From positions 1 through 37,643 of the forward strand of contig JAOABY010000018.1 of NCBI GenBank assembly GCA_026418115.1: DNA of 37,643 nt, read 5' to 3'. The notes beneath the pieces are model-generated. The model saw only the letters and a program-made list of their open reading frames with translations, was not told the DNA's origin and ran no database searches. This document shows, one piece after another, positions 1-37,643 of the stretch. Within the stretch, counting starts at the first letter, position 1, and each line of letters opens with the position of its first letter. This DNA is from Spirochaetaceae bacterium. Its GTDB lineage: Bacteria > Spirochaetota > Spirochaetia > Treponematales > Rectinemataceae. The position numbers and the translations under genes are program-made.

Positions 1-775
1 GCTTGGCATTGCTGGTATGGATCTTGGTCTCGACCTGGCTCACCACTACACCGTACTTTTCCTCATCGTAGAGGCCAAGACCTTTCTGGGCACGGGCTTC
101 CGAGCGTGCCATGGGTCCGAAATCCTTGTGGGTGATGGTGATGAAGAGCACCATGAACACCGCGAAAATTGCATAGAGATTGAAGGGAATGGAGCGAAGG
201 AAGAACACCAGCTCGCCTACCCCGAGTCCCTGCCACTCAGGCATGCCTTTGTAGGTGCTGATCACAAAGGCAACCCATCCCGAAATCGGCGCGAGGATGC
301 ACACCGGTGCGGCAGTTGAATCGAGGATGTACGAGAGTTTGGCACGCGATATTTTCTTCGCATCGCACAGAGGCCGCATGCACGTTCCGATCGTGAGCGA
401 ATTGAAATAGTCATCAAAGAAAATCACGATACCGAACAGCCAGGTAAAGATGAGCGCACCCGTGCGCGACTTGATTTTCTTACCTGCCCAGTCTCCCAGC
501 GAATAGGCGGCACCGGACTTTGAGAGCATGCCTACCATCAGCCCCAGCAGAATGGTGAACAGCAGGACGCGGATGTTCCATCCATCGGCGAGTGTGTCCG
601 CAATCAAGTCTGCAAGGTTGATGAGCGCATTCCAGGGGTTGCCTCCCGCGGCAATCAGAGTGCCGGACAGCGCCCCGAGGAAGAGCGAAATGATAACATC
701 CTTGGGGGCGATGGCGAGCACGATGGTCAGTAGCGGCGGAATGATCGACAGGATGCCAAAATGCAGCTGTTCCAT
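1..775 (-). CDS. NhaC-superfamily Na+/H+ antiporter, C-terminus cut by window edge
   Basis: This is an inner-membrane ion exchanger of the NhaC superfamily, which swaps cytoplasmic Na+ (or an organic substrate) for protons. The reading frame opens with ATG at 775 after a strong AAGGAGG ribosome-binding site and is still open at base 1, so about 258 residues are visible. Several hydrophobic membrane segments alternate with short loops. The stretch FFDDYFNSLTIGT, followed by MRPLCDAKKISRAKLSYILD and STAAPVCILAPISGW, is typical of the central core of these antiporters. The real gene is on the minus strand; the open frames on the other strand are shadows. The transported ion or solute cannot be told from the sequence, because NhaC relatives include malate/lactate exchangers of the MleN type. 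It is transcribed in the same direction as the RCC1 lipoprotein gene that ends 132 bases upstream of its start. Confidence 0.85.
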   Translation of the reverse strand, partial: MEQLHFGILSIIPPLLTIVLAIAPKDVIISLFLGALSGTLIAAGGNPWNALINLADLIADTLADGWNIRVLLFTILLGLMVGMLSKSGAAYSLGDWAGKKIKSRTGALIFTWLFGIVIFFDDYFNSLTIGTCMRPLCDAKKISRAKLSYILDSTAAPVCILAPISGWVAFVISTYKGMPEWQGLGVGELVFFLRSIPFNLYAIFAVFMVLFITITHKDFGPMARSEARAQKGLGLYDEEKYGVVVSQVETKIHTSNAK

Positions 776-906
776 CTGAAAATACCTCCTTGAGCTGGAA
801 TAGCCCTGACAGTGCAATTCTACAACCGATCCAGTGAGGGCGCAACGCACAATCCGCATCGCATAGCAAGGAAAGAACATGAGCCTGCTACAGGCCGGCA
901 TCCAAT

Positions 907-2034
907 TCAGGGCAATATTTTAACGGGAACCAGAGAATCAGCCGTAGTGCCATTCCCGAACTGGCCGACACCATTGTAACCCGTAGCCCAGAGCGATTCG
1001 TCGGTTTTGAGGATAATGGTGTAGAGTCCGCCTGTTGCAGCTTGTGCCACCCCTCCCATGATGAAGACGGGTGTACTGCGATCCGTGGTAGTGCCGTCTC
1101 CAAGCTGGCCATTGTAATTGTAGCCGGCTCCCCACAGGGTATCATCAGTTTTCAGGATCAGCGTGTGATCATGCGTGGCGAACACTGCCTTGACCCCTGA
1201 GGCCATAATCTGTTTGGGAACATTGACTGCAGTGGTGGTGCCATCGCCATATTGGCCGAACATGTTCGATCCAGTCGCCAGGAGCTTGCCATCGGTCTTC
1301 AAAATCATGCTGTGGGCTGCTCCCGCTGCCATGGCTTTGACGTTGCTCATGATATAGACAGGCGTAGATCTGTTCGTGTATGTCCCGTCACCGAGCTCGC
1401 CAACTGAATTCAAGCCTGTACCCCAGAGCGTGCCATCATTCTTCAGGATCAGACTATGGTAATCACCTGTAGCAACAGCCTGAACCCCGCTCATCATATA
1501 TACAGGTGTGTGCCGCTCGGTGGTACTGCCATCTCCAAGCTGGCCCCAGGTGTTTGAACCCGTAGCCCAGAGCGTACCATCTGTTTTCACAATCAGGGTA
1601 TGCAGACCGCCAGCAGCAACTGCCGCCACATCACTCATGATCTGCACCGGTATGCTCTTGTCCACCGTAGTGCCATCGCCAAGCTGCCCTTTGTGATTTC
1701 TGCCTGTCGCCCAGAGCGTCCCGTCCTTCTTGAGGATCATGGTGTGTGATCCTCCTGCCGCAACAGCCTTGACGTTGTTCATGACCTTTACAAAGGACTG
1801 GCGATTGGTAGATGAACCATCCCCCAACTCGCCAGCTACGTTACCGCCCGTTCCCCAGAGCATACCATTACTTTCGAGCACCATGGTGTGGACATAGCCT
1901 GCCACCACCGCTACAGGATGGCGTATGGTCTTGTAACCAAAGAGAATCTCGCATGAAGAGACCAGACTCATCGCAAGCAGTGCCAGTATCAGGAACCATG
2001 CCTTGCCTGCCGGATGCATGGTGCGCTTTTTCAT
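907..2034 (-). CDS. RCC1-repeat lipoprotein A
   Basis: This is a predicted surface or periplasmic lipoprotein carrying a beta-propeller. I place the start at ATG 2034, because AGGAG lies just upstream, rather than at the in-frame TTG at 2052. The N-terminus is basic, then hydrophobic (FLILALLAMSLVSSC), and ends in a lipobox cysteine. The rest consists of seven RCC1-type repeats of about 48 residues, each with the pattern HTMILKxDGTLWATG-N-GQLGDGT and ending near VKAVAAG. Seven repeats fit a complete seven-bladed propeller. RCC1 folds are used for protein-protein contact, and no catalytic residues are evident. Two paralogues lie at 13490-14602 and 14854-15621. Function is unknown; adhesion or envelope interaction is a guess. 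Confidence 0.85.
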   Translation of the reverse strand: MKKRTMHPAGKAWFLILALLAMSLVSSCEILFGYKTIRHPVAVVAGYVHTMVLESNGMLWGTGGNVAGELGDGSSTNRQSFVKVMNNVKAVAAGGSHTMILKKDGTLWATGRNHKGQLGDGTTVDKSIPVQIMSDVAAVAAGGLHTLIVKTDGTLWATGSNTWGQLGDGSTTERHTPVYMMSGVQAVATGDYHSLILKNDGTLWGTGLNSVGELGDGTYTNRSTPVYIMSNVKAMAAGAAHSMILKTDGKLLATGSNMFGQYGDGTTTAVNVPKQIMASGVKAVFATHDHTLILKTDDTLWGAGYNYNGQLGDGTTTDRSTPVFIMGGVAQAATGGLYTIILKTDESLWATGYNGVGQFGNGTTADSLVPVKILP

Positions 2035-2358
2035 TCTTCTTTCTCCTCTCAAGTTGCCACGCTGACAGACACGCCCCAGATGCAGTTGCAGTCTGCCTGC
2101 GCCGGGACGTACCGTCGACTCACCTCAAGCTCCGCCCCTCAGCGAGGCGTGCTCCTCGCCCTCACCGGCTGTCTGATTCCGAATGCCGAAAGATATGAAA
2201 TAAGCAGTTGCACAACCTATTTCAGTATAGTGCAAGCCTTTGTGCGCTGCAGGTCATTGGGAGCGCTGCGCTCCCTGCAGCATGCAATTGGCTTGCAGAC
2301 GCATAGGGCACGTGACATACTGGATTGGCTCATCAGCAAAAGGGCAAAGCGAGGAACC
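2035..2358. other. Divergent intergenic region with two small hairpins
   Basis: This 324-base region separates the lipoprotein gene (leftward) from the acetyltransferase gene (rightward). It holds an inverted repeat GCGAGG/CCTCGC at 2142-2159 and another, GGGAGC/GCTCCC, at 2259-2275, the latter bracketed by two CTGCAG sites. An open frame runs through the region in frame with the acetyltransferase but has no ribosome-binding site or family similarity, so I treat it as non-coding. I see no convincing promoter pair. Confidence 0.4.
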
Positions 2359-3006
2359 ATGGCGCTGCGTATCAGACAGGAAACTCCCAAGGACTACCGG
2401 GCAGTTGAGAATATAACGAGACAGGCTTTCTGGAATCTGAATGAGCCGGGATGCATTGAACATTACCTGGTGCATCGCCTGCGATCACATCCTGATTGCA
2501 TTCCCGAACTTGATCTGGTGCTTGAAAAGGACGGAGTGCTGGTGGGATCAATCATGTATACCCGGTCCAGGCTCGAAAACGGTCATGGAGCAGTGAAGAA
2601 CATCCTCACTTTCGGACCCGTCAGCATGCATCCTCAGCATCAGAGGCAGGGGCTTGGGAGCATGCTCATTCAGGAATCCCTTGCAAGGGCTCAGGCGCTT
2701 GGGTTTCCAATGGTCGTGATTTTCGGAAATCCATCGAACTATGCAGGCCTGGGTTTCAAAAGCTGCTCGCGTTATGGCATCTGTCTTGAGGGTGGCATAT
2801 TCCCCACTGCCATGCTGGTCAAGGAGCTCGCCCCAGGCGCACTCGAAGCGCTTGGGAACGAGACCTGGGTATACCACGAGAGCGATGCCTTCGCAATTGA
2901 TCCACAGGAGGCAGCAGACTTCGATGCGATGTTTGATCCCATGGAGAAAAAGGAGCTTCCCTGTCAGGAAGTTTTCTATATACTGAGCCATTCCACGATC
3001 CGGTAG
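2359..3006 (+). CDS. GNAT-family N-acetyltransferase
   Basis: This is a 215-residue acyltransferase of the GNAT fold, which moves an acetyl group from acetyl-CoA to an amine. ATG 2359 is chosen because GAGG lies four bases before it and the GNAT domain starts at once (MALRIRQETPKDYRAVENI). The frame is open further upstream but without family similarity. The acetyl-CoA-binding motif is QHQRQGLGSMLIQ, around residues 93-105, preceded by a strand reading LTFGPVSMHP. The later GNPSNYAGLGFKSCSRYGI is characteristic of the YhbS-like subgroup (COG3153). The stop lies 15 bases before the oxidoreductase gene, so the two are probably co-transcribed. The substrate is not known. Confidence 0.85.
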   Translation: MALRIRQETPKDYRAVENITRQAFWNLNEPGCIEHYLVHRLRSHPDCIPELDLVLEKDGVLVGSIMYTRSRLENGHGAVKNILTFGPVSMHPQHQRQGLGSMLIQESLARAQALGFPMVVIFGNPSNYAGLGFKSCSRYGICLEGGIFPTAMLVKELAPGALEALGNETWVYHESDAFAIDPQEAADFDAMFDPMEKKELPCQEVFYILSHSTIR

Positions 3007-3021
3007 CAGGAGGCAGGAATC

Positions 3022-4914
3022 ATGCAGACCGAACAGAAAGTGCCTTCCCAGAAAGTGCTGTTCATTGATGCCACCACCGGCTACTACCGCATGAAGCGCT
3101 ATCCGCTGGAAGATTACTTTGGGCCCATCGATCTCGGTGTGCATCTTGCCAGCCGCTACTGGACGCTGAATATTGGAACTGGCATGTTCGCAGGCTCAAT
3201 CCTTCCCGGCTCCAACAGGCTCATCATCAATGGCTTTTCACCATGCTGGCGTGGGTTCTACATATCCAGCATGGGAGGAGCCGGTCTGGTATTCGATAAT
3301 CTCGGCATCAACATGATTGCGCTCTCGGGACGGGCTGCCTGGCCATCGGTGCTCTACCTCAATCGCAATCATGGCGAAGAAATCGAACTTGAACTCGTTC
3401 CTGTGGATACTCACAGGATATGGGCAGAAGGTAGAGGCGGAGCCTATGCCATGATGGATCATGCGCTGGACACTCTTGGGTCGCGCTACCAGGGAGAATA
3501 CCGTGCACTGGCAGTCGGACCTGCAGCCGAGGCGACCGATTTTGGCGGCATTCTCTCTGCGCCAGTACAGCACGGCAAGGCGACCAACATCGACACCTGG
3601 GCAGGCCGGGGAGGTTTCGGTTCCAGGCTCCTGCAGGATCATGGCATCGCCGCTATCATTTTTGGCGGCACCGTCATCGACGAAGATTTCAGAGACCGTG
3701 CTGTTGCCGACCGCTGGTTCGAAGAAAAATACCGGCAGCGGCTCATGGTCAAGGATTTCGAGTCCACCACCAAGTATCGCTTTGACCCGAAGTTCGAAAC
3801 AGGCGGCACCTTCGGTGTGAATTTCGCCTCCATGGGTGACCGCCTGCTTGCATTCAATTACCGGACCATACACTGGTCAGAAGAGGACCGGCTCGAACTC
3901 CATCGGAAATTCGTCATTGAGCACTACCTGAAGCAGTTCAATGAGGAGACTATCCAGACAAAAAACCAGGCTACCTGCGGGGAGCCCTGTGCGGCCGTCT
4001 GCAAGAAGTACCGCAGCGAGTACAAGAAGGACTATGAGCCATACCAGACACTGGGGCCGCTGTGCGGCATTTTTGATCAGCGCGCCGCAGAACTTCTCAA
4101 TCATACAGGCGACTCGGCCGGGTTTGATGCGATTTCACTGGGCGGCGTGCTTGCGTGGCTGATGGATTGTCTGGATACAGGCAGTCTCTCGCCTGCGGAC
4201 CTTGGCGTGACACGTACGCCTCACTGGGATTGGCGCCATTTTGATATTGTGCACGATTCAATGCACAACGCAGAGCTTGGATGCGAGCTCATCGATTCCA
4301 TACTCAACAAACGCAGCCGGATCGATTTTTCCGAAGGTGTCCGCAAGTGGGCGCGGAGAATTCGCAGAGAAACGGGCACACGCATTCTTGATTCCTTTGT
4401 GCATACCGCCCATGGACGCAAAGGCTGGATGGTGCCCAATCAGTACTGGACTCCCGGCGTGCTGGCTCCGATGGCTATCATGGGCAAGTACTACATGCAC
4501 TATGGCTCCGAATTCCATCCACCCCGCGAACTTGGCAGAATCTGCGCCGAGAGACTCAAACAGGAGCTCATCATGGATAATGGCGGTTTCTGCCGCTTCC
4601 ACCGTGCATGGGCCGAGGAGATGGTACCGGAAGTCTTTCAGGCACTGTATGGCAAGGGCCAGGCATTCAGAAATTCAATCTCCACCACTGCAAGCCGCAT
4701 CAATTCCCGCAATGCGAGTATCTACTGGGAGAGCCAGGCTGCAATCGATTTCGTACGCACCTTCCTTGAGCGTGCGCTCGCGAAAGATCGTGGTGATAAC
4801 CCGGAGCTGCGTTTCTGGGTCGAATCATTCCGACAGGACCCGCATGAAGCGGCGCTCAGCTTCTGGTTTGAAATGCGCAAGGGTATCGATGAATCGCTGA
4901 GAGATTTCCTCTGA
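3022..4914 (+). CDS. Aldehyde:ferredoxin oxidoreductase family protein (tungsten/molybdenum pterin enzyme)
   Basis: Members of this family oxidise aldehydes to acids, passing electrons to ferredoxin, with a tungsto- or molybdo-bispterin and one [4Fe-4S] cluster. The 630-residue length fits the family. The N-terminal cofactor domain shows AVGPAAEATDFGG and NIDTWAGRGGFGSRLLQDHG (about residues 164-208), matching the AGRGG pterin-phosphate region. Cluster ligands appear at C319, C323 and C327 (CGEPCAAVC), with the fourth at C524 in DNGGFCRFHR. The last motif matches the D-x-x-G-x-C-[KR]-F signature. The first cysteine spacing is C-x3-C, whereas classical enzymes have C-x2-C. A good ribosome-binding site, AGGAGGCAGG, precedes ATG 3022. 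No pterin biosynthesis gene is adjacent. The substrate is unknown, and this looks like a divergent subfamily. Confidence 0.85.
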   Translation: MQTEQKVPSQKVLFIDATTGYYRMKRYPLEDYFGPIDLGVHLASRYWTLNIGTGMFAGSILPGSNRLIINGFSPCWRGFYISSMGGAGLVFDNLGINMIALSGRAAWPSVLYLNRNHGEEIELELVPVDTHRIWAEGRGGAYAMMDHALDTLGSRYQGEYRALAVGPAAEATDFGGILSAPVQHGKATNIDTWAGRGGFGSRLLQDHGIAAIIFGGTVIDEDFRDRAVADRWFEEKYRQRLMVKDFESTTKYRFDPKFETGGTFGVNFASMGDRLLAFNYRTIHWSEEDRLELHRKFVIEHYLKQFNEETIQTKNQATCGEPCAAVCKKYRSEYKKDYEPYQTLGPLCGIFDQRAAELLNHTGDSAGFDAISLGGVLAWLMDCLDTGSLSPADLGVTRTPHWDWRHFDIVHDSMHNAELGCELIDSILNKRSRIDFSEGVRKWARRIRRETGTRILDSFVHTAHGRKGWMVPNQYWTPGVLAPMAIMGKYYMHYGSEFHPPRELGRICAERLKQELIMDNGGFCRFHRAWAEEMVPEVFQALYGKGQAFRNSISTTASRINSRNASIYWESQAAIDFVRTFLERALAKDRGDNPELRFWVESFRQDPHEAALSFWFEMRKGIDESLRDFL

Positions 4915-4957
4915 TCTCCATGCGGTGGATTCACTGATCATGGGGCGCAGCCTCGCC

Positions 4958-4986
4958 TTGACCTGGAAGCGGGCCATATTTATTTT
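4958..4986 (+). promoter_or_regulatory. Putative sigma70 promoter of the MFS gene
   Basis: TTGACC at 4958-4963 is separated by exactly 17 bases from TATTTT at 4981-4986, and a palindrome follows immediately. The position, about 55 bases before the chosen start codon, suits the transporter gene. Confidence 0.5.
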
Positions 4987-4993
4987 CTCATTA

Positions 4994-5011
4994 TATTAAG
5001 TTTTCTTAATA
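4994..5011. promoter_or_regulatory. Operator-like palindrome upstream of MFS gene
   Basis: A perfect inverted repeat TATTAAG-TTTT-CTTAATA lies just after the putative -10 element. Its AT-rich character and position near the transcription start suggest a repressor site (MarR or TetR type) rather than a terminator, since no T-run follows. No regulator gene is adjacent. Confidence 0.45.
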
Positions 5012-5039
5012 AGCTTTCATGGTGAAGTGGAGTCATAGC

Positions 5040-6263
5040 ATGCGCACCAGAAAGGCCTCGCTGCCCCTGCTCTTTTCAGTCGTTTTCATGGACATGGTCG
5101 GCTTTGGTTTCATCATACCTCTGATCCCCGACTATATTGCCAGGTTTGGAGGGAATCCCGCACTTGCGGGCCTGCTGCAGGCAAGCTACGCCATAGGGCA
5201 GTTCTTCGCTGCCCCGATCGTCGGCCGCCTTTCCGACAGATTCGGCAGGAAACCCCTCTTTCTTTTCTCGATCGGAGGTACGTTTCTTTCACTCCTCCTG
5301 CTCGGCTTTGCTCCCTCGATGACTTTCCTGTTTCTCTCCAGAATTCTCGATGGGCTCACCGGTGGCAATATTACCGTAGCCCAGTCCTACATTGTTGATA
5401 TCACCGACAACAGGAACAGAGCCAAGGGGCTTGGATTGATCGGCATGGCTTTCGGCCTGGGCTTTATCATTGGGCCGCTCTTCGGAGGCCTCCTCTCCCA
5501 ATTCGGACTCGCTGTGCCGGCATTTGTTGCTGCAGGCATAGCTTTGACCAACCTGCTCCTGATCGGCTTTGTGCTTCCCGAAAGCCTTACAGTAGAAAGA
5601 AAAGAAGAGCTCGCCAGGAATCCCCGTCGGGCATTCTCAGGCCGGCTTCTGATCGAGACCCTGCGGCGCCGCGGTACCGGACCGGTACTGCACATGACCA
5701 TCATCTACTCTTTTGCCTTTGTGCTCTTTGAGAGCATGTTTGCGATCTTTGCCTCATCAGCGCTGGGACTGAGCAGCTCGACTCGCGGGCTGCTGCTGGC
5801 CTATGTGGGGCTGCTCGTAGCTTTTGTGCAGGGTGGTCTGGTTGGTGCTCTTGCAAAACGATTCGATGAGCGCAGACTCGCCGTGGCTGGTATTGCTCTG
5901 GCAGCGGCTGGCTTGCTGTTCTATGCACTCTCCCCTTCCCTTGCCGTACTGGTGCTCGCCTTGCTGCCGCTCAGCATAGGCTCCGGAATAGGAAGCACCA
6001 TGCTCAGAACCCTGCTGACCAAAAGCGTGCCCCATGAGGCTTCCGGCGGCACGCTGGGCCTTGCGAGTTCAGTGGAGAGCCTGACGAGAATCGCTGGCCC
6101 ACTCGCGGGTGGTGCTTTGTTGGGGCTTCTGGGACCACGCATGCCAAGTATTGCTGCCAGCATACTGGCTGCCTATACTGCTTGGTTTGGTTATCGATTC
6201 CTCATCAAGGAAGATTGCCTGGCCGAGGGTGGTACCGCATGCTCCGAGCCTGTGCAAGTGTGA
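5040..6263 (+). CDS. MFS multidrug/tetracycline-type efflux transporter
   Basis: This is a proton-coupled exporter of the major facilitator superfamily (DHA1 or TetA-like), with about twelve hydrophobic segments over 407 residues. I chose ATG 5040 because GGAG lies seven bases upstream; an in-frame ATG at 5019 has no such site. The first helix reads LLFSVVFMDMVGFGFIIPLI. The diagnostic motif A is GRLSDRFGRKP between helices 2 and 3, and the helix-5 antiporter region includes LGLIGMAFGLGFIIGPLFGG. The final segment ends in a short charged tail. The gene stands alone with its own promoter and palindromic operator, suggesting substrate-induced expression. The exported compound cannot be named. 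Confidence 0.88.
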   Translation: MRTRKASLPLLFSVVFMDMVGFGFIIPLIPDYIARFGGNPALAGLLQASYAIGQFFAAPIVGRLSDRFGRKPLFLFSIGGTFLSLLLLGFAPSMTFLFLSRILDGLTGGNITVAQSYIVDITDNRNRAKGLGLIGMAFGLGFIIGPLFGGLLSQFGLAVPAFVAAGIALTNLLLIGFVLPESLTVERKEELARNPRRAFSGRLLIETLRRRGTGPVLHMTIIYSFAFVLFESMFAIFASSALGLSSSTRGLLLAYVGLLVAFVQGGLVGALAKRFDERRLAVAGIALAAAGLLFYALSPSLAVLVLALLPLSIGSGIGSTMLRTLLTKSVPHEASGGTLGLASSVESLTRIAGPLAGGALLGLLGPRMPSIAASILAAYTAWFGYRFLIKEDCLAEGGTACSEPVQV

Positions 6264-6294
6264 GAAACCGAGTTGCCTTGCTCTGTAGTCCCCC

Positions 6295-9200
6295 TCATGC
6301 GGGATCAGACAGCACCGTGATGCCCGGGAGCGAGAGGCGTTCAAGATAGAGCAGAAAGGCTCGCGGCCCCGTCGAGATATGAAAGCCGGGAAGATCATCC
6401 ATCGCGAGATGCTTTTCCTGCTCAGAGCAGACAACAGCGAGCCCACCGTGTTCGACTGCCTCGCGCATCGCATGCTGCAGGAAGGAGATCGCAGTACCGG
6501 CATAGGCAGCTCCTGGATGCTGTTCAGATTTCTCCAGCTCGAGCCCCGCGCTACCCGCCCAGAGAATGGTCCGTGCTGAAGCAATAAAAGATGAGGCATG
6601 CAAGAGCCTTTCATCGTCAGGACTGGCAACAATCGGCAGAGTGACAAACAATTCCTGCCCGCCCAACAGCGCGCGCAGTTCCAGGTTTTCACTCTCACCA
6701 TGCAGCAGTATCATGGCATCCACTCTGGGGCGAAGCGCTGCCATGGCTCCATACTGGGCCTCCAGATCCTCACCACTGAACACAGCCACAAAAGGCCGCA
6801 CTGGCGCCAGCAGCAACTTTTCCAGCATTGCAAGCTCTCTCGCGATCATTGGCCCGGCCATGCTCAGGTTCACGAATCGAGGAAGGCTCACGATACTTGC
6901 ATGGCGCCTAAAACACACATTGAACGCATCATTCACGTACAGGCCATCACCGAGACTCGCAAGCGACTTTGCAAATGACTCATCATTATCAGTCTCGCCG
7001 CTTGCAAATCTCAGGTTCTCAACCATATGTATTCTGCCAGGTAGGATATCCCTGCGCGAGATGAGCAGCCCTGACGAACCTACGCTAGTCTCATGAAACT
7101 CCACCGGTGCGCCTATCATGCCTTCAAGCATCTGTGCAAAGGGCCTCAGACTGTAGCGTTCGTAGACTTCTTCACGGCTGAGGCTCATGCCATTCTGAGC
7201 TCCAGGGTCGCCGCGATGGGAAAGCAGCACCGGCGTTGCACCACGTTCGAGCAACTCACGCAGTACCGGCATCAGCAGCGCAACACGTCGTTCGGCAATG
7301 CTGTCCAGACCGTCGATGTTGAGGTCGACCCTGACCAGCACCCGCTGATTTCTGAGTGCAGGCACATGCTCGATGCCAAGTTTGCGAAGGCTGCGTTCCT
7401 GCTCGAGCGCCTGGAGTTTCCGCTGTACAAGATTTCTGATGCGGACAGCAGCCTCGACAGGATCGCGAATGTCATGCATTGCTTCTCGCACTGCAGCAAC
7501 CCGGATGAATGTCTCGGCAATCGGTGCGACACCGCGGTAGATGGCACCCGAATTGCCATCTATGGTAATCCGCTCGCCTTCTGCAAGTGCCATGCCACCC
7601 GCACCATGGAAGAGCACCCTCTTTCTTTCGTAGTCGATCTCGATGTCACTGCAGCCCACGATACATGGCTTATTGAGCGCCATGGCAGTGATGGCTGCAT
7701 GCGAAGTCCTGCCGGGATACACGGTGACAATGGCGCTCGAAAGATTGAGGAGCCTCACTTCCGCTGGTTTGGTATTCACAGCAAAAAGGATCACGGTCTC
7801 ACGCCTTCTGTCAGCCTGCTGGAGCCTTTCGGGCGTAAGTGCAAGCGTACCTGTAACCACTCCTCCATTGATGGGCACACCGACTGCCAGAGGGGGAACC
7901 CACTGTCTGAATCTGAACTCTGCACGTGGCAGGGCGATGTTGCCATTGGACGATTCTTCAATGTGCTCAAGGCGCTTTGCAAATTCATCCAGATTGATGA
8001 TATTCCGTTCAAGCAGGCTGAGCTCGCTCATGAGGCGGGCAAAGGTGCCAAGCCGTGCAGCACGAGCCTGCAGAAGATACAGCGTTCCATCTTCAACAGT
8101 GAATTCAATATCGAGTTCCTGGCGATAGAAGGCCCTGAGCGTTGCACTGCAGGCTTCGAGCTGCTTTACAAGAGAAGAGTCGAGTTCCTCGATGGGACGC
8201 AGGTCCGCACTACCAGAGACGACTTCCTCGCCCTGTGCGGCACGTTTGAATTCGCCAAAGAGACTGTCATCGCCAGTAATGGGATTACGGGTCAGAATCA
8301 CACCGCTGCAGCTTTGCTGGTTGAGATTGCCGAAGACAACTTTCTGCACAGTGACTGCCGTTTCTATCGATTCTGTGGAAGCAAGAGTCCGGCTGTAGTA
8401 GCGCGCCGCCTGTGATGACCGGGAATTGTAGACCAGCATGATGGCCTTGCGCAGCTGATCTTTGGCATCAATGAAGAACTCAGACCCCAGAAGAGGCAGC
8501 AGCGCCTTCTCGAGTGTCTGTTCTTCCGTCCCATACCCAGATGTAGCGGTTTCTCTGCCATCCCCTGCTCGGACCGGCAATTGCTCGGAGGGCAGCGCCA
8601 CACCTGCAGCAGCAGCGCAGTTGCGCAGAAATCTCAGGTAGAGAGTCTCCGCAAGCTCAGGGCCGTACCTGCGGCTGAGTGTCGCTCTCACTGCAGGGGT
8701 GAGACCAACGTTGATCACGGTTGCCATCATGCCTGGCAAGCTTGCCAATGAGCCAGAGCGCACGGATACCAGTAGAGGGTTCTGTGGATCTCCCAGCCTG
8801 CCACCGCACTGGCGCTCCAGTTCCTGCAGGGCGTGCATGACTGCCTCGCTGGCGCTCTCATCAAGCGCTGCTCCATGCTCTGTCAGATGAGTCTGGAACA
8901 CTGCATGGCTGATGATGAACGCAGGAGGCACAGGCAGCCCCAGTTGTGCCATGTCGATCAGGCTGTTCCCCTTGCCTCCCAGGTATTGTCTGAGCCAGGG
9001 TTCTACGGGCTGCCATGTCAGCGCAATGCCCCGGCGGGGCTCCAGACGAGTCAAGGCTGCTGACTTGCTCTCATCATCACGTGAACCTGCATCCGAGCAC
9101 CAGGAATACAGCTGCGATTCATCAAACTGGCGTCCCAGCATGCCTGCAACCGCCAGCCTCATTTTTTCCACAAACTCGCTCAGCACATGAATCAGCGTCC

Positions 9201-10434
9201 GTCTGATGAAATTATTGAAAAACCTTGTCCGTATGGTCAGCACCTTCGAGGTGGGAACGCCATACTCCTCAAGCGCCTTACCCAGAGGGCCATTCATCAC
9301 TCCGATGATGGATTCCTGCACGTAGTGCTGTACCTGAGATGATATCGCCTCCAGACGCCGCTTGCACTGCACCAGATCGGGGATGGCCGATTGACGGAAG
9401 GCCTCAAGTTCATCGAGAAACACATCGGCCTGCTCAATGGCGAGTCCTTTCACGCTGGAGATGGATAGGAGTACCTTCAGCACTTCGAGCGCATCATGGA
9501 GGTTCCTGGGAGTGACTTCGGCATAATGGTTGTTGGTGAGATCATTGGACACCAGAAAGACAAGCCTTCCCATGCCAAGGTCCAGCAGTACGAAATCATA
9601 GAGATCGATGCGGCCTTCGTAGTAGGACTGCTTCAGAAAGCGTTTGACACTCGCAAGCCGCTTGAGCGCATCCAGTTCGTGCTCCGGATTTTCGAGCAGC
9701 TCGGGTTCCAGGACATCGAGTAGGCTTTCGACCTCGGCACGCAGGAAACAGCGCTCAAAAATCTCGAGATTGGACCGCAGCGCATTCCGCACCGCTGCCA
9801 TGTCGCCTTCCTCGAAATCCCAGAGGTAGGTGAGCCGCGCATACAGATCCTTTGCCAGATCGAGGCACTCGGGATCTTCCTCCTCTGGTTTGAAGCGATA
9901 GGGAATCGCACCATAGCCTGTAGCCACCATGGGCTCAGGATTGTGGTGCTCGACCATCTCAAGATAGGGGACAAGATACTGGGTGATGATGCGGGGAGAG
10001 AGCCTGCGATGCACTTCCTTGCGAAGATCGCCTGCAAAGCCCAGAAGGGGGTCATCAGAACTGCGGCTCTCTTCGAACGCTTCGGCATCGGCACGAATGC
10101 GTTCGATCATCTCCTCGGCATCCTGGCGCACTGGAAATTTCTTGATGACCTCCCGCGCAAAATAGATGAAGTTGCTGGAAGGCTGGCTTACTGCCGCAAG
10201 CATCTGCCGGGTTCTGCGCTCTATTGCCTCCTGGATGGTCTCAACATCGCCCTTGCGTGTTCGAAGATCAGGGATTGTTGGATCGGTGCCGATCAGACGC
10301 AGATGGACGAGCAGCTCTATGAGCAGTGCAATCCTTTCATCTTCGCTGTCCGCATGCTCGATGCGATCGAGGTGCGCAATGATTGCTTCCCAGGTATTCA
10401 GCAGGTCTTTTTTTTGATCATGCAGGTCTGGCAT
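6295..10434 (-). CDS. PPDK-like ATP-grasp/phosphohistidine protein fused to a degenerate phosphoglycerate-kinase domain
   Basis: This is a chimeric 1379-residue protein, numbered from ATG 10434; a TTG at 10470 is an alternative and neither has an ideal ribosome-binding site. Residues 1-470 are helical and not recognised. Residues about 480-800 are a PPDK/PEP-synthase ATP-grasp domain: GGKGNSLIDMAQLGLPVPP, SVRSGS at 557, LTRNP, GEFKRAAQGEEVVSG, and E777, Q789 and R791 retained. Residues about 850-970 are the swivelling phosphohistidine domain, with YPGRTSHAA and H912. The PEP/pyruvate TIM barrel expected next is absent. Instead 1031-1379 match phosphoglycerate kinase: RVLVRVDLN, LLSHRGDP, ENLRF, YVNDAF, FRRHAS and HISTGPRAFLLYLE. 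The PGK nucleotide-binding loops are altered (GGxKV to SGEDL; WNGP to WAGS; GGGD missing; STGGGAS to STGPRAF). Most 3-phosphoglycerate contacts remain. Infer ATP-driven His phosphorylation plus a sensing or acceptor domain. Confidence 0.85.
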   Translation of the reverse strand: MPDLHDQKKDLLNTWEAIIAHLDRIEHADSEDERIALLIELLVHLRLIGTDPTIPDLRTRKGDVETIQEAIERRTRQMLAAVSQPSSNFIYFAREVIKKFPVRQDAEEMIERIRADAEAFEESRSSDDPLLGFAGDLRKEVHRRLSPRIITQYLVPYLEMVEHHNPEPMVATGYGAIPYRFKPEEEDPECLDLAKDLYARLTYLWDFEEGDMAAVRNALRSNLEIFERCFLRAEVESLLDVLEPELLENPEHELDALKRLASVKRFLKQSYYEGRIDLYDFVLLDLGMGRLVFLVSNDLTNNHYAEVTPRNLHDALEVLKVLLSISSVKGLAIEQADVFLDELEAFRQSAIPDLVQCKRRLEAISSQVQHYVQESIIGVMNGPLGKALEEYGVPTSKVLTIRTRFFNNFIRRTLIHVLSEFVEKMRLAVAGMLGRQFDESQLYSWCSDAGSRDDESKSAALTRLEPRRGIALTWQPVEPWLRQYLGGKGNSLIDMAQLGLPVPPAFIISHAVFQTHLTEHGAALDESASEAVMHALQELERQCGGRLGDPQNPLLVSVRSGSLASLPGMMATVINVGLTPAVRATLSRRYGPELAETLYLRFLRNCAAAAGVALPSEQLPVRAGDGRETATSGYGTEEQTLEKALLPLLGSEFFIDAKDQLRKAIMLVYNSRSSQAARYYSRTLASTESIETAVTVQKVVFGNLNQQSCSGVILTRNPITGDDSLFGEFKRAAQGEEVVSGSADLRPIEELDSSLVKQLEACSATLRAFYRQELDIEFTVEDGTLYLLQARAARLGTFARLMSELSLLERNIINLDEFAKRLEHIEESSNGNIALPRAEFRFRQWVPPLAVGVPINGGVVTGTLALTPERLQQADRRRETVILFAVNTKPAEVRLLNLSSAIVTVYPGRTSHAAITAMALNKPCIVGCSDIEIDYERKRVLFHGAGGMALAEGERITIDGNSGAIYRGVAPIAETFIRVAAVREAMHDIRDPVEAAVRIRNLVQRKLQALEQERSLRKLGIEHVPALRNQRVLVRVDLNIDGLDSIAERRVALLMPVLRELLERGATPVLLSHRGDPGAQNGMSLSREEVYERYSLRPFAQMLEGMIGAPVEFHETSVGSSGLLISRRDILPGRIHMVENLRFASGETDNDESFAKSLASLGDGLYVNDAFNVCFRRHASIVSLPRFVNLSMAGPMIARELAMLEKLLLAPVRPFVAVFSGEDLEAQYGAMAALRPRVDAMILLHGESENLELRALLGGQELFVTLPIVASPDDERLLHASSFIASARTILWAGSAGLELEKSEQHPGAAYAGTAISFLQHAMREAVEHGGLAVVCSEQEKHLAMDDLPGFHISTGPRAFLLYLERLSLPGITVLSDPA

Positions 10435-10515
10435 GGCTCCAGTATCGGAGAGCGCGTCAGGAGCTGTCAATGCAGAGAATCCGGCAGCAGGGCAGCCAGG
10501 GTAGCAGCCTCCCTG

Positions 10516-11856
10516 TCAGAGACCGAAGCCTGCGATGACATCCCGATAGTAGTAGAAGCTCTTCTTGGGAATCCGGTGCAGAGTCACAGGATCGATCCGT
10601 ACAATGCCGAATCGCTTCTGGTAGCCGTATGCCCACTCGAAGTTGTCCATAAGCGACCAGAGGAAATAGCCTTTGAGCGGTATGCCTTCGGCGATCGCAT
10701 CCCTGCAGGCATGCAGATGACTCCGCAGATACGCAATGCGATTCGCATCGTGCACTATTCCCTGGCTGTCAGGGACATCATCGAAGGCAACACCGTTTTC
10801 CGTCACATAGAGTTCGCTCACTGGCCAAGTGCCTGCGATATATCGCAGAAGCCGCAGCATGCCCTCGGGGACAATGTCCCAGCCCATTGCAGTCTTTGGG
10901 TGCCAGGTTTCAGCCAGCGCACAGCCATAGGGATGCTGCCCGTCCACCGGCACAGCCTTGATGGCCTGCTCAAAGTAATAATTGATGCCCAGAAAATCAG
11001 GCGGTGAGGCGATGATGTCGAGATCGCCCTCCTCCATGGGGATATCCGCGCCAAACAGCTGCATGAAAAGTTCAGGATACCCTCTTCCATACAGCGGGTC
11101 GAGCCAGATTCGCGTTGATTCTATGGCAGCGCGATCAGCTGCTTCGATGTCCTCAGGTCTTGCGGTGGCCGGTCTCTGACGGGCTGGATTCAGCACGATG
11201 CCGAATGCTCCAGGAAGTCCGCTCTCGCGGTACGCTCGCTGCGCAAGGCCATGTGCCAGGAGAAGATGGTGGACTGCACGGTGAGCCAGTCTTCTGTCGG
11301 TTTTGCCTGGGGCCTGCACACCCTGCAGGTATCCAAGAAAGGCAACGCACCATGGCTCGTTCAGGCTGGAAAAATGCCTGATCCGATCCCCGAAATGACG
11401 GAACATGATCTGGGCAAAATCAAGGAAGCGGTAGGCGGTTTCACGGTTTACCCAGCCGCCCCGGTCTTCGAGCGCCTGGGGCAGGTCCCAGTGATAGAGC
11501 TGCATCCAGGGCTCTATGCCTGACTCGAGCAAAGCATCAACCACTCTGTCGTAGTAGTCGAGCCCCTTCTGGTTGGGCGCACCGCTGCCTTCCGGCTGAA
11601 TGCGCGGCCAGGCCGTAGAAAAGCGATAGGCGTTCGCATTGAGCTCGCGCAGCAGCGCAATGTCCTCGAGATAGCGATGATAGGAATCACAGGCAATATC
11701 GCCGGTATCGCCGCCGGCCACCTTGCCTGGCGTGTGAGCAAAGGTATCCCAGATCGAGACTCCACGGCCATCTTCCTGGGTTGCCCCTTCGATCTGATAG
11801 CTCGCGGTCGCGCATCCCCAGATGAAATCATCAGGAAAACCATCGTGTCTTGTCAT
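10516..11856 (-). CDS. Family 1 glycoside hydrolase (beta-glucosidase)
   Basis: This is a cytoplasmic retaining beta-glycosidase that splits cellobiose or other beta-glucosides (possibly phosphorylated ones) by a double displacement. Its 446 residues are the usual GH1 length. The opening is FPDDFIWGCATASYQIEGA. The acid/base is E167 in SSLNEPW and the nucleophile is E353 in YVTENGVAF. The C-terminal substrate loop reads GYFLWSLMDNFEWAYGYQKR. No signal peptide is present. ATG 11856 follows GAGGAAGG with a good gap. The residues after DNFEWAYGYQKRFG resemble non-phosphorylated beta-glucosidases, but I would not exclude other beta-glycosides. The gene lies 45-80 bases upstream of the PPDK/PGK fusion gene on the same strand, so the two are likely co-transcribed. 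Confidence 0.92.
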   Translation of the reverse strand: MTRHDGFPDDFIWGCATASYQIEGATQEDGRGVSIWDTFAHTPGKVAGGDTGDIACDSYHRYLEDIALLRELNANAYRFSTAWPRIQPEGSGAPNQKGLDYYDRVVDALLESGIEPWMQLYHWDLPQALEDRGGWVNRETAYRFLDFAQIMFRHFGDRIRHFSSLNEPWCVAFLGYLQGVQAPGKTDRRLAHRAVHHLLLAHGLAQRAYRESGLPGAFGIVLNPARQRPATARPEDIEAADRAAIESTRIWLDPLYGRGYPELFMQLFGADIPMEEGDLDIIASPPDFLGINYYFEQAIKAVPVDGQHPYGCALAETWHPKTAMGWDIVPEGMLRLLRYIAGTWPVSELYVTENGVAFDDVPDSQGIVHDANRIAYLRSHLHACRDAIAEGIPLKGYFLWSLMDNFEWAYGYQKRFGIVRIDPVTLHRIPKKSFYYYRDVIAGFGL

Positions 11857-12081
11857 GATACCTTCCTCGTACCTGGTTTCCGCATGCTGATATCTGCCTG
11901 CCTGCAGTCACATTCTATCAGGTGGGCTGACGAGGCACCATAGCATGGGGAGTGAGGGTGTGCAGAGAAGGACGGGGCGATAAGAATTCCATATGGATTT
12001 CAAGTGTATTTCAGCATATCATATCCAATGTAAAAAAATATTTAGACTGAATACACTAACCTTACATGGAGGAAACCGCGT

Positions 12082-12948
12082 ATGGCATTACGATGTCCTG
12101 CATGCAATGCAGTCCTTGATAACAGAGTGAGCCCCTATGGGCGATGCGTCGATTGCAGGCTGGTTCTGAATATACCAGCCCTTGTCTGTGAAGGTCCCTG
12201 TGTCGATGAACTCCTGGACAGGGTGCCGGATCCTCCAGGATTGATGAGTGTCGATACCATCTCAACAGAATTAGCGGTTTCTGTATTGCTTGAGATGAAT
12301 TTCCTTCGTGACATCCAGACTGCAGCCAGATTCTTCGTGGAGCTTTTCCCAACGACGGCCAAGGTTTGGGATGCTGCAGCGGTTCGTCTGCACCAGGAAG
12401 GAGAAAGAGATGCTGCCTACCGTATTTTGAGAAAAGGCATTCAGCAGTGTGATGATCCTTCGCGCATACGAGTGGAGCTGGCTGCCATGCTTGGCATGGA
12501 TGGCAAGCCAGAACAAGGTTTGAGCATCCTAGCGGAAGCAGAATCAAGCACCGAGCGATATCATGTCATCAAGGGCAATCTGCTCCGTGCGCTGGAACGT
12601 TGGGAAGAGGCAGCAGCATGCTGGCGCCAGGCAATCGCAACCGACCCGACCGATGACATCGCTTGGAATAATCTGGGATTCTATCTGAGCCGTGTCTGCA
12701 AGCGCCATGAAGAAGCTGAACAGCATTTTCGCAGAGCCTGCGAGGCCTTCCCCACCACAAAGCACTTTCGGGCACGCCTGGGAGATGCGCTGTATTTTCA
12801 GAGGAAGTACCAGGAGGCTCTGGAGCATTACAGAATGGCGCTCTCCATGATAGAGAATTGCAGGTATTGTGATACACACCTTGACCACGATCTGCAGAGG
12901 ATGATACGCGCGTGCGAGCAGGCGCTGGAAGGCCTGACGGATAGATAG
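12082..12948 (+). CDS. Zinc-ribbon plus TPR-repeat protein
   Basis: This 288-residue soluble protein probably works as a scaffold. The N-terminus has two CxxC knuckles, C5/C8 (CPAC) and C22/C25 (CVDC), forming a likely zinc ribbon. From about residue 90 onward the helical sequence shows TPR repeats, most clearly WEEAAACWRQAIATDPTDDIAWNNLGFYL, here given only as a pattern of W/LG/A/P positions around residues 173-202, with further copies at about 208-237 and 244-270. The start is firm: GGAGG lies nine bases before ATG 12082. It is divergent from the beta-glucosidase gene and has no evident operon partner. The partner protein is not known. Confidence 0.75.
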   Translation: MALRCPACNAVLDNRVSPYGRCVDCRLVLNIPALVCEGPCVDELLDRVPDPPGLMSVDTISTELAVSVLLEMNFLRDIQTAARFFVELFPTTAKVWDAAAVRLHQEGERDAAYRILRKGIQQCDDPSRIRVELAAMLGMDGKPEQGLSILAEAESSTERYHVIKGNLLRALERWEEAAACWRQAIATDPTDDIAWNNLGFYLSRVCKRHEEAEQHFRRACEAFPTTKHFRARLGDALYFQRKYQEALEHYRMALSMIENCRYCDTHLDHDLQRMIRACEQALEGLTDR

Positions 12949-13489
12949 AATTAGGGCAGGGAAAAAGGAATCTGTATTGTCAAGCTTTTAGCTAGATGAT
13001 ACTGACAGAAACAATTCTGTCATTTCCCATGGCTTTGCCTTTGATGATACCGATTTAAGATGTATCCCTGCACAGAACTTCCACGGGAGAACACTCTCGG
13101 CATGCCGTTTCCTAAAGCCCAATTGAGCCTTTCAATATAATCTACCTACAGAGAAAGGATCAAAAACCATCATGGTGATCTATTGTCTCAAATACAGGCC
13201 ATCGATCATAGACTGGTTCAAGTCCGTTCCCGATCAGGATCTTCGATACTTGGTTATCTTTTCCGATGTTTCCAACCCATATATCACCACTCGTAACAGA
13301 TGGCAAAAACAGAAGCACAAGAATAAAGATCTCAACACCACCCGCACGCACCTTTTAAGATGCAAGTTGATATGAGTTGATGTACCTAAGGACACTATCA
13401 AGCCAGCTTCGGGAACTTCCCCTTCAGACAGCGTGTTTCTACAAAAACCGCGCAAGGGAATCCATCAGGAAAACGACCGAAAGGTGCGC
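12949..13489. other. 541-base intergenic region between TPR gene and RCC1 lipoprotein B
   Basis: The region holds a perfect hairpin GACAGAA-ACAA-TTCTGTC at 13004-13021, 55 bases after the TPR stop, inside a 31-bp segment found again at 30926-30956. A minus-strand frame at 13160-13351 begins with GTG and has a signal-peptide-like start (IFILVLLFLPSVTSG) but only 63 residues and no clear relatives. It may be a gene relic. Nothing else is recognisable. Confidence 0.35.
13002..13032 (+). repeat. Dispersed 31-bp repeat, copy 1
   Basis: This segment matches 30926-30956 at 26 of 31 positions, sharing CTGACAG, ACAATTCT and TTTCCCA. Copy 1 contains a perfect 7-bp stem (GACAGAA/TTCTGTC). Both copies lie shortly after the end of a plus-strand gene. 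Confidence 0.5.
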
Positions 13490-14602
13490 TCACCAGATCT
13501 GCACAAAAGAATGTCGACCCACCACGGTGCCATCACCAAGCTGACCCAAGCCATTGCCGCCGGCTGCCCAGAGTGTATCGTCAGTCTTGAGTATCATCGT
13601 GTGAGCCTCTCCTGCAGCAGCGGCTTCAACATTGCTCATGATCTGGACTGGAGTACTTTGATTGATCGTCGTACCGTTCCCAAACTGGCCATGGAAATTG
13701 TTGCCTGTTGCCCAGAGCGTGCCGTCATTCTTGAGTATGAGGGTGTGATAGCTGCCTGCTGCAACAGCCTTCACATTGTTCATGATCTGCACAGGAGTAT
13801 TTTTTGAGGTCGTTGTACCATCACCCAGCTGTCCCTCGAGATTGCGCCCTGTAGCCCAGAGCGTGCCGTCGGTTTTTAGGATCAGGGTATGCTCGCCTCC
13901 AGCGGCGACGTCCTTGACATAGCTCATGATCTGTACTGGAGTGTTGCGATGGGCCCACGTGCCATCACCGAGTTGACCATAGCTGTTGCCGCCCGTACCC
14001 CAAAGTGTATTGTCGATCTTGAGTATGAGAGTATGAGAGTATCCTGCATACACTGCTTTGACACCGCTCATGATCTGTACTGGAGTATTGGAGGATAGCA
14101 GACTGCCATTGCCAAACTGGCCCAAGCTATTTTCGCCTGCAGCCCAGAGTGTGCCATCATTCTTGAGTATCATGGTGTGCAGCGCTCCTGCAGCTACGCC
14201 TTTGACACCGCTCATGATCTGCTTGGGAGCGCTGCAACTAATAAACGTTCCATCGCCGAGCTGACCATAGAAATTGCTGCCTGTAGCCCACAGCGTGCCA
14301 TCTTTCTTGAGTATCAGTGTATGCGCCTCTCCGAGGGCAACAGCCTTCACATTGCTCACGATCTGCACAGGAGTATTTTTTGAGGTCGTTGTGCCATCAC
14401 CCAGCTGCCCATCGGTGTTGCTGCCTGTAGCCCACAGCGTACCATCGGTCTTGAGTATCATGGTGCGCTGATAACCGGCCACAACTGTGAGAATTGATTT
14501 CGACCAATTCAGGCCAAAAAGATTGCAGGAAAAGATTGATATGCTCAACAAGGCGCATATCGCAAGCATTCCTATGATCTGGATTTTTTTAGCTTGATGC
14601 AT
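13490..14602 (-). CDS. RCC1-repeat lipoprotein B
   Basis: This is a 370-residue predicted lipoprotein with a seven-bladed RCC1 propeller. The signal peptide includes IIGMLAICALLSISIFSC, ending in a lipobox cysteine near residue 26. Seven repeats of 48 residues follow, with the consensus HTLILKxDGTLWATGxN, GQLGDGT and TPVQIMSNVKAVAAG. Repeats 1 and 5 encode the same TTTSKNTPVQI, and their DNA differs at only about 4 of 73 bases over a 576-base (4 x 144) offset, so whole modules have been copied. ATG 14602 follows GAGG by seven bases. A good promoter lies at 14655-14683. The protein ends abruptly after FVQIW, as does paralogue C (PVRIW). Its role is unknown. Confidence 0.87.
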   Translation of the reverse strand: MHQAKKIQIIGMLAICALLSISIFSCNLFGLNWSKSILTVVAGYQRTMILKTDGTLWATGSNTDGQLGDGTTTSKNTPVQIVSNVKAVALGEAHTLILKKDGTLWATGSNFYGQLGDGTFISCSAPKQIMSGVKGVAAGALHTMILKNDGTLWAAGENSLGQFGNGSLLSSNTPVQIMSGVKAVYAGYSHTLILKIDNTLWGTGGNSYGQLGDGTWAHRNTPVQIMSYVKDVAAGGEHTLILKTDGTLWATGRNLEGQLGDGTTTSKNTPVQIMNNVKAVAAGSYHTLILKNDGTLWATGNNFHGQFGNGTTINQSTPVQIMSNVEAAAAGEAHTMILKTDDTLWAAGGNGLGQLGDGTVVGRHSFVQIW

Positions 14603-14654
14603 GGTACAACCTCATCTTATAAATTTCGCTGTTGGATCATGGCTCCTGTATTAT

Positions 14655-14683
14655 TCAATAATGCTCGATATGCGTGCTGTCAA
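14655..14683 (-). promoter_or_regulatory. Promoter of RCC1 lipoprotein B
   Basis: Reading leftward, TTGACA (14683-14678) is followed after 17 bases by TATTGA (14660-14655). The surrounding sequence closely matches the promoter of lipoprotein C at 15674-15702, indicating that the promoter was duplicated along with the gene. Confidence 0.65.
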
Positions 14684-14853
14684 GGTTGATTCCAGATCGC
14701 GCTGGCGGTCTGCACAAGAACTCCTGCGTTATCATAAATAGAAAGCCTTACTTTCTAATATTAATACTGATGCATGGAATTACAATGAGTGATGAGCAGA
14801 TGCTTCCACTGTGAAGTCAGCAGACAAGCTGCATATCGTACTATCAATGGTGC

Positions 14854-15621
14854 TCACCAGATCCGCACTGGAGTGAAACGATTCTCCCACGTGCCATCGC
14901 CAAGCTGTCCGTAGTAATTATAGCCTGTCGCCCAGAGCGTGCCGTCGTTCTTGAGTATCATGGTGTGAGAGCTTCCAGCCGCAACTGCCTTTACATTGTT
15001 CATGACCTGTACGAAGGTATGGCGCTCAGTCGTAGTGCCATCCCCAAGTTCGCCACAGCTATTATCGCCCGTACCCCAGAGTGTATCGTCGCTCCGGAGT
15101 ACCATGGTATGAGCGTATCCCGCTGCAACAGCTTTTATATCGCTTGCAATATACTTCGGGGTTCTGCAATCATCCCAGGTTCCATCACCCAGCTGGCCAT
15201 GGAAATTCCATCCAGTCCCCCAGAGCGAACCATCGGTACAGAGCACCATGGTATGGTACATCCCGGCTGCAATTGCGGAAACGGAATGTGACCATTGAGC
15301 ATAGAGTGTGACGTCGGCGCTGCCCATGGCGAAGGTGTCGCCAGCCTGGTAGGCTGTCCCAGTACCGTCGGCATTCGTGTTCCACCCGGAAAAACCATAG
15401 CCGGTTCGAGCGAGGTTGCCTGTGTTTCCCTGGACCGTCACTGTGTCACCTTTCCGATACTCGACGCTGTCGATTGGTACGCTTCCGCTTGTGGCACCAT
15501 TCGCATCATACAGCACAGAGTAGGTAGGCGGGATGAAAAGATTGCAGGAACTTATAGTTGTACAAAGCACGAAGCCTGCCACAAGCATGACAATGCTTCT
15601 GTGATATTTGCCGCTAATCAT
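14854..15621 (-). CDS. Lipoprotein C with InlB/Listeria-Bacteroides repeat and RCC1 repeats
   Basis: This is a 255-residue predicted lipoprotein. The signal region IVMLVAGFVLCTTISSC ends in a lipobox cysteine. Residues about 33-110 form one InlB B-repeat (Flg_new family), recognised from YSVLYDANGATSGSVP, GYGFSGWNTNADGTGTAY and VTLYAQWS. Three RCC1 repeats of 48 residues follow (HTMVLCTDGSLWGTGWN, GQLGDGT), so a closed seven-bladed propeller cannot form from this chain alone. It may be a shortened copy or may pair with other chains. ATG 15621 follows GGAGG by seven bases. It is transcribed toward lipoprotein B from its own promoter. Surface display and binding are inferences from the repeat types. 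Confidence 0.87.
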   Translation of the reverse strand: MISGKYHRSIVMLVAGFVLCTTISSCNLFIPPTYSVLYDANGATSGSVPIDSVEYRKGDTVTVQGNTGNLARTGYGFSGWNTNADGTGTAYQAGDTFAMGSADVTLYAQWSHSVSAIAAGMYHTMVLCTDGSLWGTGWNFHGQLGDGTWDDCRTPKYIASDIKAVAAGYAHTMVLRSDDTLWGTGDNSCGELGDGTTTERHTFVQVMNNVKAVAAGSSHTMILKNDGTLWATGYNYYGQLGDGTWENRFTPVRIW

Positions 15622-15668
15622 GATACAGCCTCCAGATCCAATGATGGCTGCTGAATCATTACCTCAAT

Positions 15669-15691
15669 AATATTCAATAATGTTGAATATT
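15669..15691. promoter_or_regulatory. Operator-like palindrome in promoter of lipoprotein C
   Basis: A perfect inverted repeat AATATTCAA-TAATG-TTGAATATT overlaps the -10 element and spacer of the lipoprotein C promoter. The matching stretch upstream of lipoprotein B (near 14651-14671) keeps the left half but has lost symmetry in the right half. Confidence 0.55.
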
Positions 15692-15702
15692 CATGCCGTC
15701 AA
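15674..15702 (-). promoter_or_regulatory. Promoter of lipoprotein C
   Basis: Reading leftward, TTGACG (15702-15697) is 17 bases from TATTGA (15679-15674), the same layout as the promoter of lipoprotein B. Confidence 0.65.
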
Positions 15703-15976
15703 GGATGATTTCGCTCGAGCGGTATCTCCCCCGCGCCAATCCTGGAAACATGGGCTTGTCCGAGAATCCGTGCACATGCAGCACACCGGGAATTGCTGCG
15801 GTCTAGAGCATCCAGAAGAAAGGAAGCACCCTGCTGGCACTTCCACAGTTTATTCCCTGAGAGCCATAAAACACATATCCTCGTGATACCTGAAACGAAT
15901 CCCCGCTGCAACTCCCGGCACATCATAAGGCTGCCACAGAGCAACGACACCTGCATCAGAATCTGAAAAATTCTGT
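15703..15976. other. Divergent intergenic region between lipoprotein C and the LacI-type regulator
   Basis: The full gene-free interval runs from 15622 to 16044. Its left end carries the lipoprotein promoter and its right end the regulator promoter and operator. In the middle, 15703-15976, I see no gene, hairpin or repeat that I can support. Confidence 0.4.
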
Positions 15977-16005
15977 TTGACAAATCCCAATACCTGTCGT
16001 ATAGT
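15977..16005 (+). promoter_or_regulatory. Promoter of the lacI-type/araBA operon
   Basis: TTGACA at 15977-15982, a 17-base spacer, and TATAGT at 16000-16005 make a near-consensus sigma70 promoter. It is followed two bases later by a LacI-type operator, so repression by blocking the start region is likely. Confidence 0.8.
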
Positions 16006-16007
16006 TT

Positions 16008-16023
16008 GCGTGTACGATAACGC
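16008..16023. promoter_or_regulatory. LacI-type operator, copy 1
   Basis: GCGTGTACGATAACGC is an imperfect palindrome with a central CG-containing core. It matches the perfect palindrome at 26041-26056 at 13 of 16 positions and sits at the same place relative to the -10 element. It is the likely autoregulatory site of the adjacent regulator. Confidence 0.65.
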
Positions 16024-16044
16024 ATCCGATAAGGAGCCGTGGCA

Positions 16045-17091
16045 ATGACCGTCCGTGAAATTGCAGAACTGGCAGGAGTCTCGATTGGAACCGTCGATCG
16101 GGTACTGCACGGTCGAGGCAGGGTGTCACCCGAGACAAAAGAACGGATTCTCGCCATCATCAAGGAATCGGGCTATACACCCAATCCAATTGCCCGGAAT
16201 CTCAAGCTCAACAGAAAGCATACCTTCGCGGTGGTCATGCCGGCACTGGACGAAGACTCGGGATACTGGCGCATCGCATGCGCGGGTATCCACAAGGCGC
16301 AGAAGGAGCTTGCGGCGTTTGGCGTGGGCATACGTCGTTTTGAATTCAATCGCTACAGCCGACAGTCGTTCACTCGTGCCATGGCTGGATTCAACCCTGA
16401 AGATTATTCAGGCCTTCTCATTGCCCCCGTCATTCCCGAAGAGACACGCTCGTTTCTTGCAAGGCTTCCAGAAGGCTTCCCCGTCGTATTCTTCGATGCA
16501 CAGCTGCCGGACTTTCCACCGCTCACGCGAATCGGTCAGAACGCTTTCCGCAGCGGACTGCTTGCCGGCCGTCTTCTTGAAGCGTTCTCTCATCGTACCG
16601 GCCCCTATGTCATCGTGAGTACGCATGGAGAAGACTATCATATCCAGAAACGCATTGAAGGCTTTCAATCCTATTTCGCCTCTTCACCGCACACCCCACT
16701 GCTCAGAACATGTTTCGATATCGAGCACAGAGAGCGACGGGAAAGCTTTGTACGGCAATTGCTGCATGAGTTCCCTTCCATCGATGGTATTTTCGTTACC
16801 AATGCATCGGTTCACGGCATTGCCTCACAGGTAAACTCGCGAGCGGGCTGTCAGCACATCGCCATCGTTGGCTACGACCTGGTTCCTGCAAACGTGAGCC
16901 AGCTCGAAGCAGGCACCATCGATTGCATTCTGTCGCAGCGGCAGGATTTCCAGGGATATCAGGGATTGTATCAGCTGTACCGGAAGGTGGTCCTCGGACA
17001 GGAAGTGGAGCCCGAGATCGAGATGCCGATCGATGTTTACCTGAAGGAGAATCTTCCTTCTGCAAATGCGACCAATACTCAGAGGAAATGA
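16045..17091 (+). CDS. LacI-family transcriptional regulator of the arabinose genes
   Basis: This is a 348-residue DNA-binding repressor. ATG 16045 is preferred over the GTG at 16039 because AAGGAG (16031-16036) is eight bases away. The first 20 residues, TVREIAELAGVSIGTVDRVL, form the LacI helix-turn-helix, followed by the hinge region VSPETKERI and GYTPNPIARNLK. Residues about 60-340 form a periplasmic-binding-protein-like sensor (TFAVVMPAL, DYSGLLIAPV, GIFVTNASVHGIA, HIAIVGYDLV). It heads a transcript that continues into the transporter, araB and araA genes, so an L-arabinose-related effector is the best guess. The same operator motif occurs before the second transporter operon, suggesting one regulon. 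It is not related to the GntR-type AraR. Confidence 0.88.
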   Translation: MTVREIAELAGVSIGTVDRVLHGRGRVSPETKERILAIIKESGYTPNPIARNLKLNRKHTFAVVMPALDEDSGYWRIACAGIHKAQKELAAFGVGIRRFEFNRYSRQSFTRAMAGFNPEDYSGLLIAPVIPEETRSFLARLPEGFPVVFFDAQLPDFPPLTRIGQNAFRSGLLAGRLLEAFSHRTGPYVIVSTHGEDYHIQKRIEGFQSYFASSPHTPLLRTCFDIEHRERRESFVRQLLHEFPSIDGIFVTNASVHGIASQVNSRAGCQHIAIVGYDLVPANVSQLEAGTIDCILSQRQDFQGYQGLYQLYRKVVLGQEVEPEIEMPIDVYLKENLPSANATNTQRK

Positions 17092-17103
17092 GCTTGTGCA
17101 TGC

Positions 17104-17120
17104 AGCCTCGGTAGGAGGCT
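17104..17120 (+). other. Hairpin before the binding-protein gene
   Basis: AGCCTC-GGTAG-GAGGCT forms a compact stem-loop ending ten bases before the AAGGAGGT ribosome-binding site of the binding-protein gene. It could protect a processed 5' end. Together with the stem-loop at 18109-18149 it brackets that cistron. Confidence 0.4.
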
Positions 17121-17141
17121 CGAATAATCAAGGAGGTAGGT

Positions 17142-18083
17142 ATGAAAAAACTGCTGCTTGCAGTCATGGTGCTGGTGCTCATGGTTCCAGCCGTGGTATT
17201 CGGACAGGCCAGGAAACCAGTGTTCGTCATGGTCCCCAAGGGCGTTCACCCCTACTATGAACCGTGTTTCGAAGGCTTCAAGGCAGCTGCAGCCAAGTAC
17301 GGTGTGACCGTCCGCAAGGTTGATCCGCAGAAATTCGAACTGCCGCTCCAGGTGAAGGTCATCGAGGACCTGATTGCCCAGAAAGTCGACGGCATTGCGA
17401 TTTCTGCGCTCGATGACGCAGGACTTGTACCGGTGATCGCAGATGCCATGAAGGCAGGCATCAAGGTCATCACCTTCGACGCACCCGCACCCTCCAGCGC
17501 AGCACTCACCTATATCGGAACCGATAACGAAACAGCAGGCTATGAAGCTGGCAAGAAGATGGCCGAGCTCATGAACAAGGAAGGCGAGATCATCATCCTC
17601 CAGGGTGGCCTTGGTGCAGCGAACCTCAATCTCCGCACCAAAGGATTCAAGAAAGCAATCGCTGAAGTTGCTCCGAAGATCAAGGTACTCGACGTAGTGG
17701 ACGTGCAGGGCGATTTTGCCGTTGCCACCAACAAGACCGAGGCAATCCTGCAGACCTATCCGAATCTGAAGGCGATCTTCGCGGTGTCTGCCGAGGGTGC
17801 CCCAGCCGCAGCGAACGTGCTCCGCCAGCAGAAGAAATCCGGCAAAATCATTCTTGCCGGCTTTGATGACCTCAAGGACACGCTGGAAGGCATCAAGGAT
17901 GGAACGGTAGCATTCTGCCTCGTTCAGAAGACCTACAAGATGGGCTGGCTTTCTGTCGAGAAACTGCTTGACGCAATGGCGGGCAAGTCGATCCCGAAAG
18001 TAATCGATACCGGTGTACTCTTTGTCACGAAAAACAATGTCAACACCTACATGGACGAGATGAAGAAAGAGTTCAATCCCTGA
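17142..18083 (+). CDS. Periplasmic sugar-binding protein (RbsB-type) of ABC transporter 1
   Basis: This is the solute receptor of a carbohydrate ABC importer. It has 313 residues with a Sec signal peptide (MKKLLLAVMVLVLMVPAVVFG) and no lipobox cysteine, so it should be free in a periplasm. The type-I periplasmic-binding fold (Peripla_BP_4) is shown by FVMVPKGVHPYYEPCFEGFK, VDGIAISALD, VITFDAPAP, TYIGTDNETAGYEAGKKMAE and IILAGFDDLKDTL. The start is unambiguous, with AAGGAGGT seven bases upstream. It sits between the LacI-type regulator and its permease and ATPase, and upstream of araBA, so L-arabinose or a related pentose is the likely ligand. The exact ligand is inferred only from context. 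Confidence 0.9.
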   Translation: MKKLLLAVMVLVLMVPAVVFGQARKPVFVMVPKGVHPYYEPCFEGFKAAAAKYGVTVRKVDPQKFELPLQVKVIEDLIAQKVDGIAISALDDAGLVPVIADAMKAGIKVITFDAPAPSSAALTYIGTDNETAGYEAGKKMAELMNKEGEIIILQGGLGAANLNLRTKGFKKAIAEVAPKIKVLDVVDVQGDFAVATNKTEAILQTYPNLKAIFAVSAEGAPAAANVLRQQKKSGKIILAGFDDLKDTLEGIKDGTVAFCLVQKTYKMGWLSVEKLLDAMAGKSIPKVIDTGVLFVTKNNVNTYMDEMKKEFNP

Positions 18084-18108
18084 CCCGGTTTCCTGACATG
18101 CACTGCCT

Positions 18109-18149
18109 GGCAGGGCACGCAGACTGCAGTTGCAGTGCGCTGCCCTGCC
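18109..18149 (+). other. Long intercistronic stem-loop after binding-protein gene 1
   Basis: GGCAGGGCA (18109-18117) pairs with TGCCCTGCC (18141-18149). Inside, CGCA pairs with TGCG and CTGCA with TGCAG, leaving only a two-base loop and small bulges. No T-run follows, so it is more likely an mRNA-stabilising or partial-attenuation structure than a full terminator. It explains how binding protein can exceed the downstream membrane components. Confidence 0.7.
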
Positions 18150-18207
18150 GATATTTTGATTTCTCCCCACGGGGGCAGGAAGTACACTGAATACAACAGA
18201 GGGAAAC

Positions 18208-19161
18208 ATGACAGACCAGGAACACAGATCGATTCTTGGCAGGTTCTTTGCATATCGTGAATCAGCGATTTTTCTTGCACTTGTCATTCTGATGGCGATA
18301 GTGACCGTATTTGCTCCCAATTTCATGAGTGGGAGCAATCTGTATCTTGTATCGCGGCAGATATCCTTTGTTGCCGTGGTCGCCTTCGGCGAACTGTTCG
18401 TGATTCTCACAGGTGGCATTGACCTCTCGGTGGGATCCATCATGGGGCTTTCAGGGGTGGTCGCTGCAGGAGCCATGGCTGGCGGACAGCCTATTCTGCT
18501 AAGTGTCGTGCTGGGTCTGGCCACGGGACTGTTGCTTGGATTTATCAATGGCCTGCTCATTTCCTGCGTAAGGATCGCACCGTTCATCGTCACACTGGGT
18601 ATGTTGTCGTTCGCCCGGGGCGTCATTCTCATCGTGACCAAGGGCTGGCCCATCACCAACATTCCGAAGCCATTCCTGGTTGTCGGACAGGGGGACTTTC
18701 TTGCGCTGCCGATTCCTCTGTGGGTGATGATCGTGCTTGCGGCGCTTGCTCATTTCGTGCTGTCGCGCACGGCATTCGGGCGTCGGACCTATGCAATCGG
18801 TGGCAATGAGCAGGCAACCTTTCTGTCGGGTATCAATGTCAGAAAGATCAAGGTTGTACTCTACATGATCTCGGGTTTCATGGCCTCGGTGGTGGGCATC
18901 ATTCTCATTGCGCGCTTCAATTCCGCCCAGGCCGATACCGGCACTGGCTGGGAACTCGATGCGATTGCTGCGGCGGTAATTGGTGGCACCTCGCTCTCAG
19001 GTGGCAGCGGCAGCATTCTGGGCGTCATCATTGGCGCAGCGATCATGGGCGTTATTCGCAACGGCCTGGTACTGATGCGCGTATCTCCCTACTGGCAGAC
19101 GGCAGTCATCGGTATCATCATTGTGCTGGCTGCGGTTCTTGACCGGATCAAGAACAAATGA
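18208..19161 (+). CDS. Sugar ABC transporter permease (RbsC-type)
   Basis: This 317-residue inner-membrane protein forms the translocation channel of importer 1. It belongs to the BPD_transp_2 family, with eight to ten hydrophobic stretches. Diagnostic segments are GELFVILTGGIDLSVGSIMG, NGLLISCVRIAPFIVTLGML and AIGGNEQATFLSGINVRKIK; the last includes the cytoplasmic coupling region. VIGGTSLSGGSGSILGVIIG is also typical. GAGGG precedes ATG 18208. Its stop overlaps the first possible start of the ATPase gene by an ATGA. It should dimerise and pair with the double ATPase encoded next. Confidence 0.92.
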   Translation: MTDQEHRSILGRFFAYRESAIFLALVILMAIVTVFAPNFMSGSNLYLVSRQISFVAVVAFGELFVILTGGIDLSVGSIMGLSGVVAAGAMAGGQPILLSVVLGLATGLLLGFINGLLISCVRIAPFIVTLGMLSFARGVILIVTKGWPITNIPKPFLVVGQGDFLALPIPLWVMIVLAALAHFVLSRTAFGRRTYAIGGNEQATFLSGINVRKIKVVLYMISGFMASVVGIILIARFNSAQADTGTGWELDAIAAAVIGGTSLSGGSGSILGVIIGAAIMGVIRNGLVLMRVSPYWQTAVIGIIIVLAAVLDRIKNK

Positions 19162-19172
19162 GGGAGCATGCC

Positions 19173-20666
19173 ATGTCTGAACCACTGCTGGTGCTGCACC
19201 ATATTTCAAAAAGCTTTCCTGGTGTGAAAGCGCTCGACAATATCGATTTTCACATTGAAAGAAGAGAGGTCGTCGGGCTGCTGGGAGAAAACGGTGCAGG
19301 CAAATCGACGCTCATGAAGATCATCTCCGGAGTCTATACTCCCGATGCAGGCGAGATGTACTGGCAGAATGAGAAAGTCAAACTCAAATCAATCATGGAT
19401 GCCAAAGAGCGAGGTATCTCGATCATCTTCCAGGAACTCAACAATTGCCCCAATCTTTCTGCCCTTGAGAATCTCTTTCTGGGTCATGAGTTGAGAACTG
19501 CTGCCAACCTGGTCGACTACCGCGCCATGAAAAGGAAGGCTACGGAAATCTTCTCGTATCTTGATGCGCACATTCCCCTCGATACTCCTGCAGGCAAGCT
19601 TTCGGTTGCTCTTCAACAGATGATCGAGATCGGCAAGGCGCTCCTTGCTGATGCCAGGCTCATTATCATGGATGAGCCGACGAGCTCGCTGACCGATAAG
19701 GAAGTACAGAAGCTCTTCCAGATCGTAGGAGAGCTCAAGTCGCGTGGCATTGCAGTCATCTTCATCTCACATAAACTTGAAGAAGTCTTTCACATTACCG
19801 ATAGGATCGTCGTATTGCGTGATGGAAGGCATGCTGGCGAGCTTACCACCAGCGAAGCGACTCAGGAGGAACTTGTTTCGCTGATGGTTGGCCGAGAAAT
19901 GCATTCTTTCTATTCGAAACGCAGTAAAGAGCCCTCGAAAGAAGTCATTCTCCGGATTGAGGATGTCTCAGGCCCACCCTATCTGGACAAAGTGAGCTTC
20001 GACCTCAGAAAGGGCGAAATCCTTGGGCTTGCAGGGCTTATCGGAGCGGGGCGTACGGAGCTCGCACTTCTTCTGATTGGTGCCGAACAGAAAAAAGAGG
20101 GCACGGTGCTCCTTCAGGGGAGAAAGGTAGATATCCGTTCCCCTTGGCAGGCGATTGCGCATGGTATTGCCTATCTCTCGGAGGACCGCAAGACAAAATC
20201 ACTCATTCTCCAGATGCCGGTTCGTGCCAATATCACGATGGCTATCCACCGGGCAGTATCGGGAGCGCTCGGCACTTTGGACAGAAAGAAGGAGCTCGAC
20301 ATCACCAGCCACTACACCAGAATCCTCGAAATCAAGACCAGCGGGCCCGAGCAGCTGGTGAACAACCTTTCCGGTGGCAATCAGCAGAAAGTGGTGCTCG
20401 CAAAATGGCTGGCAACTAAACCGGCAATCCTCATCCTGGACGAGCCGACACGCGGCATTGACGTGCATGCCAAGGCCGAAGTACACCGGATTATCACCGA
20501 ACTTGCCGATAATGGGACGAGCATCATTCTCATCTCGTCCGAACTGCCGGAAATCGTGGCACTGTCGGACCGTGTGGTGGTCATGCACGAAGGAAAGGTA
20601 AAGAGCATTCTAGAAAAGGATGAAATATCCCAGGAAGGCATCATGAGCAAGGTATTTTCGGCTTAG
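19173..20666 (+). CDS. Sugar ABC transporter double ATPase (RbsA-type)
   Basis: This ATPase powers importer 1 and has two fused nucleotide-binding halves, 497 residues from ATG 19173. That start is preferred over ATG 19158 because GAGGGAG lies six bases upstream. The first half has an intact Walker A (GENGAGKST), a divergent signature (LSVALQQMIEI) and Walker B (LIIMDEPTSSL). The second half has the degenerate Walker A typical of the family (GLIGAGRTELALLL), an intact signature (LSGGNQQKVVLAKWL) and Walker B (ILILDEPTRGID). This asymmetry is normal for carbohydrate-uptake-2 (CUT2) transporters. It lies between permease and araB in one transcript. Confidence 0.93.
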   Translation: MSEPLLVLHHISKSFPGVKALDNIDFHIERREVVGLLGENGAGKSTLMKIISGVYTPDAGEMYWQNEKVKLKSIMDAKERGISIIFQELNNCPNLSALENLFLGHELRTAANLVDYRAMKRKATEIFSYLDAHIPLDTPAGKLSVALQQMIEIGKALLADARLIIMDEPTSSLTDKEVQKLFQIVGELKSRGIAVIFISHKLEEVFHITDRIVVLRDGRHAGELTTSEATQEELVSLMVGREMHSFYSKRSKEPSKEVILRIEDVSGPPYLDKVSFDLRKGEILGLAGLIGAGRTELALLLIGAEQKKEGTVLLQGRKVDIRSPWQAIAHGIAYLSEDRKTKSLILQMPVRANITMAIHRAVSGALGTLDRKKELDITSHYTRILEIKTSGPEQLVNNLSGGNQQKVVLAKWLATKPAILILDEPTRGIDVHAKAEVHRIITELADNGTSIILISSELPEIVALSDRVVVMHEGKVKSILEKDEISQEGIMSKVFSA

Positions 20667-20686
20667 AGAGGAAAGGAGCGAAGCGC

Positions 20687-22393
20687 ATGGAAGGGACCCA
20701 ATCTCTACACTATGTGATCGGAATCGATTATGGCACCGATTCATGCCGCGCAGTGATTACCGATGCAGAGGATGGGCAGGAGGTGGCAAGCGCGGTGGCT
20801 CTCTACCCGCGCTGGGCACAGGGGCTCTACTGCAGTGCTGCCGAGAGCCGTTTCCGCCAGCATCCGCGCGATTACATCGAGTCGCTGGAATCGGTCATGC
20901 AGCAGCTGGCTGAATCAGCAGGTGAGTATCTGGCACAGGTCAAGGGCATTGCCATCGACACGACTGGCTCGACACCCTGCCTGGTAAACGAGCATCTGGT
21001 ACCGCTGGCGCTTCTTCCCGAATACGAGGATCATCCTGATGCCATGTTCGTCCTGTGGAAAGACCACACTGCCACCGAAGAAGCGGACGAGATCAACCGG
21101 CTGGCAAAAGCGTGGCACACCGATTATACCGCCTATGAGGGTGGCGTCTATTCTTCAGAATGGTTCTGGGCGAAGCTCCTCCACCTTGCCCGGAACGCTC
21201 CCGACGTGGTGAAGGCTGCAGCTTCCGCTCTCGAGCATTGCGACTGGATGCCAGCGCTGCTGACCGGCACCACCTCACTCGCGAAAATGAAACGCAGCCG
21301 CTGTGCCATGGGACACAAGGCAATGTGGCACGAGCGATTCGGCGGGTATCCTGATGACGAGTTCCTGGAAAGGCTCCATCCCGAACTGGTGCGGATCAAG
21401 AGAAGCCTTGGGTTGGAAACCTACACGAGCGACCAGGAATTCGGCAGGCTCACGGAGGAATGGGCAGCACGGCTGCATCTGCCTGCGGGAATCCCTGTGG
21501 CGGTGGGCGCGTATGATGCACACATGGGGGCGGTTGGCGGCGGTGTAGAACAGGGAGTACTGGTCAAGGTCATGGGTACCAGTACCTGCGATATGATTGT
21601 CGGCCCGGGTGACAAGGATGGGGAGCGCCTGGTGAAGGGGATCTGCGGACAGGTTGACGGATCGATCATACCCGGACTGGTTGGGTATGAGGCGGGACAG
21701 AGCGCCTTTGGCGATGTCTACGCATGGTTCAGAAGCCTTCTGATGTGGCCGGTGGAACAGGTGCTGCCACAGGCGGTTGGCGCGGTACATGGCAGGGAAG
21801 GCACGCAGGCTCCCCAGGCAGCCATTCGAGCACTGAGCGCAGAGATAGGTACACGGATCATGCCCGCGCTCGAAGCAGCAGCTGCAACCATCGAGCCAGA
21901 AGCCTCAGGCGTGCTGGCGCTGGATTGGCTGAATGGCCGGCGCACCCCGGATGCCAACCAGAAACTAAAAGGAGCGATAACCGGCCTCACGCTGGGCACT
22001 ACCGCGCCCATGCTCTATCGCGCGCTCATTGAAGCGACCGCCTATGGTACCAGGGCAATTGTGGAGCGCTTTGAACAAGAGGGCGTAGCAATAGAAAAGA
22101 TACGGGCCATCGGCGGTGTGGCCCGCAAGAGTCCGCTGGTCATGCAGACGGTAGCCGATGTGCTGAACCGCCCCATCGAAATCGTTGCCGCGGAGCAGTC
22201 CGTCGCGCTCGGGGCGGCAATGTTTGCTGCGGTTGTCGCGGGAATCTATCCTTCGATCCATGCTGCACAGGAAGCCATGAAGCCGGACATCGAATCGGTG
22301 ATACTGCCGGATGCCAGAAAAGCGGCTGTGTACAACCGCCTCTATCAAGAGTATCTGAAACTCGGTGCCTTCATCGAAAAGGAGCTGACATGA
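20687..22393 (+). CDS. araB: L-ribulokinase
   Basis: This kinase phosphorylates L-ribulose to L-ribulose 5-phosphate with ATP, the second step of L-arabinose use. It is an FGGY-family sugar kinase of 568 residues, the usual ribulokinase length. The N-terminal phosphate loop is IGIDYGTDSCRAVI. GIAIDTTGSTP, LWKDHTATEEADEIN and YEGGVYSSEWFWAK are ribulokinase-type substrate-domain segments, and GVLVKVMGTSTCDMIV and IGGVARKSPLVMQTVADVLN belong to the C-terminal ATP domain. AAGGAG lies eight bases before ATG 20687. The gene overlaps araA by an ATGA, implying translational coupling. No araD epimerase gene is present in the window. Confidence 0.93.
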   Translation: MEGTQSLHYVIGIDYGTDSCRAVITDAEDGQEVASAVALYPRWAQGLYCSAAESRFRQHPRDYIESLESVMQQLAESAGEYLAQVKGIAIDTTGSTPCLVNEHLVPLALLPEYEDHPDAMFVLWKDHTATEEADEINRLAKAWHTDYTAYEGGVYSSEWFWAKLLHLARNAPDVVKAAASALEHCDWMPALLTGTTSLAKMKRSRCAMGHKAMWHERFGGYPDDEFLERLHPELVRIKRSLGLETYTSDQEFGRLTEEWAARLHLPAGIPVAVGAYDAHMGAVGGGVEQGVLVKVMGTSTCDMIVGPGDKDGERLVKGICGQVDGSIIPGLVGYEAGQSAFGDVYAWFRSLLMWPVEQVLPQAVGAVHGREGTQAPQAAIRALSAEIGTRIMPALEAAAATIEPEASGVLALDWLNGRRTPDANQKLKGAITGLTLGTTAPMLYRALIEATAYGTRAIVERFEQEGVAIEKIRAIGGVARKSPLVMQTVADVLNRPIEIVAAEQSVALGAAMFAAVVAGIYPSIHAAQEAMKPDIESVILPDARKAAVYNRLYQEYLKLGAFIEKELT

Positions 22394-23871
22394 AAACCTT
22401 TGATACCTACTGCTTCCATCTGATTGTCGGAACGCAGACCCTGTACGGGCCGGCAGTGATCGAGCAGGTACGCAGCCATGCAGCGACCATTGCAGCATTT
22501 TTCAACGAGCACCCACGCATGCCAGCCACCGTGCTGCCTGAAGTTGTCACGTCTCCTGAAGAAATCGCTGCAGCTTTCAGAAAGGCAAATGCCGATCCTG
22601 CCTGTGCGGGTATCATCACCTGGATGCACACGTTTTCGCCTTCCAAGATGTGGATACGGGGTTTTGCGGAAAACACGAAGCCGCTTCTGCATCTGCATAC
22701 CCAGTTCAACCGGGATATTCCCTGGTCCAGCATCGACATGGATTTCATGAATCTGAACCAGTCGGCTCATGGTGACAGGGAGCATGGCTTCATGCAGACG
22801 CGGATGGGACTGGCACGAAAGGTAGTGGTTGGGTTCTGGCAGGATGAGGAAGTTGTAAGCCGGATTGCTGCGTGGATGAGAGCTGCCGTGGCCTATGCCG
22901 ACGGGATGGTGTCGCGGGTGGTCCGCCTGGGCGACAACATGCGGGAAGTAGCGGTCACCGAAGGAAACAAGGTTTCGGCTCAGATGACCTTCGGCTGGCA
23001 GGTCAATGGATACGGCATTGCTGAGATCGCGCAACGGTACAGGTACGTATCCCCATCCGAGATTGAGGAAGTACTCCAGCAGTATCTGGAGCGGTATGAA
23101 CTCCCTGCTGCAGTGCGGAACAATCCAACCCAGCTCAACCGAGTCCGAGAACAGGCGGCACTCGAGATTGCGCTGAGGCGCTTTCTGGCCGACACGGGAG
23201 CCGGTGCATTTACGACAACCTTTGAGGATCTCGCAGGCCTGCCCCAACTTCCGGGCCTCGCAGTCCAGAACCTCATGGCCGATGGCTACGGATTCGGTGC
23301 AGAGGGCGACTGGAAGACTGCCGCGCTCGTCAGGGCCATGAAGACCATGGCGCGAGACATGGCGGGCGGTACCTCATTCATGGAGGACTATACCTATCAT
23401 CTTGAAGCGGGTAATGAGCTGGTGCTGGGTGCGCATATGCTCGAAATCTGTCCCAGCATCGCTGCAGAGAAGCCTCGCATCGAGGTGCACCCTCTTTCCA
23501 TTGGAGGCAAGGACGACCCCGCACGACTTGTGTTCGACGCACGCCCCGGCCGTGCCGTCGCCGCTACCATCATCGATCTGGGGGATGCATTCCGCCTCAT
23601 CGTGAACGAGGTCGAAGCGGTACCCCTGCCGCACGCAATGCCCCGCCTGCCGGTGGCGAGAGCCCTGTGGAAGCCGCTCCCCTCCTTCAGGGACGCGCTT
23701 GAGCTGTGGATTCTGGCTGGAGGAGCACACCATTCGGGCTACTCCTATGCGGTGACGACCGAAATGCTGGAAGATTATGCCCGCATCGCAGGCATCGAAT
23801 CGGTGTTCATCGGGAATGCTGCTGAAACTGCGCTCCTGCGGCATGAGCTGGAGCATAAGTTGCGAAGGTAG
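22390..23871 (+). CDS. araA: L-arabinose isomerase
   Basis: This enzyme converts L-arabinose to L-ribulose in the cytoplasm using a divalent metal, usually Mn2+. At 493 residues it has the standard length. Metal and catalytic positions are visible: GFGAEGDWK and FMEDYTYHLE carry the two glutamates, LGAHMLE the first histidine, and LAGGAHHSGYS the second. HLHTQFNRDIPWSSIDMDFM and NLNQSAHGDREHGFM are also strongly family-typical. It is the last gene of the operon that starts with the LacI-type regulator. It converges on the flavodoxin gene, with a 30-base gap that shows no clear terminator. Confidence 0.96.
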   Translation: MKTFDTYCFHLIVGTQTLYGPAVIEQVRSHAATIAAFFNEHPRMPATVLPEVVTSPEEIAAAFRKANADPACAGIITWMHTFSPSKMWIRGFAENTKPLLHLHTQFNRDIPWSSIDMDFMNLNQSAHGDREHGFMQTRMGLARKVVVGFWQDEEVVSRIAAWMRAAVAYADGMVSRVVRLGDNMREVAVTEGNKVSAQMTFGWQVNGYGIAEIAQRYRYVSPSEIEEVLQQYLERYELPAAVRNNPTQLNRVREQAALEIALRRFLADTGAGAFTTTFEDLAGLPQLPGLAVQNLMADGYGFGAEGDWKTAALVRAMKTMARDMAGGTSFMEDYTYHLEAGNELVLGAHMLEICPSIAAEKPRIEVHPLSIGGKDDPARLVFDARPGRAVAATIIDLGDAFRLIVNEVEAVPLPHAMPRLPVARALWKPLPSFRDALELWILAGGAHHSGYSYAVTTEMLEDYARIAGIESVFIGNAAETALLRHELEHKLRR

Positions 23872-23901
23872 GCGACAAAAGCGCGGGCAAGATGCATTTC
23901 A

Positions 23902-24390
23902 TCAGGTAGAAGGCGCATGCAGCAGGCCATGGCGGGAGAGAAACTGTTGCAGGCGGGCTGTGCGTTCCGATGCTGGCTCTCGGGTCGAAACCGAGAGCAG
24001 ATCAGCGGCAGGGCAGCATTCCTGTTCAAATCCCTTGCGGAAGCGTTCGGTGCTGCCGCCGCTGTTCGATGCAACGAGGAGGATGGTCCTGCCACGCAGC
24101 TCTTCACGGTGCGCGCGTAGCCACGTTCTCAGAGGTGGGCTGATCTTCCCTGCCCATACCGGTGAAATGATGAGAACAGTAGCGGCATCATGCAGATCAG
24201 CCTGGGGATCTTCAATGGGCGTCGCCATCCCGAAGGTAGCCTGACGCCCGCTCCGGATGAATCCCAGAAATCCCTGCCGCGGTACCTTGTCAAAGATTTC
24301 CCACGCTTTGCCGCCGGTGAGCGCGCTGGCATACTCAGCAAGAGTTCTGCAGTGACCGGTTCTGGTCACATAGATGATCGCGGGTTGCAT
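23902..24390 (-). CDS. Flavodoxin-domain protein
   Basis: This is a 162-residue FMN-binding electron carrier or flavodoxin-domain oxidoreductase. The N-terminus IIYVTRTGHCRTLAEYA matches the flavodoxin phosphate-binding loop (T/S-x-T-G-x-T), with C at the fifth position. VLIISPVWAGKISPPLRTWL corresponds to the second flavin loop with the stacking W, and LLVASNSGGSTERFRKGFE to the third. ATG 24390 follows AAGGAGG by six bases. It begins 21 bases after the stop of the Rieske oxygenase gene on the same strand. An electron-donor role to that enzyme is an attractive inference, but flavodoxin-domain proteins also serve other roles. Confidence 0.8.
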   Translation of the reverse strand: MQPAIIYVTRTGHCRTLAEYASALTGGKAWEIFDKVPRQGFLGFIRSGRQATFGMATPIEDPQADLHDAATVLIISPVWAGKISPPLRTWLRAHREELRGRTILLVASNSGGSTERFRKGFEQECCPAADLLSVSTREPASERTARLQQFLSRHGLLHAPST

Positions 24391-24411
24391 GGCCTGCCTC
24401 CTTGCCTGTAC

Positions 24412-25398
24412 TTATGGCTGTTCATTGCGGCGTTTCAATTCGAGGCGTTTCTTGCGGAACTCCATGATGGGGTAATCCCCCTGGATGAGCAGCTCACCGG
24501 TACCGGTGCCATCTCCCTTGGGAAGCTGCGTGTTGACGACCCGGCGGTCTTGGTGCGCGACGATCAGGTTGAAACGGCACATGAGCCAGTCGACAAGCTG
24601 CCGAAGCACCGGCAGGCGCACAAAGTCCTGGTACAGCCTCAGATAGAGGATGGTGTGGGTCTCATCGACAGGCACAAAGATGCCCAGAACTCTGAGCTTC
24701 TTCGAAATATAGTTCTGCCAGAGATTGGGAAGTATGGTTTCGAGCTTGAAGTCGCGGTCGGGCGGGGGCACGGGGACTTCCTGTGGGGTCCGCGGTTTTG
24801 AGCCATCATCAATCTTGTTGTAGGTGTAGTGGTAGAACATGATGTCGTGCTTCCACTCGAGACCGGGGCCCTCGACGAGGGTACGGTTGCCGCGCCCGAT
24901 GGTGTTGTGGTGGACAAAGGGCAGGTGCACTACATCGAGCTGGTTTTCCAGCACGCGCGTATAGTGGTTGTCCCAGGGGTCACGCACGGTTTTCCAGTGA
25001 GTGAAGTGGGTGAGATCGTCAAAAAAGGAGGGCGGCGCAAGGTCCTGTGGCGGATTCTCGCCCCACCAGATCCAGATGATGCCATGGGCTTCGTGCGTGG
25101 GATAGCTGCGCATCCTGAAGCGCTCGGGCACCGGGGTGTTCTTCCCATTGGCTGGTATTTTCACACAGCGCCCCGAGGCATCGTACTGAAGCCCATGGAA
25201 GGGACAGGCGATGGCATCGCCATGGTGCCTGCCTCCCGCAAGCGAGGCGCCGCGGTGCGCACAGCGATCGTAGAAGCAGTGCACCGCACCCTGGCGGTCT
25301 CTCCAGAACACGAGTCTCTCGCCGAGGCGCGTGACTCCTACAATCCCATCCTTGACTTCACTCGATTCGAGCACCGCGTACCAGAGGTTTCTGATCAT
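24412..25398 (-). CDS. Rieske non-heme iron oxygenase (VanA/DdmC-like)
   Basis: This 328-residue protein resembles the alpha subunit of Rieske oxygenases that demethylate or hydroxylate small organic molecules with O2. The N-terminal Rieske [2Fe-2S] domain has C46-x-H48 (CAHRGASL) and C65-x2-H68 (CPFHGLQYD). The catalytic domain has ENQLDVVHLPFVHH, giving D155, H158 and H163 as likely iron ligands or bridge. GRCVKIPANGKNTPVP and HGIIWIWWGENP fit the VanA/DdmC group. AGGA lies seven bases before ATG 25398. No reductase of the VanB type is nearby; a flavodoxin follows instead. The substrate is unknown. An O2-dependent enzyme is unexpected beside anaerobic-type genes. Confidence 0.88.
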   Translation of the reverse strand: MIRNLWYAVLESSEVKDGIVGVTRLGERLVFWRDRQGAVHCFYDRCAHRGASLAGGRHHGDAIACPFHGLQYDASGRCVKIPANGKNTPVPERFRMRSYPTHEAHGIIWIWWGENPPQDLAPPSFFDDLTHFTHWKTVRDPWDNHYTRVLENQLDVVHLPFVHHNTIGRGNRTLVEGPGLEWKHDIMFYHYTYNKIDDGSKPRTPQEVPVPPPDRDFKLETILPNLWQNYISKKLRVLGIFVPVDETHTILYLRLYQDFVRLPVLRQLVDWLMCRFNLIVAHQDRRVVNTQLPKGDGTGTGELLIQGDYPIMEFRKKRLELKRRNEQP

Positions 25399-25510
25399 GG
25401 CATCATCCTAGCACCTGCCAGGGGAGGTGCGCCACTCATGAAGCATGCCGAATGTGCCTTTCCTGCTGATTGCTGGTACCATGGACAGCCGCATTTAATA
25501 GAGGTAGCGA

Positions 25511-25960
25511 GTGCATGACTACAATCATCATATCCCCACATGCCAATATCCTGATGGCAAGGGAGTGTACCAGCTGATCCCCGATGAATATGAACCATTC
25601 AGCACTGGTGTTGGTGTTCTGCATTGCTCTGCAACATTCATGAATATCAACGCGAAATTCGCCATGCCACCGTTACGGCCAGAGAATGCACACATACCCC
25701 TGCTCAACCCAATTTGCCTTGCCGACATCTTCTACTCCAAAACTCCCCAGGTGATCAGCAAAGACTATGCGGTCAGCTACAGGCACAGGCTCTTCCCGAC
25801 CACGCGACTGGCCAAGCCCCTTCCGCGGCCCAGGGCACCGATCATCGTCAGAGAACCCTTGGATGGACGTAGCAGGCTTCTCTATCAGCACACCGAGCTT
25901 GCGTATGTCGAGCCACGAACACCACCACACAAGGAAGCGCTTGCTCCCTGCTCTGCCTGA
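25511..25960 (+). pseudogene. Remnant of a transposase with integrase-core (ISNCY/IS481-like) C-terminus
   Basis: From about residue 45 the 149-residue frame matches the C-terminal part of integrase-core transposases: NINAKFAMPPLRPENAHIPL, then a segment around DIFYSKTPQVISKDYAVSYR and EPLDGRSRLLYQHTELAYVE. The catalytic DDE core that should lie upstream is missing or unrecognisable, and no intact inverted repeats are visible. The stop is followed by GGGACATTTAAATTGAG, resembling sequences that trail such transposases. The rest of the interval 25399-26131 is gene-free, apart from the promoter and operator of the next operon. I rate it as a decayed insertion sequence. Confidence 0.6.
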
Positions 25961-26007
25961 CCAGAAGGGACATTTAAATTGAGTCTTGATAATTGCAAAA
26001 ATTCATC

Positions 26008-26036
26008 TTGACAGAAGCGCAGCGTGAGTCGATAAT
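26008..26036 (+). promoter_or_regulatory. Promoter of the second sugar-transporter operon
   Basis: TTGACA (26008-26013), a 17-base spacer and GATAAT (26031-26036) form a near-perfect sigma70 promoter, 95 bases before the binding-protein start. A perfect LacI-type palindrome follows four bases after the -10 element. Confidence 0.85.
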
Positions 26037-26040
26037 ACAA

Positions 26041-26056
26041 GCGTGTACGTACACGC
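26041..26056. promoter_or_regulatory. LacI-type operator, copy 2 (perfect palindrome)
   Basis: GCGTGTACGTACACGC is a perfect 16-bp palindrome with a central CG, placed at the likely transcription start. It shares 13 of 16 bases with the site at 16008-16023 in front of the LacI-type gene. Confidence 0.75.
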
Positions 26057-26131
26057 AACAACAATGAGAATGATGAGCGGCGTTGCCGCCATTAAAGATT
26101 ATGCATTCGTGTCAAAACAAGGAGGCACAGA

Positions 26132-27124
26132 ATGGCATTCTCGATAAAGAGAATTCTGACGGTCTTCGTACTGTTGCTGGCAGTGACAGGTCTTGTGGTA
26201 GCTGCGCCTTTGATCAAGGTTGGTATCGTCAACCTGCCACCTGAAGAATCCGGCTACCGACAGGCCAATGTCGAAGACATGAACACTGTGTTCTCAAAGG
26301 CGAACGGGTATGATGCACGCCAGACGAATACCGGAGACAACAGTGAACAGATCGCCGCAGCGATGGGCTATATCCGCGACGGTGTGGACTATCTCTTGAT
26401 TTCGGCAGCAAATGCGTCCGGCTGGGACACTGTCCTGCAATCTGCCAAAAAAGCCGGCGTGATCGTATTCCTTTTCGACAGGCTCATCCAGACGGATCCC
26501 TCGAATTATCAGGCAGCGCTCGTTTCGGATATGGCGGCCGAAGGCGAAATGGCTGTCAATTGGCTTTTGAGCCAGAAGCTACCATACTACAACGTGATCC
26601 TCATCCGCGGCCAGCTTGGTTCGGCGGCAGAGCTGGGTCGAAGCGCGGCGGTACTCAAAGCGCGAGATGCAGGCAAGCTGAAGATCGTCGCCGATGGAAC
26701 TGGTGGAGACAGCTGGAGCCTCGAGGAAGCTCGTAAGGTGGTCGAAGCTGCGATAGCCGCTGGTAAGGATTTCAACGTCATCTACGCGGAAAACGATGGC
26801 ATGGCGCAGGGTGCGGTCCAGGCACTCGATGCGGCTGGTATCACTCACGGGAAGAATGGCAAGGTGAAGATCATTGGCTTTGACTTCAACCGCTTCGCGC
26901 TGCGGAATGTTCAGGCCGGTTACTGGGACTGCGATGTGCAGTGCAGCCCACGCCAGGCAGCCGAGATTTCGAGCTGGATCAAGGCTCATCAGAATGGCAA
27001 GCCGCTGCCCAAGGGAATTATCTACCAGAAGGAGATGCTGGTTGATACCACCACTATCACCGACGAAATCATTCTCAAGATGGGCATCAATGCCGACCCC
27101 GGCAAGGGAGTGATTACCAGGTAA
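26132..27124 (+). CDS. ytfQ: YtfQ-like periplasmic sugar-binding protein of ABC transporter 2
   Basis: This is the receptor of the second importer: 330 residues with a Sec signal peptide (ILTVFVLLLAVTGLVVA) and no lipobox. It resembles E. coli YtfQ (galactofuranose receptor) in several places: EESGYRQANVEDM, NASGWDTVLQSAKKAGVIVF then LFDRL, and VIYAENDGMAQGAVQALDAA. Relatives in other bacteria serve L-arabinose (Shewanella AraUVWZ) or fructose, so the ligand is open; shared regulation with araBA favours arabinose, perhaps its furanose form. AAGGAGG is well spaced before ATG 26132. The 75-base leader also has a small GCGGC/GCCGC hairpin. It is the first gene of a four-gene operon. Confidence 0.87.
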   Translation: MAFSIKRILTVFVLLLAVTGLVVAAPLIKVGIVNLPPEESGYRQANVEDMNTVFSKANGYDARQTNTGDNSEQIAAAMGYIRDGVDYLLISAANASGWDTVLQSAKKAGVIVFLFDRLIQTDPSNYQAALVSDMAAEGEMAVNWLLSQKLPYYNVILIRGQLGSAAELGRSAAVLKARDAGKLKIVADGTGGDSWSLEEARKVVEAAIAAGKDFNVIYAENDGMAQGAVQALDAAGITHGKNGKVKIIGFDFNRFALRNVQAGYWDCDVQCSPRQAAEISSWIKAHQNGKPLPKGIIYQKEMLVDTTTITDEIILKMGINADPGKGVITR

Positions 27125-27159
27125 GGTTGTTGCTCGACAGGCATTGTTTCTGGGGGAAG

Positions 27160-27200
27160 CGCGGTGCAGCATGCTGGATGCTCCGGTGTGCCGCACCGCG
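27160..27200 (+). other. Intercistronic stem-loop after binding-protein gene 2
   Basis: CGCGGTGC (27160-27167) pairs with GCACCGCG (27193-27200), and within it AGCAT (27168-27172) pairs with ATGCT (27178-27182). No T-run follows. Its position right after the binding-protein gene mirrors the stem-loop at 18109-18149 in the other operon. Confidence 0.6.
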
Positions 27201-27236
27201 GCTTCTATAGTACAATGTGCATAAGGGGAGACACCG

Positions 27237-28745
27237 TTGCAAATGCAGAATGTGCTGGAAATGAGCGGTATATGCAAATCATTTCCAGGGGTCAGAGCTC
27301 TGCATAATGTGAGCTTTTCACTGAGAAAGGGTGAGGTACACGCCCTCATGGGCGAAAATGGGGCTGGGAAGTCCACGTTGATAAAGGTCATTACAGGAGT
27401 CTACGAAAAAGATACTGGTCAGATCCTTGTAGAGGGAAAAGCACTACATTTCAGATCTCCTCAGGAAGCTCAGAATTTTGGAATAGGCGCTGTGTATCAG
27501 GAGATCATGCTCTGTCCCAATCTGACAGTTGCAGAAAACCTGTTTATCGGCCGCGGGCAGCATGCATTGGTCAACTGGAAACGAATGAAAGAGCAAGCCG
27601 CCCATCTTCTGCATTCGCTCGACATCCCAGCGAGGCCGACTCAGCAGCTTTCCAGCTGTTCTCTTGCAGTCCAGCAAATGATAGCGATAGCCCGTGCGAT
27701 TGATATGAACTGCAGGATTCTGATCCTGGACGAACCGACTTCCTCGCTGGACGAAGAGGAAGTGCAAAAACTTTTCAGGCTCATGCGGGAACTCAAAGCA
27801 CGGGGGGTGGGGATCATCTTCGTAACCCACTTTCTTGATCAGGTCTACGAGATCAGCGACAGGATCACGGTGTTGCGCAATGGAGAGTTTATTGGAGAAT
27901 ATGAAGCCGCTTCTCTTCCCCAGTTCGAACTCGTCTCAAAAATGATGGGAAAGGCACTGGACGATGTATCGCAGATCAAAAAGGAACAACCTTTATCCAA
28001 CCAGCGAGGAATTCCTGTCTATGAGGCGGTCGGGCTTTCGAGCACTGCCGGGATAAAACCATTCAACTTCACGATACACAAGGGTGAGGTGAATGGATTC
28101 ATCGGGCTTCTTGGTTCGGGAAGAAGCGAGGCTGCACGCGCGATATATGCCGCAGACAAAGTAATCAGCGGCGAAGTAAAAGTGAACGGTAAAAAAGTAA
28201 AAATCCGAGAACCCCTGCATGCGATGAAACTGGGTATCGGCTATCTGCCAGAGGATCGCAAGAGCGATGGTATCATCGCGGATCTTTCCGTCCGCGAGAA
28301 CATCATACTGGCATTGCAGGTGCTGAAAGGGTTCTTCAAGCCTTTTTCCAGAAAGCAGGCTGAGCTGTTCGCAGAAGAATACATAAAATCCCTGAACATC
28401 AAGACAGCATCGACAAGCACGCCTGTCAAATCGCTCTCGGGTGGCAACCAGCAGAAGGTGATTATCGCGCGCTGGTTACTGACCCATCCTGAGTATCTCA
28501 TCCTCGATGAGCCTACCCGAGGCATCGATGTCGGAACGAAGGTGGAGATACAGAAACTGGTCCTCAAGCTCGCCAGGGAGGGGGTCAGCATTACATTCAT
28601 CTCTTCGGAAATCGAGGAAATGCTCCGCACCTGTTCACGCCTGATAGTCATGAAGGACAGAGAAATCGCAGGAGAACTCAGCGGCGAGGATGTGACAGAG
28701 CGGGACATCATGTATGTCATTGCCGGAGGGGGAACGCAACCATGA
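27237..28745 (+). CDS. ytfR: YtfR-like sugar ABC transporter double ATPase
   Basis: This ATPase of importer 2 has two fused nucleotide-binding halves, about 502 residues. AGGGGAG (27224-27230) is six bases before TTG 27237, which I take as the start; ATG 27243 is the alternative two codons on. The first half has Walker A GENGAGKSTLIKV, CSLAVQQMIAIARAI and Walker B ILILDEPTSSLD. The second has the degenerate GLLGSGRSEAARAIY, an intact signature LSGGNQQKVIIARWL and ILDEPTRGID. The gene overlaps the following permease by an ATGA. The operon order binding protein, ATPase, permease, permease matches ytfQRT-yjfF. Confidence 0.9.
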   Translation: MQMQNVLEMSGICKSFPGVRALHNVSFSLRKGEVHALMGENGAGKSTLIKVITGVYEKDTGQILVEGKALHFRSPQEAQNFGIGAVYQEIMLCPNLTVAENLFIGRGQHALVNWKRMKEQAAHLLHSLDIPARPTQQLSSCSLAVQQMIAIARAIDMNCRILILDEPTSSLDEEEVQKLFRLMRELKARGVGIIFVTHFLDQVYEISDRITVLRNGEFIGEYEAASLPQFELVSKMMGKALDDVSQIKKEQPLSNQRGIPVYEAVGLSSTAGIKPFNFTIHKGEVNGFIGLLGSGRSEAARAIYAADKVISGEVKVNGKKVKIREPLHAMKLGIGYLPEDRKSDGIIADLSVRENIILALQVLKGFFKPFSRKQAELFAEEYIKSLNIKTASTSTPVKSLSGGNQQKVIIARWLLTHPEYLILDEPTRGIDVGTKVEIQKLVLKLAREGVSITFISSEIEEMLRTCSRLIVMKDREIAGELSGEDVTERDIMYVIAGGGTQP

Positions 28746-29848
28746 ACAAAATGAAAATCTGGAATTATCAGGCATTCCTCCCACTCCTGGTTCTGGCCGT
28801 TCTCATTCTTATCAACCTGCTGAAAGGCGCGGATTATTTCAGTATCTCAATCATCAATGGAGCGATATACGGGAATATTCCCAATATTCTTTTCGGCGCT
28901 TCAGAGCTGGTGATTCTGGCGATCGGCATGACGCTGGTCACTTCATCCTCCGGTGGTCAGGATATCAGTGTCGGTGTAGCTGCAACCATCACATCGAGCG
29001 TATTTGTCCGGGTGGTCCTGAACGCACACGAAGTGACTTTGATGACGGTTGTGGGTGCATTCCTTGTGAGTTGCCTGGTCGGCATTGCCATAGGAGCCTT
29101 CAATGGTACTCTGGTGGCCATATTCAATGTTCAGCCCATGGTTGCGACGCTCATACTATTCACCGCAGGAAGGTCAATAGCGTTTCTGATCGATGGCAGG
29201 CTGTCTCCCATACTGGCGAACAGGATCACCAACCAGATAGGCAGCGTCATACCCGGAGTTCCCGTCCAGACACCGATACTGCTGACGGTTGTGTTCATTA
29301 TTCTGTTTTCAATCCTCCTCAAAATCACCAACCTCAAACTCTATGCCCAGTGTGTCGGCATCAATCAGAAAGCCGCGCGCCTCAACGGTATAAACCCGGT
29401 CATTGTAAAACTTCTCACCTATATCATTCTTGGCGTCTGTTCAGCAGTTGCGGGGTTCATAGCGGTGACCAAAGCCGGTCGTCATGACAGCGTCAATCTG
29501 CTCAGATTTGTTGAAATGGACGCAATACTCGCGGTGGCGATAGGAGGAAATGCGCTGAGCGGAGGAAAGTTCAGCATCACCGGCTCAGTCATAGGCGCGT
29601 ATACGATAGAGGTGCTGAACAGGACTCTGCTGAGGCTCGAAGTTGGCACCGAAACGATCAAAGCCTTCAAAGCAGTGTTTATCATCATTCTCATGATCCT
29701 TGCCTCTCCTGTCGCGAGGGGAACCGCTGCGAAAGCGGTACAATGGATACGTGCGAGATGTACGGGTATCGTCCGGCTTCCAGCCTCTGAGAAGGCTGAA
29801 GCATCGGAAGGATCTGAGGTTGACCTCTCGGTCGAGAAAGAAGTCTAG
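28742..29848 (+). CDS. ytfT: YtfT-like sugar ABC transporter permease
   Basis: This is the first of two permeases of importer 2, 368 residues of the BPD_transp_2 family. Hydrophobic segments span the chain from FLPLLVLAVLILINLL to the end of the core near residue 325. ELVILAIGMTLVTSSSGGQD and SVGVAATITSS correspond to the conserved loop that in single-permease systems reads TGGIDLSVG; here it is SSGGQDISVG. AQCVGINQKAARLNGINPVI is the coupling region. The C-terminus carries a charged tail of about 40 residues with no family match. GGAGG precedes ATG 28742, which overlaps the ATPase stop. Confidence 0.88.
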   Translation: MNKMKIWNYQAFLPLLVLAVLILINLLKGADYFSISIINGAIYGNIPNILFGASELVILAIGMTLVTSSSGGQDISVGVAATITSSVFVRVVLNAHEVTLMTVVGAFLVSCLVGIAIGAFNGTLVAIFNVQPMVATLILFTAGRSIAFLIDGRLSPILANRITNQIGSVIPGVPVQTPILLTVVFIILFSILLKITNLKLYAQCVGINQKAARLNGINPVIVKLLTYIILGVCSAVAGFIAVTKAGRHDSVNLLRFVEMDAILAVAIGGNALSGGKFSITGSVIGAYTIEVLNRTLLRLEVGTETIKAFKAVFIIILMILASPVARGTAAKAVQWIRARCTGIVRLPASEKAEASEGSEVDLSVEKEV

Positions 29849-29849
29849 C

Positions 29850-30908
29850 ATGGAACCGATAAATACCATGAAGCGAAGAGAGGCTATTTCGAATTCAAAT
29901 CTTCTGCTCCTCATTGCTGCGGTGATATTTGTGCTGATGTACGGGATCGCGATGCTCTGCTACCCACGCAGTTTCTTTCAATATCAGACATTCTTCGATT
30001 TGTTCAGCCTGAATGCCGCGCTCATCATCATTACTCTCGGCGAAACCATCGTCATGATCGGTGGGGGAATCGATATTTCCATCGGCGCGGTGACAGGCCT
30101 GGTCACCATGTGCTGTGCGGTATACCTCGAATCAGGAAATGGAAGTGTCGGGGGATCGATCCTCCTTGCACTTGGCATAGGAATCGCGTTTGGTATCATG
30201 CAGGGATTCCTTATCGCCTATCTGGAAATACAGCCATTTATCATCACGCTTGCCGGCATGTTTCTCGCGAATGGGCTGCTGACGACCATTCACAAGGATC
30301 CGCTGAATGTTACGATGCCGCACTTTGTAAAATTGAGAGATGCCGTCATCGTCATTCCATGGCTCGGTACCATGAACAGGCTCGGGAATTTCATACCGGT
30401 CGAGATCAAGCCTGGTGCTCTTGTGGTTGTGGTGCTTATCATCATTTTGAGCGTGTTTCTTCATTGGTCGCGTTTCGGACGCAATCTCTATGCGGTTGGC
30501 GGTAATAGCCAGAGTGCGCTGATGCTCGGTATCAATGTGAAAAGAACGAAGTTTTTTTCCTTCGTGCTGTGTGGATTGCTTTCCGGCATCGCTGGTTTTG
30601 TTTTCATCATGACCACAGGGGCCGGCAATGTCGGTAATGCTTCTGGTTTTGAGATGAAAGCCATCGCGGGCTCCATCATCGGCGGTACGATGCTCACAGG
30701 AGGCGTAGGAAATCCGATCGGTTCGCCCATTGGGGCATTGACGCTTCTGACGATCAACGAACTGATACGCGCAGCGGGCATCAACTCGAATTTCCAGGCA
30801 ATAGCCAGCGGATTGCTGCTGTGCCTCTTCATTGTGCTGCAGAACAGTGTCCTGTGGCTGCGCCGTACAGGCGGTTTCAAGTTAAAGGGCATTCCTAATC
30901 TTCATTAA
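29850..30908 (+). CDS. yjfF: YjfF-like sugar ABC transporter permease
   Basis: This is the second permease of importer 2, 352 residues. ATG 29850 begins one base after the stop of the first permease, with only a weak ribosome-binding site, so translation is probably coupled; ATG 29868 is an in-frame alternative. The frame is open further upstream but overlaps the previous gene. Family segments are LGETIVMIGGGIDISIGAVT, FLIAYLEIQPFIITLAGMFL, VGGNSQSALMLGINVKRTK and IIGGTMLTGGVGNPIGSPIG. The two permeases should form a heterodimer, unlike the homodimer expected for importer 1. It is the last gene of the operon. Confidence 0.88.
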   Translation: MEPINTMKRREAISNSNLLLLIAAVIFVLMYGIAMLCYPRSFFQYQTFFDLFSLNAALIIITLGETIVMIGGGIDISIGAVTGLVTMCCAVYLESGNGSVGGSILLALGIGIAFGIMQGFLIAYLEIQPFIITLAGMFLANGLLTTIHKDPLNVTMPHFVKLRDAVIVIPWLGTMNRLGNFIPVEIKPGALVVVVLIIILSVFLHWSRFGRNLYAVGGNSQSALMLGINVKRTKFFSFVLCGLLSGIAGFVFIMTTGAGNVGNASGFEMKAIAGSIIGGTMLTGGVGNPIGSPIGALTLLTINELIRAAGINSNFQAIASGLLLCLFIVLQNSVLWLRRTGGFKLKGIPNLH

Positions 30909-31190
30909 TTGCCAATTTAATGTATCTGACAGGTACAATTCTATCGTTTCCCAGGGACGCCGCCCTTGCTTGCGATACAAAAGGCGCGGCCGTTCATAGT
31001 TATAGTCATGGAGCTACTTGTCCAAATCGACCTTTGGTCTGAGGTCGTCTCACGTGCGTCTGGTGGTGTTCGATGTCATTCAGCGCGAGGTGGAGCTCAT
31101 ATGGAGGTGGATCGGTGCCACAACACTTCTTTCTGCCCAATCCTGTCATTAGGGATATGTAGTGATATTAAAGATAAATAGGTATGTACT
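30909..31190. other. Intergenic region between the sugar operon and the integrated element
   Basis: This region holds the second copy of the 31-bp dispersed repeat at 30926-30956, 18 bases after the permease stop. The rest shows no gene I can support; a 71-residue plus-strand frame at 30966-31181 has no family features. Confidence 0.4.
30926..30956 (+). repeat. Dispersed 31-bp repeat, copy 2
   Basis: It matches 13002-13032 at 26 of 31 positions. The internal stem seen in copy 1 is weakened here (GACAG/CTATC), so conserved sequence rather than conserved hairpin is what the copies share. Confidence 0.5.
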
Positions 31191-31222
31191 TAAAAAATCA
31201 GAGGCCCCCTTGCGGGAGCCTC
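31191..31222 (-). terminator. Original tRNA-Leu terminator, displaced by the integrated element
   Basis: Read on the minus strand, GAGGCTCCC-GCAA-GGGGGCCTC pairs through nine positions including one U-G pair, and a T-run follows. It lies directly after the displaced 29-bp tRNA tail, just as the terminator at 35213-35238 follows the intact tRNA. Confidence 0.75.
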
Positions 31223-31227
31223 GTTCG

Positions 31228-31256
31228 TGCCCAGAGGGGGACTTGAACTCCCATGC
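31228..31256 (-). repeat. Attachment-site repeat, left end (displaced tRNA-Leu 3' end)
   Basis: The 29 bases match the 3' end of tRNA-Leu at 35244-35272 except for one base (T at 31249 in place of C), which breaks one pair of the T-arm stem. It marks the far end of the integrated element. Confidence 0.9.
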
Positions 31257-31564
31257 AGTTATTTATTTTTAGCCTTATTTTTCAGGCTTTCCCCCATTTT
31301 AGAACCTTCTAGTGCTACGTATATGCTACGAGCTTTGCAAAAATCACAAACAGGCTTTTGACAAATTTTGAATTTTTGTCAATTCGTCTTTGTGCGATAG
31401 CAGCGTGTGGATGTACACCTTGAAGCTTGCTTTTTTTGGCGAGGGCATATCCGGTAGCCGCCAGTCGGTGCGTTGCGCGTTGTCAGGGCAAGGGCAGCGG
31501 GCACGAAGCCCGCCAGCCCTCTCAAAGTACCATACAAACTATACAATCTATACAAAGTTCAGCT
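31257..31564. other. Non-coding end of the integrated element
   Basis: This 308-base stretch holds arm-site repeats at 31300-31330, an AT-rich inverted repeat TTGACAAA/TTTGTCAA at 31358-31382, and a GC-rich hairpin at 31491-31520 (AGGGC...GCCCGC/GCGGGC...GCCCT on the minus strand). The left half of a 9-bp repeat array completes the stretch. No gene is evident. Confidence 0.5.
31300..31330 (+). repeat. Putative integrase arm-type sites, left end
   Basis: TAGAACCTTCTA at 31300-31311 is followed by TGCTACG at 31313-31319 and again at 31324-31330, an 11-base period. The same arrangement occurs near the other end at 35061-35103. Confidence 0.6.
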
Positions 31565-31596
31565 TTAAGTTTGTACACTTTGTACACTTTGTATGC
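31530..31596. repeat. Inverted array of 9-bp repeats at the end of the ATPase gene
   Basis: Three 9-bp units on the left (CATACAAAC, TATACAATC, TATACAAAG) face three on the right (TTTGTACAC twice, TTTGTATGC) across a 13-base centre. In the leftward transcript the arms would pair at 21 positions plus two G-U pairs out of 27. The right arm encodes the last residues of the ATPase (QSVQSVQT). It could be an iteron-type binding site or a long terminator-like hairpin. Confidence 0.6.
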
Positions 31597-32581
31597 CTTT
31601 TTGTAGCAGAGCATATTCGCCGTACTGCGTGCGCACGATGAGCCCGTCATCGGCCAGCCGCCGCAAGAGCCTCGATGCGGTCGAGTCGTCGATACCCAGA
31701 GCTGCGGCGATCTCACTGGTGCGCCCATGCCCGCCATGCTCGCGCAGATACTCGATGAGCCTGCGGCGCTCTGGTGTTTGTCGCAGCTCCTCTGGCGAAG
31801 CCGTAGAGAGCCGATAGCCGAGCGGATCAGTGCAGAAGTCGAGTGCAAGCTTTTGCGCTTCGATATCGTTGCCGTCAATAAAGAGCACGGCGTTTTCCTC
31901 GCCGCGGTTGCGAATAAGCGTCAGAAGGACGTCGGCATTCGCTTGCATAGCAACAGAGCCCATGACGCCGTCGAGGTAGTCGGCGGTTTCCATTTTGCGC
32001 CGGTGCGTAACAAGCATGATCATTACGCCCAGGTCATTTGCCAGCTGGCGAAGCGGCGCAAGGACAGAGTAGACGTCCTGGTAGCTGTTTGTATCCGCCT
32101 CAATCGGCCATAATAGCTGCAGCACGTCCACAATAACGAGTCGATAGCCCTGCGCCTCGATTGCGTCGGCCAGTGCTTGCAAGCCTTCTGCGCCCGTCGG
32201 CCAGCGAAAAGCGAAGTCGAAGTTTGCGCCAGGCACGATGCCCATTTTTGAAAGCCGCTGCGCCGTCCTGCGTTGCGAGAGCTCGAGCTGTAGGTACAGG
32301 ACTTTTGATTCTGTCGTAGGTATACCGAATAAGTCGCGCCCTCGCGATATGGCGTCAGCGAGCTGCAGCAGTAAGAGCGTTTTGCCCGATGCCTTCGATG
32401 CGGCGCAGATAGCCAGTCCTGCGTCAGGCAGTACGCCCTGCCAGAGGTATTTGGGCTCTTCATAATGCGTCGTCAAGAGCGCAGCGCCGCTCACGATCTC
32501 GAGCTTCGCGAGGCGCTCTTTTTTCGCCCGCTCTTCCGCGGCGAGCTCGTCGACAGTGTCGAGGTAAGGATCCGAGCTCAT
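31565..32581 (-). CDS. RepA/AAA_25-like RecA-fold ATPase with C-terminal winged helix
   Basis: This 338-residue ATPase resembles the RepA/DnaB-type helicase-like proteins of small plasmids and integrated elements. Walker A is AASKASGKTLLLLQ, with S and K in place of the usual first glycine region but an intact SGKT. Walker B is YRLVIVDVLQLL, and LGVMIMLVTHRRKM resembles the sensor region. Residues about 265-325 form a helix-turn-helix (RTSEIAAALGIDDSTASRLL), a DNA-binding tail. The last eight residues come from 9-bp tandem repeats. ATG 32581 overlaps the stop of the preceding gene. A replication or maintenance role for the element is likely but not shown. Confidence 0.8.
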   Translation of the reverse strand: MSSDPYLDTVDELAAEERAKKERLAKLEIVSGAALLTTHYEEPKYLWQGVLPDAGLAICAASKASGKTLLLLQLADAISRGRDLFGIPTTESKVLYLQLELSQRRTAQRLSKMGIVPGANFDFAFRWPTGAEGLQALADAIEAQGYRLVIVDVLQLLWPIEADTNSYQDVYSVLAPLRQLANDLGVMIMLVTHRRKMETADYLDGVMGSVAMQANADVLLTLIRNRGEENAVLFIDGNDIEAQKLALDFCTDPLGYRLSTASPEELRQTPERRRLIEYLREHGGHGRTSEIAAALGIDDSTASRLLRRLADDGLIVRTQYGEYALLQKGIQSVQSVQT

Positions 32582-33012
32582 ATTCGCCCCCCTTCCTCGA
32601 GCGTAATGGCAAGCGCCCGCGCTTTGAGGTCGAAGAAGTCCTCGTAGGGGTGCTGAACGAAGATGTCGGCTAGATCCTCAACCTGCGCTGCAATTATCGC
32701 AATTGATGCCCTCTCGAGCGGATCGAGCACGTCCGGCCTCTGGTATGTCAATTTTTCCCGTAGGCTTTCAGGGATCTGCGCCGCCTGGTCAGGGAAAGTT
32801 TTGCATTCCGCTGCGAGCAAGATTACTGCTTGCTCTTCGAATAGCGCAAAGTCATCCTTCCGCGCGGCGATCTTTGCGATCTTTCGCCTCATCCAGTCAG
32901 GCAGCTTGACATTTTCGCGGTTTTTGTCAATATTAATTATAGTTCTGCTGTTTCCGTTTGCCCCGTGCCCGCCCCAGCCCCGCGGGCTTTTTTTATAGCC
33001 CGCCGCGTTCAT
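32578..33012 (-). CDS. Small protein of unknown function, element operon
   Basis: I do not recognise this 144-residue protein. The first 30 residues are basic and glycine-rich (KKSPRGWGGHGANGNSR) and probably disordered. The remainder is predicted helical with many charged residues (LPDWMRRKIAKIAARKDDFA, then AIIAAQVEDLADIFVQHPYE). It overlaps the AlpA-like gene upstream and the ATPase gene downstream by ATGA at both ends, so the three are translationally coupled. A role alongside the ATPase is suggested only by that coupling. Confidence 0.7.
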   Translation of the reverse strand: MNAAGYKKSPRGWGGHGANGNSRTIINIDKNRENVKLPDWMRRKIAKIAARKDDFALFEEQAVILLAAECKTFPDQAAQIPESLREKLTYQRPDVLDPLERASIAIIAAQVEDLADIFVQHPYEDFFDLKARALAITLEEGGRI

Positions 33013-33245
33013 TTTCGCCCCCTGTCATTCAAGTAGTCGTCGGCAAGGGCTGCGAGCTCTTTTTGAGGCTTTACTCGCCCAGTGCGCACGTACTCGTCGA
33101 GCTCCTGCGCGTCAAAGAGCAGCATGCCGCCCCGTGGTTTGTAGCAAGGGATCTTGCGCTGGTGCGTGAGCTTGTACAGATAGCTCTTGCGGATGCCCAG
33201 AAGCCTTGCGGCTTCGTCCGAGGAAATGAAAGTGGCGTTTGACAT
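33009..33245 (-). CDS. AlpA/MerR-like helix-turn-helix protein (excisionase type)
   Basis: This is a 78-residue DNA-binding protein. ATG 33245 is chosen over upstream in-frame codons because GGAGG sits five bases away and the domain begins at once. FISSDEAARLLGIRKSYLYK is the helix-turn-helix, and LTHQRKIPCYKPRGGMLLFD is the wing, as in excisionase-family (HTH_17) proteins. DAQELDEYVRTGRV then forms a terminal helix. Such proteins act as Xis-type directionality factors or as activators of element genes. It starts the three-gene coupled operon with the unknown protein and the ATPase. Confidence 0.82.
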   Translation of the reverse strand: MSNATFISSDEAARLLGIRKSYLYKLTHQRKIPCYKPRGGMLLFDAQELDEYVRTGRVKPQKELAALADDYLNDRGRK

Positions 33246-33271
33246 AGACGCCTCCGAAGATAATCTACCCC

Positions 33272-33289
33272 TTGCCGTTTTGACGGCAA
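33272..33289. promoter_or_regulatory. Palindrome upstream of the AlpA-like gene
   Basis: TTGCCGT-TTTG-ACGGCAA is a perfect 7-bp inverted repeat 27 bases before the start codon. It may be an operator or a leader hairpin; no T-run follows in the direction of transcription. Confidence 0.45.
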
Positions 33290-33456
33290 TCAGGGCGAGA
33301 AAATCTGCGGAGGCGCACCCCAATGTTTTTCAGCACTATATTCGCTAACAGTGATATAGAGCTTAAAACATTGCGCCGGCATAGGCAAGACAGGCTTTTG
33401 CGCCGTCAGCCCGCCGGTTATCCGCTAAACATCGTTTATATTTTCCAGCGATCCAC

Positions 33457-33891
33457 CTATCCTTTAAAGTCATCGGCAACTTTGGTGATGCTCGAAAATA
33501 CACGTTCTAGATCTTTAGGAATCAAGTAAAACTTTGCCTTCATAAGATCACTTACAAGAATCGGGATCAAATCGTTATCGTTTTTTTTAGGCGCAAGCCA
33601 TCGTGCAACTTGCGATACTTTCACATTAAAAAGCTTTGCAAGATCTGTTCGTGATAAATGCTCTTCTTGCCGAAATGCCCTCAAGCTTTTTCGCTGAATA
33701 TACGCAAGCCCAGCAGTGCCGCGTAAATATTTTTGAAGAATCCGCACGGGTAAGGTTCCCGCATCTTGTGGTAGTATACCCCTGTCAATACCCGATGGGG
33801 TTAGTATTGTTCCAGCGTCCTCGTGAGCTAATGATTTAACCTTTTTTGTGAATGTTTCAATCGGTATATTCGTCTTCAGCTTCGGCATCAT
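33457..33891 (-). CDS. Putative HTH DNA-binding protein of the element
   Basis: This 144-residue protein is probably a DNA-binding regulator. The central part SLRAFRQEEHLSRTDLAKLF followed by NVKVSQVARWL looks like a helix-turn-helix of the Cro/CI type, although the surrounding sequence does not fit a standard repressor. The base composition is more AT-rich than its neighbours. AGGA lies before ATG 33891, and a near-consensus promoter is at 33914-33942. A 211-base gap separates it from the AlpA-like gene, so it is likely a separate transcript. It may act as the element's control protein, but this is inference. Confidence 0.65.
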   Translation of the reverse strand: MMPKLKTNIPIETFTKKVKSLAHEDAGTILTPSGIDRGILPQDAGTLPVRILQKYLRGTAGLAYIQRKSLRAFRQEEHLSRTDLAKLFNVKVSQVARWLAPKKNDNDLIPILVSDLMKAKFYLIPKDLERVFSSITKVADDFKG

Positions 33892-33913
33892 GGCGTCCTA
33901 CCAATCTTTGTTT

Positions 33914-33942
33914 AGTATACAAATAAGGTCAAATAGAGTCAA
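33914..33942 (-). promoter_or_regulatory. Promoter of the HTH gene
   Basis: Reading leftward, TTGACT (33942-33937) is followed after 17 bases by TATACT (33919-33914), then AGGA and the ATG at 33891. It lies just beyond the integrase stop codon. Confidence 0.75.
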
Positions 33943-33952
33943 GCCAGTATTC

Positions 33953-35047
33953 TCATTTTTTTTCTGCAGTGAGCTTTATAATGCGCTCGCTATCTTTTTT
34001 GACTTGCGGAAGGCTCGCAATGATCTCTTTTTTCCGCTGATCCGTCATCCGCAGGTATACTTCCGTGATTTTAATATCGCTATGCCCTAGTAGTCGGCTC
34101 ACGGCGTAGATATCGCCTGATGCTTCCAGCGTCATCATGGCGAAGCTATGGCGCCCTGCGTGCCAGCCGAAGGCTTTTTCGATGCCCGCCCGCTTGCGCC
34201 AGGCAATGAGCGGCTGATGAGGATTTACGCCTTTCGTAGCAGTCAGGCGCGGAAAGACAAGCTCGTCCTGCCGATGCAGGCGCTTGTCATCGATAAGCTC
34301 CCAGGCAATCGGCGCGAGGGGGATGCTTACGTAATCGCCAGTTTTATGCTGGCGCTTTTTAATCATCGGTTCAGGCTCGCGGCGGATATCGCCCCATAGC
34401 AGAGAGCGGATATCGCCGAGGCGCAGCCCAGTAAAGCAGGAAAGCAAAAAGCCCCGCCGTACTTCGTCGGCAAGCTCTCCTTCCACTGGCGTATTGTAGA
34501 GCCTTTGGATCTCCTCGACAGTTAAATAAGGCTTCTCATGCTCTGGCGCACGAATAGGTTTTACGCCCTTCGCAGGGTTGCGCTCGATGAGTCGTTCGCG
34601 CTCTGCCCGTGCAAGTACCGCCTTGAGCGCTGCCAGGTAGTGCTGCGCGGTCTTTGCGCCCAGCCCTTCCTGCTTCAAGAGGAATGCCCTGTAGGCGTCA
34701 ATGAAGCGCTCGTCAACGTCGACAAGCGCAGTATCGCCCGCGTATTGTCGAAGGTACTTCAGGCTCTTTGGCAGGTGCATTTTCTTGTCGTACTCCGCGG
34801 CGATTTTTTCCGCGTACTTGATGAGCGTCATTTTCGAGCCTACGGGGTCAATGAGCTGGTACCGCCCCGCCGCGATCTGCAGCTCTCGCTTGCGGCGGAT
34901 CTCTTCAGCCAGTGCCCATGCTTCGCGCTGCCCCTGCCTGTCAGCTGGCAAGGCAAAGTGCAGAGCTTCGAAGCGCCGCTTTCCGTCCAGGCAAATATCC
35001 AGGTAAAAGTACTTCTGCTTTCCGCGTAGCCTGATTTTTACACCCAT
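33953..35047 (-). CDS. Tyrosine-family site-specific integrase
   Basis: This is a 364-residue phage-type recombinase that inserts the element into the tRNA-Leu gene. The catalytic set is complete: R209 (TGLRLGD), K235 (HKTGDYVSIPL), H296 and R299 (WHAGRHSFA), H322 (LLGHSDIKIT) and the nucleophile Y331 (EVYLRMT). Residues about 70-165 form the core-binding SAM-like domain (TLIKYAEKIAAEY, KTAQHYLAALKAVLARAERE). The N-terminal 60 residues form the arm-binding domain. AAGGGGG lies five bases before ATG 35047. Arm-type repeats lie in its own promoter region, so integrase may repress itself. Confidence 0.95.
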   Translation of the reverse strand: MGVKIRLRGKQKYFYLDICLDGKRRFEALHFALPADRQGQREAWALAEEIRRKRELQIAAGRYQLIDPVGSKMTLIKYAEKIAAEYDKKMHLPKSLKYLRQYAGDTALVDVDERFIDAYRAFLLKQEGLGAKTAQHYLAALKAVLARAERERLIERNPAKGVKPIRAPEHEKPYLTVEEIQRLYNTPVEGELADEVRRGFLLSCFTGLRLGDIRSLLWGDIRREPEPMIKKRQHKTGDYVSIPLAPIAWELIDDKRLHRQDELVFPRLTATKGVNPHQPLIAWRKRAGIEKAFGWHAGRHSFAMMTLEASGDIYAVSRLLGHSDIKITEVYLRMTDQRKKEIIASLPQVKKDSERIIKLTAEKK

Positions 35048-35060
35048 TTTTGCCCCCTTA

Positions 35061-35103
35061 TAGAAGGTTCTATATGCTACGTTTATGCTACAAATATGCT
35101 ACG
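35061..35103 (+). repeat. Putative integrase arm-type sites, right end
   Basis: TAGAAGGTTCTA at 35061-35072 is followed by TGCTACG at 35075-35081, TGCTACA at 35086-35092 and TGCTACG at 35097-35103, spaced exactly 11 bases. The array lies between the integrase start codon and the tRNA gene. Confidence 0.65.
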
Positions 35104-35212
35104 TGAACATGGTAAAACGGGGTCAAAAGGACGTCAAGGGAGAAAAAGCGAAGAAGTTATGCACTATGCGTATTTGCTTGTAAAATAAGGCTGAAATGCA
35201 GTTTCAGGGCAA

Positions 35213-35238
35213 TAAAAAAGGCTCTCCGAAGAGAGCCT
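35213..35238 (-). terminator. Terminator of tRNA-Leu, supplied by the element
   Basis: On the minus strand AGGCTCTC-TTCG-GAGAGCCT is followed by a run of seven T, a classic intrinsic terminator starting six bases after the tRNA. It belongs to the element side of the attachment site, so it replaced the chromosomal terminator now at 31191-31222. Confidence 0.9.
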
Positions 35239-35243
35239 GAAAA

Positions 35244-35272
35244 TGCCCAGAGGGGGACTTGAACCCCCATGC
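35244..35272 (-). repeat. Attachment-site repeat, right end (inside tRNA-Leu)
   Basis: This 29-base copy forms the T-arm, acceptor 3' strand and discriminator base of the functional tRNA, so insertion restored the gene. It matches the displaced copy at 31228-31256 in 28 of 29 positions. Confidence 0.9.
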
Positions 35273-35323
35273 TTTCGCACTAGAACCTGAATCTAGCGTG
35301 TCTGCCAATTCCACCATCTGGGC
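35244..35323 (-). tRNA. tRNA-Leu (anticodon CAG)
   Basis: The minus strand folds as a tRNA: acceptor GCCCAGA/TCTGGGC, D-arm GTGG...CAC, anticodon stem CTAGA/TCTAG with loop TTCAGGT (anticodon CAG, reading CUG), variable arm TGCGAAAGCA, and T-arm GGGGG-TTCAAGT-CCCCC. The discriminator is A. The CCA tail is not encoded. Its 3' part is supplied by the integrated element. Confidence 0.95.
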
Positions 35324-35337
35324 AGGCGCAGGGGTAT

Positions 35338-36630
35338 TTATAGCGTGGGAACATCATGTGTGTCAAGTGAATCTGGTGTTGCAGCGACTGAAGGGAGGGG
35401 CACCACAATCCTGAATGTTGAGCCCTCCCCCGGCGCGCTCGCTACCTCGATATGCCCGCCATGGAGCTTCACAATATCGCTGGCGATGGGCAGACCGAGC
35501 CCCGAGCCTCCTGTCTTTGAGGAGTGGCTCTTGTCGACTCTGTAGAACCTCTCAAAGATACGCGCATGCTCTGATGGATCGATGCCGATGCCGTTGTCTG
35601 CGACTTCAATGATCAGATGGCGCCCATATGATGAGGCACCAGACTCTTCACCCTCCAGTTTGGTCCGAACCGTCACCCATCCGCCTTCTCCCGTGTATTT
35701 GATGGCATTCTCCACCAGATTGCGTACCGCATGAAAGAACCATCTGCTCATGCCCTCGAGTGTGCAGGCTGGTCCCGTTTCCACTGTAAGCTGCTGGTGT
35801 TTGCGCGCTGCAAGTGGCAGCAGGCTTTCTGCTGCTTCCTTTGCCACCGCCACTGCGTTGAAACGCTCGTGAAGTTCTGCCTGCACCTTGTGCTCCATCT
35901 CGGAAAGCATGAGCACTTCAGCAATAAGGCGCGAGAGACGCTCCGTTTCGACCGAAAGCAAGGCCAGAGCCCGCTCTCTGTCTTCAGGCGCAAGATCATC
36001 CCAGAATTCCAGCATTTCCGTGACCCCTCTGATCAAGGTAAGAGGTGTGCGGAATTCATGGGAGACATTCGCCACGAATTCCTTCTTGAGTCGTTCCGCC
36101 TTGCGCAATTCCGTAACGTCCTCGGCAAGCGCAAGCACGCCAAGAAGCTCATGACCCTGGTACTTGCTGTAGACAGGAGTAAGGGAAACCGACAGGGCTC
36201 TGCCCTGCCCGTCCTGGAGATCGAACCTCTCCGTAGTTCGCATGGCGAGCACTTTGCCGCAAGCTTTGAGGATTTCTGCAAGCGGACCGGCTTTCTCTGA
36301 TACCATCCTGTCGAAAAGACAGGCTGGCCCAACGCCGAGCAGCTGTGTGGCTCGCTCATTGTACAGGAGAATCCTGCAGGAACAGTCCATGAAGAGTACC
36401 GCGTCCTGCATGGAGGCAAATACCGAGCTTACATAGTCGGTGCGTCGATCGACCTGCCGTATCAGATCGAGCGGGCGCGCCAGGTCATGCGCAGTATCGG
36501 AGGCAATGGGAGCGCTGGATGGTAGTGCCGTTCGCTGATGCCTGCGCACGCGAAGTGAGGCGCGCAGCCATCCGGCAAGACTGAGCACCGCAGTCCCCGC
36601 CAGTGCAGCGACAACCCAGGGCGCATCCAT
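35338..36630 (-). CDS. Sensor histidine kinase (PhoR-like)
   Basis: This 430-residue membrane sensor autophosphorylates and passes the phosphate to the neighbouring response regulator. A single membrane segment lies at about residues 5-25. A PAS domain spans about 62-175 (DAVLFMDCSCRILLYNERAT). The dimerisation/phosphoacceptor domain has H191 in SHEFRTPLTLIRG. The ATPase domain has NLVENAIKYT, VADNGIGIDPSEHARIFERF and GGSGLGLPIASDIVKLHGG. There is no large extracellular sensor loop, as in PhoR. ATG 36630 begins two bases after the regulator stop, so they share a transcript. The gene ends 15 bases before the tRNA 5' end. The signal is unknown; phosphate is one option. Confidence 0.93.
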   Translation of the reverse strand: MDAPWVVAALAGTAVLSLAGWLRASLRVRRHQRTALPSSAPIASDTAHDLARPLDLIRQVDRRTDYVSSVFASMQDAVLFMDCSCRILLYNERATQLLGVGPACLFDRMVSEKAGPLAEILKACGKVLAMRTTERFDLQDGQGRALSVSLTPVYSKYQGHELLGVLALAEDVTELRKAERLKKEFVANVSHEFRTPLTLIRGVTEMLEFWDDLAPEDRERALALLSVETERLSRLIAEVLMLSEMEHKVQAELHERFNAVAVAKEAAESLLPLAARKHQQLTVETGPACTLEGMSRWFFHAVRNLVENAIKYTGEGGWVTVRTKLEGEESGASSYGRHLIIEVADNGIGIDPSEHARIFERFYRVDKSHSSKTGGSGLGLPIASDIVKLHGGHIEVASAPGEGSTFRIVVPLPSVAATPDSLDTHDVPTL

Positions 36631-36632
36631 GA

Positions 36633-37352
36633 TTATGCATTCGCACGGTAACCGACACCGCGCACCGTCACAATATAGGCATCCCCCTCGCCAAGTTTCT
36701 TGCGGAGGTTGCGAATGTGCACATCGAGTGCGCGCCCTTCGGGATCGCCTCCCGACATGCCAAACTCGGCAATGAGGGTTTCCCGGGCGACTACTGCTCC
36801 GGCCGCACCCACAAGGCGATGCAGCAGATCAAATTCCCTCTGTGTGAGGGGTATAGCTTCGTCTCCGCGACGCACGGTGCGACGCGCGACATCGAGCGAG
36901 AGATCCTTGAAATGCACCATTACTGGTTCAGCAGGCCGTTCCGCAGCTTCAAGACTGCGAGCCTCGCCGGTTGGATAGACATGGGAACTGCGTCGAAGCA
37001 CCGCCTCGATGCGCGCAAACAGCTCGCGGAGGCTGAACGGCTTGGTGATGTAGTCATCTGCACCGGAGGTGAGTCCGGCCACCTTGTCGCTTTCCTCGCT
37101 TTTCGCACTCACGAAAATGATCGGAATCTGTGCCGTGCGAGGATCACTTTTGAGCCGCATGCAGGTTTCCATGCCGCTCATGCCAGGCAGCATTTGATCG
37201 AGCAGGATGAGGTCTGGCGACCAGGTTGCAACCTTGCCGAGAGCCTCTTCACCATCGGAGGCGGCTTCGGTAATGTAGCCATGAAGCTTCAGATTCATGG
37301 CCAGGAATTCGACGATATTCGGTTCGTCATCCACAATGAGAATGCGCTTCAT
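36633..37352 (-). CDS. OmpR/PhoB-family response regulator
   Basis: This 239-residue transcription factor pairs with the adjacent kinase. The receiver domain has the acidic pair D8/D9 (IVDDEPNIVEF), phosphoacceptor D52 (LILLDQMLPG), S82 and K104 (YITKPFS). A 25-residue linker leads to the winged-helix DNA-binding domain (IPLTQREFDLLHRLV, GRALDVHIRNLRKKLGE and IVTVRGVGYR). The PhoB-like domain order and partner suggest envelope or phosphate-related control, but the target genes are not visible. ATG 37352 overlaps the stop of the ABC ATPase gene by an ATGA, so the regulator is coupled to that gene. Confidence 0.94.
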   Translation of the reverse strand: MKRILIVDDEPNIVEFLAMNLKLHGYITEAASDGEEALGKVATWSPDLILLDQMLPGMSGMETCMRLKSDPRTAQIPIIFVSAKSEESDKVAGLTSGADDYITKPFSLRELFARIEAVLRRSSHVYPTGEARSLEAAERPAEPVMVHFKDLSLDVARRTVRRGDEAIPLTQREFDLLHRLVGAAGAVVARETLIAEFGMSGGDPEGRALDVHIRNLRKKLGEGDAYIVTVRGVGYRANA

Positions 37353-37643
37353 GGAACGAGCGTAACCCTCCCGGTGGCAAGCCTGGTGCCACTGTCTCTG
37401 TCAAAGAGTACACAATGCTCTCCCGTTACCGCAACACCCGTATCGGCATCAATGGCAAACTCGACAGCCCCGAACATTACGGAAGTGAGTACATGCTCGG
37501 CGATCTGAAGCTTGACCACTGTTTCCATGCCAGAAGGCAGCGCCGAGTAGATTCTGGCACGCACAGGAGCATCTACCTGTACTACCAGATTCTCAGGCCT
37601 TACACCGATTACCACACGCTGGCCGTCCCGCACCGTGACACTC
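37349..37643 (-). CDS. ABC transporter ATP-binding protein, C-terminal TOBE part (window edge)
   Basis: Only the last 97 residues are in the window; the frame is open to the right edge. RDGQRVVIGVRPENLVVQ matches the junction into the C-terminal TOBE domain of MalK/UgpC-type ATPases, followed by AEHVLTSVMFGAVEFAIDAD and CVLFDRDSGTRLATG. The GTG at 37633 is internal, not a start. Such ATPases drive carbohydrate or glycerol-3-phosphate importers. The nucleotide-binding core lies outside the window, so the substrate cannot be judged. Overlap with the regulator gene indicates a common transcript. Confidence 0.75.
   Translation of the reverse strand, partial: SVTVRDGQRVVIGVRPENLVVQVDAPVRARIYSALPSGMETVVKLQIAEHVLTSVMFGAVEFAIDADTGVAVTGEHCVLFDRDSGTRLATGRVTLVP

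Follow-up and report, generated by a model that had tools for sequence, protein, structure and literature searches.

A PPDK-type dikinase half joined to a degenerate phosphoglycerate kinase in a conserved family of spirochaete proteins

We found that a single gene in the window (the whole stretch of 37,643 nt that was analyzed, from a Spirochaetaceae bacterium) encodes a protein of four parts, which follow each other from N- to C-terminus as a helical domain, an ATP-grasp domain, a phosphohistidine swivel domain and a two-lobed domain similar to phosphoglycerate kinase (PGK). Judged from its sequence, this fusion may act in central metabolism as a new enzyme of phosphate transfer. Pyruvate, phosphate dikinase (PPDK) and PGK act at different steps of lower glycolysis, PPDK by a phosphohistidine relay and PGK by direct transfer from ATP. 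The gene is located on the minus strand, where one unbroken open reading frame runs from an ATG at 10434 to a stop at 6295; ORF calling gives a complete coding sequence (6295..10434) of 1379 aa plus stop, and homologs align from near this ATG. An in-frame TTG at 10470 represents an alternative start. On the plus strand of 6295-10434 the opposite frame shown contains 14 stops.

The domain make-up was analyzed by profile and sequence searches. In the Pfam profile search PPDK_N (E=4.5e-30, residues 527-742), PEP-utilizers (E=4.6e-18, residues 879-963) and PGK (E=2e-47, residues 1026-1243, model positions 5-212) were all found far over the cut-off and in that sequence, and no barrel family, that is no pyruvate/PEP TIM barrel, was matched in the 1379-aa protein. 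The top NCBIfam match was PPDK TIGR01828 (326 bits, residues 481-977, model positions 14-512), and because this alignment ends at position 512 of 865 the barrel half of PPDK is missing. PDB sequence searches matched the dikinase half to PPDK (2e-68) and the C-terminal half to PGK (4e-31). An earlier note made from the letters alone had proposed a PPDK-type ATP-grasp, a phosphohistidine domain and a PGK-like domain without a barrel; Pfam, NCBIfam and PDB uphold this order, each of the domains is recovered separately by Pfam with PGK similarity being strong, and the residues it named are correct (E777, Q789, R791, H912, D1037, N1039, R1050, H1073, R1142 and R1176). Its structural reading of a donor half, a replaced barrel, a kept 3-phosphoglycerate (3PG) side and a lost ATP side holds family-wide, but its layout comprised three modules only and left the N-terminal third, about 440 aa and helical, undescribed. 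The functions that it offered, a 3PG sensor, a phospho-acceptor domain or a new phosphotransferase, all three stay candidates.

Including the window protein, nine full-length and three partial copies were observed in twelve Treponematales genomes. The eight other full-length homologs (G001, G004, G006, G017, G028, G057, G063 and G066) are 51-57% identical to the window protein and free of stops, and the partial copies (G008, G021 and G029) are cut by contig ends. Positive genomes make up 12 of the 394 sampled in the order and belong to four genera in two families, with a patchy distribution within a genus; the named carriers are Treponema sp. and Spirochaetaceae or Spirochaetota MAGs. The N-terminal domain was found in only 2 of 393 genomes sampled from the phylum, both members of the fusion family, and a scan of 84,980 species genomes, for which only two short peptide patterns of this domain were used so that divergent relatives could be missed, gave eight loci, all of them spirochaetal. 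In every module dN/dS is well below 1. A frameshift or an assembly join, which the earlier note had named as a threat to its reading, is ruled out by the same fused frame recurring in nine stop-free full-length copies from separate genomes with differing gene neighbours. The same data, together with the dN/dS values and the divergence of the eight homologs from the window protein, refute a recent gene join, another assembly artefact or a decaying pseudogene; the PGK C-lobe is indeed degenerate, as a pseudogene would have it, but we give this whole group of explanations practically no probability.

The dikinase half consists of a PPDK-type ATP-grasp (residues 481-800, 8035..8994, minus strand; Pfam, NCBIfam and PDB) and the swivel domain (PEP-utilizers, residues 851-975, 7510..7884, minus strand; Pfam), which is the most conserved large module (47% invariant). 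The swivel domain carries the presumed phospho-accepting H912 (codon 7699..7701, minus strand) within PGRTSHAAITA, aligned with the catalytic His of PPDK (TSHAA). By alignment, H912 and the ATP-grasp residues K488, R559, D775, E777, Q789 and R791 are invariant across the nine full-length members, and the latter correspond to K22, R92, D321, E323, Q335 and R337 in the numbering of C. symbiosum PPDK, for which Ye et al. in 2001 reportedly described the roles of the active-site residues. The ATP-grasp motif is PPDK-type (SVRSG..S.PG.M.T..N.GL), the ATP-grasp and His part scores 326 bits with the PPDK model versus 61 for PEP synthase, and 82 of the 205 positions that are invariant in the compared spirochaete PPDKs are kept in all nine members. 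From this we infer that, as PPDK does, the fusion uses its ATP-grasp to transfer a phosphate group from ATP to H912. The same region is matched at 305 bits by the short PPDK model PRK05878, which favours a comparison with VadK (Rv1127c) of Mycobacterium tuberculosis, a PPDK derivative that has lost the barrel, retains His autophosphorylation and interacts with methylcitrate-cycle enzymes (PMC13400623). A VadK-like protein-histidine kinase, which would autophosphorylate at H912 and regulate other metabolic enzymes while the PGK-like part docks or senses, appears clearly unlikely, however: VadK has neither a PGK-like nor a helical domain, whereas the fusion has these two further domains in all full-length members, and the joint retention of all four modules under selection points to an acceptor inside the protein.

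In all members the PGK-like part comes next after the swivel domain and thus takes the place of the barrel. It comprises an N-lobe with the 3PG pocket residues (residues 1031-1210, 6805..7344, minus strand; Pfam, PDB and alignment), a degenerate C-lobe whose nucleotide and catalytic-lysine positions are lost although the fold is PGK-like (residues 1211-1350, 6385..6804, minus strand), and the PGK C-terminal tail (HISTGPRAFLLYLERLSLPGI, residues 1351-1375, 6310..6384, minus strand), recognized by its conservation (52% invariant). A structure comparison, as suggested earlier, gave a predicted PGK fold with both lobes for the C-terminal part (model pLDDT 74), and 50 of 50 PDB folds among the matches listed for it are PGKs (best E 2.8e-19, TM about 0.6-0.66). 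We compared the active sites of the nine family members with those of 39 normal PGKs, using pig numbering and the 3PG contacts as described (PMC7729029), which include D23, N25, H62, R122 and R170. The positions of these contacts are kept in all nine members, and a new invariant Arg, R1177, directly follows the R170 position. Arg38 is kept in six members and replaced by Ser in the other three (the G057/G063/G066 group), where an Arg follows after one helical turn. The position of the catalytic Lys215 is occupied by Asp or Glu in 9 of 9 members, Lys219 is lost in eight and kept in one, and none of the members retains the GGD or the GGG nucleotide loop (GGG became GP(R/S/A)), so that both the kept 3PG side and the lost Mg-ATP loops of the earlier note are borne out. 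The two lobes differ in conservation as well: mean identity is 0.58 for the N-lobe versus 0.38 for the C-lobe, and dN/dS is about 0.08-0.3 versus about 0.14-0.47, the highest of the modules. The N-lobe is about 31-39% identical to normal PGKs.

The N-terminal all-helical domain (residues 8-445, 9100..10413, minus strand) was defined by an AlphaFold2 model with about 20 helices (pLDDT 87.8, pTM 0.83) and by its conservation in the nine full-length members. With a mean pair identity of 0.64, 36% invariant positions and a dN/dS of about 0.05 in close pairs, the lowest of all modules, it is among the most conserved parts of the protein, matching or exceeding the PGK N-lobe. Residues 8-445 gave nothing significant in Pfam or PDB by sequence; by fold no significant match was obtained in the PDB and none among viral folds, and rifampin phosphotransferase (RPH) was not among the best 50 of 245 PDB folds, none of them significant. 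No relatives outside Spirochaetota were found in viral contigs, phages or plasmids, and in the genome search the domain occurred only alongside the other three modules. These 440 aa represent a domain family without a detected relative, and they could be a competing candidate for the phosphate acceptor site.

We tentatively favour a modular dikinase in which phosphate moves, in one or the other direction, between H912 and a ligand bound by the PGK N-lobe. This ligand is perhaps 3PG/1,3-bisphosphoglycerate (1,3BPG), and in this scheme we infer every catalytic step of the fusion protein. As a stand-alone dikinase, it would charge H912 through the ATP-grasp, and the swivel domain would carry this phosphate to the ligand in the N-lobe at the place of the pyruvate barrel. 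The simplest ligand would be 3PG with 1,3BPG as the product, giving the net reaction 3PG + ATP + Pi <-> 1,3BPG + AMP + PPi, possibly proceeding towards ATP, as is often the case for PPDK. The C-lobe, its nucleotide handling lost, would be kept as a scaffold, and the helical domain may serve docking, dimerization or regulation. By phosphoryl potentials a 3PG/1,3BPG dikinase reaction would be near-reversible and could make ATP from AMP and PPi, and PPDK runs towards ATP in many anaerobes. A dikinase with an acceptor site in the PGK N-lobe is supported by the PPDK-type ATP-grasp with its invariant residues and H912, by the 3PG pocket being kept while the nucleotide side of the C-lobe is lost, by the tighter constraint on the N-lobe, by the barrel position of the PGK-like part in all members and by the existence of related dikinases with other acceptor domains (PMC12167813). 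Against it stand Ser at Arg38 in 3/9 members, the acidic residue that in 9/9 replaces the Lys stabilizing the transferred phosphoryl and that is hostile to PGK-like chemistry, the conservation of the helical domain, which could hold the real acceptor, and a gene context that lends no pathway support. The more specific proposal of a ‘3-phosphoglycerate, phosphate dikinase’ (1,3BPG + AMP + PPi <-> 3PG + ATP + Pi), a new lower-glycolysis enzyme that would be the PPi-linked counterpart of PGK, work through a swivelling phosphohistidine and use the substrate half of PGK in place of the PPDK barrel, is rather doubtful.

Because of the acidic replacement of Lys215, the losses of Arg38 and the conserved helical domain, a 3PG-sensing dikinase with a different acceptor is only slightly less likely than one with its acceptor in the PGK N-lobe. 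The PGK-like domain would then be a 3PG/1,3BPG sensor gating the dikinase, and the acceptor would lie elsewhere, likeliest in the helical domain or on a partner molecule, a possibility that we likewise hold only tentatively. The 3PG contacts are kept and the phosphate-moving PGK residues (Lys215, and Arg38 in 3/9 members) are not, which fits a sensor, as do the low dN/dS of the helical domain, its many invariant positions and its occurrence, in the genomes searched, solely with the other modules. In dikinases of the RPH type the substrate domain is helical. A helical region is also found in HpeH (PMC12167813), and kinetoplastids have PGKs that are predicted to be dead and PGKs with added domains (PMC7729029). 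On the other hand, in the Pfam and PDB searches the helical domain resembled none of the known substrate domains, either by sequence or by fold, and it is the PGK-like part that holds the position of the barrel beside the swivel domain.

Among known systems, the fusion is filed with the modular dikinases, its PGK-like domain being the distinguishing part. It shares with PPDK (TIGR01828, PDB 1kbl/1vbg) both the ATP-grasp and the phosphohistidine domain, every catalytic residue tested and the ATP-grasp motif, but has a PGK-like domain instead of the pyruvate/PEP TIM barrel and the 440-aa helical domain in front. With PGK (PF00162) it has in common the two-lobe fold, the 3PG contacts, the C-terminal tail and, as in spirochaete PGKs, Asp65, but it has lost the nucleotide loops and the catalytic lysine and is joined to a dikinase. 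The fusion therefore falls outside PPDK, as it has no barrel, and outside PGK, as it has no nucleotide site. In RPH, HpeHI and PpsAB of the dikinase superfamily, too, an ATP-grasp and a swivel His are accompanied by an acceptor domain for something other than pyruvate (PMC12167813); there, however, this domain is not a PGK, and the ATP-grasp of the phenol kinase is described as PEP-synthase-like (PMC12167813), whereas that of the fusion is PPDK-like. PGKs joined to other domains, some of them predicted inactive, are found in kinetoplastids, and a PGK-TIM fusion exists in Thermotoga (PMC7729029), but these lack a dikinase part and that of Thermotoga is active as a PGK. The literature searched contained no account of an enzyme built in this way, in agreement with the earlier note, which knew of none, and no PGK lobe serving as acceptor or sensor of a dikinase. 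If the acceptor site is indeed in the PGK N-lobe, it would follow that a lobe from an unrelated enzyme can stand in for an acceptor domain of the dikinase superfamily, and a pyrophosphate-linked route could be added at the 1,3BPG step; if the domain is a sensor instead, a histidine dikinase would be controlled by a glycolytic intermediate.

A normal PGK (428 aa, contig C108) and a PPDK gene (contig C33; its open frame of 710 aa is shorter than usual in the assembly) are both present elsewhere in the same genome, a point that the earlier note had wished to see checked, so the fusion protein is additional and replaces neither simply. The genomes of other members contain a normal PGK as well; for G028 none is among the matches listed. 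No gene neighbour is common to the whole family, close relatives alone sharing some, and no gene context pointing to a pathway was found in the neighbourhoods of its members. We rejected the idea, of the GAPOR type, that the fusion is functionally linked to the aldehyde ferredoxin oxidoreductase (AFOR) encoded by a neighbouring gene, as synteny is absent and the fusion-bearing sisters G001, G004, G006 and G008 have no AFOR match. As to where the PGK-like part came from, a tree of the N-lobe speaks neither for nor against a position inside the spirochaete PGKs (long branch; AU p 0.49), and a common SHxGDP motif and insert hint at a spirochaete-PGK origin. Position 65, which in textbook PGKs is an Arg binding the 3-phosphate, carries Asp in the fusion family. 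The loss had looked like evidence for a different ligand, but we discarded this view: Asp also occurs in normal SHLGDP-type PGKs of spirochaetes (14 of 14, with Arg in 25 of 25 others), so that the change from Arg65 to Asp is a lineage trait.

Arg65 of PGK (pig numbering) is a textbook contact of the 3-phosphate. We observed that, in the order to which the window belongs and in some other spirochaetes, normal PGKs carry a SHLGDP motif in which Asp replaces Arg65 (L001, L062, L065, L068, L075, L079, L088-L092 and L094-L096), and sequence comparison showed that an insert of about 20 residues accompanies the motif in these proteins. Arg65 is present in all 25 PGKs compared outside the SHLGDP type. 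Alongside the normal PGK, some genomes of the phylum encode a divergent second PGK-type protein with an AHQGD motif that recalls archaeal PGKs (L085, L086 and L087, at G430:C117, G015:C304 and G022:C53, respectively). Another PPDK_N-domain protein, L003 (1012 aa; G000:C68:1892-3031), has receiver-like sequence N-terminal to this domain and lacks the TSHAA phosphohistidine motif.

Elsewhere in the window, a divergent aldehyde ferredoxin oxidoreductase-like gene (3022-4914, +) has three more matches in the same genome, and a search of four fusion-bearing sister genomes gave no match in any of them. The host of the Rieske oxygenase-like gene at 24412-25398 (-) is probably an anaerobe. A tyrosine-type integrase gene (33953-35047, -) lies close to an AAA/DnaB-like gene whose product includes a winged helix (31565-32581, -), and the two possibly constitute a small mobile element. 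Three RCC1-repeat proteins are encoded at 907-2052, 13490-14602 and 14854-15621 (all -), one of which also contains Listeria-Bacteroides/InlB-type repeats.
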